From contig JAJTHN010000025.1 of assembly GCA_021297895.1 (NCBI GenBank), positions 1 through 64,000 on the forward strand: a DNA stretch of 64,000 bases, written 5' to 3'. The notes beneath the pieces were generated by a model. It made no database searches, had not been told where the DNA came from, and saw only the letters and a list, made by a program, of their open reading frames with translations. This DNA comes from Phycisphaeraceae bacterium. Its GTDB lineage: Bacteria; Planctomycetota; Phycisphaerae; Phycisphaerales; UBA1924. This document shows positions 1-64,000 of this stretch, piece by piece (the stretch's first letter is position 1; every line of letters begins with the position of its first letter). The position numbers and the translations under genes were made by a program.

Positions 1-98
1 AGAACGGCGGGCGGACGTGGGGCGGAAAGGGGGCGGGACGGGGGTGAGACGGGGCGCGGAGGGGGCGGAAGAACTCCCTCCGGCTCGAAGACTCGCCA

Positions 99-124
99 CC
101 TCCCCCGTTGGGAAACGGGGGAGG
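99..124. repeat. perfect inverted repeat (11-bp stem, 4-nt loop)
   Basis: The left arm CCTCCCCCGTT (99-109) pairs exactly with AACGGGGGAGG (114-124) around a GGGA loop. The same stem core recurs at 228-250. Confidence 0.7.
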
Positions 125-145
125 AGCTTTGGGACTGAATCACTC

Positions 146-184
146 TGCCACTGTGCCACTGTGCCACTGTGCCACTGTGCCACT
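146..184. repeat. 8-bp tandem repeat, about 5 copies
   Basis: The unit TGCCACTG is repeated four times perfectly (146-177), followed by a 7-base partial copy to 184. A related motif, CACTCGGC, is repeated near 275-291. It is non-coding and a candidate for slippage length variation. Confidence 0.85.
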
Positions 185-227
185 CCCCCCGCCGCCCCCT
201 CCGCCTCGAGGACTCGCCCCCCCCGCA

Positions 228-250
228 CCTCCCCCGCCGAGCGGGGGAGG
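228..250. repeat. perfect inverted repeat (10-bp stem, 3-nt loop)
   Basis: CCTCCCCCGC (228-237) pairs with GCGGGGGAGG (241-250) around a CGA loop. It is the second copy of the hairpin unit at 99-124. Confidence 0.7.
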
Positions 251-295
251 ATCTTTCGGATTTGACCATTTGGTCACTCGGCCACTCGGCCGCGC

Positions 296-1639
296 TCAAC
301 CCTTGAGCTTGCGCTCGAGCCAGTGGATGTCCACCCCGCCCTTGCGGACCTCGGGGTCGTTCATCAGTTGCAGGTGCAGCGGGATCGTCGTCTTGATCGG
401 TTCGACCTTGAACTCGCGCAGCGCACGGGCCGTGCGCGTCATGCAGTGGTCGCGGTCGACATCGTGCACGATCAGTTTGGCGATCATCGAGTCGTACCAC
501 TTGGGCACGACGTACCCCTGCACCACGTGCGTGTCCATCCGCACGCCAGGGCCGCCCGGCGGCTGCCAGACGTTCACCGGGCCCGGCTGCGGCATGAAGC
601 CCTTGCTCGGGTCCTCCGCGTTGATGCGGCATTCGATCGCGTGGCCGTGCACGCCGATCTGGTCCTGCGTGTACGGCAGCTTCTCCCCCGCCGCCACGCG
701 GATCATCGTCTTGACGATGTCCACGCCCGTGATCATCTCCGTCACCGGGTGCTCGACCTGCACCCGCGTGTTGACCTCGAGCATGTAGAAGTTCTTCTTC
801 TCGTCCATCAGGAACTCGCACGTGGCGGCCCCGTGGTACTTGGCCAGCTTGATCAGGTTCACCGCCGCCTCGGCCACCGGGCGGATCTTCTCGCGGCTCA
901 GGCCCGGGCTCGGCGCCTCCTCGATGAGCTTCTGGTGCCGGCGCTGGATCGAGCAGTTGCGCTCCCACAGGTGGATCGCGTTGCCGAACTTGTCGCCGAT
1001 GACCTGGATCTCCACGTGCTGGGCGTGCTCGAGGTACTTCTCGATGAACACCGCGCCGTTGCCGAAGGCCGCCAGGGCCTCGGTGCTGGCGGCCTTGAGG
1101 TTGGCCAGCAGCTCGGTCTCGTTGCGGCAGATGCGCATGCCGCGACCGCCGCCGCCGGCGCTGGCCTTGATGATCACCGGGTAGCCGATCTGCGCGGCGA
1201 TCTTCACCGCCTCGGCCTCCTCCTCGATCGCGTCCGGCGAGCCGGGGAACACCGGCACCCCCGCCTCCTTGGCCGCCTTCTTGCACGCGACCTTGTCGCC
1301 CAGCCGGGCCATCGCTTCGGGCGTCGGGCCGATGAACTCGATCTTGCAGTCGCGGCAGGCCTGCGCAAACTCGGCCCGCTCGCTCAGGAAGCCGTACCCC
1401 GGGTGGATCGCATCGGCATCGCAGACCTCCGCCGCGGCGATGATCCGCGAGATGTTCAGGTAACTTTCCTTGGCCGGCCCCGGCCCGATGCAGATGGCCT
1501 GATCGGCAAGCTTGACGTACGGCGCATCCTTGTCGGCCTCCGAGAAGACGCTTACCGACTCGATGCCCAGTTCGCGGCAGGCGCGGATGATCCGCAGGGC
1601 GATCTCGCCTCGATTGGCAATCAGCACACGTGAGAACAT
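296..1639 (-). CDS. accC: biotin carboxylase subunit of acetyl-CoA carboxylase
   Basis: This is the ATP-grasp enzyme that carboxylates biotin on the carrier protein, the first half-reaction of malonyl-CoA formation for fatty-acid synthesis. The 447 residues match the usual AccC length. The N-terminus MFSRVLIANRGEIALRI is the classic start. The glycine-rich ATP loop (KASAGGGGRGMR), the EKYLE segment, the ERNCSIQRRHQKLIEE motif and the EVNTRVQVEHPVTE active-site segment are all intact. I chose the ATG at 1639 because GGAG lies 7 bases upstream and homology begins there; the frame stays open to 1711. No accB (biotin carrier) is adjacent, although the two usually sit together, so the carrier must be encoded elsewhere. 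The gene is divergent from the hydrolase at 1887. Confidence 0.97.
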   Translation of the reverse strand: MFSRVLIANRGEIALRIIRACRELGIESVSVFSEADKDAPYVKLADQAICIGPGPAKESYLNISRIIAAAEVCDADAIHPGYGFLSERAEFAQACRDCKIEFIGPTPEAMARLGDKVACKKAAKEAGVPVFPGSPDAIEEEAEAVKIAAQIGYPVIIKASAGGGGRGMRICRNETELLANLKAASTEALAAFGNGAVFIEKYLEHAQHVEIQVIGDKFGNAIHLWERNCSIQRRHQKLIEEAPSPGLSREKIRPVAEAAVNLIKLAKYHGAATCEFLMDEKKNFYMLEVNTRVQVEHPVTEMITGVDIVKTMIRVAAGEKLPYTQDQIGVHGHAIECRINAEDPSKGFMPQPGPVNVWQPPGGPGVRMDTHVVQGYVVPKWYDSMIAKLIVHDVDRDHCMTRTARALREFKVEPIKTTIPLHLQLMNDPEVRKGGVDIHWLERKLKG

Positions 1640-1759
1640 GGGCAACTCCGATGGGGTCCGCGGTCGTTCGATGATCCGAGCGGAGATGGTACACCGCCGA
1701 TCCCCCGCCATGCTCGGTTCGGGCGGTGGCGGTGGGCGGTGGGGGGGTGTGGTTGGGTG

Positions 1760-1807
1760 GGCCTGGTGTTGGGCCTGGTGTTGGGCTAGGTGCTAGGCGT
1801 GGTGATG
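1760..1807. repeat. degenerate 12-bp tandem repeat, 4 copies
   Basis: Four successive 12-mers: GGCCTGGTGTTG twice exactly, then two diverged copies. The surroundings (about 1720-1825) are strongly G-rich on the plus strand. It lies in the divergent promoter region between accC and the hydrolase gene, so copy number could affect spacing of regulatory elements. Confidence 0.8.
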
Positions 1808-1886
1808 GGTGGTGGCGGTGGGCGAGGGCGGCAATCGATCGTCCCCCGCGGTCGTTGAGCCGATGATGCTGGACAAGGAGCGCACC

Positions 1887-3233
1887 GTGAAGAACAGCCG
1901 AGCGACCGGACAATCTACGGCCCGGGCCTTTGCCGGCGCGATGGCGGTGGTGGCGTTGGCCGTCGCGTGCGCTGCGCAGAGCGGTGCCGCGGCGGCCGCG
2001 GGAGGCCCGGCGAGCGGCTCCGCCGCCCCCGTCGCGGCGGATCGTCCGGGGGATCGCGCGTCGCATCGCGCGCCGGACTTCGCCGCCGCCGCGAGGCATC
2101 ACGCCGATTCGGCCGGGTTGGCGATGCTCGTGATGATCGATGGCAAGGTCGTCTTCGAGCAGTACGAACCGGGCACCACCGCCCAGAGCGCCCTGCCGCT
2201 GTACAGCGGGAGTAAGAGTTTCGTGGGCGTGCTGGCGATGGCGGCGGTGCAGGACGGCCTGATCACGCTCGATGAGCGTGTCAGCGACACGATCACCGAG
2301 TGGCGCAGCGACGATCGGAAGAAGAACATCACCGTCCGCCAGTTGCTCGACCTTTCCAGCGGGCTGGCGCCGACGACGCGCGAGCTGGCCCCCGGCGGGT
2401 TGCTCCGCGCGCGCCCGACGGATGGCCCTGGCCGCGATGGGCCAGCCCGCAGTGAACAGGATGCCGAAGACCCGACCGCCGATCGCGCCAAGCGCGACAC
2501 CTTTCGCATCGCCGTGGATGTCCGCGCCGCCGCCGACCCTGGCGAGCGCTTCGCCTACGGCCCGAGCCACTACTTCGCCTTCGGCGAGTTCCTCACGCGG
2601 AAACTCAGGGCTTCAACGCTGCCGACGAAGACCTTCAACGAGTACCTGCAGGCCCGACTGTTCGATCACCTTGGCCTCAAGGCCAGCGCCTTCCGCGTTG
2701 ACGCGGCGGGCAATCCCGATCTTCCCGGCGGCGCTCGCATGAACGCCCGCGACTGGGCGCGATTCGGGCAGTTCGTGCTGGACAGAGGCAGCATCGCCGC
2801 GGCGGATGGTGCCCGAACGCAGATCATCGACGCCGACCTGCTCGCCGCGTGCTTTGTGCCATCACGCGCCAACCCGGCGTACGGCCTGACGTGGTGGCTG
2901 CTGCAATCCGGCACCGAACCCGCAGCGGTGGCGGATCGGCTCTCCTCGGCCGAGGCGACCGCGCCCGGGCTGACCGGTCCCGACGGCAAGCCGATCGAGG
3001 TGTACATGGCCGCGGGCGCGGGCAAGCAACGCCTGTACGTGATCCCGCAGTGGAACATGGTGGTGGTGCGCCTGGCGCGATTCGGTCCTGGCGGGCGCGA
3101 CTTCAGCAACGCCCAGTTCCTCGCGCCGCTGCTGGGCGTGGATCTGCCGAAGGATCTGGCCAATCCCGCGACCGCGCCCCAGGCCGAGCGGCGGCGGCTG
3201 CGCGACATGCTCGACCGCAATCGCGAGCGGTGA
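1887..3233 (+). CDS. exported serine hydrolase, class C beta-lactamase/DD-peptidase fold
   Basis: This is a penicillin-binding-protein-like serine hydrolase. A GTG start at 1887 is preferred because AAGGAG lies 6 bases upstream; the frame is open from 1809. The protein (448 residues) begins with a basic n-region and an Ala-rich hydrophobic segment, a likely signal peptide. The nucleophile motif is S107-G-S-K110. A Tyr-containing second motif (YGPSH) and a TWWLL segment follow. The canonical HTG/KTG third motif is not obvious; GAGKQ stands near its place. Substrate is unknown; such proteins act on peptidoglycan peptides or small esters. A paralogue of similar length and motif order lies at 25475-26818. 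Confidence 0.85.
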   Translation: MKNSRATGQSTARAFAGAMAVVALAVACAAQSGAAAAAGGPASGSAAPVAADRPGDRASHRAPDFAAAARHHADSAGLAMLVMIDGKVVFEQYEPGTTAQSALPLYSGSKSFVGVLAMAAVQDGLITLDERVSDTITEWRSDDRKKNITVRQLLDLSSGLAPTTRELAPGGLLRARPTDGPGRDGPARSEQDAEDPTADRAKRDTFRIAVDVRAAADPGERFAYGPSHYFAFGEFLTRKLRASTLPTKTFNEYLQARLFDHLGLKASAFRVDAAGNPDLPGGARMNARDWARFGQFVLDRGSIAAADGARTQIIDADLLAACFVPSRANPAYGLTWWLLQSGTEPAAVADRLSSAEATAPGLTGPDGKPIEVYMAAGAGKQRLYVIPQWNMVVVRLARFGPGGRDFSNAQFLAPLLGVDLPKDLANPATAPQAERRRLRDMLDRNRER

Positions 3234-3582
3234 GGTCGGGTCCAAGTCACCCGGGCTGCATGGAGTGCGGGTTAGGTCCGGGTCATGTGCGGGCAGACGC
3301 TTCGATCGCCTTCGAAGTGATCGATTCGGCGGATCGATGTGCAGGGCCTTATGCGTGGCACCGAGCCTCACACGACCCGCGAGCCGTGCGCTGTCGGGGT
3401 CGGCCTCGCTGTGAGGCCGCCCCGGCGGCACCGCGGGTGGCGCACTTTCCCGCGAGCGTTGGCACTTTCCTCGCGTTGCAGTACGCCCTTGCTCTTGAAT
3501 GGCTGTGCGGGAACGGGTCTTTCGGCACCACCGCCGAGGTTGTGGCCCCGAAGCCGTCGGTCGGAAGAAGGAGAGATATCGC
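3234..3582. other. intergenic region before PEP-CTERM-like gene
   Basis: No gene is supported. Two imperfect copies of a GGCACTTTCC-CGCGAGCG element occur around 3440-3475. The stretch probably holds the promoter of the gene at 3583. AAGGAG at 3567-3573 is the ribosome-binding site of that gene. I see no convincing -35/-10 pair. Confidence 0.5.
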
Positions 3583-4272
3583 ATGCATCATTGTGTTTGT
3601 TCGCGCATCCTCGCGCCCGTTGCCATGGCCGCGATGGCCGCATTGCCCGTGGTTCTGCCGTCAGTCGCGAGCGCTCAGTGGCTGGTTACGGACAGTGCCA
3701 TGACCCTGTCCAACTGGTCGCTGACCGTCTTCCAGTTCGGGCCTAACGGCGGCACCGGCAATGTGACCCAGTCGGCCAGCGGCCTTCCCGGCTCGGCGAT
3801 GCAGGTCAACAACTCCTGCGGCAGCAACTTCAGCGGCTCGTGGAACGTGTTGGTCTATTCGCCGTTTACTTACACGCCCGCCAACGCCGGCGCGATTACG
3901 AACCTCTCGTTCTCGATCGACAGTCGCTTCATCGACCGGCTGCAGGCGCTCAGTTTCATCATCGAACAGGGCAGCCACGTCTGGCGCGTCGCGTATTGGA
4001 CCAACACGTCGTCGTGGACGACGTACAGCATCACCAACGTCACGAGCGCGAGCATCGCTCCGCTGTCCACCGGCGCTCCGTTGCTGCCCGATCTGTCCGC
4101 CGCGGGCGCACCGCTGCGCTTTGGCTTTGCCAGCGCCAACAGCAGCGCGGGGGGCTTCGGGTACACCACGTCGGGTCTGTACGACAACTTCCGTGTGGAG
4201 TTTGTGCCCGCGCCGGGCGTCGCGGCGATGTTCGGCGCGATGGGCCTGCTCGCGTCGCGTCGCCGCCGCTGA
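3583..4272 (+). CDS. secreted protein with PEP-CTERM-like sorting tail
   Basis: The start ATG has AAGGAG about 10 bases upstream. The 229-residue product has a signal peptide (basic start, MAAMAALPVVLPSVASAQ, cleavage likely after SAQ or ASA). The mature part is rich in Ser, Thr, Asn and beta-strand patterns, with a jelly-roll-like look but no recognised domain. It ends VPAPG, a short hydrophobic stretch, then RRRR, the layout of PEP-CTERM/exosortase sorting signals. It is probably anchored at, or released from, the cell surface. No exosortase gene lies in this window. Confidence 0.75.
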   Translation: MHHCVCSRILAPVAMAAMAALPVVLPSVASAQWLVTDSAMTLSNWSLTVFQFGPNGGTGNVTQSASGLPGSAMQVNNSCGSNFSGSWNVLVYSPFTYTPANAGAITNLSFSIDSRFIDRLQALSFIIEQGSHVWRVAYWTNTSSWTTYSITNVTSASIAPLSTGAPLLPDLSAAGAPLRFGFASANSSAGGFGYTTSGLYDNFRVEFVPAPGVAAMFGAMGLLASRRRR

Positions 4273-4287
4273 GAACGTCCGCCCGGT

Positions 4288-5553
4288 TCAGAGCACGCGT
4301 TTGCTGCGCGGATAACTCCCCAGCACCGTCAGTTCCTTGCAGTGCTTGCGCGCGCTGGTCAGGGCCTTGGTCATTGCGCTATCACCGATGTGTCCCTGGG
4401 CATCGATGAAGAACGAGTACGTCCAGTTCGTTCGGCCGCTGGGGCGCTTGTCGATGTGCGTGAGGTTCACCTTCGCCCGTTCGAAGCACGAGAGCACGCT
4501 GACGAGCGAGCCGGGCTTGTTGAGCGTGGTGAAAAGGATCGAGGTCTTGTCATCGCCGGAGCGCTGCGCCTGCGTGCGTGAGATCACCGCGAAGCGTGTG
4601 AGGTTGTCCGGGTTGTCCTCGATCTTGGGAAAGAGGATGTTCACGCCGTAGAGCTCGCCGGCCAGTTCGTTGCCGATCGCCGCGATGGGCGGGCCCTCGC
4701 GTTCGTCGGAATCCGCGCCCTTGCCGCCGCGCTTGGCGGTTCCGCCGCCGCCGCCGGTGGCCTCGGCCACCATCTGCACACCCCGGCTGCTGCTCGCGAC
4801 CGGCACGAGTTCCGCGCGCGGGTACTGCGTGGCCAGCCACGTGCGGCACTGGCTGAAGACCTCCGGTTTGGAGTAGATCTTCTCGATGCGACCCGGTCGG
4901 CAGTTGGCCATCAACGCGTGATGGATCGCCAGTTGCACCTCGGCGTACACATGCACCCTGCCCGCGCTGGCGATGAAGGCGTCGAGCGTCTCGGTCACGC
5001 CGCCGTGGATCGAGTTCTCGATCGGCACCAGGCCGTAATCGACATGCCCGCGCACCACCTCGTTGAAGACGCCGGCGATCTCGTGCAGGTCGTGGAACGC
5101 GACCGAGGAGCCGAAGTGCCGCGTCGCGGCCACGTGCGAGAAACTCCCCTGCGGGCCGAGATAGCCGATCTTCAGCGGCTGCTCCAGCGCGAACGATCCG
5201 CTCATGAGTTCGCGATAAATCGCCTCGATCGTGCGTGCCGGCAGCGGGCCCTGGTTGCGTCCGAGCACGCGCGAGAGCACCTCGGCCTCGCGGTGCGGCG
5301 CGTAGATCGGTATCGAGTTGGCCCGCTTGTACTCCCCGACCTTCACGACCAGTTTCGACCGCTCGTTGAGCAGCTCGATGATCTTCGCGTCCAGCGCGTC
5401 GATGCCTTGCCGCAGCGCGGGCAGATCCGCCGCGCTCACGCCCGGCGCGCCTCCCGTGCGCTTCGTGCCGGCCTTCGACGCAGCGACCCCCGCGGCGGCA
5501 TCGGTGCGCTTTGATCGACTCTTGGATGACGAACTTCGCTTTGACGTGCCCAT
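4288..5553 (-). CDS. pheA: bifunctional chorismate mutase / prephenate dehydratase
   Basis: This is a P-protein of phenylalanine synthesis: chorismate to prephenate, then prephenate to phenylpyruvate. It has 421 residues from the ATG at 5553 (GGAG upstream). Order: a Ser/Lys-rich tail (1-42), an AroQ-type chorismate mutase (about 43-125, with LRQGIDALDAKIIELLNERS), the dehydratase domain (about 130-320, with GYLGPQGSFSH and PIENSIHGGVTETLD, and TRF in NLTRFAVIS), and a C-terminal ACT domain with NKPGSL and ESRP-like TNWTYSFFID segments for phenylalanine feedback. Odd: a Gly/Lys/Asp-rich loop of about 22 residues (near 265-287) is inserted in the dehydratase domain just before the AAIGNELAGELYG segment. 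Confidence 0.95.
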   Translation of the reverse strand: MGTSKRSSSSKSRSKRTDAAAGVAASKAGTKRTGGAPGVSAADLPALRQGIDALDAKIIELLNERSKLVVKVGEYKRANSIPIYAPHREAEVLSRVLGRNQGPLPARTIEAIYRELMSGSFALEQPLKIGYLGPQGSFSHVAATRHFGSSVAFHDLHEIAGVFNEVVRGHVDYGLVPIENSIHGGVTETLDAFIASAGRVHVYAEVQLAIHHALMANCRPGRIEKIYSKPEVFSQCRTWLATQYPRAELVPVASSSRGVQMVAEATGGGGGTAKRGGKGADSDEREGPPIAAIGNELAGELYGVNILFPKIEDNPDNLTRFAVISRTQAQRSGDDKTSILFTTLNKPGSLVSVLSCFERAKVNLTHIDKRPSGRTNWTYSFFIDAQGHIGDSAMTKALTSARKHCKELTVLGSYPRSKRVL

Positions 5554-5587
5554 AGCGCTCCAGCGTACAACACCGGCGTGGTTCGAT

Positions 5588-6565
5588 CTACCTCGGTGCA
5601 CCCTCGGGCGCGGTTGTGCTCCACGCATCCAGCGCCGCCGATAGTTCTCGGGCCACGCGCAGCAGCCCCGGCCCGGGCACCAGCCCCTCGCTGTCGTTGA
5701 TCAGCACGACGCGCCCGGCGCGCACCGCGGGAATCGTTTCCAGCGCCAGCGGTCCCAGCGCCTCCTTCGCGCGACGATCGCTCGGCGTCTCCGAGGCCTC
5801 TCCGCCCGCCGCACGCGGCAGGATCAGCACGATCGCGCCGGGTGCGCGAGCGATCACATCTTCGACATCGAGGCTCGCGTACGCACCAAGGTCCGCCGCC
5901 GCGCTCGTGCCGCCGAGCCTCAGGAGCATGTCGTGGTGATACGACCCCGGCCCCAGCGCCGCCGGGGGCGACACCGCCGCCAGCAGCAGCACGCGACCGG
6001 CGGCGGCCCGCTCCGGCCGCGGCGTGAGCGCCGCCGCGAGTTCCTCGCTCAGCCGCGGCATCTTCGCCGCCGATTCGACGCTCATGCTCGGAGCCAACAC
6101 CGAGTCGCGGACCTCGTCGGCCGCTTTGGCGACCTGGTCGAGTGTCAGCAGCGGAAACGACCGCACCTGCCACCCCTGACTCGCGGCCAGTTCCACCAGG
6201 CGCTCGGGCAGGGCCCGCTCGCCCCACTGGAGCAGAACGTGCGTCGGCGCGACGCGGAGCAGCACTTCGTAATCGATCCCGGCCTGATCGCCGCCCACGG
6301 CGATGCTCGACGGGCTCCACGCGTCAAAGCCGTGTCGCGCGACCATCGTGTCGGCTCTGCCCAGGTACCGAATCGTCGACGCCAGACCCGGCGCGAGCAC
6401 CGCCAGGCGCGGGCCGGGTGCGCTCGACGGGGGCTCGCTGGCCGCCGGCCCGGCGCGCCGGCAGGCAGCGGTCGCGGCGACGATCATCATTGCGCCCAGC
6501 GCCGCGAGCCACAGCGAGCCCGAGCGCAGCACCGAACGCCGTACGTGCCAACGCCGCGCGGTCAC
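5588..6565 (-). CDS. periplasmic binding lipoprotein, BtuF/FecB-like
   Basis: Likely the substrate-binding part of an ABC importer for cobalamin, haem or a siderophore. The N-terminus carries a basic stretch, a hydrophobic helix and a lipobox-like AATAAC, so it should be a lipoprotein. The core follows the helical-backbone binding-protein pattern: an N-lobe with LAVLAPGLASTIRYLG, then a 'VAPTHVLLQWGE' strand, and a C-lobe ending in AVRAGRVVLIND. The GTG start at 6565 overlaps the stop of the upstream gene (GTGA), so it is translationally coupled to the BshC-like gene. No permease or ATPase partner is adjacent. The ligand cannot be told from sequence. Confidence 0.7.
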   Translation of the reverse strand: MTARRWHVRRSVLRSGSLWLAALGAMMIVAATAACRRAGPAASEPPSSAPGPRLAVLAPGLASTIRYLGRADTMVARHGFDAWSPSSIAVGGDQAGIDYEVLLRVAPTHVLLQWGERALPERLVELAASQGWQVRSFPLLTLDQVAKAADEVRDSVLAPSMSVESAAKMPRLSEELAAALTPRPERAAAGRVLLLAAVSPPAALGPGSYHHDMLLRLGGTSAAADLGAYASLDVEDVIARAPGAIVLILPRAAGGEASETPSDRRAKEALGPLALETIPAVRAGRVVLINDSEGLVPGPGLLRVARELSAALDAWSTTAPEGAPR

Positions 6566-8097
6566 GCCGCACCCGCGTCATCGAAGGCGCGATCGATCTT
6601 CGCCGCCAGCTCGGCCAGATCCTCGTCCGGATAGAGAGCGATCGACCAGTCCCGCGCCAGCGCGACGCGGGCAAGGTCGGCGCGCGTGCGGGCATCGATC
6701 GCCTGGCGACGCACCGCGGCCAGTCGCTCGCCGCGCTCCTCGCGAAGGCGTTCGAGCGTTTCGTGCATGTGCAGGTACAGCGCGCGGCGCTCGCTTGAGC
6801 CCGCCGGCTTGGCCGCGATGAGCGCGAGCATGGCGCGCTTCAGGCCCTGGCCGGAGCGGTGGCCCAGCAGCGCGGGCTGGTGCAGCGCCGCGTGGACCTT
6901 CCAGCGGGCGTGTTCGACTTCGCCGGGCCGGAGCGGCTCGGGCGAGAACGCGCCCATATCCAGCGTCACATCCGCCGTGGCCATGACACTCGGCGCGAGT
7001 TCCTGCCCCAGCCACTCCTTGAACCAGACCTCCGCCGCGCGGTCATAGCCGCCAGAGCCGTGGTCCTGGCCGGAGGCCCCTCCGCCCATGCCGTGGATGA
7101 AGAGATCGCATCCGGCCAGCCGAATCAGGCCCGACATCATCAGGGCCCTGGGCGCGACTTGTGTCGGGATCGGCATGCCGCCGCCGGTTGTGGTCACGTA
7201 CACGCGCGATCGCATGCCCGTCGCCGGGTCCACACGCCAGAGCGGAAGTTCGATGCGGTCGCGCTCCGGTCGCACGATCATGGGCGTCATGCCCGTGCCG
7301 GGACATCGCGCCAGCGCGGCGTTGTACGCGTTTGCGCACGCCAGCGGGTCGCGCACCATCCGATCGAGCAGCGTGTTGAACAGGTCCGTGTCGCTCAAGC
7401 GCGATGCGTACACCGCGACCATCGTGGGTTCGGCCAGGCCCGGCACCGCCGAGGTGAGCAGATCGCGAGCGGCGTTCCAATGTTGTTCGGCGAGGCTGCA
7501 CTCCCGCGCACCGGCCTGCGCCCCAGCGACCGCGTCGTGCCCGGCGTGCCGAACGTTCCGCGAGAGCGCCTCGGCCGCACGGGCCAGGCCCCGCGGCACC
7601 GATGCGGCCGCCCACGAGGCGCCGCGCGTTGCGGGAGTTTGGCCCGGCGACAGGACTATCGCATCGGCCTCGATGCGCATCGCCCGGAGCGCCATGGGCA
7701 CGTGATCGCTCGCCAGATCCTGCGCGAGCTTCTCCGAGCCGATGCGCACGCGGTCCACGCCAAGGGTGGTCGGCTCGCCGCCGTTGGTGCCCATCACGAT
7801 CGGTGCGCGGATCACCGTGCAGTCCTGCGGATCCTGATCGACGACGATCCACGATGGTGTCGCGCCGAGCCGACGCGCCAGCGAGACCGTCGCCATGAAC
7901 TTCGCCGCGATCCCCGGGTGCCAGAGCGTGGCCTGGTGGCCGCTCATGATGACCGGAGCCGTGCCGTCGGTGCCGCCAACGCCGATCTGCTGGCGAAATC
8001 GCCGCGCATCGCCGGTCGGGCCGCCCGCGCGTCGGCGCTCCAGCCATGTGCGCCACTGCGCCGGCTCGGGCTCGAACTTCACGCGCGATACGGGCAT
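6562..8097 (-). CDS. conserved protein resembling bacillithiol enzyme BshC
   Basis: 511 residues from the ATG at 8097, 2 bases after the dus stop and overlapping the next gene by 4 bases, so it sits in the middle of a three-gene unit. I do not recognise it for certain. The segment VIMSGHQATLWHPGIAAK (49-66) followed by PSWIVVDQDPQD (81-92) resembles the order of motifs in BshC, the putative cysteine-adding enzyme of bacillithiol synthesis (a G-Q/H-Q turn, a conserved Lys, then a W-I-x-x-E/D-D-x-D strand). The C-terminal ~110 residues look like a long Arg/Ala/Leu-rich coiled coil, as in BshC. A BshB1-like deacetylase is encoded 2 kb away. The name stays tentative. Confidence 0.5.
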   Translation of the reverse strand: MPVSRVKFEPEPAQWRTWLERRRAGGPTGDARRFRQQIGVGGTDGTAPVIMSGHQATLWHPGIAAKFMATVSLARRLGATPSWIVVDQDPQDCTVIRAPIVMGTNGGEPTTLGVDRVRIGSEKLAQDLASDHVPMALRAMRIEADAIVLSPGQTPATRGASWAAASVPRGLARAAEALSRNVRHAGHDAVAGAQAGARECSLAEQHWNAARDLLTSAVPGLAEPTMVAVYASRLSDTDLFNTLLDRMVRDPLACANAYNAALARCPGTGMTPMIVRPERDRIELPLWRVDPATGMRSRVYVTTTGGGMPIPTQVAPRALMMSGLIRLAGCDLFIHGMGGGASGQDHGSGGYDRAAEVWFKEWLGQELAPSVMATADVTLDMGAFSPEPLRPGEVEHARWKVHAALHQPALLGHRSGQGLKRAMLALIAAKPAGSSERRALYLHMHETLERLREERGERLAAVRRQAIDARTRADLARVALARDWSIALYPDEDLAELAAKIDRAFDDAGAA

Positions 8098-8099
8098 GG

Positions 8100-9572
8100 C
8101 TAGGCGTGACCTCCGCCTGATGACGCACCGCTCGCCGCGGCGTCGGATGTCCGATCCGGCGCGTCCGTCGGGTACAACTCGTTGAGCACCGCGAGCCAGT
8201 CTTCCAGCGAGTCGACACGCACCATCGCCTGCTTGACCAGTTCCGGCCTGGGGTGATGCTGGGCGAACTTGATCCCGAACTTGCGCATCATGCGTCCGGT
8301 GACACGCTCGGCGTGCCCGCGCCGGACGCTTGCCTCGTTGACGGCCAGAGAGAGCCGGAAGTGCTCCAGCAGCACCGCCCGCTGCTCGCCGAGCGTCGGC
8401 GGCGAGAGGTCGCGTCCGGCCATCATCTCGCGCGCCTGGCGGAAGATCCACGGATTGCCGATGCATCCCCGCGCGACGCTCACGCCGCTGACCCCCGTGT
8501 ATGCGATCATCGTGAAGATGTCCGCCACGCCCCACACATCACCCGAGCCGAATACCGGCTTGTCCGGGTGCCGCGAGACCAGGTCCTTGAGAAACGTCCA
8601 TCGGCTGGGCCCGACGTACCGCTGCTCGACGGTCCGCGCGTGCACGGTGGTCCACGCATAGCCCAGTTCGTAACAGGCCTCGAAGATCTTCTCGAAGTTC
8701 CGGGCCATTTCCGGCGTGTCGTCATACGCGCGGCGCAGCTTGACGGTGCACGCGATCTCGGCCGGAACCGCCGCCCGCACGGCCCGGATAATGTCGATCG
8801 CGCCACCGGGTTCGCTGAGCCAGTGTCCGCCTCGGCTCTTGCGGTCGATCTTTTTGACCGGACAGGCAAGATTGACATCGATCGTCGCGAACGCCGACGG
8901 GCCGCCGGCGGGCGAGCCGGCCAGATTGGACGCGACCGGTGCCGCGGCCGCGCGATCGCGCTCGTCGGAGTCCGCGCGGCCGAGCGCGCTCAGGTCCACG
9001 TTGCACGATGCGTCCTCGCCGAGGCTCGGGTCGGACTCTTCGTCATCGCCGCAAGCCAGGACGGACGCTCCTGGCATCGCCCATCGGGGATCGGTGCTGG
9101 TGGGCAGCGGGCCGTCGCCGTAGGCCATCGCGCGGTACTCGCGGTCGTGCCGCCGCCCCTGCTCGATCATCTTCAGTGCCGCCGCGGCCATTTCATCCGG
9201 GTCGCTGCCGATGATCTGCCCGGCCAGCGGCTGGTCGTCCTTGCCTGCGGGCAGATTCTCTTCGATGAGTTTCAGGTCGGCCTTGTCGAAGCCGCGCCCG
9301 CCGCCAAGGAGCATCCGGTCCAGCAGCGCCTCGGTCACGCAGAACGGGCACCCGTGGCGACGGGCCACCAGGCGCATCGCCGCGTCGGAGTAGCCGGCCA
9401 GCCCGGCCTGAAAGAACGGCGCATCGAAGTCGGGCACCCAGCGGGTGATCCGCGGGTCCATCCCGCGTCGGGCGACCTCGCGCGCCGCCGACGCGGGGTC
9501 GATATGCTCCACTCCCGGAGCGATGGCCGGGCTGGGTGGGGTCGCGTTGTTGCCGTCGCTGGGCACGTTCAA
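8100..9572 (-). CDS. dus: tRNA-dihydrouridine synthase family protein
   Basis: A flavin enzyme reducing uridines in tRNA. Family signs: FFQAGLAGYSDAAMR near 53-67 (the APMAG-like FMN loop), the Cys motif VNLACPVKK with C237, K-L-R-R in the middle of the barrel, VHARTVEQRY for phosphate/FMN contact, GSGDVW, and VARGCIGNPWIF. Downstream is the usual helical tRNA-binding domain. The product has 490 residues from TTG 9572, longer than the usual 310-350, because of an Asp/Glu/Ala-rich insertion at about 141-226, directly before the catalytic strand. The true start could be GTG 9566 or a later codon. A TATAGT box ends only 8-9 bases before GTG 9566, so the message may have little or no leader. Confidence 0.85.
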   Translation of the reverse strand: MNVPSDGNNATPPSPAIAPGVEHIDPASAAREVARRGMDPRITRWVPDFDAPFFQAGLAGYSDAAMRLVARRHGCPFCVTEALLDRMLLGGGRGFDKADLKLIEENLPAGKDDQPLAGQIIGSDPDEMAAAALKMIEQGRRHDREYRAMAYGDGPLPTSTDPRWAMPGASVLACGDDEESDPSLGEDASCNVDLSALGRADSDERDRAAAAPVASNLAGSPAGGPSAFATIDVNLACPVKKIDRKSRGGHWLSEPGGAIDIIRAVRAAVPAEIACTVKLRRAYDDTPEMARNFEKIFEACYELGYAWTTVHARTVEQRYVGPSRWTFLKDLVSRHPDKPVFGSGDVWGVADIFTMIAYTGVSGVSVARGCIGNPWIFRQAREMMAGRDLSPPTLGEQRAVLLEHFRLSLAVNEASVRRGHAERVTGRMMRKFGIKFAQHHPRPELVKQAMVRVDSLEDWLAVLNELYPTDAPDRTSDAAASGASSGGGHA

Positions 9573-9574
9573 GG

Positions 9575-9580
9575 ACTATA
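9575..9580 (-). promoter_or_regulatory. candidate -10 box (TATAGT) for the dus unit
   Basis: TATAGT on the minus strand lies 8 bases before the GTG at 9566. A start point 6-8 bases downstream would give a leaderless or nearly leaderless dus message. No clear -35 is seen. Confidence 0.35.
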
Positions 9581-9585
9581 GAGCC

Positions 9586-10101
9586 ATGCGCACCGCATCC
9601 CGCCGACCGCTCACCAACTCGCCGCGATTCTCCGCTCCCGGCACCCTGGCCGTGATGGCGGCGCTGGCCGGAGCGTTCGCCCTGCTGCCGGCCTGCGGCC
9701 TGACGCCGATCGAGGATCGTCCGACGTTCCCCGCTCTGGCCGACGAGTCGATCCTCCCCCAATCGCGCGTGCTTGATGTCCAGGTCCGCCGCGATGGCAC
9801 GAAGATCACGCTGACCAACACCACGGCCAACACCATCCCCGCCGGCCGGCTGTGGCTGAACCGGTTCTTCGGTCGGGACTTTGCCCCGATGGCTCCGGGC
9901 GAGACGCGCACGCTCGCGCTCAAGGAGTTCGTCAACCTTTACGGCGAGCCGTATCGCGCTGGCGGGTTTTTCTCGACCGAACGCTCCGACCCACTCCGCC
10001 AGGCCCAGTTCGAGGTCGGCCGGGCCGCCGATGCGCTCTCCGGCACCCCGCCCGCGGGCGAACTTGTCGGGCTGATCATTGTCGGCAACACCACTGAATG
10101 A
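9586..10101 (+). CDS. small putative lipoprotein (YcfL/DUF1425-like look)
   Basis: 171 residues; ATG with AAGGA about 10 bases upstream. A basic N-terminus and a hydrophobic segment lead to LLPACG, a lipobox. The mature part has a single beta-rich domain with strands KITLTNTTANTIP and RTLALKEF. The length and the 'LTNTT...RLWLNRFFG' pattern recall outer-membrane-associated lipoproteins of the YcfL/DUF1425 type, but I would not insist. It diverges from dus, whose start is only 13 bases away, and precedes the deacetylase by 61 bases on the same strand. Confidence 0.65.
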   Translation: MRTASRRPLTNSPRFSAPGTLAVMAALAGAFALLPACGLTPIEDRPTFPALADESILPQSRVLDVQVRRDGTKITLTNTTANTIPAGRLWLNRFFGRDFAPMAPGETRTLALKEFVNLYGEPYRAGGFFSTERSDPLRQAQFEVGRAADALSGTPPAGELVGLIIVGNTTE

Positions 10102-10162
10102 CCCGCGTTTCTGTGCCATGTGGCGACGCCACATGGAGATGCGCATCTTCGGGACCATCATC

Positions 10163-10969
10163 ATGGCCAACATTCTCGTCGTCGGTCCTCACCCCGACGA
10201 TCAGGAAATCGGCATGGGCGGCACCATCGCCCGCCTGGCCCATCAGGGCCACAACATCCTGCTCTGCGATGTGACCGATGGCAGCCCGACGCCCCGCGGC
10301 GACCGCGCGAGCCGACTGGTCGAGGCCCGAGCCGCGCTGGAGCACCTTCAACCCCCGGCAGGCTCGCCGCGAATCGAGCGGCTGCTGCTGGATCTGCCCA
10401 ATCGCCGCGTCGAGCACAACCTGGCGACGCGGCACGCCCTTGCCGGCGTCATCCGCGCGCACCAGGCGACGATTATCTTCACCCCCGAGCCGACGGACGC
10501 CCACCCGGACCATCGTGCCGTGACCCGAAGCGTCGAGGACGCACGCTTTGATGCGAAACTGACCAAGGTCGAGATGCCGATCCCGCCCGGGCGTTCGACC
10601 ATCGGTCCGCCGATCTACGCCAAGTGGCTTTTCTACTACGACGTTTCGCACCTCCGCCGCGTCGCCAAGCCGGACTTCCTGATCGACATCACGGGGTACG
10701 AGCAGCAGAAACTCGCGTCGGTGAGTACGTATGCGAGCCAGTTCGGCCCGTTCCCGCCTACGCCCGCGGGCCATGCGAACTTTGCCCGAGGCGACGCCAA
10801 GGCCGGAGAGGTGAACACGGGCCTGCTGGTCAACGAGGCGTTCCCGGATCGGCTGCTGTCCTACAGCGCGTATTGGGGGTCACGGATCGGCAGCCGGTAT
10901 GCCGAGCCGTTCTTCACCCCCGAGCCGCTGGGGCTGACCTCGCTGGGTGGATTGCTGGGCGTGGGGTGA
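10163..10969 (+). CDS. bshB1: PIG-L/BshB1-family N-acetylglucosaminyl deacetylase
   Basis: A zinc-dependent LmbE-family deacetylase. In bacillithiol makers BshB1 removes acetate from GlcNAc-malate. Zinc ligands are seen in GPHPDDQEIG (H10, D12-D13) and in TDAHPDHRAV (about 109-118). The N-terminal ILVVGPHPDD strand and LCDVTDGSPTPRGD follow the BshB1 pattern closely, including an acidic-basic loop after the first motif. 268 residues, near the family length. The ATG at 10163 was chosen because the homologous N-terminus begins there. A BshC-like gene lies nearby at 6562-8097. MshB or other PIG-L functions remain possible. Confidence 0.8.
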   Translation: MANILVVGPHPDDQEIGMGGTIARLAHQGHNILLCDVTDGSPTPRGDRASRLVEARAALEHLQPPAGSPRIERLLLDLPNRRVEHNLATRHALAGVIRAHQATIIFTPEPTDAHPDHRAVTRSVEDARFDAKLTKVEMPIPPGRSTIGPPIYAKWLFYYDVSHLRRVAKPDFLIDITGYEQQKLASVSTYASQFGPFPPTPAGHANFARGDAKAGEVNTGLLVNEAFPDRLLSYSAYWGSRIGSRYAEPFFTPEPLGLTSLGGLLGVG

Positions 10970-11095
10970 ATTTTCGGCTCGGGCGCGCGCTGGCAGCGCG
11001 GAATGTGCGATGAGGGTTCGTAGCGTCCGGCGGGTGATGCGAATAGGCTCAGGGACTCCGCGACTGGTTGCGCATCTTTCAATCGGACACCGATC

Positions 11096-12736
11096 GTGAA
11101 CCCCACCGCCGCACTCATCGAGCCCGAGGTCGAGGAACTGATCCGTTCCAAGTCCTTCGCGGAACTTCGCGAGGTGTTGCACGGCCTGGCGCACGCGGAT
11201 GTTGCGGACATTCTTTCGGACATCGCGCCGGATGAGGCGGCGATCGCGTTCCGGGTTCTGCCAAGGGATGATGCGGGCCAGGTCTTCGCGTATCTGCCCG
11301 GCGAGCGGCAGGAAGAACTGATCAAGCGATTGAGCACCTCGGGCGAGGGCGCGGTGGTGGCGATCATCGAGGCGATGCAGCCCGACGACCGCGTTCGACT
11401 GCTGGATGAACTTCCCGCCGCGGTGGCGCAGCGCATCGTCGCGAGCCTTTCTCCGGAGGAACGCCGGAGCACGCAGGCCATTCTGGGCTACCCGCCCCGG
11501 TCGGTCGGGCGGCTGATGACGCCGGACTATGTGCGTGTGCGGCCGGAGTGGTCGGCGGCGCGGGCGCTGGAGCACATCCGCAAGTACGGGCGCGACGCCG
11601 AGACGATCAATGTCGTGTACGTGATCGACGGGAGCGGGGTGCTGATCGACGACATCCGGCTGCGGCAGATCATCATGGCCGAGCCGGACCAGAGCGTCGA
11701 GAGCCTGATGAACAACCAGTTCGTCACGCTGCGGGCCGACCAGCCTCAGGAGGACGCGGTCGAGATGCTGCTCAAGTACGACCGCGTGGCGCTGCCGGTG
11801 GTCGATACGCAGGGGCACCTGATCGGGATCGTCACGCACGACGACGTGGCCGACGTTGCGCAGGCAGAGGCGACGGAGGACATGCAGAAGCTCGGCGGCA
11901 TGCAGGCTCTCGAAGAGCCGTACATGCAGACGAGCGTGCTGGGGCTGTTCAAGAAGCGCATTCCGTGGCTGGCGCTGCTGTTCATGAGCGAACTGCTGAC
12001 GAGCAACGCCATCGCGTTCTTCGAGGACGAGATCCAGCGTGCCGCGATTCTGGCCGCGTTCATTCCGGCGATCATCTCCTCCGGCGGCAATTCGGGATCG
12101 CAGGCCAGCACGCTGGTCATCCGGGCGCTGGGCCTGAAGGAGATCGCGCTGAGCGACTGGCTGCGCGTGCTGACGCGCGAGCTGGCCTGCGGCCTGCTTC
12201 TGGGACTGATCATCGGGCTGATCGGGATTTTCCGCATCAACCTGTTCGGCTGGCTGGGCTGGTTCCCGGATGCGGACGTTCAGCGGCACTACGAGGTTCT
12301 TTCGGTCACCATCGGCGTGACGCTGCTGTGCGTCGTGCTGTGGGGCAGCATCATGGGCGCGATGCTGCCGTTCATACTCAAGCGGGCGGGGCTGGACCCG
12401 GCGACGAGCAGCACGCCGTTCGTGGCCACACTCGTCGACGTGACGGGGATTGTGATCTACTTCTCGTGCGCGATCATGATGCTCCAGACGACGCTGCTGC
12501 GAGCGCCGGATGCGATGCCCATCACCACGACCAGCGAGGTGCGTGTGGTGGAGGCGGCCGGGGCACGGAACGCGGCGGTGCTGCGTGTCGAGGCGATCAA
12601 CGATCCGGCTCAGCGTTCGCGCGTCGAGTTGCCGCTCAGCGCTCTGCCGCAGGGCAGACTGCCCGCGCCGGGCACGACGCTTCGGCTGACGATCCCGGTG
12701 CATGATGCGATCAAGGCCGAGGCGATAGACCCATGA
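11096..12736 (+). CDS. mgtE: MgtE-type magnesium transporter
   Basis: A Mg2+ channel gated by cytosolic Mg2+. Order: N-terminal superhelical domain (1-130, repeats of DVADILSD and LLDELP), two CBS domains (about 132-260, with GRLMTPDYV and GIVTHDDVADV), a connecting helix, and five membrane helices (about 288-468) with the IISSGGNSGSQASTLVIRAL segment lining the pore. GTG start. The product is 546 residues. About 75 residues after the last helix form an extra soluble tail ending in short beta-like stretches; most MgtE proteins stop at the membrane. Its stop overlaps the next start (ATGA), so the two are translationally coupled. No M-box-like leader was recognised upstream. Confidence 0.95.
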   Translation: MNPTAALIEPEVEELIRSKSFAELREVLHGLAHADVADILSDIAPDEAAIAFRVLPRDDAGQVFAYLPGERQEELIKRLSTSGEGAVVAIIEAMQPDDRVRLLDELPAAVAQRIVASLSPEERRSTQAILGYPPRSVGRLMTPDYVRVRPEWSAARALEHIRKYGRDAETINVVYVIDGSGVLIDDIRLRQIIMAEPDQSVESLMNNQFVTLRADQPQEDAVEMLLKYDRVALPVVDTQGHLIGIVTHDDVADVAQAEATEDMQKLGGMQALEEPYMQTSVLGLFKKRIPWLALLFMSELLTSNAIAFFEDEIQRAAILAAFIPAIISSGGNSGSQASTLVIRALGLKEIALSDWLRVLTRELACGLLLGLIIGLIGIFRINLFGWLGWFPDADVQRHYEVLSVTIGVTLLCVVLWGSIMGAMLPFILKRAGLDPATSSTPFVATLVDVTGIVIYFSCAIMMLQTTLLRAPDAMPITTTSEVRVVEAAGARNAAVLRVEAINDPAQRSRVELPLSALPQGRLPAPGTTLRLTIPVHDAIKAEAIDP

Positions 12737-14646
12737 CCCCCGCGAATTTTCTCGAGCACTGGGGCCTGATCGACAACCCCTTCCGCGCGGAGGAGGCCCG
12801 CCATGACTCCGTGCTTGCGCGTCTGATCGCCCGGAGCTCGGTCGGCGGCGGCCTGCACGCCATGCGCGCTCAACACGGCGACTTTGAGAAGATCGCCGGC
12901 GACCCGATGCGGCCGAGCAGCGCCGTGGTCTTCGGCGAAAAGGGCTCGGGCAAGACCACCCTGCGCATCCAGATCGCTCAGCAGGTGTCGCTGCACAACG
13001 CGCGGCAGCCCGCACCGGGGCTGCGCGAGAGCAGCGCCGGAGACGGGCGAATCCTGCTGATTCCGTACGACGACTTTCAGCCCGTGCTCGAGCGGCTGCA
13101 CACGCGCCTGCGTCGCGTGAGCCGCAAGGGCGAGTCGCCGGTGCTGGACTCGCTCAAGCTGGTTCGCAGCGTTGACCATCTGGACGCGATTCTGCACGCG
13201 GCGGTGCCGCGACTGATCGACGCGGCCCTTGAGGACGGCGCCTCGCCCGCGCCGGCGACGCTCGCTCCGGCGGCCGTCGCATCCGAGGCGAGGGCCGCGG
13301 GGGAAGATCCATCGGGGTCGATCGCATCGCGAGCAGGCGCCGAGGCCGCGCCGATCGGGTCGGTCTCGCCCACGACCATGGCGGGCGGGGCCGCCGGGCT
13401 GGTGGCCGACCTCGGGCCGGATGCTCGCAAGTCGCTCAAGCGGCTCGACAGGCGAACCAAGCGGGACCTGCTGATTCTCCAGGCCTGCTATGACCGGCCG
13501 GAGGGCGGCACGGGCGGCGCGGCGGATCGCACGCGAGCGCTTCGCCGCGCACTGGGGGTCCGATCGTCCTGGCGCGAGCGTGTGCAGTGGATCCTGGCCC
13601 TCGGCGGATGGAGCATGCCCGCGCTGGTGCTGCTGATGCTCTGGCAGACGGTCACGCCGGGAGCGGCCCCCGCGGCACCGGCGCCCGGCGCCGAGCCCGG
13701 CGCGTTCGACCGCGTCGTGTCGTTCCTCGCGTCGGTGCCCCAGTGGTTCGGGCTGACGGCCAAGGCCGACAGCACAACGGCCGTGTGGACCACGGCGTTC
13801 TTCATCACCATGGGCGTGTGGCTGCTGTTCCTGCTCAAGCTCGTGTGGGTGGATCGCTTCATTTTCCGCCGCGTCGCGGCGAGGCTCTTCCGCCAATTGC
13901 GCGTCACGGGGCGCAGCGAGCAGAGCTATCTGCTCTCGCTCAAGCAGATCCCGGCCAGTTGGCGCGGCGGCGGCGTGCTGCCGCTGAGCGACAGCGAGGG
14001 CACGCGGTTGACGCTCGTTCAGCGTCTGCGCAGCGTGCTGCGTGCCTATGGGTACTCGGGCATCATCGTGATCGTCGATCGCGTCGATGAGCCGAGCATC
14101 ATCGCCGGTGACGCCGAGCGGATGAAGGCGGTGGTGTGGCCGCTGCTGAACAACGCGATCCTTCAGCAGGAGGGCGTGGGCCTGAAGCTGCTGCTGCCGA
14201 TTGAACTGCGGCACATGCTCTTCCGCGAGTCGGCGGCGTTCTTCCAGAACGCGCGCATGGACAAGCAGAACATGGTCGAGCAACTCGGCTGGACCGGTGC
14301 GATGCTCTACGACCTGTGCGATGTTCGGATGATGGCCTGCCGACATCCGGACCCCGAGTCGCTGCCGCCGGCGCAGCGTCCGCCGGCGATGGCCACGACG
14401 TTGAGCGATCTGTTCGGAGACGATGTGCCCCGCGCGGCGCTTGTGGAGGCGCTCGAGGCCATGCGGCAGCCGCGGGACGCGTTCAAGTTCATCTACCGCT
14501 GCATCGCCGAGCATTGCGCGGAGGTCACGGGCTTCGGCACGAGCGACTCGACGCTGTACCGGATTCCGCGCAGCGTGATCGAGCGTGTTCGCAAGGAGCA
14601 GATCGAGCGGCTTCGGCAACTGGCCATGGGCATCCGCCCGGCGTGA
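12733..14646 (+). CDS. KAP-like membrane P-loop NTPase
   Basis: 637 residues of uncertain role. It opens with a WGLIDNPF-type motif often seen in AAA-like ATPases, then Walker A GEKGSGKTT (68-76). Two membrane helices follow (about 283-306 and 355-375), separated by a Pro/Ala-rich periplasmic loop. Only after them comes the Walker-B-like strand IIVIVDRVDEP (444-454). Membrane helices placed between Walker A and Walker B are the hallmark of KAP NTPases. An Ala-rich linker (about 170-215) is low-complexity. The C-terminus ends in a basic helix. Translation is coupled to mgtE by ATGA overlap, suggesting joint membrane function. I infer the family; a generic STAND/AAA ATPase is the alternative. 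Confidence 0.6.
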   Translation: MTPANFLEHWGLIDNPFRAEEARHDSVLARLIARSSVGGGLHAMRAQHGDFEKIAGDPMRPSSAVVFGEKGSGKTTLRIQIAQQVSLHNARQPAPGLRESSAGDGRILLIPYDDFQPVLERLHTRLRRVSRKGESPVLDSLKLVRSVDHLDAILHAAVPRLIDAALEDGASPAPATLAPAAVASEARAAGEDPSGSIASRAGAEAAPIGSVSPTTMAGGAAGLVADLGPDARKSLKRLDRRTKRDLLILQACYDRPEGGTGGAADRTRALRRALGVRSSWRERVQWILALGGWSMPALVLLMLWQTVTPGAAPAAPAPGAEPGAFDRVVSFLASVPQWFGLTAKADSTTAVWTTAFFITMGVWLLFLLKLVWVDRFIFRRVAARLFRQLRVTGRSEQSYLLSLKQIPASWRGGGVLPLSDSEGTRLTLVQRLRSVLRAYGYSGIIVIVDRVDEPSIIAGDAERMKAVVWPLLNNAILQQEGVGLKLLLPIELRHMLFRESAAFFQNARMDKQNMVEQLGWTGAMLYDLCDVRMMACRHPDPESLPPAQRPPAMATTLSDLFGDDVPRAALVEALEAMRQPRDAFKFIYRCIAEHCAEVTGFGTSDSTLYRIPRSVIERVRKEQIERLRQLAMGIRPA

Positions 14647-14658
14647 AGTGGCGGGGAG

Positions 14659-15501
14659 TCAGGCCGCGGGCTTCCAGCCGCAGCCGCACTCGGGGCAGCG
14701 CTCGGCTTTCATGCACCCGCGCATGTCGTACCCGCAGGCGTCGCAGTGCCCGGCGTACCAGCGTTTGCGTCGCTTGGCCAGCAGCGGGAGCCAGATGGCC
14801 GGACCGAGGAAGACGGTGCCGACCCCGCCGCAGATCGTCAGGGCCCACATGGAGCCCTGTTCGCAGTAGCAACCGGACTTCTTGCGCACGAGCACGTCGA
14901 TGGGGATGATGGCGGCGACCTCGACGATGGTGCCGGTGAACAGGATCGCGGCGAGGCGGCCAAGGCGACGCTCGAACATCGGGCCGCGAACGAACGCGAT
15001 CAGCAGCGGCGTGACGATGATCCAGGTCAGGCCGACCATCGCGAAGAATGGCAGGGAAAGGGGCATGGGCCAGGCGGCCTGGGAGTCGCTCACCTTCGTG
15101 CCGCCCGGCGGCTGCGGGGCGTATGTCTGTATCAGCCACGGGATCTCGCGCAGGGCCATGATCAACGCGGTCGCCAGGAGCGCCGCGCAGAGACCGGCGA
15201 TCGCGAGGCTTGCGCGGGCGGAGATGCCACCACGGCCCGGCATGGGGCGGCGGACGGGCCAGACGAAGATCGCCTGCATGAGGGTGACCGCGGCGATCGT
15301 CGGGAGCGCCAGGATCAGGAATTCCGGTTCCATCAGGCCGCGCGAAAAGTCCTGCAGCCAATCGTCGCCATCGAGCCAGCCCGGTGCTACTGCCACGCCC
15401 CAGATCGTGAGCATCGCCAGCGCCTGCACAACCCAGAAGCCTGTCAGGAGCCACCACTTGGGCCAGCCGGGGGCGTGCTCGGGGGTCTCATCGCTTATCA
15501 T
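14659..15501 (-). CDS. multi-pass membrane protein with C-terminal zinc ribbon
   Basis: 280 residues from the ATG at 15501. About six hydrophobic segments: [96 protein letters not shown] and a final one before the ribbon. It ends with [10 protein letters not shown] and CPECGCGW, the short CxxCGYD-ribbon typical of planctomycete membrane proteins. Function is unknown. Its start codon and that of thrC face away from each other with only 6 bases between. It converges on the KAP-like gene at its 3' end. Confidence 0.7.
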
Positions 15502-15507
15502 GGCTCG

Positions 15508-17172
15508 ATGAGCATACACGACGCCGAAGGCCGACCCCAGCATGCCGCGCGTGGTGCCCGCACCGCCGCGAGCCAGACGTGCATCAACCCCGCGTGCGCC
15601 AAGCAGTTCCCGGTGGATCAGGTGCTGGTCTCGTGCCCGGCGTGCGGCGCGGGGCTGGATGTGTCGTACGCGTGGGGCGATGATGCGCCGCGATCGTGGG
15701 AGTTTGCGCGGCATCGGGCCAAGGCCGGCGTGTCGTCATCGCTGGATGCCAGCGGCGTGTGGCGGTTCCGCGAACTCATGCCGTTCTTTGATTGCGAGGA
15801 TCGCATCTGCTCGATCAGCGAGGGGCGGACGATCCTTCAGCGGGCGGACTTGCTGTGCAAGCATCTGGGCTTCTGCCCGATGATGAGATCGGCACCCGGA
15901 GCCGAGTCGACCTGCGGCTACGCGTGCGGGCAGTGCCCCCGAACCCCCGCGCCCGCGGAAGTGGGCACGGAGCGCCGGCCTACCCAGGGCGGCCTGTTCC
16001 TGCAGTACGAGGGCCAGAATCCATCAGGCTCGTTCAAGGACAACGGGATGACCGCGGCGTTCACGCACGCGCGGATGGTCGGCGCGAAGGTCGTCGCGTG
16101 CGCCAGCACGGGCAATACATCGGCAAGCATGGCCGTGTACGCGCCGCACGCGGGGATGAAGGCCGTGATTTTCATTGGCGATGGCAAGATCGCCTACGGC
16201 AAACTCAGCCAGGCGCTGGACTACGGCGCGCTGACGCTGCAGGTCGCCGGCGACTTTGACGCGTGTCTGGCGCGCGTGCGGTACATCGCCGAGAAGATCC
16301 CGCAGGCCGGCGTGTACCTGATGAACTCGGTGAACCCTTTCCGCCTCGAGGGCCAGAAGGCCGTCATGTACCGCGTGCTCGAGGGGCTGGACTTCAACGT
16401 CCCCGACTGGATCGTCGTGCCCGGCGGCAATCTGGGCAACTGTTCGGCCTTCGGCAAGGCGTTCATGGAGCTCAAGGCCCTGGGGCTGATCGACCGCGTG
16501 CCGAGGCTGGCGGTGATCAACGCCGAGGGCTCCAGCACATTGCATCGCATTTACAATGATCTGGGTGTGCGGTGGAACGGCGGCGCGTACTTCAATGATG
16601 GCGGGAAGGCCAGGGTCGATCGCGAGTACCAGCGGATGGACGAGGCGGGTGAGCGGGCGCACACGATCGCCACCGCCATCGAGATCAACCGGCCCGTGAA
16701 CCTGCCCAAGGCTCTGCGTGCGCTCGAAGTCATGAACGGCTCGACCCGCGCCGGAGGCTGGAAGGACGGTCACGAAGGCGTGGTCCGCGCAGTCAGTGAT
16801 GAGACGATCAAGGAGTACAAGGCGCTGGTCGGGCGCTACGGCTTTGGCTGCGAGCCGGCGAGCGCCGCGAGCGTCGCCGGAGCGCACCGGCTGCTCCGAG
16901 AGGGCGTGATCCGTCCGGGCGACCGCGTGGTGTGCATCCTGACCGGGCACATTCTCAAGGATCCGGATGTGACCGTTGGCTATCACACGGGGCTTGACGC
17001 CAAGAGCGCCAAGCAGCCGCTGCCCACGCAACGGCCGCATGGCGAGTATGCCAATCCGCCGGTCAAGGTCGCCGATGATCTTGGCGAGATCCTGCGCGCC
17101 ATGGGCGTAGATACGTCGACGCTGAATCTCGCGGATGTCGGGAGCGTGCGGAGCGTGGGGAAGGACTATTGA
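15508..17172 (+). CDS. thrC: threonine synthase with Cys-rich insertion
   Basis: A PLP enzyme turning O-phosphohomoserine into threonine. 554 residues. The N-terminal part has a zinc-ribbon-like set (C25, C30, C43, C46) as in archaeal-type ThrC. The PLP lysine is K177 in [22 protein letters not shown] and the phosphate-binding [17 protein letters not shown] are intact. [14 protein letters not shown] closes the site. Odd: about 40 residues (120-160) with C123, C136, C140 and C143 are inserted just before the PLP-lysine strand, where normal enzymes have a short turn. This looks like a second metal or Fe-S site, or a disulfide knot. The ATG lies 6 bases from the divergent gene's start, so the leader must overlap that gene, or a later start is used. 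Confidence 0.92.
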
Positions 17173-17235
17173 CGTTAGCGGAGCACCGGCTGCGCCGCGG
17201 CGGAGTCGGCGCGATCACGTCGCGGCACGGCTTAC

Positions 17236-18312
17236 TCAAGCCCCGGCGGGTTCCCACGCGAAGTTGGGCGGGCAGAGTTCCGGACGGTCGTTGAGATAAC
17301 TCACCAGCCACTCGTAGGCATCGACCAGTCGCGGGCCGGGGCGGCTGAAGAACTGGTTGCCGTCGACCAGTGCAACCCTGCCCGAGCGCACGGCCTTCAG
17401 GTCCGCGTACCAGGGCTCGCGAGCGAGTGCGTTCAGAGCGCGCCGGGTCGGTGCCAGAGGCAAGCCGCAGGGCGCGATGATGAGCACATCGGGATTGCAC
17501 GCGACGAGAAGTTCGTGGGGCAACTGCAGGGCCTTGCCCGCGCGGCGTTGCGTGTCGCCGATCGGCCCCGCCGCGGCACCGGCGTGCGCGATGGGGCGCG
17601 TGGGGTTGAGCGGGTGTTGCCCGCCGGCACGCTCGATGAGCTGCGGCGTCCAGTGACCGGCCACGAAGAGCGGATCGGTCCATTCCAGCAGCGCGACGAC
17701 CGGGGACTGGGAGAAGAAGTTCACGTGATCCTGCGCGGTGTAGAGCCGCTCGCGCAGGCTGCTGACACGGTCGAGCGCACGGGCGGCGTAAGTCGGCGCG
17801 TCGCCGTGGTCGTGGCCGCGGGCGGCGAGGAGCTCATCGATCGTCTCGCCGAGACGCAGCAGGTCATCGAGCACATCCTCGAGGCTCTGCGGATTGAGGT
17901 TCAGAACACGCACCGGCGCTGCTCCGGGCGGGCGTGGCAGACGCTGTGCGACCGCGCGCACACTGGCCACATCGATCGAGCAGACGTGGCAAAGGTCCTG
18001 CGTCAGGATCAGATCCGGCGCGAGGCTCGCGAGCAGCGGCTCGTCGAGGGTGTAGAGCGGTTGCTGCTGGGCCATGTGCTCGCGCACCGCGGTGTCGATG
18101 CGCGCGCTGAGGGTGTCGTTATCCGCGTTGGAGTCGGCGTGGGTCATTGGCAGCGCCGTCGGCATCCCCGGGCTCGACGCGGTCAGAATCGGCGCGGCGA
18201 GTGCCGCCGGCGGATGGTCGCACTCGTGACTTCGGGCCACGAGCATGTGCCCCGCGCCGATGGCGAACAGGGTTTCGGTTGCACTGGGGACGAGGCTGGC
18301 GATGCGGAGCAA
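17236..18312 (-). CDS. cobalamin-binding-type ABC transporter substrate-binding protein
   Basis: Resembles the cytosolic-looking 'cobalamin-binding protein' branch of BtuF/FepB. Motifs: RIASLVPSATETLFAIGAG, ARSHECDHPP, a TQDLCHVCSID segment with two close cysteines, and VALLEWTDPLFVAGHWTPQLI. These are strongly typical of that branch. The frame is open from 18483, but I prefer TTG at 18312: AAAGGA lies 5 bases upstream and homology begins at once (LLRIASLVPSATE). That gives 358 residues without a signal peptide. No transporter genes and no cobalamin-riboswitch-like sequence were recognised nearby. It is divergent from the secretin gene. Confidence 0.8.
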   Translation of the reverse strand: MLRIASLVPSATETLFAIGAGHMLVARSHECDHPPAALAAPILTASSPGMPTALPMTHADSNADNDTLSARIDTAVREHMAQQQPLYTLDEPLLASLAPDLILTQDLCHVCSIDVASVRAVAQRLPRPPGAAPVRVLNLNPQSLEDVLDDLLRLGETIDELLAARGHDHGDAPTYAARALDRVSSLRERLYTAQDHVNFFSQSPVVALLEWTDPLFVAGHWTPQLIERAGGQHPLNPTRPIAHAGAAAGPIGDTQRRAGKALQLPHELLVACNPDVLIIAPCGLPLAPTRRALNALAREPWYADLKAVRSGRVALVDGNQFFSRPGPRLVDAYEWLVSYLNDRPELCPPNFAWEPAGA

Positions 18313-18486
18313 TGGGTTCCTTTGGCGGGTGGGCGTGTGAAGGATCAACTCGGGAGTGGTCGGGATGTGAGCGTGGCCGGGGGCAAGGAGGGCAAACTGG
18401 GTGATTCGCTCGCCGCTGCGGGGCGGGCGGAGCGGGGAATTGGCGGCAATGTGCGGCGGGGTCGCGGCGGGAGCCGATGGCAACGG

Positions 18487-18492
18487 TATAAG
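18487..18492 (+). promoter_or_regulatory. candidate -10 box (TATAAG) for the secretin operon
   Basis: TATAAG stands 13 bases before an AGGAG ribosome-binding site (18505-18509) in otherwise very GC-rich DNA. No good -35 is seen 17 bases upstream. Confidence 0.4.
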
Positions 18493-18515
18493 GTTTGCCG
18501 CGACAGGAGCCAGCG

Positions 18516-21500
18516 ATGATGAGCCGTCAAGACCACGTGAGCACGAACGACGCCGGGCGATCCAAACAGGCGGGGGCCCGATCGGCCTCGACCGGCGGTA
18601 CCCCGGGCGGTTTTGGCCCGCCGATGGTGGGCGCGGTGGGGCTGGCGGCGGTGCTTGTGGCCAGTGCGGGACTGGCGATCGCGGGCCTGAAGCCGGGTCT
18701 GGTGACCGGGAAGGGTTTGGGGCAGGGGTCCGAGGGGCGAGAGGCGAACCAGGGCCCCGTGGCGCCCGCGAACGAGCCGGGCGCTGGTCCCGCGTCTGGT
18801 CCCGCGACCGGTCCTACGACGGAGCCCAGCGGCGCAACGCCACCGGAGACCGACGGGGGCAGCAAGTCCGCGGAGGCGGCACGAGAGGCGGCGCTGGTGC
18901 AGGCAAAGGCCGCGGCGGACGCGGTGATGAGCGCATCGGCGGCGCAGGAAGAAGCGGGCAAGCCCGCGCCGCCCGCGACGGTTACGCCGCCGAGTCCGAA
19001 CGCCCGGAACACGGTCAATGCCGCCCCGGCTCAGCCCGCCGGACAGGCAGGCCAGCCCGCGGGCGCGAACGCGGCGAATGAACTCGAAGAGCGCATGCGG
19101 CGAGACATGGAGGAACGGGCCCGGCGTGCCGCGGCGGCTCGCGGCGGCGGCACGGCGACGACCCCTTCCGCCCGCCCGGGGGTGAATCAGGGCGTTCAGT
19201 CCGGCGCCGCTCTTCCGGGCGGCAAGCGTGAGGTCCGCGCGACCGATGCGGCGACGGGGCAGGGCACGGTGCGTCAGCCGACGGTTGTTGACAGCGATGA
19301 TGGCATGTTCCGGTGGGGGCCGTTTCCCGAAGGTGCCGACCTGAAGTTGCTCATTCAGGCGCTGACGGACACCCTGGGGATTCAGGTGGTGGGGATGGAC
19401 ACGCAGTTCCCGGAGAAGAAGGTCTTTTTGCCGCAGCAGGTGGCGTTGCCTCGGGAGAAGCTGCTGGCGTTTCTGAACAGCCTGCTGGACCAGCACAATC
19501 TCGTGTTGATCAAGGACCCGGTGGGGCTCTTCATCCTGCGGACGAAGGATCAGATCCCGCCGCAGGCCCCGGACAACGACCCGTTCAGCGCAACGCGGAT
19601 CATCCAGACCAAGGGCATCAAGCCGTCGCTCCTGCAGCAGCCGCTGACGAACATTCTTCGTGGCGGCGGCGGGCAGCCCGGGCAGCCGGGTGTCGCGGGG
19701 CCGATCACGTACATGGATGATCTGGGCGTGATCATCGTCTCGGACACGCCGAACCGCATCGCGGTGGTCGAGGGGCTGATCGAGCAGCTTGCCAAGGAAA
19801 TGGCCAAGCAGGAGTTCCGGCGATTCGAGCTGTCGCACATCTCGGCGAGCGTGGCCCGTCAGCGGATCCTGGAGCTCATCGGGCGCGTGCCGCAGCGGTC
19901 CGGCGCGGCCGATCCGAACGCCGCGGCGATCGCGGCCCAGCAGCAGCAGATCGGCGGTGCGGTCGGTTCGATTACGAATCTCGCCGAGCGGCTGACGACG
20001 GACCCCGCGGGTAATGCACTGATTTTCCGCGGGCGCGAGGACGAGATCGACCTGCTGTCGCGGACGATCAGGGTTGTCGATGTGACCAGCACACTGGTGG
20101 CGAAGTTCTACCCGGTGGGCGGTGCGGCACGCCAGATCGTGACCTTTGCGCGGCGGAGCGGGCTCGGGGATGTGATCGTCAGCGAGGGCGACGCGACCTC
20201 GAGCGGTGGGCTGAACAACCGTGCCTTCGGCGTGGGCGAGGCTGTTCCCGGCGGCGGGATCAACGCCGCGTTCGCCGGGCAGGGTGGCATCGGCGGGCAG
20301 GGTGAGGGCGGCGGGCCGGTGTTCGTCATCGATAGTCAGAGCCGCGGGTTCCTGTTCGTGGGGACGGCTTCCCAGCACGAGCATCTCGAGACGATGATCA
20401 AGACGCTCGAGCCTCTGACCGAGGCCGAGGCGATCGTCTACGAGTTCTACAAGCTGCGGAACGCCAAGAGCGAAGAGGTTTCGGAGATCGTCCGCTCGCT
20501 GGTGACCAACTCGCTGCCTTCCGGCGGCGGGACCGGGCTGCTGCCGGGTCTGTCGAGCAATCGCGCGGGCAACCAGCCGCGGCGCATCAACCCGCCGCCG
20601 GGGGCGAACAACCCGCTCGATCCCGCGCGTCAGGCGACCGGGCCGACGGCGGTGAGCGGCAGCGAGATCGGCGACTTTGCGAGCGCCGATGTTTTCGTGC
20701 TGGCCGATGAGCCGAACAATCAGGTCATCGTCAAGGCCGCCAAGCGGTTGCAGCCGCAGTTCCGCCGGTTGATCGATCGGCTGGATCAGCGTCGCCCGCA
20801 GGTGTACATCGAGGCGATGATCGTGACGGTGGACGACGACGACACGCTGGATCTTTCTGTCGAGAGCCAGCTCATCCGCGTCGGCGGGCAGACGATCGCG
20901 GCGAGGTCGATCTGGACAACGCCGGCCGCGGCGACGAGCCTTCAGACCCCCGCCGCGGCGAATGTGGGCCGGGGCATCACGGCGGCGCTGATCAAGAGCG
21001 ACGAGGTGCCGATCATCATCAACGCGCTGGCGGTCAAGACCGACACGCGGATCATCGCAACGCCCAAGCTGCTGGTCGACGACAACGAGCAGGCGGAACT
21101 CAGCGCCATCCGCCAGGTGCCGACGCAGACCCAGAGCCAGAGCGGCAGCGCGGGCACGACGCTCACGGGCTTCGGCGGTTTCGAGGATGCGGGTTCGGTC
21201 CTGAAGGTCAAGCCGCAGATTTCCTCCGGCGACTACCTGCGACTGGAGTACGAGCTCGAGCTTTCGAGCTTCATCGGCGAGGGAACGGGCAACCTTCCGC
21301 CGCCCCGGAGCGTGACGAACTTCCAGAGCAAGAGCGTGACGGTGCCCAGCGATTCGACGATCGTCGTCGGCGGTCTGACGGTCGAGGATGTGAGCGACAC
21401 GCGTGCGAGGATTCCGCTGATCGGGGATATTCCGCTGGTCGGCCTGCTGTTCAGCGACACGAGCCGCGCCAACCGCAAGCGGACGATTTATGTGTTCATC

Positions 21501-21746
21501 ACGCCGCGGATCATGCGTGATGCGACCTTCGACGATGCTCGCCTGCTGACCAAGGGCCCGCTGATCGCGGTGAAGATCCCCGAGCGGCTGCCGCCGGTCG
21601 AGCCGGTGACGATCGAGATCGGGCGCGGGTTCTCGCCCGCGGGCCAGGCTCCGGCACCGGGCCAAGCCCCCGAGCCGATGGACCCGCAGAGCATGCCGGT
21701 GGTGCCGGCGGCTCCGGTGTCGACGGGTCGTCCGGACGGCGAGTGA
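18516..21746 (+). CDS. gspD: type II secretion / type IV pilus secretin (GspD/PilQ family)
   Basis: Outer-membrane secretin subunit. 1076 residues from ATG 18516 (or 18519), after AGGAG. Residues 1-37 are polar, followed by one hydrophobic helix (about 38-60). An Ala/Pro/Gly-rich disordered stretch runs to about 265. N-domains follow (PEGADLKLLIQALTDTLGI and several GSD-N1-like repeats such as RRFELSHISASVARQRILELI and VYEFYKLRNAKSEEVSEIV). The secretin core near the C-terminus contains RRPQVYIEAMIVTV, ATPKLLVDDNEQA and the signature IPLIGDIPLVGLLF. The long polar start before the hydrophobic helix is unusual for a secreted secretin. Next to gspE (34-base gap), clearly one operon. Confidence 0.9.
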   Translation: MMSRQDHVSTNDAGRSKQAGARSASTGGTPGGFGPPMVGAVGLAAVLVASAGLAIAGLKPGLVTGKGLGQGSEGREANQGPVAPANEPGAGPASGPATGPTTEPSGATPPETDGGSKSAEAAREAALVQAKAAADAVMSASAAQEEAGKPAPPATVTPPSPNARNTVNAAPAQPAGQAGQPAGANAANELEERMRRDMEERARRAAAARGGGTATTPSARPGVNQGVQSGAALPGGKREVRATDAATGQGTVRQPTVVDSDDGMFRWGPFPEGADLKLLIQALTDTLGIQVVGMDTQFPEKKVFLPQQVALPREKLLAFLNSLLDQHNLVLIKDPVGLFILRTKDQIPPQAPDNDPFSATRIIQTKGIKPSLLQQPLTNILRGGGGQPGQPGVAGPITYMDDLGVIIVSDTPNRIAVVEGLIEQLAKEMAKQEFRRFELSHISASVARQRILELIGRVPQRSGAADPNAAAIAAQQQQIGGAVGSITNLAERLTTDPAGNALIFRGREDEIDLLSRTIRVVDVTSTLVAKFYPVGGAARQIVTFARRSGLGDVIVSEGDATSSGGLNNRAFGVGEAVPGGGINAAFAGQGGIGGQGEGGGPVFVIDSQSRGFLFVGTASQHEHLETMIKTLEPLTEAEAIVYEFYKLRNAKSEEVSEIVRSLVTNSLPSGGGTGLLPGLSSNRAGNQPRRINPPPGANNPLDPARQATGPTAVSGSEIGDFASADVFVLADEPNNQVIVKAAKRLQPQFRRLIDRLDQRRPQVYIEAMIVTVDDDDTLDLSVESQLIRVGGQTIAARSIWTTPAAATSLQTPAAANVGRGITAALIKSDEVPIIINALAVKTDTRIIATPKLLVDDNEQAELSAIRQVPTQTQSQSGSAGTTLTGFGGFEDAGSVLKVKPQISSGDYLRLEYELELSSFIGEGTGNLPPPRSVTNFQSKSVTVPSDSTIVVGGLTVEDVSDTRARIPLIGDIPLVGLLFSDTSRANRKRTIYVFITPRIMRDATFDDARLLTKGPLIAVKIPERLPPVEPVTIEIGRGFSPAGQAPAPGQAPEPMDPQSMPVVPAAPVSTGRPDGE

Positions 21747-21779
21747 GGTTCGATCGCTTTCGCATCGGAGTGTTCACGC

Positions 21780-23534
21780 GTGGGCAAGGCGGACAACGGC
21801 AGAGCAAAGGCCGACGAGCAGGCGCGGGGCGCCGGCGCGATCGTCATCGCCGATGCGAACGGCGCGGCGGGGGCGATCGAGCGTGCGCCCGAGCGAGACT
21901 GGAATCGCGTGGCCCAGCTCTTCGGCCCGCTGACACTCAAGGCCGATCAACTCAAGTCGTTCCCCGATCTGCCCGGCTCCGACACCGAGCCGTGGGACGT
22001 GCTGCTGTCGATGCTGGCGATCGATGAGCACGCGGCACTGAAGAAACTCAGCGAGCGCACCGGCCTTGCGCTGTCGATGGAGCCGAAACTCCAGGAGTCG
22101 GCGGCTCGCTTCTACGAGGTGATCCCCGGCTCGCTCGCGCGCGAGCATCAGGTCGCCGGACTCTCCAGCGATGGCGGTGTGATGCTCATCGCCACCAGCC
22201 AGCCCATGCAGCCGGCGATCTTCTCGCTGCTGGAGGACATGCTCGACATGCCGGTGCGGCTGGTGCTCGCGCCGCGCGCGGCGGTCACGAACCTCATCAA
22301 CCGCGGCTACGAGCAGAAGCAGGATCTGGTCACCGAGATCGTCGAAGAGATGCCGCTGGACGAGCAGGCCATCGCCAGCGCCGCGGGAAGCATCCGGGCC
22401 AGCAACGACCTGCTGCAACTGGCCCGCCAGACGCCCGTGATCCGTCTGGTGAACATGATCCTCTTCGAAGCCCTGCGCCGTCGGGCCAGCGACATCCACA
22501 TCCACCCCATGGAGAACAGGCTGTCGATCCGCTTCCGCATCGACGGCATGCTCAGCGAGGCCTTTGTGCCGCCGCTGAGCCTCGCGCCGGCGATCAGTTC
22601 GCGATTGAAGGTCATGACCGAACTGGACATCGCGAATCGCCACAGCCCGCAGGACGGGCACACGAACGTGCGGATCGGCTCACGCAAGATCGACATCCGC
22701 CTGTCGGTGCTGCCGAATGTCTACGGCGAGCGCATCGTTCTGCGACTGCTGGACCAGAGCCAGACTCAGCTCTCCCTCGAGCAGGTCGGCATGCTCGCGG
22801 ACATGCGCGACACGTTCACCGCGCTCATCGCTCGACCGACCGGCATCGTCCTTGTCACCGGACCCACCGGCTCGGGAAAGACCACCACGCTCTACGGTGC
22901 GCTCGGCACCATCGACCGCGGCAGCCGCAACGTGATGACCGTTGAAGACCCCGTCGAGTACCACCTGGACGGCATCAGCCAGACGCAGGTCAACGCCAAG
23001 CGGGGCGTGACCTTCGCCGCGGGGCTGCGGGCGTTGCTGCGTCAGGACCCCGACGTGATCCTCGTCGGCGAAATCCGCGACAAGGAAACAGCCGACCTGG
23101 CCACGCAGGCATCGCTCACCGGCCACCTCGTGCTCGCGACGCTGCACACCAACGATGCGCCCAGCGCCATCACCCGTCTGATCGACATCGGCATCGAGCC
23201 GTACCTGGTCACCTCCACGCTGCTGGGCGTGCTGGCCCAGCGACTCGTGCGTCGCACCTGCACCACGTGCAACGGCACCGGCAGGGCACCCGATGTTGTC
23301 GGCGAGCACCGCTGCGAGCGTTGCGGCGGGTCGGGCTTCTACGGGCGGCTCGGTGTGTTCGAGCTCATGACCATGACCGATCCGCTCCGCCGACTGGCAA
23401 GCCGACGCGCCGATGCGATGGAACTGGGCGACACCGCCAGGGCCGGCGGCATGCGCACGCTCATGGATGACGGTCAGATGAAGGTCCGGCTGAACATGAC
23501 CACGCAGGCCGAACTCGACCGCGTTCTGGGCTGA
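21780..23534 (+). CDS. gspE: type II secretion / type IV pilus assembly ATPase (GspE/PilB)
   Basis: The cytoplasmic hexameric ATPase that powers pseudopilus assembly. 584 residues; GTG start. N-terminal MshEN-like region (about 25-170), N2 domain with ASDIHIHPME and FRIDGML, Walker A GPTGSGKTTT (361-370), Asp box EDPVEYHLDGISQTQVN, Walker B ILVGEIRDKETA, and His box TGHLVLATLHTND. A tetracysteine zinc motif (CTTC...CERC, about 493-515) typical of GspE/PilB is present. Forms an operon with the secretin; the inner-membrane platform (gspF) and pseudopilins are not in this window. Confidence 0.95.
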   Translation: MGKADNGRAKADEQARGAGAIVIADANGAAGAIERAPERDWNRVAQLFGPLTLKADQLKSFPDLPGSDTEPWDVLLSMLAIDEHAALKKLSERTGLALSMEPKLQESAARFYEVIPGSLAREHQVAGLSSDGGVMLIATSQPMQPAIFSLLEDMLDMPVRLVLAPRAAVTNLINRGYEQKQDLVTEIVEEMPLDEQAIASAAGSIRASNDLLQLARQTPVIRLVNMILFEALRRRASDIHIHPMENRLSIRFRIDGMLSEAFVPPLSLAPAISSRLKVMTELDIANRHSPQDGHTNVRIGSRKIDIRLSVLPNVYGERIVLRLLDQSQTQLSLEQVGMLADMRDTFTALIARPTGIVLVTGPTGSGKTTTLYGALGTIDRGSRNVMTVEDPVEYHLDGISQTQVNAKRGVTFAAGLRALLRQDPDVILVGEIRDKETADLATQASLTGHLVLATLHTNDAPSAITRLIDIGIEPYLVTSTLLGVLAQRLVRRTCTTCNGTGRAPDVVGEHRCERCGGSGFYGRLGVFELMTMTDPLRRLASRRADAMELGDTARAGGMRTLMDDGQMKVRLNMTTQAELDRVLG

Positions 23535-23563
23535 GCGCGGTCATCGGGTCCTGATCCGTTCGC

Positions 23564-24229
23564 TCACCCTTCGTCCGGCGGCGGCGATTCCGGGCTTTCG
23601 GCCGGCACTTCGATCTTCGCGTCCTTGATGCGGCCGGCGAAGATCGTCATGGCCTGCTTGACCAGCGGGTGCTCTCGAACGATCGCGACTTCCGCGGGGT
23701 TCGGGCCGGCGGGCGCGCGGGCGCCGGACGCTGGCGCCGCGGGGCGCTGCGGGATGGACGGGCCCGCCGCGGCGGCCTCGCCGGTTGGGACAAGTCTCGG
23801 CAGCGATGAGGCCAGCGAATCATCGCGGCGGAGTTCCACCGCCGTGCCCTGGCCCGCGGCGCGCGTGGCGGCGGTGCCGAGGCGCGCGGCGAGGCCGGAG
23901 AGCAGCCGTTCGGTGCTCGCGGCGCAGGCGATAATGATCTTTCCCGGGCTCGCATCGGCGAGCCGACACTGGGTCAGCAACGCGCTCGCGCCGGGCAACG
24001 ACTCGCTCTCCTTGAGGAACCGCGCCCACAGCGTCGCGTTGTCGCCCGAAGCGGGCGCGGGCGACGGAACAGTGACCGCCTGCGCGGCGACCGTCGGCGC
24101 AATGGTGCTGGCGGTCTGAACAGGAACTCGCGGCGATGGTGCTGGCTCCGGAGAACGCGGGGGCGGGATCGTGGCGACGACCGGTCGATCGGCCGTGTCG
24201 CTGCCGCCCGTGCGATCTCCGGTCAGCGT
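23564..24229 (-). CDS. dnaX: tau-specific C-terminal part of DnaX (-1 frame extension)
   Basis: This is the part of DnaX reached only if the ribosome (or RNA polymerase) slips back one base on the A7 run at 24235-24229. Reading in the -1 frame from 24229 I find no stop until 23564: 221 codons. It has a Pro/Ala/Thr-rich linker, then NATLWARFLKESESLPG and GKIIIACAASTERLLSGLAARL, which look like the polymerase-alpha-binding domain V of tau, and finally REHPLVKQAMTIFAGRIKD, the usual DnaX end. Joined to the 398 in-frame codons before the slip, it gives a product of 619 residues, close to the 643 of E. coli tau. A separate gene starting near TTG 23998 is much less likely. Confidence 0.85.
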   Translation of the reverse strand, partial: TLTGDRTGGSDTADRPVVATIPPPRSPEPAPSPRVPVQTASTIAPTVAAQAVTVPSPAPASGDNATLWARFLKESESLPGASALLTQCRLADASPGKIIIACAASTERLLSGLAARLGTAATRAAGQGTAVELRRDDSLASSLPRLVPTGEAAAAGPSIPQRPAAPASGARAPAGPNPAEVAIVREHPLVKQAMTIFAGRIKDAKIEVPAESPESPPPDEG

Positions 24230-24246
24230 TTTTTTGCCGCGGCTCC
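24179..24246 (-). promoter_or_regulatory. programmed -1 frameshift signal in dnaX
   Basis: On the minus strand, in order: GGAG (24246-24243), 7 bases, a run of seven A (24235-24229) read as GCA-AAA-AAA, a 4-base spacer overlapping the zero-frame CGC-TGA stop, then a stem-loop. The stem pairs GACCGG (24224-24219) with CCGGTC (24184-24179) and GATCG (24217-24213) with CGATC (24191-24187), separated by a 1x2 internal loop. SD-like element, slippery heptamer, short spacer and stem match the layout known for E. coli dnaX. The zero-frame stop is 3 bases after the slippery run. Confidence 0.85.
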
Positions 24247-25422
24247 GGCGGGGCTCATGCCCGGGCGGGGCGGGATCTGCACCTGCGACGGCCCGCCCGT
24301 CGGCGCGCCCGGCGCGGCGACGCGCCCCGCGAGCATCGCCGTGACATCGGCGAACTTCTCCGCAAAGGCCAGACGCACGATCATCGCGTCGATGAGCGCC
24401 CTGGGCACGCCGGAGTTCTTCGCCGACTTGGAGATGTTCTCGACCAGCGCGATCATGTAGCTCAGCCCCGCCGCGTCGAAGCGTGCGGCCTGCTGGATTG
24501 CGACCTCGCGCCCCTCGCCCGCGAGTTCGACCATCGGCGTGTCGGTGCCGCAGGTCCGCAGCACCATCAGGTCCCGCAAGCGCTCGGCCAGCGTGGAGCA
24601 GAACAGATCGATGCCGGTGCCTTTGCGGAAGAGTTTGTCCGCGGTTTCCAGCGCTCCGCGAGGGTTCGCCTCGGCCAGCGCATCGACGAACTCGACCATC
24701 AGCGTCCGGTCGGCCAGCCCGAGCAGCCCCTCGAGCAGCGCGACGGTCAGGTGCTTCTCGCCGGAGGCCAGCAGGCGCTCGGTCAGGCTCAGCGCATCGC
24801 GCATCGATCCGTTGGCCAGGCGCGCGATCATGAGCAGCACTTCATCATCGACTCGGATGCTCTCCTGGGTGAGCACTTCGCGGAGGTGCCCGGCGATCTC
24901 GCCGGCGGAGATCGAGCGGAAGTCGAACCGCTGGCAGCGGCTCTGGATCGTCGCGGGAACTTTGTGCGTCTCGGTCGTGCAGAGGATGAACACGACGTGA
25001 TCCGGCGGCTCTTCCATGGTCTTGAGCAGCGCGTTGAACGCCGCGTTCGACAGCATGTGAACCTCGTCGACGATGTAGACCTTCTTGCGGCCGCGCAGCG
25101 GGCGGTAGCTGGCGTTGGCGATGAGTTCGCGGGCGTTGTCGACGGAGTTGTTGCTCGCGGCGTCGATCTCGATCGTGTCGGTGTCCTGGCCCATCATGAC
25201 CGCGCGGGCGATGGCGGGGTCGTTGTCGGGGTTGTTCAGCGCGTTGGCGAAGATGCGCGCGGTGCTGGTCTTGCCCACGCCGCGGGTGCCGGTGAACAGG
25301 TACGCGTGCGCAACGCGGTTCTGCGTGATGGCGGACTGAAGCGTCTGGGCGATGGCGTTCTGGCCCACCAGTTCCTGGAAGGTCCGGGACCGGTAGCGCC
25401 TCGCGAGCACGGTGTAGGTCAT
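24223..25422 (-). CDS. dnaX: DNA polymerase III subunit gamma (clamp-loader ATPase)
   Basis: The clamp-loader ATPase, 399 residues in the zero frame, comparable to E. coli gamma (431). ATG at 25422 starts the canonical MTYTVLARRYRSRTFQELVGQ. Motifs: Walker A GTRGVGKTSTARIFA (about 45-60), DEVHMLSNAAFNALLKTMEEPP (Walker B and sensor region), ATTE-like CTTETHKVPATIQSRCQRFDF, and domain III helices to about 360. The usual four zinc cysteines between Walker A and B are absent: after ANALNNPDN the sequence runs straight to DTIEIDAASNNSVDN, so the zinc module is lost. Ends in AAAKKR-stop directly after the A7 slippery run; frameshifting extends it to tau. Confidence 0.95.
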   Translation of the reverse strand: MTYTVLARRYRSRTFQELVGQNAIAQTLQSAITQNRVAHAYLFTGTRGVGKTSTARIFANALNNPDNDPAIARAVMMGQDTDTIEIDAASNNSVDNARELIANASYRPLRGRKKVYIVDEVHMLSNAAFNALLKTMEEPPDHVVFILCTTETHKVPATIQSRCQRFDFRSISAGEIAGHLREVLTQESIRVDDEVLLMIARLANGSMRDALSLTERLLASGEKHLTVALLEGLLGLADRTLMVEFVDALAEANPRGALETADKLFRKGTGIDLFCSTLAERLRDLMVLRTCGTDTPMVELAGEGREVAIQQAARFDAAGLSYMIALVENISKSAKNSGVPRALIDAMIVRLAFAEKFADVTAMLAGRVAAPGAPTGGPSQVQIPPRPGMSPAGAAAKKR

Positions 25423-25474
25423 AGGGCTAATGCTACCGCGTGAATCCGCCGGGCGGCACGCGATTTCACGGCGA

Positions 25475-26818
25475 TCAGCGAGTGCCCTCGGGCTTGGCCG
25501 GCGGCTCGCCGTTGGCGGCATCGGGGTTCATCGCCCGCACGCCCTCGAGAATCGGCTTCAGAAACGCGTCGTTGGCAAAGCCCGCGCCCTGCGGCGTGTT
25601 CTCCGCGAACCGCACGACCACGAGGTTGTACGCTGGCACGATCAGCAGTCGCTGCTTGCCGAGCCCCGCGGCCATGTACACGTCCACAGGCTTGCCATCA
25701 GGCCCGATGAGCGGCCCCGTCTGATTCGCCTGGTTTCGCAGTCGCTCGCGCGGACCGACGGATCGGCGGCCGCCCTCGTCGCCTTCCTGCCCGGCGCTGG
25801 GGTCGCGGAGCAGCCACCACGTCAGGCCGTAGTTCGGGTTGGTCGAGCTCGGCGTGAAGCACTCGCGGAGAAGCGCGGGGTCGAGATGCTGGTCGAGCGT
25901 GCCGTCGGGCTTGCGGATCGCCCCGCCAAGCCGGACGAACTCGCCGAAGGCTGCCCACTCTCGTGCGGTGAAGCGGAATCCGCCGGGGAGGTTCGGATTG
26001 CCCGCACGATCCTGCCCGATGTTCAGCCGGCCCGACGGCAGGCCGCACGGCTCGAAGATCCGGGCGTTCATGTACGAGAGCGTGGTCTTCTCCGGGCGGT
26101 CGCTCTTCTCGAGTGTGCGCTGAAGAAACTCGCCGAAGGCGTAGAAGTGTGATGAGCCGTATTCGAAGCGCTCGCCGGGGGCGTGCTTGCTGGGCACGGT
26201 GATGACATGGGCGAACTTGTCGTCAACCGACTCGCTGCCGCGGATCTGGTCCATCTTCGTGTTCCGGCCCTTGCCAAGAACGCCGCCGCCCGGCGCACCG
26301 CGGCTACCGAGTGTTGCCTCAGCGGGGTCGAGGCCGCTGGAGAGCGTGAGCAGATGGCGCACGGTGATCTTGCTCTTGCGCGGGTCGTTTTTCCATTCGG
26401 TGATCGTGTCGCTGACAACCTCGTCCAGCGATGAGATCAGACCATCTTGAATCGCGGCGATCGCGGTCACGCCGGTGAAGCTCTTGGTGCCGCTGGCCAG
26501 CGGGTGAGCGCGGCCGGCGTTCCAACCGTTGGCGTACGCCTCGTGAACGATCGCGCCGTTGACCATGATCAGCGCCGCCCGGCCCGAGAACTGCTCGGAA
26601 TACGCCGCGGCTTGTGCGAAGGCCTTGGTCGCGTCCGCGGGAATCGCAGCCGAGGTGCTGGCCGAGGTGCTGGCGGGGGTGGTGGCGGGGGTGGTGGCTG
26701 GAGTGGTGGCTGGGGTGGTGGCCGGCGCGGCATGCTGCGCCCTTGCCTGATTCGACAGCCAGCCGGAAACCAGCGTCAGCACAAGCGTTGCGATGATCGG
26801 GAGCATCGAAGGGGGCAT
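25475..26818 (-). CDS. exported serine hydrolase, class C beta-lactamase/DD-peptidase fold (paralogue)
   Basis: 447 residues from ATG 26818, with GGAGG upstream. A signal peptide (MLPIIATLVLTLVSGWLSNQ) is followed by a Thr/Ala/Pro repeat linker (about 31-56) coded by a 12-bp tandem repeat. The nucleophile motif is S109-G-T-K112 in LASGTKSFTGV, followed by DGLISSLDEVVSDTITEWK and YGSSHFYAFGEFLQ, matching the paralogue at 1887-3233 through most of its length, including the PDGKPxxVYMAAGxGKQRL segment near the C-terminus. The shared AGxGKQ in place of HTG suggests a family-specific active site. Probably periplasmic; substrate unknown. Confidence 0.85.
   Translation of the reverse strand: MPPSMLPIIATLVLTLVSGWLSNQARAQHAAPATTPATTPATTPATTPASTSASTSAAIPADATKAFAQAAAYSEQFSGRAALIMVNGAIVHEAYANGWNAGRAHPLASGTKSFTGVTAIAAIQDGLISSLDEVVSDTITEWKNDPRKSKITVRHLLTLSSGLDPAEATLGSRGAPGGGVLGKGRNTKMDQIRGSESVDDKFAHVITVPSKHAPGERFEYGSSHFYAFGEFLQRTLEKSDRPEKTTLSYMNARIFEPCGLPSGRLNIGQDRAGNPNLPGGFRFTAREWAAFGEFVRLGGAIRKPDGTLDQHLDPALLRECFTPSSTNPNYGLTWWLLRDPSAGQEGDEGGRRSVGPRERLRNQANQTGPLIGPDGKPVDVYMAAGLGKQRLLIVPAYNLVVVRFAENTPQGAGFANDAFLKPILEGVRAMNPDAANGEPPAKPEGTR
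26652..26723. repeat. 12-bp in-frame tandem repeat, 6 copies
   Basis: Six successive 12-mers of the GGGGTGGTGGCN type inside the hydrolase gene. They code an Ala/Thr/Pro/Ser linker after the signal peptide. The unit length of 12 keeps the frame, so the copy number can change without breaking the gene. The G-rich 12-mer array at 1760-1807 lies upstream of the paralogous gene. Confidence 0.85.
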
Positions 26819-26967
26819 GGTGGCCTCCGGAATGAGGTTGGGCGGATGGACCGCAGCACAACGACCCCGTGTCGGCGGCATTGCCCCTTATCCGAATCCG
26901 GGCGACATTGCCCGTTGCCCCGGCCCGAGAACCCCACGCGGCGGGGTGTCGGCAATATCCTCAACCC

Positions 26968-28239
26968 ATGACCACCCTCTCGACATCGCCGGGAACCGCC
27001 GCCATGACTCGCACGCCGTTCGATACCCGAACCGACGCCTTGTTCGATCAGCTCCGGCGTGACGGACTCTGGAAGCACCTTCAGATGCTCGACTCGCCGA
27101 TGGATGCTTCCGTTCGCATGCGGCGTGAAGACGGGTCGTTCCGCGATGTGCTGTGCTTCTGCAGCAACAACTATCTGGGCTTGGCGAATCACCCCGAGGT
27201 CATCGACGCGGGCATCGAGGGGCTGAAGAAGTACGGCGCGGGCACCGCGAGCGTGCGCTTCATCTGCGGCACATTCACGCCGCACGAGACGCTCGAGCAC
27301 GCGATCGCGCAGTACATGGGCACCGAGGCGTCGTACACGTTCGTCAGCGCGTGGACGGCCAACGAAGCGGTCTTCCCGACGCTGTGCGAGCCGGGTGACA
27401 TGATCATTTCCGATGAACTCAACCACGCGTGCATCATCGACAGCATCCGGCTTGCGACAACGATCAAGAAGGGCGTGCACAAGAGCGTGTACCGCAACAA
27501 CACGCTCGAGGGCGAGAAGAGCCTGCGTGCCGCGCTGCAGGCCGCACGCGCGAACAAGGACGTCACCGGGCAGATCTGGGTCGTGACCGACGGCGTGTTC
27601 AGCATGGAGGGTTCTATCGCCGACCTGCCGGCGATGCGGGCCATGTGCGATGAGTACAACGCGATGCTCGTGGTTGATGACTCCCACGGTCACGGCGTCA
27701 TGGGCACGCTCGGCCGCGGCACCCACGAGCACTGGGGGATGATCGACGGGGGCGCACGGAGCGGCCGTGTCGACCTCTTCACCGGCACGCTCGGCAAGGC
27801 CCTGGGCGGCGGCGCGGGCGGCTTCGTGGCCGGCAGCAGGCGGGCGATCGACCTGATCATCCAGCGCGGCAGGCCCACGCTGTTCTCCAATGCGCTGCCC
27901 GTCACTGTCGCGTGCTCGGCGACCAAGGCGATCGAGGTGCTCCGCCGCGAGCCTCAGCGCGTGCAGCGCCTGCGCGATAACGTCCAGTACGCGCGCACCA
28001 AGCTCAAGGCCGCGGGCTTTGATGTGCTGCCCAGCCCGACCGCCATCTGCCCGATCATCGTTCACGACACGGCCAAGGCCATCGCCATGAGCAAGCGGCT
28101 GCTCGAACTGGGCGTGTTCGTCATCGGCTTTGGATACCCGGTGGTGCCCGAGGGCCACGCCCGGCTGCGGTGCCAGATTTCGGCGGCGCATACGATGGGT
28201 CACATCGATGCGCTGGTTGATGCGCTGAAGCGGATCTAG
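26968..28239 (+). CDS. kbl: glycine C-acetyltransferase / alpha-oxoamine synthase family
   Basis: A PLP-dependent enzyme that condenses glycine with acetyl-CoA (Kbl) or a related amino acid/acyl-CoA pair (BioF-like). 423 residues from ATG 26968; ATG 27004 (411 residues) is an equally good start. Motifs: VLCFCSNNYLGLANHPEV, GTASVRFICGTFTPHETLE, VVDDSHGHGVMG (PLP ring Asp-His), and the Schiff-base lysine in TGTLGKALGGGAGG. SVRFICGT and TFTPH favour Kbl over BioF. A neighbouring threonine dehydrogenase, the usual partner, is not seen. Two CATTGCCC-containing direct repeats lie just upstream (26879-26920). Confidence 0.85.
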   Translation: MTTLSTSPGTAAMTRTPFDTRTDALFDQLRRDGLWKHLQMLDSPMDASVRMRREDGSFRDVLCFCSNNYLGLANHPEVIDAGIEGLKKYGAGTASVRFICGTFTPHETLEHAIAQYMGTEASYTFVSAWTANEAVFPTLCEPGDMIISDELNHACIIDSIRLATTIKKGVHKSVYRNNTLEGEKSLRAALQAARANKDVTGQIWVVTDGVFSMEGSIADLPAMRAMCDEYNAMLVVDDSHGHGVMGTLGRGTHEHWGMIDGGARSGRVDLFTGTLGKALGGGAGGFVAGSRRAIDLIIQRGRPTLFSNALPVTVACSATKAIEVLRREPQRVQRLRDNVQYARTKLKAAGFDVLPSPTAICPIIVHDTAKAIAMSKRLLELGVFVIGFGYPVVPEGHARLRCQISAAHTMGHIDALVDALKRI

Positions 28240-28269
28240 GAACACCCCGCCCCGTGAGCGTCAAGGCGA

Positions 28270-28281
28270 GCTGAGCTCAGC
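28270..28281. repeat. 12-bp perfect palindrome
   Basis: GCTGAGCTCAGC lies between the convergent kbl and small-protein genes. It could be a bidirectional terminator core or a protein-binding site. There is no T-run. Confidence 0.4.
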
Positions 28282-28286
28282 GTCAG

Positions 28287-28463
28287 TTACGACGCGATGT
28301 TGCGCACAAGTCTGGCAAAGAACCCTCGGTTGATGCGCTCGGCCTCCAGCTTCTCGCGACGCTCGGCCTTGGCGATGCGGCGATAGAGATTTCTGGTGAT
28401 CTCATCCAGCGTCAGGCCCTTGGTCGGCACGGCCCGCTTGGGAGACGTGTTGGGTTGAGACAT
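28287..28463 (-). CDS. small basic hypothetical protein (58 aa)
   Basis: Starts at ATG 28463 with CGGAG about 7 bases upstream. The product is highly charged: a Ser/Pro/Lys N-terminus, then a continuous amphipathic helix rich in Arg, Glu and Lys (ITRNLYRRIAKAERREKLEA) and a short hydrophobic end. It follows the membrane protein gene at 28489 by 25 bases, so the two are probably co-transcribed. No known family recognised. Confidence 0.6.
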   Translation of the reverse strand: MSQPNTSPKRAVPTKGLTLDEITRNLYRRIAKAERREKLEAERINRGFFARLVRNIAS

Positions 28464-28488
28464 GCTCGAACTCCGGTGACATAGCGAA

Positions 28489-29076
28489 TCACGCAAATAG
28501 AGTGTACCACATGAACGCGAAGAGGACCAAGCTGTAGCCGGCGATCATCCAGAAAACCCCCAAGTCGATCCTTCGTGAGACCCTTCGATTCCGAGTGGAC
28601 AGCGCGAGTATTGCTGCCCGGAGCTTCGCATCCCGGTATCGCCAGACCAGCGTCGTTTCGGCAGCAAGCACGCGGTCCACGGCCGATCGCGGGATGGAGG
28701 CGAGTGAGATCGCACGCTCTCCAGCACCCAAATTCTCCGATGCTTTCTGACCTCGCGCAAAGAGCCCCCGTTCTGTGAACAGATAGATGGTGGCGACAAG
28801 GAAGGCGATGCCCGCGAGAATCACAATGATGCGAAGTACGACCGACGCCCAAGGCACCATGGTGGTGATCTCTCCCGCGGGCTCATTGAAGCTGATGCGA
28901 AAGACACCGAAGCCCGCGAGCAGGGCAAGGCCCGCGGCGTATGTTCTTCTCTTGTCGCGGAGCGTGCTTGCGTAGTCGACCTGATCACTCCAGAGCATCA
29001 TCGTCTGCTCGAAGATCAGCCGTGCGTTCTCGGTCTGCTGGGGCTGATCAGCTGGCTTGGGTTCCGCGGAAGACAT
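28489..29076 (-). CDS. hypothetical membrane protein
   Basis: 195 residues. A polar N-terminus with a DQVDYASTLRDKRRTYAAG segment leads into three hydrophobic helices (about 48-62, 78-100 and 172-195), with an Arg-rich cytoplasmic stretch between the second and third. The topology recalls small SLATT-type or generic membrane proteins, but I claim no family. Base composition is clearly lower in GC than its neighbours and codon use is less biased, a hint of more recent arrival. Divergent from dtd with 20 bases between start codons. Confidence 0.7.
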   Translation of the reverse strand: MSSAEPKPADQPQQTENARLIFEQTMMLWSDQVDYASTLRDKRRTYAAGLALLAGFGVFRISFNEPAGEITTMVPWASVVLRIIVILAGIAFLVATIYLFTERGLFARGQKASENLGAGERAISLASIPRSAVDRVLAAETTLVWRYRDAKLRAAILALSTRNRRVSRRIDLGVFWMIAGYSLVLFAFMWYTLFA

Positions 29077-29096
29077 GCTGATCGGAGTCTAACACA

Positions 29097-29549
29097 GTGC
29101 GTCTTGTCATCCAGCGCGTCCGTTCCGCATCTGTCACCGTCGCCGGAGAGGTCCGCGCTCGCATCGGCGTCGGCCTGCTCGTTCTCGTCGGGTTCGATGT
29201 CGATGATGCCCGCGATTGCATCGCCTGGGGTGCCGACAAGGTCGCGAACCTGCGGATCTTCGAGGACCAGCAGGGCAAGATGAATCGCTCGGTCCTCGAT
29301 GTCACCGGCGGCGTGCTGCTGGTGCCCAACTTCACGCTCGCGGGCGATGCGCACAAGGGCCGGCGCCCGAGTTTCGATCGTGCCATGCGTCCCGAGCACG
29401 CCGAGCCGATGTTCAACGCCATGGCCGACGCGATCGCCGCGGCGGGGGTGCCGACTCAACGCGGCGTGTTCCGTGCCGAAATGCTCGTGTCCCTCGAGAA
29501 CGACGGCCCGATCACGATCGTGCTCGACCGTCCGCCCGCGCCCGCCTGA
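29097..29549 (+). CDS. dtd: D-aminoacyl-tRNA deacylase
   Basis: Proofreading enzyme that removes D-amino acids from tRNA. 150 residues, the family length; GTG start giving MRLVIQRVRSASVTV. Diagnostic segments: LVLVGFDVDDARD, KVANLRIFEDQQGKMNRSV, NFTLAGDAHKGRRPSFDRAM and the C-terminal GPITIVLD holding the Gly-cisPro pair that rejects L-amino acids. The first catalytic segment reads NFTL instead of the usual SQFTL. Its TGA abuts the stop of the opposing gene so that the two stops form TGATCA. Confidence 0.95.
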   Translation: MRLVIQRVRSASVTVAGEVRARIGVGLLVLVGFDVDDARDCIAWGADKVANLRIFEDQQGKMNRSVLDVTGGVLLVPNFTLAGDAHKGRRPSFDRAMRPEHAEPMFNAMADAIAAAGVPTQRGVFRAEMLVSLENDGPITIVLDRPPAPA

Positions 29550-30833
29550 TCACTTGCTCTCCTGCACGACGCGGTCGAGGAACTTCTTCTCGCTCTTGGC
29601 GTACTTCTCAAAGGCCTCGGCCAGCCTTGCCTGCACCGCGCGGAGCGACTCGGCATCCGCCGGTGTCTGCCCGGCTTCCATCGCCGCGAGCACGCTCTCG
29701 ACCGAAGCGCTGGCCGCGCGCAGGTCGCTCGCCGACTGCGCAAAGGCCCGCGCCGCTTCGAAGACCAGTTCCTGCTCCATCTCACGTCGGCTCGGCGTGT
29801 ACAGCAGCCGCCACGGGTTGCGCCGAACCTCGGTCATGGTCAGCAGCAACTGGTCGCTGCTCAGCCGGGCGTTGGCCAGCATGATGCGGAGTTCCGGCGA
29901 GAGTTCGGCCAGCAGCGCGTTGGTGCGCTGGCCCACCTCGTTGAACTCCGCGAGCGCTCCCTGCGCCTCGGTGACGCTCGCCGCGACGCGGTTGTACAGG
30001 TCCTTGTTCATCTTCTCGGCGAGCTGGCTGGCCGACTCGAAGATCGAATCGATGCGCGGGCGGTTGGCGTCGATCAGCCGCAGAGCCGCGGCGAGCACGC
30101 CGCGCGCATCGGTCGCACCCTTGGACAGCTCATCCGTCGCGGTCTCGACGTTCGACATGGTCCTGTCGATCCTGGGCGTCCAGCGCCGAACGCCGGAGCG
30201 GATCTCGCCCGAGATCGCCTTGGCGTCGTCGGTGAAGACCTCGACGTTGTGCATGATGGGTTCGACCTTCTCTGTCGCCCGCGCCATACGGTCGGCGATC
30301 TCCGCCCCGCGACGAAGGATCAGCCGGAGCTGGTCGGCCTGCTCCTGCTCGTACCCCGCCTGGGTCAGGAACGAAGGCGGCGCGAGCTTGCCGGCAAGTC
30401 GCTCGCCCTGACGCAGCACGCCATCATCGCCGGGCCCCAGCGTCAGCAGCGACGGATCGCCGACGTTGGGAATGTTGATCGAACCGGCCGAGCCCAGCAG
30501 CGGCAACTGCAGGAACGGGCGGGCGTTGCGGTACAGCGTGACCTCGGGGGTCATCACGATGTCCACCGCGATGCCGGTCTTGCGGGGCGAGTCCTCCGGC
30601 AGGAACCGCAGCCCCACCACGCGCCCGACGCGGCGTCCGCCGACCTTGACGATCGAACCCGCCTCCAGGCCCTCGGCACCATCGCCGATGCTGAACTCCA
30701 CCACGTACCGCGAGGAGTACTTGAGGTTCTCGGTCACGCCCGCGAGGATGAGCACGGAGCCGACGATCAGCACCAGCCCGAAGGTCACGAGCAATCCGGC
30801 AACCAGTGCGTTTCTGCTGCTGCGTGCGCTCAT
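29550..30833 (-). CDS. mlaD: MCE-domain lipid-transport protein (MlaD-like)
   Basis: Periplasmic substrate-binding part of a phospholipid-transport ABC system. One N-terminal membrane anchor (NALVAGLLVTFGLVLIVGSVLILAG, about 8-32), one MCE domain (about 38-125, GAEGLEAGSIVKVGGRRVGRV), then about 290 residues of long helices that may form a trans-periplasmic tube or needle. 427 residues, longer than MlaD (about 180), closer to PqiB/YebT-like or actinobacterial Mce forms, but with a single MCE domain. Preceded by the ATPase gene (102-base gap). No MlaE permease in the unit. Confidence 0.85.
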   Translation of the reverse strand: MSARSSRNALVAGLLVTFGLVLIVGSVLILAGVTENLKYSSRYVVEFSIGDGAEGLEAGSIVKVGGRRVGRVVGLRFLPEDSPRKTGIAVDIVMTPEVTLYRNARPFLQLPLLGSAGSINIPNVGDPSLLTLGPGDDGVLRQGERLAGKLAPPSFLTQAGYEQEQADQLRLILRRGAEIADRMARATEKVEPIMHNVEVFTDDAKAISGEIRSGVRRWTPRIDRTMSNVETATDELSKGATDARGVLAAALRLIDANRPRIDSIFESASQLAEKMNKDLYNRVAASVTEAQGALAEFNEVGQRTNALLAELSPELRIMLANARLSSDQLLLTMTEVRRNPWRLLYTPSRREMEQELVFEAARAFAQSASDLRAASASVESVLAAMEAGQTPADAESLRAVQARLAEAFEKYAKSEKKFLDRVVQESK

Positions 30834-30935
30834 CGTGCTCCCTGCTGGCTCTCGCCGCCGCTCCTGCCGCGGCGTGCTCGGTGTGACTCGCTCCGGCCCA
30901 CATCAGACCCGGCTCGGGCCCGTGTGAACGATCGA

Positions 30936-31880
30936 CTAGTCGCGCCGCCGCGTCGCCTGAACCGTCGGGACCGAGCTCATCGCCGGTCCTCCGCCCAGGA
31001 GATCATCAGCATAGTTCGTCGCATCACGACGCTGCGTGATCGGGCCCTCGGCATCCCCCCGCAGAAACTGCCTGATGATCCGCTCATCGGTGCTCAGGCT
31101 CTGCACCGCCGCGCCCTCGGTCTTGCGCAGCCCATCGAACCACGCCCGGTCTGCGATCTTCAGAACCCGCCCCTTGTCGAGCATCACCATCCGATCGGCG
31201 ATCGTGAAGGCGCTGTCCATCTCGTGTGTGACGACCACGCTCGTCACGCCGAGGCCGCGCGTGGTGTTGAGGATCAACTGGTCGATTTCCGCGCTGGTGA
31301 CCGGGTCCAGCCCCGCGCTCGGCTCGTCGTAGAAGATGATCTGAGGATCAAGGGCCATCGCCCGCGCCAGACCGGCGCGCTTCTTCATGCCGCCCGAGAT
31401 CTGCGACGGAAACTTCTCCGCGTGCTCGCGCAGCCCGACCTGCTCGAGTTTCATCTTCACAGTGATGTCGATGATCTCGCGCCCAAGATCCGTGTGCTCC
31501 TCCAGCGGAAGGGCCACGTTCTCGGCGATGGTCATCGAGTTGTACAGCGCGCCGCTCTGAAAGAGGATGCCGAACTTCTTGCGGACCTCATCCATGCCCT
31601 GCTCATCGAGCAGGGAGAGGTTGCGGCCGAAAAGCTCGACCGTGCCCTCATCAATCGTCAGTGAACCGATGAGGCAGCGCAGCAGCGTGCTCTTGCCGCA
31701 GCCCGAGCCGCCCATGACCACGAGTGTCTCACCGGGAAAAATGTCCAGGTCCACCCCGTTGAGCACCGTCCGCCCGTCGAACCGCTTGACCAGCCCGCGG
31801 ATGCGGACCGTCGGCGTCCGCCCCTCGACCCCGCCCGCGGCAGGTGCCGCGTCCGCGTTGGAACTCATGTGCTCGCTCAC
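30936..31880 (-). CDS. mlaF: ABC transporter ATP-binding protein of an MCE/Mla system
   Basis: ATPase for the MCE transporter. 314 residues from GTG 31880; ATG 31868 is the alternative. Walker A GGSGCGKST (about 56-64), Q-loop LFQSGALYNSMTI, signature QISGGMKKRAGLARAMA, Walker B IIFYDEPSAGLDP, His switch VVTHEM. The SGALFDSLT-like Q-loop and GGMKKR signature are those of MlaF/TtgA2. A ~40-residue tail after the core carries charged residues. TATAGT on the minus strand stands 6 bases before the GTG, so the message may be leaderless. The partner permease MlaE is missing here. Confidence 0.93.
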   Translation of the reverse strand: MSEHMSSNADAAPAAGGVEGRTPTVRIRGLVKRFDGRTVLNGVDLDIFPGETLVVMGGSGCGKSTLLRCLIGSLTIDEGTVELFGRNLSLLDEQGMDEVRKKFGILFQSGALYNSMTIAENVALPLEEHTDLGREIIDITVKMKLEQVGLREHAEKFPSQISGGMKKRAGLARAMALDPQIIFYDEPSAGLDPVTSAEIDQLILNTTRGLGVTSVVVTHEMDSAFTIADRMVMLDKGRVLKIADRAWFDGLRKTEGAAVQSLSTDERIIRQFLRGDAEGPITQRRDATNYADDLLGGGPAMSSVPTVQATRRRD

Positions 31881-32234
31881 GAGCAGACTATACCTTCAGA
31901 CGTACCGGGCTTGCCCGCCGTCATCGCCGCGCGACCGCGGCGGGCTCATCGCCACGATGTGTCCGGGGCCTTGATCATGGGGGCGAGGAGGCCGAGCCGC
32001 GACCGACCGGCTGGTGGCTTCAGCGCGTTCATCAAGATGGGTGATTGTGAAGCGTGTCGAGATTATGAGCCTGAATGGCTGATAATTTTGGCAATCTGCC
32101 GCTCCGATTTCATGGCTAACGCCGCATATTGGGGGTTTCGTCGAGGCTCCCCTAACTGGTGGAACTGAATCCATGCCTTTGGCATCCATCAGTGCTCGAT
32201 CAAGTCGTTCCCTTTTGATGGAGATTCGCTCGTG
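31881..32234. other. intergenic region, AT-richer patch with promoter signals
   Basis: No gene is supported. Left end: TATAGT at 31892-31887 (minus) just before the mlaF GTG. From about 32040 to 32230 the GC content drops; GATAAT at 32081-32086 is a candidate -10 for the collagen-like gene to the right. A short ATGCC-TTT-GGCAT hairpin and a CCATCA/TGATGG pair flank the ribosome-binding site GGAG near 32221. Confidence 0.45.
31887..31892 (-). promoter_or_regulatory. candidate -10 box (TATAGT) for mlaF-mlaD
   Basis: TATAGT is followed after 6 bases by the GTG start of mlaF. The same TATAGT-to-start arrangement occurs at dus. Confidence 0.4.
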
Positions 32235-33263
32235 ATGAACTCGAAGAATCTGGCGGTTGGTCTGCTCGCGATCGTCATGGCCGCCGGCTCGGCATCGCCG
32301 GTACTGGCCAACCCGGGCACCGCGTTTACGTATCAGGGTGAGATCCGTTTCCAGGGTCTGCCGCTGTTCAGTGCCGCGGATGTTGAGTTCCGTCTGTTCG
32401 ATGCGCTCACGGGCGGGAACCAGATTGGACCGACGCTGCAGACGCTGAATCTCACGCCGAGCAACGGCCGTTTCGCGGCGTCGCTCGACTTCGGCGTGAA
32501 CGCGTTCGATGGCAGCGGTCGGTACCTCGAGATCTCGGTGCGTACTCCCGCCGGTGTGGGCTCGTACATCACGCTGAACCCGCGCACGGCACTGCGTCCG
32601 ACGCCCTGCGCGCTGTACGCGCTCAACGGCAACCCCGGCCCGGCCGGCCCGCAGGGCCCCGCCGGTCCGCAGGGTCCGTCGGGCGTCATCGCGGCGACTG
32701 CTCCGCTGGCGTATGACGGCGGCACGCAGACCGTCTCCATTCAGGCCAATGGCATCACCAACGCCCAGATCGCCGATCGCACGCGCTCGATCATGATTCC
32801 CGGCGGCGCGTTCGCCGCGGCTTCGGGTTACGGCGCGGTGAACTTCAGCGCTGCTCGCGGACGTGTCATCGGGGCCCGCCTCGATGACGGCTCGAACAAC
32901 GTCGCCTCCACCATGATCACCGTGCCGCGCGACTTCATCTCCGGCTCGGTCCCGACGCTGACCATCTACTGGGGCACCGATGAAGGTGCCGCCGGCCGCG
33001 TCGGCAGCCTCGATGTCCGCTTCGACGCCTTCTCCGGCTCGCTCATCACCTCGCCGACATCGGTCACCACGCAGCGTGCCACCTTCACCGGCTCGCCGGC
33101 GCAGGGTGCGATCATCACCACGACGGTTGCCACCTTCACAGGCTCGCCCACGTGGAATCCGGGCGATGTCATCGTCCTGACCATCTCTCGTGACACGACC
33201 GACAGCAACCAGGGCAATCTGTACATCGTCGGTGTCTCCTTCGATTACAATGCCGACATGTAA
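32235..33263 (+). CDS. secreted collagen-like protein
   Basis: 342 residues from ATG 32235 (GTG 32232 is possible); GGAG upstream. A signal peptide (LAVGLLAIVMAAGSASPVLA) precedes a TAFTYQGEIRFQGLPL domain common in planctomycete surface proteins, with FRLFDALTGGNQIG. A collagen-like GPAGPQGPAGPQGPSG run (about 135-150) connects to a second beta-rich domain with two TFTGSP repeats near 280-300. It has the look of a fibre or adhesin. The next gene, 36 bases downstream and also secreted, is probably in the same operon. Confidence 0.75.
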   Translation: MNSKNLAVGLLAIVMAAGSASPVLANPGTAFTYQGEIRFQGLPLFSAADVEFRLFDALTGGNQIGPTLQTLNLTPSNGRFAASLDFGVNAFDGSGRYLEISVRTPAGVGSYITLNPRTALRPTPCALYALNGNPGPAGPQGPAGPQGPSGVIAATAPLAYDGGTQTVSIQANGITNAQIADRTRSIMIPGGAFAAASGYGAVNFSAARGRVIGARLDDGSNNVASTMITVPRDFISGSVPTLTIYWGTDEGAAGRVGSLDVRFDAFSGSLITSPTSVTTQRATFTGSPAQGAIITTTVATFTGSPTWNPGDVIVLTISRDTTDSNQGNLYIVGVSFDYNADM

Positions 33264-33299
33264 TCGTCGGCACCTTCCTCACGATCGAAAGGAGACCCC

Positions 33300-33791
33300 G
33301 TGATCCGATCCATGCTCAGCACCATCAACTCCATCATGCCGGCGCTCATCCTCGTCGCCGCGCTCTGCGGAATGGACGCCCGCGCCCAGTCCGGCGGCGA
33401 CTTCGACCTGACCTGGTACTCCGTCGATGGCGGCGGCGAGCAGGTCGGCGCCGGTGACATCGTCGTTTTCGGCACCGTCGGCCAGGGTGATGTCGACCAG
33501 CGGGCCGTCGGCGGTGGGTTCACCGTCGTCGGCGGCTTCTGGACCATCCCGTTCCAGCCGAGCGTCTGCCCGGCGGACATCGCCAACACCGACGGCGAGC
33601 CCGGGGCCGACGGCGCGGTCGACAACGGCGACTTCACGCTCTTCTTCAACGCCTTCTTCGCCGACATCAGCGACCCGATCCGCACTTCCGCCGACATCGC
33701 CAACACCGATGGCGAGTTGCCTCTCGATGGCGTCATCGACAACGGCGACTTCTCGCTGTTCTTCAGCGTCTTCTTCCAGGGCTGCCCGTAA
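33300..33791 (+). CDS. secreted protein with GC-type dockerin tail
   Basis: 163 residues; GTG start with AAAGGAG 5 bases upstream. After the signal peptide (ALILVAALCGMDARAQ) comes a short SGGDFDLTWYSVDGGGEQV domain ending in GGGFTVVGGFWTI. The last 75 residues, from CPADIANTDG to GCP, form two Ca-loop-like repeats, each with D-x-x-DNGDFTLFF, bracketed by cysteines. The same module ends the protease at 49681-52053. In dockerins such loops bind Ca2+ and a cohesin; no cohesin is visible here. Followed by a strong terminator. Confidence 0.85.
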   Translation: MIRSMLSTINSIMPALILVAALCGMDARAQSGGDFDLTWYSVDGGGEQVGAGDIVVFGTVGQGDVDQRAVGGGFTVVGGFWTIPFQPSVCPADIANTDGEPGADGAVDNGDFTLFFNAFFADISDPIRTSADIANTDGELPLDGVIDNGDFSLFFSVFFQGCP

Positions 33792-33821
33792 CGCCAGGGT
33801 TGTCAACCCACGCAAATGCAG

Positions 33822-33858
33822 CAGGGCCCGCGTCGTTTGACGCGGGCCCTGTTCATTT
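33822..33858 (+). terminator. rho-independent terminator
   Basis: A perfect 13-bp stem (33822-33834 with 33839-33851, CAGGGCCCGCGTC/GACGCGGGCCCTG), GTTT loop, then TTCATTT. It closes the collagen-like/dockerin operon. Confidence 0.85.
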
Positions 33859-33884
33859 CGCCTTGTACACATTCCCGCGGCGGA

Positions 33885-34430
33885 TCACGCCGCGCGACGC
33901 AGGGGCTGCGTGTCGCTGCGCCGGATCGTCGTGTCCGCCTCGTGCGTGTGCGTCTGCGGCAGGCCCATCGCCTGCGCGACGTGTTCGATCGTGCTCGACC
34001 ATGCCTGGCTCAGCGCGGGCGTCCACGCCTCGGGCGTCTGCGTGCTCCAGGCCTCAAGGAACGCCTGACGCAGCGGCTCGCGAACCTCGCTCTGGGCCGG
34101 TGAAAGGTTGAGCAGCCGGCCAAGATCCTGCGCGTGGGCGAGCGAGCGATCGGTGCCGAGGTACCGCGTGAGCATCGCGACGTGATACGCGACGTGACGT
34201 TGGGTGCCGCGGAGCGCGGGGTCGGGCAGTTGGGCCCTGAGCCCCGGCACGCGGCGGGCGAGTGCGCGCAGGAAGTGCTCCGCGAAGTTCTGCAGAGCTG
34301 CTGAGGATGCCGAGAGGTGTGTGCGGACCAGTTGCACATGCGCGCCGTTCAGCGGCTCGGGGAGTGAGCCCGTCGGCGTGTTGAGGGAGGTGTGATCGGT
34401 GGGGGTGGTGTTGTGCGTGCGACGCGACAT
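33885..34430 (-). CDS. globin-like protein lacking the proximal histidine
   Basis: 181 residues. The middle reads as a globin: an A-B helix start (VQLVRTHLSASSAALQNFAE), the FLRALARRVPGLRAQLP segment (typical FYxxLFxxxPxLRxLFP), then RHVAYHVAMLTRYL, and a last helix AWTPALSQAWSSTIEHVAQAM that matches the globin H helix very well. The F-helix position that holds the haem ligand (LGRxH in flavohaemoglobin-type globins) reads LGRLL, so the proximal His is replaced. Either a haem-free globin fold, or a coincidental helical protein. The terminal regions are low-complexity. Confidence 0.55.
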   Translation of the reverse strand: MSRRTHNTTPTDHTSLNTPTGSLPEPLNGAHVQLVRTHLSASSAALQNFAEHFLRALARRVPGLRAQLPDPALRGTQRHVAYHVAMLTRYLGTDRSLAHAQDLGRLLNLSPAQSEVREPLRQAFLEAWSTQTPEAWTPALSQAWSSTIEHVAQAMGLPQTHTHEADTTIRRSDTQPLRRAA

Positions 34431-34685
34431 GAGAGGTGCTCCGGAAGTGTGCCGGCGCGCAGGACAAGCCCCACGAGCCGCGATCGGTATCGTCGGCCCG
34501 CCGAGCGGGAATCGACACGCTCGCGTGCTCGTTCATGTCACCGGGCGTGTTGCCCAGAGCGCGTCGGCGGGCACAGATTCACGCTCGCTCGGACCATCAT
34601 CAGCCGACCCGTCCGAGAACGTTCCAAGTCCCCGACTTGGACACATATCCTACCGGGTCCACCAAACTTCCCTCGGAGTATGCGG

Positions 34686-35294
34686 ATGAAGCTCAAATCG
34701 CCCATGTTCATGGTCTGCTACGGCCTGCTGATGCTCGCCGGCGGCGGTTACGCCTTCTCGCAGGCGCCCGACCCCTCGCGCGCTCTTACCGCGGTGATCA
34801 TCACCGGCACAGTCTGCGGCGTGATGCTCGTGCTGGCGATCATGAGCGCGATGATCAACCGCAGCCGAATTCTCGGCATGATCGGCATTCACGTCGGAAT
34901 CGTCGTGCCCCTGCTCGTCGGCGCCGTGCTCACGCGGCAGAGTTTCGCGGCAGCGGCGAGTGTGGATCGCTATCGCGCCGCCTCGGCGGAGTTTGAGAAG
35001 CTCCGCGCCGCCGGCACGCTCCCCGAGGGCACCGACAGCGCCGAGTCGTTCATTCGGATGCGCAACGATGAGGCCTTCCGCGCAGCCCTCGCCGCGGGCA
35101 CCGCCAGCGATGCCGATCCCGCCGCCCGCAGGTCGTGGGAGCGGGCGAACGCGATCCCTGATCACGACCGCTCGTACCTTCGCAACACGCTCATGGCCCT
35201 CAGCGTGCTGAGTTTCGTCGCGTTCATCGCGATCCTGCTCACGCGGCCGAAGGCCGATCAGCGAGGGGCATCGCCAGCGGGCAACGCGTCATGA
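34686..35294 (+). CDS. membrane protein, TMEM14-like look
   Basis: 202 residues from ATG 34686, with CGGAG 7 bases upstream. Three hydrophobic helices at the start (MFMVCYGLLMLAGGGYAF, AVIITGTVCGVMLVLAIM, ILGMIGIHVGIVVPLLVGAVL), a charged extramembrane segment (about 95-165), and a last helix (TLMALSVLSFVAFIAILL). The first three recall small Tmem14/UPF0136 proteins. Function unknown. Its stop overlaps proB's start (ATGA), so the two are translationally coupled. Confidence 0.65.
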   Translation: MKLKSPMFMVCYGLLMLAGGGYAFSQAPDPSRALTAVIITGTVCGVMLVLAIMSAMINRSRILGMIGIHVGIVVPLLVGAVLTRQSFAAAASVDRYRAASAEFEKLRAAGTLPEGTDSAESFIRMRNDEAFRAALAAGTASDADPAARRSWERANAIPDHDRSYLRNTLMALSVLSFVAFIAILLTRPKADQRGASPAGNAS

Positions 35295-36400
35295 GCCGGG
35301 TTCTGCCGCGGGTTCATCGGCTGGTTGTCAAGATCGGCAGCGCCGTGCTCGCGCCCGATGGGCAGCTCGAGCGGGCGAACGTTCGTCGGCTCGCGGATGA
35401 GCTCGCGCGCGTGCACGCAACGGGCGTGCAGATCACGATCGTCTCTTCGGGCGCGGTGGCCAGCGGCTTCCGCGCGCTGGGGCTCGAGTCGCCGCCCAAG
35501 GCCATCGCGCAGAAGCAGGCCGCCGCGGCGGTGGGGCAGCCGCGGCTGATGGCCGCGTGGCAGGAGGCGTTCGCACGCCACGACATCGCCACGGCCCAGG
35601 CGCTGTACACCGGCGAGGATCTGCAGTCGCGCCACCGCTTCCTCAACACCCGGCGCACGCTGGCGGAACTGCTCGACCGGCGCGTGATCCCGATCGTCAA
35701 CGAGAACGACACGACGAGTTTCGATGAGATCAAACTGGGCGACAACGACCGGCTCTCGGCCCTGACGGCGGACCTTGTGGCCGCCGACCTGCTGCTGATC
35801 CTCTCGACGGCGCACGGGCTGTATCGTGCGGGCACGCGCAGCGAGGTGATCCCCAGCGTGTCAGCGCGGGAGCTGATCGAGGCCGAGCGGCACATCCGCC
35901 CGGAGAAGAGCGCCACCGGTGTCGGCGGCATGACGACGAAACTCTCCGCCGCGGGATATGCAAGCTCGTGGGGCATCCCGACGATCGTCGCGGGCGGGGC
36001 GATTGATGACGTTGTGTCGCGCGTGCTCGCGGGCGAGGTCGTGGGCACGCTCTTTGAGGCTCGCCCGCGCCGCACCGCGGCGAAGAAGCGATGGCTGCAC
36101 GCGGCGGCACGTGCCGCGGGCGTGATCATCGTCGACGACGGTGCCGCGCGGGCGATCACCCAGCGCAACGCGAGCCTGCTCCCCGGCGGCATCGTCAAGG
36201 TCGAGGGCGACTTCGATGCGGGCGCACCGGTCGAGGTCCGTGACCGCGCCGGCACCACCCTGGCCCGCGGCGTGACGAGCTACTCCAGCGCCGACCTCAC
36301 GCTCATCCGCGGCAAGCGTTCAAGCCAGATCCAGGGCATTCTTGGGTCGTGCTACAGCGAAGAGGCGATCCATCGGAATGATCTGATGATGCTGGGATAA
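35291..36400 (+). CDS. proB: glutamate 5-kinase
   Basis: First step of proline synthesis, ATP-dependent phosphorylation of glutamate. 369 residues, equal to the full-length family. Motifs: RLVVKIGSAVLAPDG, VSSGAVASGFRALGL, QKQAAAAVGQPRLM, IPIVNENDTTSFDEIKLGDNDRLSALTA, and GVGGMTTKLSAAGYASSWGI. A C-terminal PUA domain (about 275-365) begins after KKRWLHAA. PUA-bearing ProB is the feedback-regulated bacterial type. proA is not adjacent. Confidence 0.96.
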   Translation: MSRVLPRVHRLVVKIGSAVLAPDGQLERANVRRLADELARVHATGVQITIVSSGAVASGFRALGLESPPKAIAQKQAAAAVGQPRLMAAWQEAFARHDIATAQALYTGEDLQSRHRFLNTRRTLAELLDRRVIPIVNENDTTSFDEIKLGDNDRLSALTADLVAADLLLILSTAHGLYRAGTRSEVIPSVSARELIEAERHIRPEKSATGVGGMTTKLSAAGYASSWGIPTIVAGGAIDDVVSRVLAGEVVGTLFEARPRRTAAKKRWLHAAARAAGVIIVDDGAARAITQRNASLLPGGIVKVEGDFDAGAPVEVRDRAGTTLARGVTSYSSADLTLIRGKRSSQIQGILGSCYSEEAIHRNDLMMLG

Positions 36401-36466
36401 GGCGACGGTGTCGCGGTCGCTCGGGTAGAGGGTGGAGGAACACTGGGGACGCTCGATGGTCGATGT

Positions 36467-36901
36467 TTGAGGGTCTATCTGCTCGTGGATATACAGAGCA
36501 TCACGCCAGAGTTTCTTGAGTGGGATGGCTCGTGCCGCGACCTGGTTTTCTTTGCGCCAAGCTGGGATGGAGTCCGCGCGTTGCTTTTGGCGCTGGCGCG
36601 GGAGTTCCCGCGCGTCAAGGCGAGCGCAGCGGATGGCGAGGCACTGGCTCCCCCTATTCATGACGCTGCGATTGCCGCGGCGCATCGGGGCTACGCGCAT
36701 GTGAGTTTCCATGAGGGACTCGGGTTGCTTGAGCATGTACAGGTGTTCATCGATCGTCAGGCCGACGGCTCGCCAGGCGTCGAAGTGACGCTGTTCCCCG
36801 ATCACCTTCGACGCACGGATTCACTACGAGAGGACTTCATCGAATGGGCAATACGGCTGCAGGTGCTCCTGCAAGCGAGCCGCTGTTCGGTGAACTTGTA
36901 G
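36467..36901 (+). CDS. hypothetical protein (about 144 aa)
   Basis: Acidic, compact, hydrophobic pattern of an alpha/beta domain: YLLVDIQSITPEFLEWDG, DLVFFAPSWDGVRALLLALA, GLLEHVQVFIDRQADGSPGVEV, then a long C-terminal helix. Start is unclear (TTG 36467 or GTG 36485); no good ribosome-binding site. No known family; the shape is not unlike small immunity-type proteins but I see no partner toxin. Codon use is less GC-biased than its neighbours. The opposite frame at 36320-36805 is open too but has the composition of a shadow. Confidence 0.5.
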   Translation: MRVYLLVDIQSITPEFLEWDGSCRDLVFFAPSWDGVRALLLALAREFPRVKASAADGEALAPPIHDAAIAAAHRGYAHVSFHEGLGLLEHVQVFIDRQADGSPGVEVTLFPDHLRRTDSLREDFIEWAIRLQVLLQASRCSVNL

Positions 36902-37233
36902 CGACGAGTCCCGCTCCGATCAGCGAGCGGCTCAGGACCATCTACGGGAAGTGATGATTTGCCGGATGCGGTCGCGATCCGGATCTTCGTCGAAGACTCC
37001 TCAGATCCGGCGTCCGGAAGCAAAGAAAACGCGGGCGGATCCCCTTTGGGACCCGCCCGCGCCACAACCAGGCACACAGGAGACACCGATTCGTTTCGAC
37101 CTTGACGGGCTGAGAGAGTGGTCTCTGATCCGCTCATCCATGCCTGTGTGCCCGGGCACCCGTCAAGCGTCGTGTGAGATCGTCGCATTCAACGCTGTTG
37201 GTCTCTGCGTCGCTCAGTTTCTTCGTCGCTTGC
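36902..37233. other. intergenic region
   Basis: No gene is supported. It holds one strong hairpin (37031-37060) read as a terminator for minus-strand transcription, and otherwise nothing clear. Confidence 0.5.
37019..37060 (-). terminator. hairpin followed by T-rich tract (minus strand)
   Basis: A stem of 12 pairs plus one mismatch (GCGGGCGG-x-TCCC type, 37031-37043 with 37048-37060) is followed on the minus strand by GTTTTCTTTG. It lies about 170 bases after the coiled-coil gene at 37234 and probably ends that transcript. Confidence 0.6.
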
Positions 37234-37527
37234 TCAGGCCTGCTCGTCGTGCGAATCGTCGGCCGGACCCTGGCTCTGCTTCTCCAGCAGCTTGCGCAGG
37301 TACTGGTTCTCGCGGCGGGTCGCTTCCAGATCGAACATGATGTACTTGACGCTCAGGCGCAGGTAGTCCAGCGAGTCCTGGAGTTCCGCGACCGTCTTCT
37401 TCATCCGGGTATGACGGTCCTTGGCCTCATCGGCCAGCTTCGTCAGCCGCGCTTTGTCGTCGGCGGGCAGGGAACCGATCTGCTCGAGGAGGTCACCAAG
37501 CTTCTTCTGAAAGTCCTGCTCGTTCAT
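37234..37527 (-). CDS. small coiled-coil hypothetical protein
   Basis: 97 residues from ATG 37527, with GGAGAG 8 bases upstream. Mostly helical: EQDFQKKLGDLLEQIGSLPA then a long heptad stretch (DEAKDRHTRMKKTVAELQDSL) and DLEATRRENQYLRKLLEK, which is a clear leucine-zipper-like coiled coil. Acidic tail. No signal peptide or membrane segment. Transcribed in the same direction as the DUF3553-type gene at 37809, with 281 bases between. Confidence 0.75.
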   Translation of the reverse strand: MNEQDFQKKLGDLLEQIGSLPADDKARLTKLADEAKDRHTRMKKTVAELQDSLDYLRLSVKYIMFDLEATRRENQYLRKLLEKQSQGPADDSHDEQA

Positions 37528-37808
37528 AGGCGTCTCTCCGTGTCTGGGGTTTCTGTGCCGCGGGGTCAAACAGGCCCGTTGGCGGTATGTGCTCTCTTTC
37601 CCGCTCCGGGAGGAGGGGGCTTGCAACCGCGTTGGCGGGTGCATGGAGACAGAGAACAACCACCGGGCCGCGCGTGCCGCGCCGGCGTGCCAGAGGACGG
37701 AGATCCGAGAATATCGCCCGCCAGGCTCGAAGATCGAGCATCCGGCGTGGGCATGGGGCTCCCGGACGTTTCCGGGATGCGACGGGTTGTGCGGTCTGTT
37801 GCCTGCGG

Positions 37809-38411
37809 TCAACGCGCGCTGTCGAAGCGCCTCAACACCTGTTGCGCGTTCTTGGGAGCCGTTCGGGTCAGTTCGCGAAGGGCCAGCGGGTCGTTCTTCT
37901 TCACTTCCATGATGAGCTTCTTGAGGTGCTCATCGCGGACGAAGACAAAGCGGCGATACAGATCCTCCAGCTCGTGGCGGCTGAAGCGGGTCATCGGGTC
38001 ACGCAGGCCGGTCTGCACCGCGGCCCAGTCGAGCAGCGCCCCGCCGTGCTCGCTGTAGCGGAAGAGCAGGAGCGTGGCCTTGAGCCGCTGAACCGGCCCG
38101 GAGAACGGGTCCGTGCACGCATCGGGCAGGCGGAGCATGACCTCTTTGACGTTCCCGGCCATGTGCTGCATCAGCGGATCGTCCGCCGGCGGCGGCTCGG
38201 CCTGAATCCTCGGGGCCTCATCGGCGGGAACAAGGTTCGCCAGTGCGCTGGTGATGGTCTTGACCCCGGCGCGGTCGAAGCGGATGGTCAGCCGCTGCGC
38301 GGGTTTGCCCTCGTATGGCTCGTTCACCGCACCGCTGATCACGCCGACACCCCACTCGGGTCGGTCTAGGTGTACGACGCGGTCGCCAAAGGTCCATTGT
38401 TTAAGCAGCAT
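37809..38411 (-). CDS. DUF3553-like protein, possible regulator
   Basis: 200 residues. The N-terminal ~65 residues (WTFGDRVVHLDRPEWGVGVI, then RLTIRFDRAGVKTI) resemble the short beta-barrel of DUF3553/CarD-like domains, which occur at the end of UvrD helicases and alone. The rest is a helical domain with FSRHELEDLYRRFVFVRDEH and a basic C-terminus. Could bind RNA polymerase or DNA; inference only. ATG 38411; no strong ribosome-binding site. Confidence 0.65.
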   Translation of the reverse strand: MLLKQWTFGDRVVHLDRPEWGVGVISGAVNEPYEGKPAQRLTIRFDRAGVKTITSALANLVPADEAPRIQAEPPPADDPLMQHMAGNVKEVMLRLPDACTDPFSGPVQRLKATLLLFRYSEHGGALLDWAAVQTGLRDPMTRFSRHELEDLYRRFVFVRDEHLKKLIMEVKKNDPLALRELTRTAPKNAQQVLRRFDSAR

Positions 38412-39259
38412 GAGAGTCTTCCTGACAAGTCCCGATGTGCACCGGGATCAGCGCCGGATTCCGAGCGTGGGCAACTGGCCCCGATCACTCGGCTCGTGGT
38501 CGCCGCCAACGCGTGGCCGGCGGTTCCTTCGGCTGGAGATGCACCGCCCAAAGGGGCAACACGCCCGGGCGCACTGCGAAAGCACGATGTACGAACCCCT
38601 GAACTGAGTCATCGGCCTGATGTCCGGTCACTTACCCCGTGTCGGGAAACACCAGCCGAGGTCGCCGCGGCACGACCCCGCCCCCAAAGTCGAAACTCCA
38701 ATGCGTGAGCCAGCCCGAGATCGCAGTTGAGGCAAAGCCACTTCCCGTGCTGCTGCACGAGACACGCACGCCTGAACCATGCTCGCAAACCGCCAACGCC
38801 AGCCGCCGCGGCAGATCAGTGATGGCCACCATGCCCTGTTCAGAGCCATTGAGGCGGAGAACACGACCGATGCACATTGACCCTTCGGGAGCGCCGCGAA
38901 CAAATGCAAAGGCCCCGCGGCCCGATGCCTTTGTCGACGGTTCCGGGCTGACAGACCAGCCCGGGGTGCTGACGGTTCGACCCCATCCCCCGGCATGTCT
39001 AGTATACCCCCCGACGCAAGGCAGACACGCAAGTCGGCCAGTGATGGGGATAAGTTAAAGACCCGGCTGAACAGTCCGCCACGCGTGAAGGATATCGGAC
39101 CTGCCGCAAAGTTGACCGCCGGAGACCAGTGGCCGGCACGAGGTCTATAGATTGATGAGCCGCCGCGTGCTGATTGGCGCGGCGAGCCGACCAGCCCGAC
39201 GACACACCGGCACCCGTCAGAGCGCAACGCCTGACGCTGCCACAGGAAAGGATGACACG
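38412..39259. other. long gene-poor region with hairpins and possible small ORF
   Basis: Nothing certain is coded over about 850 bases, unusual in this window. On the minus strand: TATACT at 39007-39002 (a good -10), then two hairpins, CCGGGCTG/CAGCCCGG (38943-38964) and CAAAGGC/GCCTTTG (38907-38933), then an AAGGG-preceded ATG at 38877 opening an 81-codon frame. On the plus strand TATAGA at 39146-39151 may be the -10 of rpoZ. This could be a structured leader or a small RNA gene. Confidence 0.45.
38632..38877 (-). CDS. possible small protein after a structured leader
   Basis: An 81-codon frame beginning at ATG 38877 with GAAGGG 4 bases upstream. The product has mixed composition (Gly 14%, Ser 11%), no membrane helix, and no recognised family. 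Support comes only from the promoter-like TATACT, hairpins and ribosome-binding site. It may equally be non-coding. Confidence 0.25.
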   Translation of the reverse strand: MCIGRVLRLNGSEQGMVAITDLPRRLALAVCEHGSGVRVSCSSTGSGFASTAISGWLTHWSFDFGGGVVPRRPRLVFPDTG

Positions 39260-39505
39260 ATGATCGAGGCCCTGACCAGCGACGCCATCATCAACAAGGT
39301 CGGCGGGCGCTTCAAGCTCTGCGCTCTGATCCAGCGTCGCCTGCTGCAGTTGATGGACGGGGCCCGCCCGATGGTCGAGCGCAACGGCCGCTCGGACCTT
39401 GAGGTGGTCATCGACGAGATCCTGCAGGACAAGATCGCGCCGGTGTTCGATGAGACCGATGTCGAGACGCGCGCGGCCCTGCCGCAGTTGGCGTCGAAGA
39501 ACTGA
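39260..39505 (+). CDS. rpoZ: RNA polymerase omega-like subunit
   Basis: 81 residues; ATG with AAAGGATGA upstream. MIEALTSDAIINKVGGRFKL matches the omega N-terminus of planctomycetes (two helices with the VGGRFxLxxLIQRR core), followed by LLQLMDGARPMV. Omega helps fold beta-prime and can bind ppGpp. Its position directly before coaC (49-base gap) is the widespread rpoZ-coaBC order and supports the call. Confidence 0.8.
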   Translation: MIEALTSDAIINKVGGRFKLCALIQRRLLQLMDGARPMVERNGRSDLEVVIDEILQDKIAPVFDETDVETRAALPQLASKN

Positions 39506-39554
39506 TCGGCCCGCGGCCGGTCGAGCGGGGCGGGCAAGCGGGTTGGGGTGAGCC

Positions 39555-40112
39555 ATGACCACGCTCAAGAGCAAGCGGATCGTGCTCGGGGTGACGGGCG
39601 GGATCGCGGCGTACAAGGTCGCGTCGGTCGCGTCGCGCCTGAGTCAGGATGGGCACGAGGTGCGCGTGTGCATGACCGAGTCGGCCACGCGGTTCATCAC
39701 GCCCCTGACCTTTCAGGCGCTGACCGGCAATCCGGTTTACACATCGATGTGGGAGCACATCGAGAATCAGGACCCGCAGCACATCGCCCTCGCGCGCGGG
39801 GCCGATCTGGTGCTGGTCGCGCCGGCGAGCATGGACTTTCTGGCCAAACTCGCGGCGGGAATGGCCGACGATGTGGTGAGCCTGATCCTCTCAGCAGTCG
39901 ACCGCACGCGGACGCCGGTGCTGCTTTCGCCGAGCATGAACAGCGTGATGTGGCATCAGCCGGCGACCCAGCGCAACATCGCGACGCTCAGGGCCGACGG
40001 CTTCCGGATCATCGAGCCGGCCGAGGGCTGGCAGGCTTGCAGGACGGTCGGGCCGGGGCGAATGCCCGAGGCGGAGGAGTTGGTGGAAGAGGTGAGGCGG
40101 GTGGTGGGGTAG
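39555..40112 (+). CDS. coaC: phosphopantothenoylcysteine decarboxylase (CoaC)
   Basis: Flavoprotein decarboxylating phosphopantothenoylcysteine in coenzyme A synthesis. 185 residues: the CoaC domain only. KRIVLGVTGGIAAYKVAS (FMN phosphate loop), SATRFITPLTFQALTGNPVY, the catalytic His in DPQHIALARGADLVLVAPAS and the substrate clamp LLSPSMNSVMWHQPATQRNI with the PAMN-like PSMN are all present. The CoaB ligase half, usually fused, is absent; the gene ends after EELVEEVRRVVG. CoaB must be elsewhere. Confidence 0.93.
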   Translation: MTTLKSKRIVLGVTGGIAAYKVASVASRLSQDGHEVRVCMTESATRFITPLTFQALTGNPVYTSMWEHIENQDPQHIALARGADLVLVAPASMDFLAKLAAGMADDVVSLILSAVDRTRTPVLLSPSMNSVMWHQPATQRNIATLRADGFRIIEPAEGWQACRTVGPGRMPEAEELVEEVRRVVG

Positions 40113-40217
40113 GGGCGGCGTCACGACGGCGGGCCGGTCAGCGTCCTTCGAAGCGAGTTGAAGATTCCGCACGTCGCGGCGGCCTGATGGGCACACCGGG
40201 TCCCGTATCCGCACCCA

Positions 40218-41714
40218 TCACACCCTGACCTCACTGCCCCCCAGCCCCTTGAGCGCCTCGGCATATTGCTCACGCAGCGGCTCGACGACCTCCCGCACGA
40301 ACCGCTCGGTCTGCTCGACGCTTCGGCCGATGTACTTCATCGGGTCCAGCACGCCGTCCCAGTCCAGTTCGGCGGACAGCGGCCCGCCGCGGGCTGCGCT
40401 CCAGAAGTGCTTGTCGGCCTTGAGGCGTTCCAGCAGGTCGTTGTCGTGGCCCTCCTGCTTGACGCGCAGGCCCGCGGCCTGGGCATGGGCGCGGATGTGC
40501 TCGTGGTACTCCTGGCGGTCGCCGCCGAGTTTCACGCAGGCCATGAGAATGTTCTCGGTGGCCATGAATGGCAACTCGGCCATGAGGTTCTTACGCACCA
40601 TCGCCTCGTGGACGACCAGGCCAGATGCGACGTTGTGCATCAGGTCCAGCGCGCCATCGAGCGCGAGGAAGGCCTCGGGCAGCGAGAGGCGGCGATTGCT
40701 GCTGTCATCCAGCGTGCGCTCCAGCCACTGCGTCGCGGCGGTGTCATACGCGTTGCCCACCAGGTTCATCACAAACCGCGTCAGCCCGCAGATCCGCTCG
40801 CACCGCATCGGGTTGCGCTTGTACGGCATGGCGCTGGAGCCGATCTGCTTGTCCTCGAAGGGCTCTTCGATCTCCTTGCGGTTGCAGAGCAGACGGACAT
40901 CGGTGGCGATTTTGTGGAGGACGGAGGCCGTCGATGCGAGATTGGCCAAGATGACGGTATCTTGAACGCGTGGGTATGTTTGCCCGACAATCTCAAAGTC
41001 TCGATCAAGTAGCTTGTCAGAAACAAAGTTCACGAAGGCTGTTCCGTCGAGACGGTCGACTCGCGAACCATCGCCGTCGCACAACGCGAGAAAAGAAGCT
41101 TGGGTGCCAGTAGCCCCCTTGAACCCCCGCATGCGCATCGATACGCAGGTTCCTCCAATCAGATCAAAGCAAAGCCACGCGTCGTGAGCCCAGAGCGCAG
41201 AGCGTCGGCCAACCGTCACGGGTTGAGCGGGCTGATAGTGCGTGAATCCCAGCGTTGGAAGGGAGCGATGCGTCCATGCGAAATCAGCGAGATCGCAAAC
41301 TAGGCGAAGCAACTTCAACTCAATCAGACGCTGAGCGTCATACAGAATCTGCAAATCCGCATTGCACACCACATCCTGACTCGTCATCCCCAGATGGATG
41401 ATCCCCTTGGCCCTCGGGCAACTGTCACCCAGCGCGTGCACGTGGGCCATCACATCGTGCCGCAACTCACGCTCGTGCTTCTCCGCCGCCTTCATCTCCG
41501 CATCGGTGATGCCCCCCGGCCGGTTCACCACCGCCCGCAGTTCCTCCACCTGCTCTTTGCTCACCGGCAGGCCCATCTCGTGCTGCGCCTCGGCCACGGC
41601 CAGCCAGATCCGCCGCCACGTGTTGAACTTGTGCCGGGGCGACCACAGCGTCAGCATCTGCTTGCTGGCGTTGCGAGTGGCCAAAGGCGATGTGTAGGTG
41701 TCGTAGTCACTCAT
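40218..41714 (-). CDS. purB: adenylosuccinate lyase
   Basis: Acts twice in purine synthesis: SAICAR to AICAR and adenylosuccinate to AMP. 498 residues from ATG 41714 with AAGGAGG 8 bases upstream. Motifs: HDVMAHVHALGDSCP, IHLGMTSQDVVCNADL, LGFTHYQPAQPVTVGRR, and the signature loop QIGSSAMPYKRNPMRCERI. Longer form, as in eukaryotic/planctomycete type. Between about 40945 and 41390 the DNA is only about 45-55% GC with unusual codons (CTA, ACA, CAA, GTT), unlike both ends of the same gene. Its start lies inside the end of the HepT-like gene. Confidence 0.95.
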   Translation of the reverse strand: MSDYDTYTSPLATRNASKQMLTLWSPRHKFNTWRRIWLAVAEAQHEMGLPVSKEQVEELRAVVNRPGGITDAEMKAAEKHERELRHDVMAHVHALGDSCPRAKGIIHLGMTSQDVVCNADLQILYDAQRLIELKLLRLVCDLADFAWTHRSLPTLGFTHYQPAQPVTVGRRSALWAHDAWLCFDLIGGTCVSMRMRGFKGATGTQASFLALCDGDGSRVDRLDGTAFVNFVSDKLLDRDFEIVGQTYPRVQDTVILANLASTASVLHKIATDVRLLCNRKEIEEPFEDKQIGSSAMPYKRNPMRCERICGLTRFVMNLVGNAYDTAATQWLERTLDDSSNRRLSLPEAFLALDGALDLMHNVASGLVVHEAMVRKNLMAELPFMATENILMACVKLGGDRQEYHEHIRAHAQAAGLRVKQEGHDNDLLERLKADKHFWSAARGGPLSAELDWDGVLDPMKYIGRSVEQTERFVREVVEPLREQYAEALKGLGGSEVRV

Positions 41715-42132
41715 CGAAAAGGCCTCCTTGTCCGAAGCGGGTCGGAACATCGCTGTGGGGTGAGGATCGGATCGGCAGGCTCGGCGGACGCAGCCGCTTC
41801 AGGCACGCATCGGCGAGGCTTCGCAGCGTCGGCACATCGTTTCGGACGACATCCCACAGCACCAGCGGATCGGCGTGCGGTGTCTCGCTCAGCAGTCCGT
41901 CGCGCAGCGCGATGATCGATGGCATGCTGCCGAGTTCCCGCGCCACGTCAGGTGCGCTCGCCCGCAGGCGAATCGCGGCGTCGCCGATGATGATCAGTCG
42001 TCGCTCCACCGCATCCTGGCGGAGTTCGTCGTCGAAGAACTGCTCACGCGTCACCCCTGCCGTCGCACGCGAGATTCGCCCGCAGGACTCCAGCACGGCC
42101 AGAACATCGTCGGCCGGGTCATGCCGGGACAT
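41707..42132 (-). CDS. HepT-like (DUF86) protein with degenerate active site
   Basis: 141 residues from ATG 42132. The pattern DVLAVLESCGRISRATAGVTREQFFDDELRQDAV-ERRLIIIGDAA follows HepT/DUF86 nucleotidyltransferase-partner toxins closely, as does LWDVVRNDVPTLRSLAD. The catalytic RX4-6HXY motif, normally MRDRLIHGY, reads LRDGLLSET here, so His and Tyr are missing. The MNT antitoxin gene, normally adjacent, is not found. Its end overlaps purB by 8 bases, so the two are transcribed together. Probably a non-toxic remnant or a domesticated form. An Arg/Pro-rich tail of 30 residues follows the core. Confidence 0.65.
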   Translation of the reverse strand: MSRHDPADDVLAVLESCGRISRATAGVTREQFFDDELRQDAVERRLIIIGDAAIRLRASAPDVARELGSMPSIIALRDGLLSETPHADPLVLWDVVRNDVPTLRSLADACLKRLRPPSLPIRSSPHSDVPTRFGQGGLFDE

Positions 42133-42486
42133 GGCCTTGCACCTTGCTCGGCACGGCCCGCCGCGCATCGCAGGACCCGCGGTTCGGCTGCGGCTTGTCG
42201 CGGAGCGGGACGGACATCGCATCGAGTATATCTGGCCGAGCGGCCGGTCCCGCGCATGCGCGTCGCGGTTCGCACCGCCGATATGGGTGCCTGAAGGTCT
42301 GCATCTGCCCGCCGCGCCTCGATGGTTCCATGGCCCGTGCTCGCACCGTGCTCCCCGGATTGGGCAGCCTTGCGGCGATTGCTTGCACACCCGCGGCGAG
42401 TGTGCCATACTCCCCCGCCTGATCCCCAGACGCTCTATGTACGAGCCGGCGATCGGGCACCGCTCCGGCGGGCGTGGAGAAGCGAC
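42133..42486. other. divergent promoter region (HepT-like-purB / amt)
   Basis: No gene is supported. A good -35/-10 pair for amt lies at 42383-42411. No NtrC-like or sigma-54 site was convincing. Confidence 0.55.
42383..42411 (+). promoter_or_regulatory. sigma-70-type promoter of amt
   Basis: TTGCAC (42383-42388), exactly 17 bases, CATACT (42406-42411). The start point would be near 42418, leaving a leader of about 70 bases. It is the best canonical promoter in the window. Confidence 0.6.
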
Positions 42487-44277
42487 ATGAGCGTGTTCCC
42501 GGCGATCGCGGCGATGACCAAGGCCACAGCAGCACGGGCGGGCGCAAGGGCCCGACATGCCGCGGGACACCCGGGCATGCTCGCGGTGCTCGCGGTGTGC
42601 GCGGTGCTCGCATTCATCTCGGCGGTGCCGACGGCGATGGCCCAAAGCGGCGATGCAGCGCCCGCGCCGGTCGAGCAGGCCGCGGCGCAGGCCGAGGCCG
42701 CCGCGGCGACCGTGCCGAACTCGGGCGACACCGCCTGGATGCTCACGAGCACGGCGCTCGTGCTGTTCATGACGATCCCGGGCCTGGCGTTGTTCTATGG
42801 CGGTCTGGTGCGCAGCAAGAACATCCTCTCGACGCTGATGCACTCGTTCTTCTGTGCGATCATCGTCAGCGTGCTCTGGTTTGTCGCGGGGTACTCCATC
42901 GCCTTCGGCCCGACGCAGGGCGGGCTGTGGGGCGGGCTGTCGCTGATGTTCCTGCGGGACCTGTCGCAGCCGGCGGGGCTGGCGCCCACGATCCCGCACG
43001 CGCTGTTCGTGATGTACCAACTCACCTTCGCGATCATCACGCCCGCGCTCATCAGCGGCGCGTTCGCCGAGCGGTTCCGCTTCGCACCGTTCGCGGCCTT
43101 CACGGCGTTGTGGTCGCTGATCGTCTACGCGCCGCTGGCGCACTGGGTCTGGGGCGGCGGGTGGATCGCGACGACCTTCGGCGCGCTGGACTTTGCCGGC
43201 GGCACAGTCGTGCACATCTCATCGGGAGTCTCCGCGCTGGTCTGCGCGGTGTATCTGGGCAAGCGCCACGGCTACGGACACGAGCCCATGCCGCCGCACA
43301 ATCTGCCGTTCACGGTCATCGGCGCGGGCATGTTGTGGGTCGGCTGGTTCGGGTTCAACGCCGGCAGCGCGCTCTCTTCGGGCTCGCTGGCGAGCACCGC
43401 GATGCTCAACACGCACCTCGCCGCGGCGACGGCGGGCATCGGCTGGATGCTCGTGGAAATGATCCGCTCGCGGCACGCGACGGTGCTCGGCGTCGCTTCA
43501 GGCGCGGTCGCCGGGCTTGTCGGCGTGACGCCCGCGGCCGGCTTCGTCACGCCCATGGGCGCGGCGATCATCGGCCTTATCGCCGGTGCGATCTGCTACA
43601 TCGCCGTTTCGCTCAAGCCCAGGTTCAAGTACGACGATGCGCTCGATGTCGTCGGCGTGCACTTTGTCGGCGGCACCATCGGCGCGGTGCTCACGGGGGT
43701 CTTCGCCACCGCCAGCGTCAACCCGCTGATCAAGGACCTGGCCCTGGGCACCCCCGGCGGCGCGGTTGACGGGCATTGGAAACTCGTCTGGCAGCAGATC
43801 GCGGCGGTCGGCGTGACGATCGTTTTCGTCGGAGTGGCCACGCTCGGCATCCTGATCGTGGTGAACCTGATCTGGCCGATCAGGGCTTCGCTGAATGAGG
43901 AAACGCTGGGCATGGACCTTAGCCAGCACCGCGAGCGGGCGTATGTGCTTTCGGGCGGAGAGGCTGTCGCGGCCGCCGCGGCGGTCATGGCCGAGCCGCG
44001 TGCGGCCGATGCGCCGCCCGTGTCGGTCCAGCGCTTCACGATCGTGCTCGACAACGTGACCGAGCAGCAGGTCGAGCGCCGCTGGCGCGAACTCTGCCGA
44101 AGAATCAGCGTCGACGACGCGGCGGTCAGCACGCTCACGCTCCACCCGCACCCGGTCACGGTCCGCGGCACGCGCTTCCGCTTCCGTACCGACGGCGCCC
44201 ACACGCCCGAGAGCGTGCGGGCACAACTCGAGTCGCTGTTCTCCGACCTCGGCGCAAGGGCGCGAGTCGAGACCTGA
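42487..44277 (+). CDS. amt: ammonium transporter with extra C-terminal domain
   Basis: AmtB family: a trimeric ammonium channel. 596 residues; ATG with GGAG 7 bases upstream. A signal-like N-terminus and Ala-rich linker precede eleven membrane helices (about 85-490). Key parts: MTIPGLALFYGGLVRSKNIL, FAERFRF, DFAGGTVVHISSGVSALV (pore His), LWVGWFGFNAGSAL, and VVGVHFVGGTIGAVLTG (second His). The tail GMDLSQHRERAY matches the PII-binding C-terminus. Beyond it, about 85 residues (from SVQRFTIVLDN near 512 to the end) form an extra alpha/beta domain not found in normal Amt proteins. Followed by glnB. Confidence 0.95.
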   Translation: MSVFPAIAAMTKATAARAGARARHAAGHPGMLAVLAVCAVLAFISAVPTAMAQSGDAAPAPVEQAAAQAEAAAATVPNSGDTAWMLTSTALVLFMTIPGLALFYGGLVRSKNILSTLMHSFFCAIIVSVLWFVAGYSIAFGPTQGGLWGGLSLMFLRDLSQPAGLAPTIPHALFVMYQLTFAIITPALISGAFAERFRFAPFAAFTALWSLIVYAPLAHWVWGGGWIATTFGALDFAGGTVVHISSGVSALVCAVYLGKRHGYGHEPMPPHNLPFTVIGAGMLWVGWFGFNAGSALSSGSLASTAMLNTHLAAATAGIGWMLVEMIRSRHATVLGVASGAVAGLVGVTPAAGFVTPMGAAIIGLIAGAICYIAVSLKPRFKYDDALDVVGVHFVGGTIGAVLTGVFATASVNPLIKDLALGTPGGAVDGHWKLVWQQIAAVGVTIVFVGVATLGILIVVNLIWPIRASLNEETLGMDLSQHRERAYVLSGGEAVAAAAAVMAEPRAADAPPVSVQRFTIVLDNVTEQQVERRWRELCRRISVDDAAVSTLTLHPHPVTVRGTRFRFRTDGAHTPESVRAQLESLFSDLGARARVET

Positions 44278-44314
44278 GACGGGCCGGCCACGCCGCGACA
44301 GGTGTGCGACCGAA

Positions 44315-44335
44315 GCCCCGTGCCCCGTGCCCCGT
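44315..44335. repeat. 7-bp tandem repeat GCCCCGT, 3 copies
   Basis: Three exact copies in the gap between amt and glnB, just before a second 7-bp array. Confidence 0.85.
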
Positions 44336-44343
44336 GCGATGGG

Positions 44344-44364
44344 CGATGTGCGATGTGCGATGTG
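44344..44364. repeat. 7-bp tandem repeat CGATGTG, 3 copies
   Basis: Three exact copies followed by CGAC, 39 bases upstream of the glnB start. With the array at 44315 it makes a repeat-dense leader. Confidence 0.85.
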
Positions 44365-44403
44365 CGACCTTTCCCGATTCCCGTACCCCACCAGAGCCTC
44401 ACC

Positions 44404-44757
44404 ATGAAACTCATCGTCGCCATCATCCGTCCGGAGAAACTCGAGGACGTTCGGCGTGCGCTGGCCGAGACCGATGTGTACCTCATGACCGTCAGCGAGG
44501 CCAGCGGCTTCGGCAAGCAGCGCGGCGTCGTTGAGGTCTACCGCGGTCAGGAGCTCGAGGAGCGCATGATCCCCAAGCTCAAGGTCGAGATCGCGGTCAA
44601 CGACAACTTCGTCGACGCGACGATCGAGGCCATCATCCGCGGGGCCCGCAGCGCCGGCGCGGGCGATGTGGGCGACGGCAAGATCTTCGTCATGCCGCTG
44701 GACGACGTGATCCGCATCCGCACGGGCGAAACGGGACCGGCGGCCATCGGGCCGTGA
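44404..44757 (+). CDS. glnB: nitrogen regulatory PII protein
   Basis: PII signal protein (117 residues) that binds ATP/ADP and 2-oxoglutarate and controls Amt. MKLIVAIIRPEKLEDVRRAL starts it; GFGKQRG and the C-terminal VIRIRTGE are conserved. The T-loop reads EVYRGQELEER: Tyr46 is kept, but the uridylylated Tyr51 of enteric PII is Leu here. The B-loop, usually TGKIGDGKIFV, has about 3 extra residues (ARSAGAGDVGDGKIFV) and lacks the usual first Lys. Directly downstream of amt, the classic amt-glnB/K pair. Confidence 0.95.
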   Translation: MKLIVAIIRPEKLEDVRRALAETDVYLMTVSEASGFGKQRGVVEVYRGQELEERMIPKLKVEIAVNDNFVDATIEAIIRGARSAGAGDVGDGKIFVMPLDDVIRIRTGETGPAAIGP

Positions 44758-44821
44758 GGCCGGAGTCGAGTTGCCTGTATGCTCCGCAGCACGGGCCTAC
44801 GCCCGCCACGGAGACTCGCTC

Positions 44822-47479
44822 ATGTTTCATCCGACCCTGTCGCTCGCGCGGTCGTGCATCGCGATCGGAATCTTCGCAACAGGACTGACGGGCGCGGCGG
44901 CTCGTGCTGAAGAGCCCATCGTCCTCCGCGAGGCGCTGGTCATTCCCGGGGTGACCGCGGGCGGGCGAACGCCCATGCCCGTCGACCACATCGCGCACGC
45001 GCTGTCCTCGGGCGCTCTGGGTTCCGCGGCCGCGCCGTGGCGCGTGGGCGCGTTGAGCGAAGGCGACACGCTCACGCTGCCCGATGGCGCGACCCGCACG
45101 TGGACCGCCGTCGTCGCGGATGACGCCGGGGTGCTGACGCCCGATCGTCTCGGCCCCGCGGCCCGCGGCGGATATGCCCTCTTCCGTGTCAACAGTGATC
45201 GCCAGGGCGTGCGTGTGCTCGAGGCCGCGGGGCACGCACTGGTCTTTGTCAACGGCGAGCCGCGGGTCGGCGATCCGTACGGCCACGGCTATGTGCGCGT
45301 GCCCGTGCTGCTGAAGGAGGGTGAGAACACGCTGCTGTTCCGCATGGCCGGGCGCGGTGCTTTCCGGGCTCGACTGGTCGAGCCGACCGGATTGGTCGAG
45401 GTCAACGCCGCCGACATGACGAAGCCCGATGTCATCCGCCCGCCCGCGAGCGCTGCACCGATCGAGGGCCTCGCGCCCGCGGGCAACGAGCGAGAGGTTC
45501 ACCTTGGTCTGACGATGCTCAACACATCGCCCGCGTGGGTCACGCTGAGCGGGCCGGGGCTGGATGTCCCGGTGCTGCTCCCGCCCACGGGCGTGGTGAA
45601 GGTGCCGTGGTCGCGTCGGCTGTCGCTGGACATGTCCGGCGAGCGTGTGACGATCGAGGTCGCGCTGAACGCGGAGACCGACGACGGCACGACCGCACAG
45701 TTGCGTACTCCGGTGTCGCTCCCGGTTCGCGATGTCTGGGATCGCCACACGCGCACGTTCATCAGCGCGGTCGACGGCAGCGTGCAGTACTACGCCGTGG
45801 TTCCGCCGCCGCGCGAGGCGTTCGAGCGCGGCGGAATGCCCGAGGCGCTGGTGCTCTCGCTGCACGGCGCGAGCGTCGAGGCGACGAGCCAGGCGGCGTC
45901 GTATCGCCAGCGCGACTGGTGTGTGGTGATCTGTCCGACCAACCGCCGACCGTTCGGATTTGACTGGGAGGACTGGGGCCGCATCGACGCGCTGGAGGTG
46001 CTCGCTCACGCCGAGGCGCTCTGGCGAACCGACCCGGCGCAGCGTTACCTGACGGGTCACAGCATGGGCGGTCACGGAACGTGGCACCTGGGCGTCACGC
46101 ATCCGGGCCTCTTCGCGGCGATCGCGCCCAGCGCAGGCTGGGGATGGTTCGATGACTACGGCGGACGACGCCCGAGCGCCGATGAGGCCCGACGCGATCC
46201 GTTGCTGGACATCTTCCGCCGCAGTGCATCGACCAGCGACACGCCCGCTTTGGTCGAGAATCTTCGCGGCACGCCGGTCTTCATTCTGCACGGCGACGCC
46301 GACGACAACGTGCCCATCGCGCTGGTGCGACAGATGCGCGACCGGCTCGACGCCGCGGGGGTTCCAAGCGTGCTGCAGGTCCGCGCCGGCGGCGGCCATT
46401 GGTGGGACGATCCGCAGACCCCCGGTGCCGACTGCGTCGACTGGCCCGCGATGTTCGAAGTCTTCCGCAGCACGCGGCTGAGCGCGCCGACGAGCGTGCG
46501 GTTCATGCACCCGTCGATGCTCGCGCTGCCAGCGGGACTCGCACCGGCAGGAGTTCATGCCGGCGTGATGGCCGCGCAGCAGCAGCGGCCGGGTGAGCGA
46601 TCCGAACTCATCACCGCACGAGATGGTGCGATCAGCACGACGAATCTCCGCGCGCTGTCGATCGCCCGCACCGGCGCGACGACGATCGACGGCACAGGCC
46701 TGACGCTCATCGGCGGCACGCACCTCGTTGCATCCGCCGCCGGTGCGGATGTGCCCGCGTCGTGGACGGTCGCAGATGGCGAGCACCCCGGCGCTTCGGA
46801 CTCCGGTCCCGGCGTGCACAAGTGGGGGCGCGATGCGGGGCTGTTCAAGTATGCGCTGACGGACGGCTTCGCGATGCTCGCCAGCGAGCGTGGCGGTGAT
46901 GCGGACGATGCCGCGGCGATCGCGACGGCGCGGTATCTGGCCGAGCGCTGGTGGTATCAGGGCAACGGCTTTGCCAGATTCGTGCGCGAGCCGATGCCGC
47001 CGCGCGAGCGTCGCGTTCTGGTGGTCGGCGTCGCGACGGCGAAAGATGGCGAGCCCGCGGCGATCGCGTGGATGCCGGAAGCACCGCTGCGTATGTCCGC
47101 TTCGGGCGCGGCCATCGGGGAGCACACGTTCACCGGGCGGCACGCCGCGATGCTCACGCACCCCGGCCCGAACGCCCGCGCCGCGATCATCGCGACCAAT
47201 GCGGACGTGCTGCGTGCGATGGCGCTGCTGCCGATCTTTGCCAGCGGCGTCGGGTACGCCGACGTGACGATTCTCGGCGACGACTTTCTCCAGCGGGGCT
47301 TTGCGGGGACTCGAGCCGCGGGGTTCTTCGGGCCGCTGTGGGGGCTTGATGGCGCGGAGATTGTCGTGCGTCCCGCGGAGCAGCGCAACAACAGCGCGGG
47401 CGATGCGGCCGCGCCGGTCCAAGCAGCGGCACCTGCACCGGCCCCCGCACCCGAATCCGTGAAGCCGGACGCGAAGTGA
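44822..47479 (+). CDS. large secreted alpha/beta hydrolase (prolyl-oligopeptidase type)
   Basis: 885 residues from ATG 44822, with CGGAG 8 bases upstream. Signal peptide to about ARA-EE. Residues 30-330 are beta-rich domains. The hydrolase core begins with YYAVVPPPREAFE; nucleophile S414 in TGHSMGGHGTW, Asp in HGDADDNVP (about 491), His in GGGHWWDDP (about 526). The C-terminal ~330 residues are an additional domain with no recognised fold, ending in an Ala/Pro-rich stretch. Similar planctomycete proteins are annotated as prolyl oligopeptidase or acetyl-xylan-esterase-like. Substrate unknown. Starts a cluster of four secreted or membrane genes. Confidence 0.8.
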   Translation: MFHPTLSLARSCIAIGIFATGLTGAAARAEEPIVLREALVIPGVTAGGRTPMPVDHIAHALSSGALGSAAAPWRVGALSEGDTLTLPDGATRTWTAVVADDAGVLTPDRLGPAARGGYALFRVNSDRQGVRVLEAAGHALVFVNGEPRVGDPYGHGYVRVPVLLKEGENTLLFRMAGRGAFRARLVEPTGLVEVNAADMTKPDVIRPPASAAPIEGLAPAGNEREVHLGLTMLNTSPAWVTLSGPGLDVPVLLPPTGVVKVPWSRRLSLDMSGERVTIEVALNAETDDGTTAQLRTPVSLPVRDVWDRHTRTFISAVDGSVQYYAVVPPPREAFERGGMPEALVLSLHGASVEATSQAASYRQRDWCVVICPTNRRPFGFDWEDWGRIDALEVLAHAEALWRTDPAQRYLTGHSMGGHGTWHLGVTHPGLFAAIAPSAGWGWFDDYGGRRPSADEARRDPLLDIFRRSASTSDTPALVENLRGTPVFILHGDADDNVPIALVRQMRDRLDAAGVPSVLQVRAGGGHWWDDPQTPGADCVDWPAMFEVFRSTRLSAPTSVRFMHPSMLALPAGLAPAGVHAGVMAAQQQRPGERSELITARDGAISTTNLRALSIARTGATTIDGTGLTLIGGTHLVASAAGADVPASWTVADGEHPGASDSGPGVHKWGRDAGLFKYALTDGFAMLASERGGDADDAAAIATARYLAERWWYQGNGFARFVREPMPPRERRVLVVGVATAKDGEPAAIAWMPEAPLRMSASGAAIGEHTFTGRHAAMLTHPGPNARAAIIATNADVLRAMALLPIFASGVGYADVTILGDDFLQRGFAGTRAAGFFGPLWGLDGAEIVVRPAEQRNNSAGDAAAPVQAAAPAPAPAPESVKPDAK

Positions 47480-47570
47480 GCACTTACTGACCGCCGCATT
47501 CTCGTCGCGTGTGCGATCTGCTCGCCTCCGCTGCATCTACCGCGAATCGCGTGCGGATGCCGATAGCAGC

Positions 47571-48275
47571 ATGGTGAGCACTGGCACATGGCGCAGCGCG
47601 GCGGTCCCGATCATCGTCGGCATGACGGTGGTGCTCGCCTGCGCGCTCGTGCTGCGGTCCGTCGAGCGCTCGATGCTCTCGGCCGCGGCGGTGGACGCCG
47701 GCCAACCCGAGCGCGCGGACCTTGCCAGCATCGAACTGGCCGTGCGGCGGATGGAACTGATCACCATCGCGCTGGAGACCACCGCCACCGCCAAGGCCAG
47801 CGACGACTCCTGGCGCGGCAGTGTCGAGGCCACCGTCAGCGTGTCGGTGAGGTTGCTCTACGGAGTGGACCTCGCCCGGGCTCGGGTCGAGCGAGCGGGG
47901 CTCGCCAGCGCGGGGATCGATGCCGTCACGCGTGCGGTGGGCGAGCGCGTGATCATCACGTTGCCCGAGCCGCGGCGCATCGCATCGGAGATCAACCCGC
48001 GCGGATTGCCCGAGACCTCGAGCGTTGATGTTGGTTGGGCCCGAACGCGCACGCGCGCCGGCGAGTACTACCTCGGCCGTGCGCGGCAGGATCTTCCCGG
48101 TGTCGTGGGGCGGCTGACCATCAGCGATCAGGATGCCGCGCGCGTGCGGGATGAGACCGCCCAGCGTGTCCGCACGCTCGCGCTGGCGCTTGTGTCCAGG
48201 GGCGACGCGGCCCGCGCGGCGCAGATCGATGTCGACATCGTGTTCGAGCCCGCCGAGCCGGAGCGCGAGCCGTGA
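47571..48275 (+). CDS. DUF4230-like membrane-anchored protein
   Basis: 234 residues if started at ATG 47571; the frame is open from 47511. One N-terminal membrane helix (AAVPIIVGMTVVLACALVL), then a soluble domain: strands ITIALETTATAKA, SVRLLYGVDLARARVERAG and ERVIITLPEPRRIASEIN, with a hinge and C-terminal helix. This order (short motif, LxxGVDLxxI, ITLPxPxI) resembles DUF4230 proteins. Its stop overlaps the next start (GTGA). Function unknown; inference from weak similarity. Confidence 0.55.
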   Translation: MVSTGTWRSAAVPIIVGMTVVLACALVLRSVERSMLSAAAVDAGQPERADLASIELAVRRMELITIALETTATAKASDDSWRGSVEATVSVSVRLLYGVDLARARVERAGLASAGIDAVTRAVGERVIITLPEPRRIASEINPRGLPETSSVDVGWARTRTRAGEYYLGRARQDLPGVVGRLTISDQDAARVRDETAQRVRTLALALVSRGDAARAAQIDVDIVFEPAEPEREP

Positions 48276-49486
48276 GGTGGCTCTGGTCACGCCGATGGAA
48301 CCTGGCGCGATTGTGCATCGCGGCGGTGCTCGTGCTGACGCTTCTGGGCGACACCTCGCAGCGCATGGCGGTCATGCTCATGGCCTCGCTCCCGACGCAC
48401 GATCATGCGGCGGAGGCCCGCGAACTGCTCGGCCGTGCGCGATACGCCGATGCGCTGCTCACCGTCGAGGCGGGCATCGAGTTCGCCGCGGCCGAACTCG
48501 CCGGCGAGACGGCGACATCGGCTCCGGACCGCAGCGCAGCGGCGAAGACCGACCCGATGCGCCGACTCGAAGAACTCCGGGCGATCCGCCAGCAGATCGA
48601 GCGGGAGCGCAGCGGCGTGCTCCGCCGAGCATCGGACTTTGCGCGCGGCGCGATCACCGGCGGCAGCAATCCGGCCAACGCATCGCTCGAGGCTCTCGCG
48701 GGCGCGGTGATCACCGATCTGTTCATCGTCGGCGACATTCGCGACCTGATCGTCCAGGGTGGCAAGGCCATCATCGACGGCCCCGCCGCTGCGGATCCGG
48801 TGATCGTCGCGCTCTCGACCGTTGGCGTGGTCACAACGCTCGCGCCGGAAGTCGACTGGGCGCCTTCGCTGCTCAAACTCGCGCGGCGATCCGGAACCAT
48901 GTCCAGAGAACTCGGCCAGGCCATCCTCGCCGCGGGGCGGGCCGGCGATGCTCGGGCTGTGGCGCGGATCGCCGAGGAAGCCGGCGGCATGGCCCGTGCC
49001 ATCGGGCCGGGGCCCGCGATGCGGACGCTCTCGCTGGCGCAGAGCGTCGAGGACCTGTCGCTCCTGCGCAGTTTCATCGGGCGCGGCGGCGCTCGCGCCG
49101 CGGTGGCGTTGCGTCACGCCGGGGAGCCGGGCATGGACCTGCTCCGCACGGCCGCACGCGGCGGCCCCGAGCAACTCCGCGCCGTCGAGGCCGGAATGCT
49201 CACCTCCGCTCGGGCCGGGCCGCGCGGCTTGTCGCTCCTGCCCAGACTCGCGCCGACACTCGCCCGACCGCACCTGCTCGTCGGCCTCGGCAAGGCCCTC
49301 TACAAGGGCACGGGCTGGAACGCGCTGCAACGGGCCATCGAGGCCCTTCGCCCATGGCATGCGTGGTTGCTCCCTTTGGCCATGGGGTGGCTGGCGCTGG
49401 AGTGTGTCCGCCTCGTGTCGGCCCGGCGTATCGACCGGGTGGAAGCGGGAAAGTCCGTAGATGCTCTCGGTCCTTCCGTCACTTGA
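48272..49486 (+). CDS. hypothetical membrane protein, partner of DUF4230-like gene
   Basis: 404 residues, GTG start in GTGA overlap with the previous gene. A signal-anchor helix (LARLCIAAVLVLTLLGD), a soluble helical region with ARYADALLTVEAGIEFAAAE, an ITDLFIVGDIRDLIVQG segment that is semi-hydrophobic, several Ala/Leu/Arg helices, and a final membrane helix (AWLLPLAMGWLALECVRLV). No family recognised. The GDIRDL-containing hydrophobic hairpin recalls small pore or toxin-like helices but that is speculation. Confidence 0.65.
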   Translation: MRWLWSRRWNLARLCIAAVLVLTLLGDTSQRMAVMLMASLPTHDHAAEARELLGRARYADALLTVEAGIEFAAAELAGETATSAPDRSAAAKTDPMRRLEELRAIRQQIERERSGVLRRASDFARGAITGGSNPANASLEALAGAVITDLFIVGDIRDLIVQGGKAIIDGPAAADPVIVALSTVGVVTTLAPEVDWAPSLLKLARRSGTMSRELGQAILAAGRAGDARAVARIAEEAGGMARAIGPGPAMRTLSLAQSVEDLSLLRSFIGRGGARAAVALRHAGEPGMDLLRTAARGGPEQLRAVEAGMLTSARAGPRGLSLLPRLAPTLARPHLLVGLGKALYKGTGWNALQRAIEALRPWHAWLLPLAMGWLALECVRLVSARRIDRVEAGKSVDALGPSVT

Positions 49487-49680
49487 GCGGGCAGTCATAT
49501 GACCGAAACAGGGCGAAATCTTGACGGGGGATAAATCCCGAGCAAGTTTGGGATCCGCACGCGAGTGTGTGCGTCAAATGGCATTGTGGCTCGCCGAGCG
49601 TCGGGCGGGCCGGGCGCGTCATGCGCGGGGCGTCTATTCGGGCCAGTAGGTCCGTGTAGCTGCTCGCTCCCTTGAGATGA

Positions 49681-52053
49681 ATGACTGGGGTCAAGATCAT
49701 GCGTCAGCCGAGCGGGATTGTGGTTTCGTCGTTGATCGGTGCGTGCGCGGCGGCTCTGCTGAGCGGCTCGGCTCGCGGGCAGGTTCTGGCGATCCAGGCG
49801 GAGGTCGATCGTGACGCCGAGGTGCCGATGGCCGGCCTGCTGAGCGGGCTTGACTCCGCCACTCGCAGGCCGTCGCTTCTGGCCCGCATGAGCGGCTCGG
49901 CCCATGCCTGCGGCGCGGGCTGCTCGCTGGAGGCGGCGATGCTGCGACCCGGCCCGGTGAGCCTGGCGCGGGCGATCGACACCGTCGCCGCGGGCGAAGC
50001 CGACCCGGTGCGTGCCAAACTCAACATCCTCGCGAACATCCGCGCCAGCGAGCGCTGCTACAAGCTGCCGGACAATCAGGCCGATGTCGAGCGGCTCGTG
50101 CGCGAGACCCTTCTCCGCCCGGTCTCGGAACTCAAGGTCAACGGCAACGACTTCTTCGACAGCAACACGGTGTGGGGAACCGGCGGGACCGCCACCGGCG
50201 GACGAGCCACCCGCGCGAGCCTGACCTACTCGTTCCCCGCCGACAACGTCACGTGGGGCAGCGGCCCCAGCGGTCCGAACGTCCTGAACGCTCGCCTGCT
50301 GACGAGCTTCGGCAACATTGATCGCGGCCGCGAGTGGATCCGCCAGAGCCTGGCCACCTGGCGGCGCTACGGCGGTCTGGACTACACCGAGGTCGCCGAC
50401 GACAACGCGACGATGAACTTCGACACTGGGCGCGTCCTCAGCCGCGGCGACATCCGCATCGGCGCGATCTCTCAGGACGGCGTGTTCAACGTCCTGGCGT
50501 ACAACTTTTTTCCGAGCAGCGGCGGCGACATGGTCATCGACGCCGATGACTTCGCCACCAGCTCGTTCAACGCCACCGCCAGCAACTTCCGCTTCTTCCG
50601 CAACACCGTTGCCCACGAGCACGGTCACGGTCTTGGCTTCTTCCACGCCACGCCGTGCAACAATACGAAGCTCATGGAGCCCTCGCTCTCGACGGACTTC
50701 GATGTCGTGCAGATCGATGAACGCCGCGGCGCGGGTGCGAACTACGGCGACCGCTTCTCGGGCAACAACTCCGCGACCAACGCCGTGAACTTCGGCACCG
50801 TCAACGGCCCCAATCGCTCGATCGTGCTCCAGCATCTCTCGACCAACGGCACCGCCGGCTTCAACAACTCCGATGAAGATTGGTTCCGCTTCACGCTCAC
50901 CGCCGCGACGACCGTCAGCATCGTCGTCACGCCCACCGGTGGCGTATACGCAAATGGCCAGCAGACCAGCGGCTGCAACCCGACCGCCCCGCCCACAATC
51001 GACGCCAGCGCGGCCGGAAACCTGAACATCGAACTGCGAAACAGCACCGGCGCGAGCGTCGTGTCCTCGGCGGCGTCGGCCGCCGCGGGTGCGGTTGAAA
51101 CACTCACCTCCGTGAACCTCGCCGCCGGCACGTACACGATTCGTGTCGTGGATGTCGGGCCCAACGCCAACCAGACGATCCAGTTGTACGACCTGACGAT
51201 GTTCGTCGGCGGCACGGCCTTCACGCCGACCGGCACGGCCGGGAACGCCGCGCCCGACGCGATCGCCGGACTGAACAAACGCGTCGCCGCGAACACCACC
51301 TGCTACTTCATCGGCGATGTGAACTCCTCGGCCACCATGCCCGGCGTCACGCTGTCCAGTTACGCGTGGGACTCTGACAACGACGGCGTCTTCGACCTGA
51401 CCGGCTCGCGCCCGACGACGGTGTACGTCTCCAACGGCGTGTACCCCGTCACGCTTCGCGTGACCGACTCGCGCGGCTCGACCGATACCGACACCATCAA
51501 CGTCACCGTCTTCGGCGCCACGACGAACGTCACGTCGCTCTCGCCCAACACCGGCGATCAGGGTTCCGTCATCCCATTCACCATCGTCGGCTCCAATCTT
51601 CTGGGCGTCACCAGCGCCTCGCAACTGACGCTCTCCGGTACCGGCGTCACCATCACCGGCACGCCCGTTCGCACGCCCCGCGGCACCGCTGTCACCGGCG
51701 TTTCGTTCAACGTCGCCGCCAACGCCACACCCGGCCCGCGAACGCTGACTATCACCAACCCCGACGGTCTCGGTGCCCCCGGCTTCGTTCTGGCCAACGC
51801 CTTCACCGTCAACGCGCCGCCCGTGATCTGCCCGGCCGACATCGCCAACAGCGACGCGGACCCAGGGTCCGACGGCACCATCGACAACGGCGACTTCACG
51901 CTCTTCTTCACCGCCTTCTTTGCGACACCGGGCGACCCGATTCGCGCCTTTGCCGATATCGCCAACAGCGATGCCGACCCGGGTGCTGATGGCAGCGTCG
52001 ATAACGGCGACTTCACGCTCTTCTTCGGCTCGTTCTTCAGCCCCTGCAACTGA
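49681..52053 (+). CDS. secreted metzincin protease with PKD, TIG and dockerin modules
   Basis: 790 residues; ATG 49681 or 49699 may be the start. Signal peptide (IVVSSLIGACAAALLSGSARGQ). The protease domain holds HEHGHGLGFFH (312-322), a matrixin/metzincin zinc motif. Then a PPC-like beta domain (SDEDWFRFTLTAATTVSIVV), a PKD domain (YAWDSDNDGVFDLTG ... YPVTLRVTDSRGSTDTD), a TIG/IPT domain (VTSLSPNTGDQGSVIPFTIVGS), and a GC-type dockerin (CPADIANSDADPGSDG to CN) with two DNGDFTLFF repeats. Extracellular protein digestion is likely. The Met-turn was not located with confidence. Confidence 0.88.
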   Translation: MTGVKIMRQPSGIVVSSLIGACAAALLSGSARGQVLAIQAEVDRDAEVPMAGLLSGLDSATRRPSLLARMSGSAHACGAGCSLEAAMLRPGPVSLARAIDTVAAGEADPVRAKLNILANIRASERCYKLPDNQADVERLVRETLLRPVSELKVNGNDFFDSNTVWGTGGTATGGRATRASLTYSFPADNVTWGSGPSGPNVLNARLLTSFGNIDRGREWIRQSLATWRRYGGLDYTEVADDNATMNFDTGRVLSRGDIRIGAISQDGVFNVLAYNFFPSSGGDMVIDADDFATSSFNATASNFRFFRNTVAHEHGHGLGFFHATPCNNTKLMEPSLSTDFDVVQIDERRGAGANYGDRFSGNNSATNAVNFGTVNGPNRSIVLQHLSTNGTAGFNNSDEDWFRFTLTAATTVSIVVTPTGGVYANGQQTSGCNPTAPPTIDASAAGNLNIELRNSTGASVVSSAASAAAGAVETLTSVNLAAGTYTIRVVDVGPNANQTIQLYDLTMFVGGTAFTPTGTAGNAAPDAIAGLNKRVAANTTCYFIGDVNSSATMPGVTLSSYAWDSDNDGVFDLTGSRPTTVYVSNGVYPVTLRVTDSRGSTDTDTINVTVFGATTNVTSLSPNTGDQGSVIPFTIVGSNLLGVTSASQLTLSGTGVTITGTPVRTPRGTAVTGVSFNVAANATPGPRTLTITNPDGLGAPGFVLANAFTVNAPPVICPADIANSDADPGSDGTIDNGDFTLFFTAFFATPGDPIRAFADIANSDADPGADGSVDNGDFTLFFGSFFSPCN

Positions 52054-52066
52054 CGCCCCGGCGCGA

Positions 52067-53467
52067 TCAGCCCGCCGCGTGCGCCGCCAGGCGGCTCACA
52101 CCGCCGCCGCCGGTCTGCCCCGCCGGGCCCGTTTCGTCGGCGACATCCGCCACGTACACGCGTTCGAGCGTGGGCGACACCGCGCACAGCAACTGGTGCG
52201 TGATCGTCCCGGCGCGACGCGCGACCTCCGCCATCGCGTTCGGCGCGGCGGGATCATCGCCGATGACCTCAACCTCCGCACCGATCCAGCTCAGATCCTC
52301 CGGCGCATCGGTCAGGTCCACGGTGATCTGGTCCATGCTCACGCGACCGACCACCGGCACGAACATTCCGCCGCCGCGCTGCCCGAGTTCGCTCGTGCTC
52401 TCGCGTGGGCCGACAGTCCGGGTGCGGTCGAACGCCCGCCCGGTCAGCCGCACCACGGCTCGCGTGTCGTTGTCCGCGCCGCTGAGCGTGATCGGGAACC
52501 CGTCGGCGTACCCCACGGGCACAATGCCGATCCTGCTCGGCCGCGGCGCGTGCCAAAGCCGGTTGTAGCCGACAGGCCAGCCCTCGGGAACCTCCTGCAC
52601 GTGGACGATCCGGCTCAGCCAACGAATGCTCGGCGAGAGCCGCTGTGACTGCTCGCGGAACTGCACGGTGTCGTGCTCTTCCTCGGCGTGCTTCGGAGCC
52701 AAAGCATCGGCACCGTACCCGAGCAGTCCCTGCCCGAGCCTGACCATCAGGGCGTGGAACTTGTCGCTGCGGAATGTCGCCGCGGTATTGGCCGCGTGAA
52801 CCCAGACGGGCTCGGGCCTGGCCCCCGCGCCGCCCGCGGCGTCGCGGAACATCGGGCTGACGCGATCCAGCCACACCCGGAAGAGCCTGGCCTGCTCGCG
52901 TGTGAACGCGTCGTCGTGCCCGGGGCTTGAGAAGTGCGTCATGACCCCGGCCAGACGGAAGCGGTTGGACGAGGCCACAAACTCGACCACCCGCGCGGCC
53001 TCATCGGGCAGGCACCCGCCGCGAGACAGACCCGTGTCCACCTGCACGTGCACCGGGAACGTCACGCCGATGCGTGCGGCGACGCTCGAGAGCGCCATCG
53101 CCTGCTGCTCGCTATGGAGCGTCAGGTGCAGCCTGCCGCAGGATGCGAGGCGGTACAGCGGATCGGCCCGGTCGAAGTTGTCGACCGGCATGAGCACGAG
53201 GATCGGCGCCCGCAGCGGTTCCTCGACCAGCGCCCGCGCTTCGTCCAGGCAGTAGACGCTGAGCATGTCCACCCCGGCGGATTCCAGCCGTTTGGCGATA
53301 CGAGCCGCGCCCATGCCGTACGCGTCCTGCTTGATGACGGCGCAGATCCCCAGCCGTCGGCGGGCGGATCGGTCATCGGCCGCGCGATGGTCCACGAGCA
53401 CCTCGCGGACGAGGCGCACGTTCCGGTCGATGGCCGAAAGGTTGATCTCCAGACGCGAAGTGGTCAC
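52067..53467 (-). CDS. alr: alanine racemase
   Basis: PLP enzyme making D-alanine for peptidoglycan. GTG 53467 (CGGAG 8 bases upstream) gives MTTSRLEINLSAIDRNVR and 466 residues; the frame is open to 53809 and ATG 53524 is possible. PLP lysine K46 in AVIKQDAYGMGA; HVQVDTGLSRGG; HAANTAA; the acidic GLLGYG; second base Tyr in VPVGYADGF; and VVGRVSMDQITVDLTD with the Cys/Asn-Met substrate loop. About 90 residues longer than usual, mostly in loops after the PLP lysine and in the C-terminal domain. Ends 13 bases from the protease stop (convergent). Confidence 0.93.
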   Translation of the reverse strand: MTTSRLEINLSAIDRNVRLVREVLVDHRAADDRSARRRLGICAVIKQDAYGMGAARIAKRLESAGVDMLSVYCLDEARALVEEPLRAPILVLMPVDNFDRADPLYRLASCGRLHLTLHSEQQAMALSSVAARIGVTFPVHVQVDTGLSRGGCLPDEAARVVEFVASSNRFRLAGVMTHFSSPGHDDAFTREQARLFRVWLDRVSPMFRDAAGGAGARPEPVWVHAANTAATFRSDKFHALMVRLGQGLLGYGADALAPKHAEEEHDTVQFREQSQRLSPSIRWLSRIVHVQEVPEGWPVGYNRLWHAPRPSRIGIVPVGYADGFPITLSGADNDTRAVVRLTGRAFDRTRTVGPRESTSELGQRGGGMFVPVVGRVSMDQITVDLTDAPEDLSWIGAEVEVIGDDPAAPNAMAEVARRAGTITHQLLCAVSPTLERVYVADVADETGPAGQTGGGGVSRLAAHAAG

Positions 53468-53807
53468 AGCGTGGCTCCGAAGAACAAGCGGGCGGACAGA
53501 CGCGGCCAACGGGCGCAAGGGCATGACCGCGGAAGTGGGGGGCGGGCCGCAATCGGCCGACCGCACAAACCGCGCCCATGAGGGTGGTATCGGCAAAGCC
53601 GCCTCTCTACGATCAAACTCGGGCGAACTCGGGTCGGCTCCGTCGGCGGAGCCCTCGCACGGCCCCGACCGTGCGTCCCCTGGGAGCGGTCCGGGCCGGC
53701 ATCGCGGCCCCTTTGGGTCTGCGGTCGGGCCGAGCGTTTCCTTCGCCACACCTTTCCGGGCGGGCCGACCGGCCCATAGCCCCGTTTCTGTCCGCGACGA
53801 GCATCCC
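53468..53807. other. intergenic region, likely structured leader of helicase gene
   Basis: No gene is supported. A perfect hairpin GGCTCCG-TCGG-CGGAGCC (53636-53653) and further short GC-rich inverted repeats (GGGCC...GGCCC near 53692-53712) lie upstream of the helicase start. DEAD-box helicase messages often have long leaders, so these may be regulatory, but there is no direct proof. Confidence 0.4.
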
Positions 53808-55373
53808 ATGTCCAGAACTCACGACACCGTTCCGCACTCGCCCGCTCCTTCAAGTGGATCGGGCGCGGGCGACGCACCGCGCCACGCACCGGGGGCCATC
53901 ACCGGCGAAATGGGCAAGGTCGCCGAGGACGTGTTCATGTCCGAGCTCTCCTTCGCCAGCCTGGGCCTGCGCAGCAGCGTCCTGAAGGCACTGGAGGAGC
54001 AGAGCTACACCAAGCCGACACGCATCCAGGCGATGCTCATCCCCAAGATCCTCGAGGGCAAGGACGTGCTCGGTCAGGCCAAGACCGGCACGGGCAAGAC
54101 CGCCGCGTTTGCCCTGCCCATCCTGCACAAGTGCGACAAGTCCACGTCCTGCCAGGCTCTGGTGCTCGTGCCCACGCGCGAACTGGCGCTGCAGGTCGCC
54201 CGCGAGATCAACGAACTGGGCCGCCACACGCCCATCCGCGCCGTCGCGGTCATCGGCGGCCAGCGCATCAACGAGCAGCTCAAGAGCCTGAGCATGGGCT
54301 CGCAGATCATCGTCAGCACCCCCGGCCGTCTGATGGACATGGTCGAGCGCGGCCACGTCACGCTCAACAACGTCAAGTTCGCGGTGCTCGATGAGGTCGA
54401 CCGCATGCTCGACATCGGCTTCCGCGATGACATCCGAAAGATCCTGGGCAAGTGCCCGCCCCCGGGCCAGCGTCAGAGCATCTTCGTCAGCGCCACGCTG
54501 CCGCCGGATGTCGAAAAACTCGCCCGCAGCCAGAGCCTCGACGCCGAGAAGGTCGTCGCCGTCACCAGTGGCGCCCTGACCACATCGCTCGTCCGCCAGT
54601 TCTATCTGCCCGTGCAGCCGTGGGACCGGCGCAAACTCCTGCTCCACCTGCTCACGCACGAGGAACCCGCGCTGACCGTCGTCTTCTGCCGCACCAAGCG
54701 CACGGTCGACGAACTGGCCCGGTACCTGCACGACAAGGGCATCGATGTCCACGCCATGCACGGCGACATGTACCAGACCAAGCGCAACAAGGTCATCGAG
54801 CGCCTTCATGCCGGAACCCTGGGCGTGCTGGTCGCAAGCGACCTGGCCTCCCGCGGGCTCGATGTCGACGGCATCACGCACGTGGTCAACTACGACCTGC
54901 CCGAAGATCCCGAGGTCTATGTCCACCGCATCGGGCGAACGGCCCGAATCGGCCGTGACGGCGTCGCGTGGTCCTTCGTCATGCCCGATCAGGGCGAATT
55001 GCTGACCAAGATCGAACTGCTCATCAACATGGAAGTTCCGCGGCTGGAGTATCCGGACTTCGTCCCCAGCCCGCCCCCGCCCGGTCGCGGCGGCCCCGGT
55101 GGGCCCGGCGGCCCCGGCCCGAGCAAGCCCGCACAGCCCGCCGTCAGCCGTATCGCCGCCACCGTCGCGCCCACCGTGCCGCCGGTCGCCAAGGTCGACA
55201 CCACCAAGTTCCCCGGCGGCATCGTCCCGTCCAAGGTTCCCGCCAAGCGCATGTTCGGCAAGATGAAGACCCACCGCTCGATGCGCGACGCGGCAGCCAA
55301 CCCCGGCGCGACCCCGGCGACGGACGCCACGCCCGGCAGTACGCCCAACACCGCGCCGCCCACGGCCCCGTGA
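53808..55373 (+). CDS. DEAD-box RNA helicase (DEVD variant)
   Basis: ATP-dependent RNA helicase of ribosome assembly or RNA decay. 521 residues. Q motif (FASLGLRSSVLKALEEQ...PTRIQ), Walker A AKTGTGKT, PTRELA, GG, STPGRL, motif II DEVD (not DEAD), SAT, VFCRTKR, ASDLASRGLDVDGI, HRIGRTARIG. The fourth residue of motif II keeps Asp; Ala is Val. The C-terminal ~120 residues are Pro/Gly/Ala-rich and disordered, ending in a basic patch (KRMFGKMKTHRSMR). 29 bases precede the peptidase gene, so they may be co-transcribed. Confidence 0.93.
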   Translation: MSRTHDTVPHSPAPSSGSGAGDAPRHAPGAITGEMGKVAEDVFMSELSFASLGLRSSVLKALEEQSYTKPTRIQAMLIPKILEGKDVLGQAKTGTGKTAAFALPILHKCDKSTSCQALVLVPTRELALQVAREINELGRHTPIRAVAVIGGQRINEQLKSLSMGSQIIVSTPGRLMDMVERGHVTLNNVKFAVLDEVDRMLDIGFRDDIRKILGKCPPPGQRQSIFVSATLPPDVEKLARSQSLDAEKVVAVTSGALTTSLVRQFYLPVQPWDRRKLLLHLLTHEEPALTVVFCRTKRTVDELARYLHDKGIDVHAMHGDMYQTKRNKVIERLHAGTLGVLVASDLASRGLDVDGITHVVNYDLPEDPEVYVHRIGRTARIGRDGVAWSFVMPDQGELLTKIELLINMEVPRLEYPDFVPSPPPPGRGGPGGPGGPGPSKPAQPAVSRIAATVAPTVPPVAKVDTTKFPGGIVPSKVPAKRMFGKMKTHRSMRDAAANPGATPATDATPGSTPNTAPPTAP

Positions 55374-55402
55374 CCACGCCCGCACACCGCCCAAGGACCG
55401 AC

Positions 55403-56674
55403 ATGACCCAGACTTACGCCAGCGCCGCCAACGCCTCGGGCACCGCTGCGGGCCAGAGCGATCGCTCCGCGCACATCCGCACGCTCATCGACGTGACAAG
55501 CATCCCCACCGCCGCGGGCTGCGAGCACCGTGTCGTCGCGTACATCCGCGATTGGGTCGCGCGCCGACCGGAACTTTCGCTCACGACGGACCCTGCGGGC
55601 AACCTCGTCGTCGCCTTCACCGGTGCGTGCGCCAGCCAGCCGCTGTTCATCACCGCCCACATGGACCACCCCGCGTTCGTGATCGAGCGCATCGTCGCGC
55701 CGGGTGTGGTCGAGCTGTCCTTCCGCGGCGGGGTGATGGATATCTTCTTCCAGAACGCCCCGATCACCATCTACACCCGCGACAACCGGATCGCCCACGC
55801 CACGCTCACCGGCGAGTGCAACACGCGCTCGGCCGCGGGCAAGCACTACCTCGCCGATGTCCACCTTGATGACGAGCCCGGCGCGGTCGCGATGAAGGAC
55901 CTCAACGTCGGTGATGTGGCCACATGGCTGCTGGATCCGGCCGAGGTCGACGCTCAGGGCGTGCTGCACACGCCCGCTTGCGACGATCTGGCGGCGCTGG
56001 CCGCGGCACTGGCGGCGATGGATGATCTCGTCGCCGCCCGACGCGGCGGCGAGCAGATCGGCGATGTTCGACTGCTCTTCACGCGGGCCGAGGAGGTCGG
56101 CTTTGTCGGCGCGATCGCCGCGTGCAAGCACCAGACCATGCCCAGGGGCTCGCGCATCATCGCGCTTGAGAACAGCCGCGCGTTCAGCGAGAGCCCCGTC
56201 GGTGGCGGGCCGATTGTCCGCGTGGGCGACCGCCTGAGCGTCTTTACGCCCTGGCTCACCGGCGCATGCGCCCAGCGTGCGGAGGAGATTTTCGGCGGGC
56301 CGTCGGCCCCCGTCGCCTCGCAGCGTGCCGGCTCGCACAACAGCCGCGCGTGGCAGCGCAAACTCATGGCCGGCGGCGCGTGCGAGGCGAGCGTGTTCTG
56401 TACGTTCGGCTACGACGCGACGTGCCTCTGCCTGCCGCTGGGCAACTATCACAACATGCCGCACCTGGCCGAACTGCAGGCCGGCACCTACGACCAGTCG
56501 AAGTTCGGTCCTCCCCGCGCCGCCCGCGAGTTCATCCACACCGCGGACTATCTGGGCCTGGTGGATCTTCTCGTCGCGCTGGCCCGCAAACTCCCCGACG
56601 GCAACACGGCCTTTGCCGCGCGTCTGGAACGCATGGTCAGCGAACTGGCGTACCTGATCAAGAAACCCTGCTGA
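55403..56674 (+). CDS. M42/M20-type metallopeptidase
   Basis: Aminopeptidase-like enzyme, 423 residues. The metal site is readable: ITAHMDHP (His-x-Asp), the bridging Asp in ACDDLAALAAALA, the catalytic pair in TRAEEVGFVGA, and a final His in NYHNMPH. An insertion of about 100 residues between the first and second ligand sets corresponds to the M42-type lid domain. Cytoplasmic, no signal. Ends IKKPC. Substrate cannot be told; M42 enzymes cut short peptides. Confidence 0.8.
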   Translation: MTQTYASAANASGTAAGQSDRSAHIRTLIDVTSIPTAAGCEHRVVAYIRDWVARRPELSLTTDPAGNLVVAFTGACASQPLFITAHMDHPAFVIERIVAPGVVELSFRGGVMDIFFQNAPITIYTRDNRIAHATLTGECNTRSAAGKHYLADVHLDDEPGAVAMKDLNVGDVATWLLDPAEVDAQGVLHTPACDDLAALAAALAAMDDLVAARRGGEQIGDVRLLFTRAEEVGFVGAIAACKHQTMPRGSRIIALENSRAFSESPVGGGPIVRVGDRLSVFTPWLTGACAQRAEEIFGGPSAPVASQRAGSHNSRAWQRKLMAGGACEASVFCTFGYDATCLCLPLGNYHNMPHLAELQAGTYDQSKFGPPRAAREFIHTADYLGLVDLLVALARKLPDGNTAFAARLERMVSELAYLIKKPC

Positions 56675-56701
56675 TCGGGCCGAGCCCGTCGGCGCAGTCG
56701 G

Positions 56702-58084
56702 TCAGTTCGTCCGCACGATCAGCCCGACGCGAACGCGCGAGCCCCACGTGCTCTCGGGCTGAGTCCACCACAGCACCGACGCGGCGTCCGTTCCCGGCGC
56801 GCTCAGCGCGGGCAGCGCCGCCGGCAGGATCACCAACTCCACCTGCGTTCCGCTCCGCCCATCCGGCGCGGCCTGCCTCAGCAGCGACCGCAGCGAAGGT
56901 TCGCTGAGCGCAAACTGCACGCTGTACATCGCCGGATCGAACTGCGGCAAAGCCGGAGCCGTCGGCAGATTCAGCGGGTTAGCCATGGGTGTGGGGAGCA
57001 CGGGCGTCGTGACCAAAATCGGCTCGATCGGTGCGAGCGTCGCCATCGCGGTCGAGCCCGATGCGAGCATCGGCAGCCCCGGAGACGCCGAGGGCGACAA
57101 GGGCATCTGCGCCGGATCAACACTCGCGAACGCCACCGCTCCGCGATCGCCGGACGTCGGCGTCATCGCCGCGATCGCCAGCGAAGTCTCCATCGGCGGC
57201 ACCGCCGACCAGCGCCAGGAGGCGCTCGTCTCGGGCGCGCGTGTCGAGAGCATCGCCAGCCGCTCCCGCGCCCGCACAAGATCGTCGTCCGTCCGCGGGC
57301 GAACGACCAGCATCAGCCGTCCCTCGCGCGCCGCGGCCATCGCGCGATCGAACAGCGACCGCTCGCTCCGCGCCTCCATGGCCATCGTCGCCAGCCGCGC
57401 CTGCCACGGCTCGACGGACGCCGTGCCATCCGAAGATTCAGCGCCCGCACCCGACGCAGCCGTCGCCGCCTCGGGCGTGGGCTTGCCCGAGTCGGTGGCG
57501 GTGCCGCCGGTGTTGCCGGCGAGCCCGGGCCCCGCGGCCCCGGCAGAGTTCTGATCGCGGCCCGCACCTGATGCAGCGGGGTCCGTGTCGTTCGTTGTCG
57601 CAACCGGCGAGGTCGCACCCGAGAGTTTCAGGCTCCGCGCGATCGGCGCGAGCGTCAGCCAGACCGCGCCGACCGCGATCGCAACCCCCGCCGCGGCGGC
57701 CATCGGCATCACCAGCCGGCGCGAGCCGATCATCGCCAACACGCCCGACAATCCCATTCCACGAGGCTGCAGACGCGACACCGGAATCGCCGTCGGCTCC
57801 GTGTCGCTCGCTTCCAACGCGGCAAGATCCAGCAGGGCCTCGCGCTCCGCGGTGGCCATCGCCCGCTCGATCAATCCCGCCGGGGCCCGGACCGCGCCGA
57901 GCGCCGCCAGTTCGCGCCGCTGCGAGCGCAGTTCGTCGACCAGCCGGCGCAAAGCCGGATCGTTCGCCAGCGAGGCCTCGGCCGCGAGCCGGGCCGATGC
58001 GGACATCGGCGCATCCTCGATCAGTGCCAGCAGATCATCGCTGGGCAGATCGTGATTCGGGATGTCTGTCGGCTCGGTGTTCAT
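56702..58084 (-). CDS. putative transmembrane anti-sigma factor
   Basis: 460 residues. Its start ATG overlaps the stop of the ECF sigma gene (ATGA), the standard sigma/anti-sigma layout. The N-terminal 120 residues are a helical, acidic domain (DDLLALIEDAPMSASARLAAEASLANDPALRRLVDEL), shaped like a zinc-less anti-sigma domain, with no HxxxCxxC motif. One membrane helix follows (about 124-147), then a long Ala/Ser/Gly-rich linker and a C-terminal periplasmic domain that ends in beta-like QVELVILPAALPALS. Role as anti-sigma is inferred from context. Confidence 0.65.
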   Translation of the reverse strand: MNTEPTDIPNHDLPSDDLLALIEDAPMSASARLAAEASLANDPALRRLVDELRSQRRELAALGAVRAPAGLIERAMATAEREALLDLAALEASDTEPTAIPVSRLQPRGMGLSGVLAMIGSRRLVMPMAAAAGVAIAVGAVWLTLAPIARSLKLSGATSPVATTNDTDPAASGAGRDQNSAGAAGPGLAGNTGGTATDSGKPTPEAATAASGAGAESSDGTASVEPWQARLATMAMEARSERSLFDRAMAAAREGRLMLVVRPRTDDDLVRARERLAMLSTRAPETSASWRWSAVPPMETSLAIAAMTPTSGDRGAVAFASVDPAQMPLSPSASPGLPMLASGSTAMATLAPIEPILVTTPVLPTPMANPLNLPTAPALPQFDPAMYSVQFALSEPSLRSLLRQAAPDGRSGTQVELVILPAALPALSAPGTDAASVLWWTQPESTWGSRVRVGLIVRTN

Positions 58085-58749
58085 GGGCCTTTGCGCTGCT
58101 CGGCTTCGAGAATGGCCTTCAGCGCCATTCGGGCGCGGAAGATGCGGGACTTGACCGTGCCCAGTTGCAACGAGAGCACCTGGGCGATGTGCTCGTAGTC
58201 CAGGCCGCGAACATCGCGAAGGACCAGAATCGCCCGCTGGTCGCTGTCGAGTTTCGACAGTGCCCGAGCGACGCGCGAGACATCTTCATCGTGTTGGATG
58301 CGCAAGTCGCTGTCGGGTTCCTGAGCCAGGGGCTGAAAGTACAGAGTGGAACCCGAACGAGATGCCTTTGCCGAGCCTGCACCACCCGGTTGTTGGGGGG
58401 TTCCGGAGCGGGGCGAGTCCAAACTCGCGTGCCGCCGGAGTTTTTGGCTTCGCAGGTGGCTCAGGCAGACGTTCATCGTCACCCGGATCATCCAGGTGCT
58501 GAGTTTGGCCTGGTTATCGAACGTGTGGAGCCCCTGAATGACCTTGACCATCGACTCCTGGCAGAGGTCGCTGGCGGTTTGGCGGGCTTGCGGGCCGGTG
58601 CCGATCATGCGCAGGCAGACGCCGAAGAGGCGGTCCTGATAGCGCGTGAGCAGTTCGGTCCATGCCTGCTGGTCGCCGTTGCGGATGCGTGTGACCAGTT
58701 GCGCATCGAGCGCATCATCTGGCCCAGGCTGTGCACCGGGATCTGGCAT
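58081..58749 (-). CDS. ECF-type RNA polymerase sigma factor
   Basis: 222 residues. Region 2: ELLTRYQDRLFGVCLRMIG through VIQGLHTFDNQAKLSTWMIRVTMNVCLSHLR, which holds the -10-recognition helix. Linker of about 50 residues is unusually long and Ser/Gly-rich. Region 4: ALSKLDSDQRAILVLRDVRGLDYEHIAQVLSLQLGTVKSRIFRARMALK, a helix-turn-helix for -35 binding. Similar to SigW/RpoE-type ECF factors. Overlaps the anti-sigma gene. Downstream on the same strand no target genes are obvious. Confidence 0.93.
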   Translation of the reverse strand: MPDPGAQPGPDDALDAQLVTRIRNGDQQAWTELLTRYQDRLFGVCLRMIGTGPQARQTASDLCQESMVKVIQGLHTFDNQAKLSTWMIRVTMNVCLSHLRSQKLRRHASLDSPRSGTPQQPGGAGSAKASRSGSTLYFQPLAQEPDSDLRIQHDEDVSRVARALSKLDSDQRAILVLRDVRGLDYEHIAQVLSLQLGTVKSRIFRARMALKAILEAEQRKGP

Positions 58750-58809
58750 GAACGTTCGATGGTACAGACCCGATACGACTCTGGTGCGGGCGGTCGGCCG
58801 CGTGAGTCC

Positions 58810-58847
58810 AAATGAAGACGCGGGCCGGCGAAGACCGCCGACCCGCG
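58810..58847 (-). terminator. terminator of the PEP-CTERM gene
   Basis: A stem of 6 plus 5 pairs with one mismatch (CGCGGG-x-CGGCG, 58819-58830, with CGCCG-x-CCCGCG, 58836-58847) and, on the minus strand, TCTTCATTT after it. It begins about 30 bases after the stop at 58879. Confidence 0.65.
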
Positions 58848-58878
58848 CAGGGGGAGTTGAGATGTTGATCGTCGCGGC

Positions 58879-59556
58879 TCAGCGGCGGCGACGGGTGGCA
58901 ACCAGCCCACCCAGACCCAGCACGGCCATCGCGCCCGGCGTCGGGATCACGCTGAACGGCACGAGCTGATCCTGACGGGTCGGGTGCGTCAGGGCGGAGA
59001 GCACGATCATCGGGCCGGTGCCGTTGAGGGCATCGAGCCACGACTGGGCCAGGGCCGCGGTGCCGGTGGGCGCGCTGGTGACCTGGAACGAGTCGGCCGA
59101 CAGGCTCACGCCGTTGTCGTAAACGATCTCCCAGACGGCCAACTGGAACGCGGCGTGCTGCTGGTTGTTCCCGGAGACGAGCCCGGCGAAGAAGCGGCCG
59201 TACAGCTCGCTGAGCAGGGCGGCCTTGATCACGCCCGCCGGGGCGGTGTTCGGGGCAAGCTCCGGCGCGACGACGTTGAACGTGACGATGTTGCCGCCGC
59301 CGATGTTTTGGTCGACTTCGATGCAGAAGGTCTTGAACTGCTCGGCGCCGCCCTTGATCCCGCCGCCGGTGCTGGTCCAGTTCATGAGACCCGCGGCGAC
59401 ATTCTGGGTGTTCGCGCCGGCGTTGAGGGTGATGGTGACGTCCTGCTTGGGGCCGACGCTGTTGAACTGCGCCGACTGGGTCAGCGCCATCGCCGAGGTC
59501 GAGGACAGGGCCAGGCCGGCAACAGAAAACAGACCGATAGTCAAGAAACGGGACAT
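58879..59556 (-). CDS. secreted protein with PEP-CTERM tail
   Basis: 225 residues from ATG 59556, with AGGAGAG about 8 bases upstream. Signal peptide MSRFLTIGLFSVAGLALSSTSAMA. The mature domain contains FCIEVDQNIGGGNIVTFNVV, a single Cys, AAFQLAVWEIVYDNGVSLSAD and GTAALAQSWLDAL, resembling the PEP-CTERM-associated 'VWEI' type of surface proteins. It ends IPTPGAMAVLGLGGLVATRRRR, a clear exosortase sorting signal. The long 5' region (434 bases) suggests regulated expression. Confidence 0.85.
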   Translation of the reverse strand: MSRFLTIGLFSVAGLALSSTSAMALTQSAQFNSVGPKQDVTITLNAGANTQNVAAGLMNWTSTGGGIKGGAEQFKTFCIEVDQNIGGGNIVTFNVVAPELAPNTAPAGVIKAALLSELYGRFFAGLVSGNNQQHAAFQLAVWEIVYDNGVSLSADSFQVTSAPTGTAALAQSWLDALNGTGPMIVLSALTHPTRQDQLVPFSVIPTPGAMAVLGLGGLVATRRRR

Positions 59557-59990
59557 TGGGCAATCTCTCCTGCAACGTCGCACCCACCCCGCACCCCCGC
59601 CCATCCACGAGCCGTGGCGGTGAAAGCGTGAACAGCGACGATCGCCGACGATCGATCCGATGGATCGAGCGAGGACGAATGGTGAAGTTGGCCGGAGGAT
59701 CTCTCTCTCCCTCCGTGCGCGCCCCTTCGAGCACGCCGACACGGTATCCGAGAACTTCAAAAGATCGAGAAAACCCGCCTATTTGGCCGAAAAATCCCCG
59801 GCTTTCAGGGGGGAGTGTGACGCGCGAGTTGGAAGACTGGGCAACTTGGCGGCAAGGGGCTCACCCGTCCCCGGGCGGAGATCGACCCATTGCCGACCCA
59901 TCGCCGATCGATCGCCGTCGAGAGGGTCAAGACGCGGCGTGTCCGAAACCACGCCGATGATCGCCCGACCTGTGGCTACCATCGGTTTCC
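59557..59990. other. divergent intergenic region with AT-richer patch
   Basis: No gene is supported. From about 59740 to 59815 the sequence is AT-richer (runs of A and T within AAAAGATCGAGAAAA and CGAAAAATCCCC), a likely promoter and upstream-element zone for the PEP-CTERM gene on the minus strand. The right end serves the NuoG-like gene, whose ATG has no good ribosome-binding site. Confidence 0.45.
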
Positions 59991-61682
59991 ATGCCCAAGA
60001 TCACCATCAACGGTCGCGTCTGTGAGTTCAAGCCGGGCCAACTGATTCTTCAGGTGGCCAACGAGGCGACGATCGATGTGCCGCAGTACTGCTACCACGA
60101 CGGGCTGTCGGTCGTGGCCTCGTGCCGCATCTGCCTGGCCGAGGTTTGGATGCCCGATCCCAAGTCCGGCAAGCTTGCTCCGTACATGGGCGGCAAGCTC
60201 ATGCCCACCTGCCAGACCGCGTGCATGGATGGCATGGTCGTGTACACCGACAGCCCCAAGGCCGTGGCGAACCAGAAGGCGGTGATGGAGTATCTGCTCA
60301 TCAATCACCCGCTGGACTGCCCGGTTTGCGATCAGGCGGGCGAGTGCTACTTGCAGGACTACTCGTACGAGTACGGGCGCGGGCAGAGCCGATTCGAAGA
60401 GACCAAGGTCAAGAATCCCAAGAAGGATGTCGGTCCGAACATTTATCTGTACTCGGACCGTTGCATCATGTGCACGCGCTGCGTGCGCTTCACGCGAGAG
60501 GTCAGCGGCTCGGGGGAGTTGTGCGTGTCTGGCCGCGGCAACCGCGAGGAGATCGACGTCTTCCCGGGTCTTGCGCTGGATAACGAGCTGGCGGGCAACG
60601 TGGTGGATCTCTGCCCCGTCGGCGCCCTGCTGGACAAGGACTTTCTCTTTGCGCAGCGTGTCTGGTTCCTGAAGGAAACGCCGAGCATCGACGGTCTTAC
60701 CGCCAGCGGCGACAACATCTCGATTCATCACAACGACGGCAAGATCTACCGCTTCAAGCCGCGGACGAACATGAGCGTCAACAAGTGGTGGATCACCGAC
60801 GAGGTGCGCTTCGGCTGGCGCTTCGTGCACAGCGATCAGCGCCTCAGCGGGCCGACGCGCAAGCAGTTCGGCACCGCGGTGCTGGCCGAGTGGCCCCGGG
60901 CGATCAGCGAGGCGCACAGCGGTCTTCGGCATGTCGTCGCCGCGGGCAAGCGCATCGCGGTGATGGTCAGCCCCATGCTCTCGTGCGAGGATGCGTACTG
61001 GCTCGGGCGCGCGGCGCAGGCGATCGACCCCAAGGCGTTCCTGGCCGTGGGGCCGGTGCCGACGCAGGGCACCGACAAGGTCTTCCCCCCGGGCGCCAAG
61101 GCCGACGACGCCAAGGCGTTTGTCGTCAGCGCCGAGAAGGCGCCCAATGCGCGCGGGGTCCGGCGTGTGCTCGGCGCACTGAGCAAGGCCAGCGCCCACA
61201 ACGGCTACGTCGCGAGTTTCGAGCAGCTCATCGCGCAGTTGCGGTCGGGCGAGATCGGCGGCGTGATCATCACGGGCAACTACCCGACGGCATGGGCGAC
61301 GCGCGAACTCATGGATGCTCTGTCGGGCAAGTTCGTCGTCGTGCTCGACACGCTCACGAGCGAACTGGCCACGCGGGCCGATGTGCTGCTGCCCAGCGCC
61401 ACCTGGTGCGAGAAGGCCGGCACGTTCGAGAACTGGCGCGGCATGCTCCAGGCCTTCGAAGCGGCGACCCCCGTTCACGAGGGCGCTCGCCCCGAGGCGC
61501 AGATCGCGCTGGACCTGCTGCGTGCGGACGGGCGCGCCGATGTTCCCGCGCTGTTCAACGCGGCCGATACGCGTCGCCACGCGGCCGGCAGCCTTCCCGA
61601 ACTCTCGCCGCTGGTCAGCGACGTTCGCACGCCCAGCGTGAGCGTCGAGCAGAACGCGGACATGGAAGTCGTCGAGCTCTGA
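59991..61682 (+). CDS. nuoG: NADH-quinone oxidoreductase chain G-like protein
   Basis: 563 residues. N-terminal [2Fe-2S] ferredoxin-like domain with C34, C45, C48 and C74; the gap between C48 and C74 (25 residues) is longer than the usual 13. Next the His-Cys3 cluster site H106, C110, C113, C119 (NHPLDCPVCDQAGEC), then a [4Fe-4S] site C158, C161, C164, C208. The molybdopterin-type domain that follows is shortened (about 330 residues, with GNYPTAWATRE). Electron relay of complex I; the rest of nuo is not in the window, and the neighbours are unrelated. Could also be a soluble hydrogenase/formate dehydrogenase subunit. Confidence 0.85.
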   Translation: MPKITINGRVCEFKPGQLILQVANEATIDVPQYCYHDGLSVVASCRICLAEVWMPDPKSGKLAPYMGGKLMPTCQTACMDGMVVYTDSPKAVANQKAVMEYLLINHPLDCPVCDQAGECYLQDYSYEYGRGQSRFEETKVKNPKKDVGPNIYLYSDRCIMCTRCVRFTREVSGSGELCVSGRGNREEIDVFPGLALDNELAGNVVDLCPVGALLDKDFLFAQRVWFLKETPSIDGLTASGDNISIHHNDGKIYRFKPRTNMSVNKWWITDEVRFGWRFVHSDQRLSGPTRKQFGTAVLAEWPRAISEAHSGLRHVVAAGKRIAVMVSPMLSCEDAYWLGRAAQAIDPKAFLAVGPVPTQGTDKVFPPGAKADDAKAFVVSAEKAPNARGVRRVLGALSKASAHNGYVASFEQLIAQLRSGEIGGVIITGNYPTAWATRELMDALSGKFVVVLDTLTSELATRADVLLPSATWCEKAGTFENWRGMLQAFEAATPVHEGARPEAQIALDLLRADGRADVPALFNAADTRRHAAGSLPELSPLVSDVRTPSVSVEQNADMEVVEL

Positions 61683-61757
61683 GCGGCCGGTCGCGGCCCC
61701 TCAGATCAATCGCCGCGGGCCCGAGCGCGGGCCCCTGCGCGTGCCAACGATTCCGCC

Positions 61758-63101
61758 ATGACCCTCGATGCCCGTCTGCGCCCGTCGTTGTCCGCAATGC
61801 CCGAGGACCTCGGCTCGCCCGCGGCACGCCAGCGTCTGCATGATGTTGTTGATCTGATGCGCGACATGTCCGCGTCGACGGATCCCAAGATTGTCGTCGA
61901 GCGGTACGGCGCGCGTGCGCGGACGTTGTTCCAGAACGACGGGCTGGTCTCGATCAGCCGTCGCGACATGCCGCCGGGAACGCTGAGGATCACACGCTTC
62001 AGCGGGTGGGACACGGCTCCCGACCCGTGGAAGGAGCGCGACCGCCAGCCGGTGATCACAGGCGGCGTACTGGTCGACTTGCTCTACGCGGACCGGCCGA
62101 CACTGATCAACGACTTTCGCTGCCCGCCGGATGATCCCGCGTACGAGTTCCTCAGCAAGGCGCGTGCGATCGCGGCGATCCCGCATTACGACGGCGGCGT
62201 CGGGCTGAACATGGTCGTGTCCTTCCGTCACGAGCCCCACACGATGGACCCGGAGAAGTTCCCGGAGTTCGTCTGGATGAGCAATCTGTTCGGACGAAGC
62301 GTCAAGTCGCTCGTGCTGGCGCGCCAGGTCAGCGAGGCGCACGACGCTCTGGACCGTGAGGCCAGGGTCGTCGCGGACATTCAGCGGGCGCTGCTGCCGG
62401 CCAAGGTGCCCGATGTTCCGGGCCTTCGCTTTGCGACGTACTACCAGACCAGCAAGAACGCCGGCGGCGATTACTTCGACTTCTTCGACCTGCCCGACGG
62501 ACGCGTCGGGCTGCTGATCGCCGATGTGTCGGGACACGGCACGCCCGCCGCGGTGCTCATGGCGATCATGCACGCGATCGCGCATGTCGGTCGCAACGAG
62601 CCGGGTGAGCCGGGGAAGATGCTCTCATCGATCAACGATGAACTCACCTCGCGATACACCGCCAGCGAGAGCATCGGCGGGATGTTCGTCACCGCGTTTT
62701 ACGGCGTGTACGACCCGCGCGGCCGGAGTCTGCGATTCGCCAGCGCCGGGCACAACCCGCCGCGGCTGCGCGTCGGCTTCGCCGGAACGCGCGGGCCGGT
62801 GCTGAATCTCGACCAGGCGCGGGGCCTTCCGCTTGGGGTCGTGGGCGGGTGGACATACGAGGACTTCCGCGTGGAACTGGATGCGGGCGACGCGATCGTC
62901 TTCTACACCGATGGAATCACCGAGGCCTTCAACGCGCGGCGCGAGATGTACGGCACGGAGCGCATGGACGCGATCCTCGCCCACGGGCACGCCGATGCGC
63001 AGGCGCTGCTGAAGGCGCTCCTTGATGACGTCGCCCGGTTCACCGGCGAAACCCCGCCCAACGACGACCGCACGATCATCGTCGCCACCGCGCACCCGTG
63101 A
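61758..63101 (+). CDS. RsbU-like PP2C phosphatase with GAF-type sensor
   Basis: 447 residues. Residues 1-190: sensor domain of GAF-like pattern (VVERYGARARTLFQNDGLVSISRRD, then IAAIPHYDGGVGLNMVVSF). Residues 200-447: SpoIIE/RsbU PP2C phosphatase with AGGDYFDFF, LIADVSGHGTPAAVLMA, ASAGHNPPRLR, and FYTDGITEAFNAR; metal ligands are present. Such enzymes dephosphorylate anti-sigma antagonists in stress pathways. No antagonist or kinase is next to it, but an ECF/anti-sigma pair lies 3.7 kb upstream. Confidence 0.9.
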   Translation: MTLDARLRPSLSAMPEDLGSPAARQRLHDVVDLMRDMSASTDPKIVVERYGARARTLFQNDGLVSISRRDMPPGTLRITRFSGWDTAPDPWKERDRQPVITGGVLVDLLYADRPTLINDFRCPPDDPAYEFLSKARAIAAIPHYDGGVGLNMVVSFRHEPHTMDPEKFPEFVWMSNLFGRSVKSLVLARQVSEAHDALDREARVVADIQRALLPAKVPDVPGLRFATYYQTSKNAGGDYFDFFDLPDGRVGLLIADVSGHGTPAAVLMAIMHAIAHVGRNEPGEPGKMLSSINDELTSRYTASESIGGMFVTAFYGVYDPRGRSLRFASAGHNPPRLRVGFAGTRGPVLNLDQARGLPLGVVGGWTYEDFRVELDAGDAIVFYTDGITEAFNARREMYGTERMDAILAHGHADAQALLKALLDDVARFTGETPPNDDRTIIVATAHP

Positions 63102-63113
63102 GCGATCGCACGC

Positions 63114-64000
63114 ATGCCGCGCTACAAACTCACCATCGCCTATGACGGCACCGACTTTGTCGGGTGGCAGAAGCAGGAGCCGCTGGACGCGCAGAACGCG
63201 ATCGTGCCCGGCGTGACCGCGTACACGAGCCAGACGCCGATGATCGAGTCGACGCGTCCCGGGCGCGTGGCGCTGCGGAGCGTCCAGGGTGTCGTGGAGC
63301 GGGCGGTCAGCGAGACGGTGCGAGAGCCGGTGGAACTCGTCGGCGCCAGCCGGACCGACAGCGGTGTGCACGCGCGCGGGCAGGTGGCCGCGTTCACGTG
63401 CGGGCCGTATGAGGGCGTGATGGCGGAGGAGCGGGCGGCGCGCCCGGGCGTGCTGCCGGGCGCGGGCTGGCCGGTCGAGCGCGGGGCCGATCGGCTGCTG
63501 CTGGCGATCAACTCGCGATTGCCCGATGACATCGTCGTGCTCGCGTGCGAGGTCGTGCATCCCGAGTTCGACCCCATCGGCGATGTAATCAGCAAGGGCT
63601 ACTCGTACGCGTTCCACGTCTCGCGTTCGCGGCCGCTGTGGGACCGGCGCTTTGTGCACCACATCTGGCACCCGCGAGGGCTGGATGTTGGCGCTATGGA
63701 CCGCGCGGCGCAGGCGCTCGTGGGCGAGCACGACTTCGCGGCCTTCGCCGCGGCGGGGCACGGCAGGCTGAGCACGGTGCGAACGATTCACGAGCTGCGC
63801 GTCCGGGCCGTGGAGCCGTTGGCCGGGACGGGTAGTTCCGGCGGGTTCACCCGGGCGGAAGGAGCGGCGGTGGTGGGGGGCTTGGCGGCGGGGGGCTTGG
63901 CGGGGGGGGGCGACGGCGCGCAGGCGGAGCGTATCGTGCTCTCGATCAGCGGCAGCGGTTTTCTGTGGAACATGGTGCGGATCATCGCGGGCACGCTGAT
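63114..64000 (+). CDS. truA: tRNA pseudouridine(38-40) synthase, 3' end cut by window edge
   Basis: Partial: 295 codons to the window edge, no stop reached. MPRYKLTIAYDGTDFVGWQKQ is the classic N-terminus; catalytic Asp in GASRTDSGVHARGQ; the DISKGYSYAF-like segment SKGYSYAFHVS; GEHDFAAFAAAG; and SGSGFLWNMVRIIAGTL near the edge. About 120 residues more than usual before that point: an insertion of about 35 residues after WQKQEP, another between FTCGPY and LLAINSRLP, and a Gly/Ala-rich one (about 245-270). All are read in one open frame. Confidence 0.93.
   Translation, partial: MPRYKLTIAYDGTDFVGWQKQEPLDAQNAIVPGVTAYTSQTPMIESTRPGRVALRSVQGVVERAVSETVREPVELVGASRTDSGVHARGQVAAFTCGPYEGVMAEERAARPGVLPGAGWPVERGADRLLLAINSRLPDDIVVLACEVVHPEFDPIGDVISKGYSYAFHVSRSRPLWDRRFVHHIWHPRGLDVGAMDRAAQALVGEHDFAAFAAAGHGRLSTVRTIHELRVRAVEPLAGTGSSGGFTRAEGAAVVGGLAAGGLAGGGDGAQAERIVLSISGSGFLWNMVRIIAGTL

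Follow-up and report, generated by a model that had tools for sequence, protein, structure and literature searches.

Comparative evidence for programmed -1 ribosomal frameshifting from gamma to tau in dnaX of a phycisphaeral family

The dnaX locus in the window and in its family

The window, i.e. the whole stretch of 64,000 nucleotides of DNA that was analysed, carries on its minus strand a dnaX gene which in NCBIfam was recognised by PRK05563 (410 bits) and TIGR02397 (381 bits), both above the curated cut-off. The zero frame of this gene at 24223..25422 closes with GCA AAA AAA CGC TGA. When the reading steps back by one base on the run of seven A (A7), the frame stays open to 23564 and a fusion of 619 aa, the size of the predicted tau, results. 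The two frames and the signals around the run had been proposed in an initial annotation of the DNA, and recalculation reproduced them. The gene ending, the A7, the GGAG at 7 nt, the 4-base spacer and the 46-nt hairpin were found at exactly the positions given, and the same is true for the predicted products of 399 (gamma) and 619 (tau) residues and for the 221 codons of the -1 frame to 23564. The features are:

24223..25422, minus strand: dnaX zero frame, gamma, with ATG at 25422, 399 aa plus TGA
24243..24246, minus strand: Shine-Dalgarno-like GGAG, 7 nt 5' of the heptamer
24229..24235, minus strand: slippery heptamer A_AAA_AAA, in phase A_AAA_AAA C
24223..24225, minus strand: zero-frame stop TGA ending gamma, one codon past the heptamer, from the reading frame of the window
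24179..24224, minus strand: putative stimulatory stem-loop of 46 nt after a 4-nt spacer, arms 24224-24219/24184-24179 and 24217-24213/24191-24187
23564..24229, minus strand: -1 frame, tau-specific C-terminal part, 221 codons plus TGA, from the frame and an HMM match
23819..24052, minus strand: predicted alpha/beta domain of tau, extension residues 60-137, from AlphaFold2 and a fold match

The A7 of dnaX is the sole A7 on both strands of the window. As 0.52 such runs are expected by shuffling, the presence of the run alone is not significant, and the locus gains its significance from conservation across the family. No Rfam model matched positions 23000-26000 of the window at E-values up to 1. 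On the plus strand, a gene for a GspE/PilB-like secretion or pilus ATPase (21780-23534, below curated cut-offs) is convergent with dnaX, leaving some 30 bases between its 3' end and that of the tau frame.

Families and orders are used here as the group codes of the genome collection, in which f1 is the family of the window. The family sample comprised 163 genomes, 153 of them with a dnaX match, and 143 loci were classified, several loci in one genome being counted once. Ten dnaX matches were left out: G055, G062, G096, G129 and G169 were either truncated ahead of the stop or of insufficient length, and the others were G008, G044, G109, G143 and G148. Gamma ends the zero frame in 135 of the classified loci, and tau is read in the zero frame in the remaining eight. 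Every one of the 135 zero-frame-gamma loci, which stem from 64 genera, has an in-phase X_XXY_YYZ heptamer near the stop, namely A_AAA_AAA in 117 cases (eight of them inside an A8), G_GGA_AAA in 16 and C_CCA_AAA in two. This XXXAAAA heptamer stands 7-28 nt before the zero-frame stop in all of them, with the stop zero or one codon past the heptamer in 131 loci and 18-21 nt past it in four. The A7 or A8 always starts in phase 2, and a run of nine or more A near the site was found in none of the 135. Upstream of the heptamer sites the same genes contain 50,558 zero-frame codons; among these an in-phase XXXAAAA is absent, and XXXAAA followed by C or G occurs in phase 11 times.

Two records of the sample deserve separate mention. 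Locus L166 of genome G125 is the only one of the 143 classified family loci without heptamer or long run. It has an A6 that lies 955 nt before the zero-frame stop, and its zero frame comprises 704 aa; either an assembly indel in this single-contig genome or a true loss could account for the A6. A record titled Isosphaera sp. isolate WM.009 (L076) contains a dnaX that is 68% identical to that of the window. It looks like a member of the phycisphaeral clade, and the name Isosphaera may be wrong.

The initial annotation had also described the -1 frame as tau-like. We built an HMM from 43 zero-frame taus of the order, seven of them from the family of the window. It matched the -1 frame of the window with 37.7 bits (E 1e-10), in agreement with that description, as well as the -1 frame at 114 of the 135 loci in the family (113 when only the 127 complete extensions are counted), while none of the five other frames of the 135 loci gave a match. 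The 14 complete extensions to which the HMM did not match include all six examined loci of genus g24 (L022, L147, L148, L159, L161 and L162). All six carry G_GGA_AAA, their -1 frame extends over only 68-81 codons, and over the next 1000 nt the HMM found no match, whichever frame was read. In this genus, tau may be shortened or very divergent.

General domain collections were little informative. The extension of the window was found in Pfam only at an E-value of 0.11, and NCBIfam was of similarly little help. Among the extensions of 48 relatives, matches with E-values up to 0.01 were to DUF3646 (three), DnaX_C (two), DNA_pol3_tau_5 (one) and a DnaA_N-like family (four). AlphaFold2 predicted one confident domain in the extension at residues 61-140, with block means of pLDDT of 90-97. 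The best match of the predicted domain in VIA-align was DnaA domain I (Z 10.3, rmsd 2.1, 77 aligned residues); the match to E. coli tau (5fku_E; Z 6.6, rmsd 3.3, 76 aligned) may mean only a common arrangement. Foldseek found no match to the predicted domain at E-values up to 0.001. A profile of the extension, for which 48 of 58 listed genus representatives were aligned, was compared with solved structures and ranked DnaA first (E 0.002), with E. coli tau appearing only at E 0.65. A shared fold is no proof of function; taken together with the sequence homology, the natural reading of the -1 frame is a C-terminal part of tau.

Signals around the heptamer

GGAG was found at a spacing of 6-11 nt upstream of the heptamer in 80 of the 135 family loci, and the other bins of 6 nt contained it in 0-5 of the 135. 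Spacings of 7, 8, 9 and 10 nt are all common and all three codon phases are used, which favours a signal at the nucleotide level. With a relaxed definition of the Shine-Dalgarno (SD) site, 117 of the 135 loci were positive compared with 13 of 135 in a control stretch. GGAG at spacing 6-11 is lacking in 55 of the 135 loci and even the relaxed SD in 18. In the draft genome to which the window belongs, a search revealed no 16S gene; the same search missed it in five of 14 control genomes. The anti-SD was therefore read in five relatives, and CCTCCT was present in each of them.

For the hairpin of the window, comparison with shuffled sequences gave z-scores of -1.20 and -1.33, -1.75 for the 46-nt stretch and -2.0 as the best of three windows, values of moderate significance when taken alone. 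The picture is clearer across genus representatives (62-63), in which 50-nt windows starting 3-7 nt past the heptamer have mean z-scores of -1.9 to -2.1 and windows well away from it have means of -0.5 to +0.2; at offset 27 the median of -0.27 is given, the mean being spoilt by a shuffle set without variance. The folding signal fades 8-9 nt past the heptamer, and it does so alike in loci with the stop zero, one or more codons off (14, 115 and 4 loci), indicating that the stem takes its position from the heptamer. Applied to a single locus, the z test on 50-nt windows has little sensitivity, as the proven dnaX stem of E. coli gives values of -0.3 to +0.7 at the offsets in question and -2.33 when it is tightly cut. 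Compensatory changes were too few for an analysis of covariation, with one doubly changed pair, not above shuffles, in genus g59 and four consensus pairs only in genus g83. Conservation of the A7 and the stem in related genomes had been named as a check by the initial annotation, and the outcome is positive, with a heptamer in 135 of 135 loci, GGAG in 80 of 135 and a downstream mean z of about -2.

Genes for tRNA-Lys(UUU) and tRNA-Lys(CUU) were both found in the genome of the window (among 30 of 45 tRNA matches), and tRNA-Lys(CUU) is present in 12 of 14 relatives, heptamer and long-run kinds (see below) alike. We had considered that a single tRNA-Lys might mark ribosomal shifting and two might mark slippage, and this was rejected since tRNA-Lys(CUU) occurs in those 12 of 14 genomes of both kinds. 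Genomes G006 and G021 (L318 and L319, both with G_GGA_AAA) have tRNA-Lys(UUU) only, among the matches listed; these are draft genomes, so that a loss is uncertain. All 135 family heptamers end in AAA, i.e. the codon in the A site is AAA and not AAG. Two lysine tRNAs have been linked with slippage in Thermus, with one of them expected to grip AAG tightly (PMC5009743). Genomes that have two lysine tRNAs together with a ribosomal cassette whose A-site codon is AAA would fit this reasoning. The use of AAA rather than AAG, which had struck the initial annotation as remarkable, may therefore be less odd than it appeared: both tRNAs are present and the AAA ending is a property of the whole set of 135 loci.

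Long-run relatives and the history of the site

Beyond the family, the classification covered 56 loci of the order, drawn from a larger set of matched genomes; in other orders of the class Phycisphaerae (Planctomycetota), 96 genomes gave a match, of which the 30 with the best scores were examined. Runs of A9-A12 are present at 51 loci in the order, and in its other families long runs account for 46 of the 56 classified loci. An A9 or A10 was found at 30 of the 30 examined loci of other orders. GGAG occurs at only one of the 51 long-run loci of the order and at one of the 30 in other orders, and a stem signal is absent, the mean z just past the run being between 0 and -0.3. Each of the three phases is used as the starting point of a long run (8, 48 and 25 of 81). 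In a tree of 201 loci calculated with FastTree, for which one distant relative served as root, polarity flips at least nine times among 52 long-run loci compared with two flips among 145 heptamer loci. Because both stimulators are absent and all phases and polarities occur, these comparisons make RNA-polymerase slippage likely in the A9-A12 relatives.

On the same tree the family of the window forms a clade of 138 loci (support 96) which consists mostly of heptamer loci; it includes a few long-run loci, and a further one lies in the sister group. Heptamers turn up separately in two other families. The tree requires at least eight changes in the type of heptamer and at least nine transitions between long run and heptamer. 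Four loci (L149, L173, L039 and L225) combine a heptamer with the layout of E. coli: their zero frame encodes tau, and the -1 frame meets a stop after 2-8 codons. They sit in families that also hold the reversed layout and indicate that polarity changed in heptamer lineages, too.

The distribution over the tree and over the other orders is such that the direction of change seems to be from long run to heptamer. The cassette of the family would then derive from an ancestor with a run of 9-10 A and RNA-polymerase slippage, a state kept in sister families and other orders. We consider it probable that recoding was swapped within one order from transcriptional slippage to ribosomal -1 frameshifting, in most of the family and independently in a few other lineages. 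Both products would have been kept, and in most of the family the long subunit would be made by frameshifting only.

Mode of recoding and relation to known dnaX genes

We propose, with a probability of roughly 0.9, that dnaX is decoded here by programmed -1 ribosomal frameshifting of reversed polarity, in which gamma is the zero-frame product and tau arises by the shift. Ribosomes remaining in frame would add one residue past the heptamer and stop at TGA, yielding gamma. Some ribosomes would be held by contact of GGAG with the anti-SD behind and by the hairpin ahead; these would slip one base back with both lysyl-tRNAs on A_AAA_AAA, continue in the -1 frame and produce tau, which would carry a linker and a C-terminal domain of the polymerase-binding type. 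The shift would be obligatory, because tau is presumably needed for replication. The sequences themselves show the parts of the cassette and their conservation, the homology of the -1 frame, the heptamer swaps and the contrast with the long-run relatives. We infer from sequence comparison the ribosomal shift and its efficiency as well as slippage in the long-run relatives, a requirement for tau and the direction in which the site changed.

The initial annotation had treated slippage of RNA polymerase on the A7 as an equal alternative. In that case mRNA with one extra A or two fewer would give tau by normal translation. The products would be the same, the relatives with A9-A12 probably work in this way, and slippage has been argued for dnaX genes with seven to nine A (PMC3711429). 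However, 18 of the 135 family loci have G3A4 or C3A4 and thus no long homopolymer, and these swaps favour the ribosome as they keep tandem re-pairing while abolishing the homopolymer. The A7 or A8 of the family is always in phase 2, whereas long runs occur in all phases, and the SD-like site and the stem accompany heptamers but not long runs, although slippage requires neither. The heptamer swaps, the SD-like site, the stem, the fixed phase and the contrast with the long-run loci do not leave the two mechanisms on an equal footing: this comparative evidence strongly favours the ribosome over RNA polymerase in the family of the window, and slippage on the A7 is improbable.

Even less probable is re-initiation past the gamma stop at a start codon in the -1 frame, by which the tau part would be produced as a protein of its own. 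An ATG, GTG or TTG is present in the first 30 codons of 62 of the 127 complete -1 extensions, and the -1-frame ORF of the window begins at a TTG (23998), but ATG occurs in this region in only 18 of the 127, the in-phase heptamer and its swaps would have no role, and sister lineages make the same domain inside one zero-frame protein. A sequencing error or a decaying gene appears least credible of all. The genome of the window is a draft in 84 contigs, and the A6 and the 704-aa zero frame of G125 indicate that errors or losses are possible at the site. Against this stand the same layout in 135 genomes from 64 genera and a domain recognisable by HMM in the -1 frame only. The family-wide heptamer, together with its absence from the upstream codons, excludes a sequencing error as explanation for the window, and the error that the initial annotation had named as a potential refutation is contradicted by this conservation. 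Within programmed ribosomal frameshifting itself, a variant that we regard as possible, though not as the expected case, is that the shift is of low efficiency with gamma as the main product, or that gamma is dispensable and only tau is used. A_AAA_AAA is weaker than A_AAA_AAG in E. coli (PMC5009743), whereas the conservation of SD and stem points to selection for a defined efficiency.

With E. coli dnaX the locus has in common an X_XXY_YYZ heptamer, an upstream GGAG (10 nt away in E. coli, 7 nt in the window), a downstream stem-loop (at 5 and 4 nt, respectively), a stop just past the site and the pair of products, gamma and tau. The likeness to E. coli put forward in the initial annotation thus holds for the elements but not for their arrangement. 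E. coli has tau in the zero frame and the shift gives gamma (PMC5009743), whereas polarity is reversed here: the zero frame of the window stops at 399 aa, and tau needs the shift. The heptamer differs as well, being A_AAA_AAA in the window and A_AAA_AAA, G_GGA_AAA or C_CCA_AAA in the family instead of A_AAA_AAG. Thermus thermophilus dnaX, in which slippage occurs at nine A and tau is in the zero frame (PMC1088944), is similar in that an A-run in dnaX yields gamma and tau. Unlike Thermus, the window has an A7 and no run of about nine or more A, and the family combines seven A or a mixed heptamer with an SD and a stem.

The arrangement in the window, where the zero frame encodes gamma and the -1 frame the C-terminus of tau, corresponds to the two-ORF dnaX genes described by Antonov et al. 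(2013), in which recoding is needed for tau and which comprised 17 genes from 12 genera (PMC3711429). Twelve of the 17 have a poly-A of 7 to 10 and were ascribed to slippage, short runs included; a mixed direction was taken as a sign of slippage, a fixed one as a sign of ribosomal shifting (PMC3711429). Those genes, including that of Chlorobium phaeobacteroides with its A7, resemble ours in the gamma-ending zero frame and the -1 frameshift at the DNA level. The difference is that ribosomal signals and mixed heptamers here characterise a large clade. According to a 2016 review, tau is the frameshift product in fewer bacteria, and Chlorobium phaeobacteroides is named there, from unpublished work, as a candidate with E. 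coli-like signals (PMC5009743). Two-ORF dnaX genes and reversed polarity are accordingly already known (PMC3711429, PMC5009743), and taken singly the locus is of a described kind. Searches of the open-licence literature for dnaX recoding in planctomycetes and for newer surveys gave no title or abstract on the phycisphaeral clade among the matches listed. As far as literature searches go, the clade-wide ribosomal cassette with swapped heptamers and slippage-type relatives is new.

The order would provide a natural experiment on how a single site passes from slippage of RNA polymerase to slippage of the ribosome, and numerous genera represent each state. This bears on the question whether two-ORF dnaX genes with short A-runs are recoded by the ribosome or by RNA polymerase, and the G_GGA_AAA and C_CCA_AAA heptamers are natural variants ready for testing. 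For the window and its zero-frame-gamma relatives, our results suggest that gene finders would report gamma only, and that tau would look as if it were missing from these organisms.
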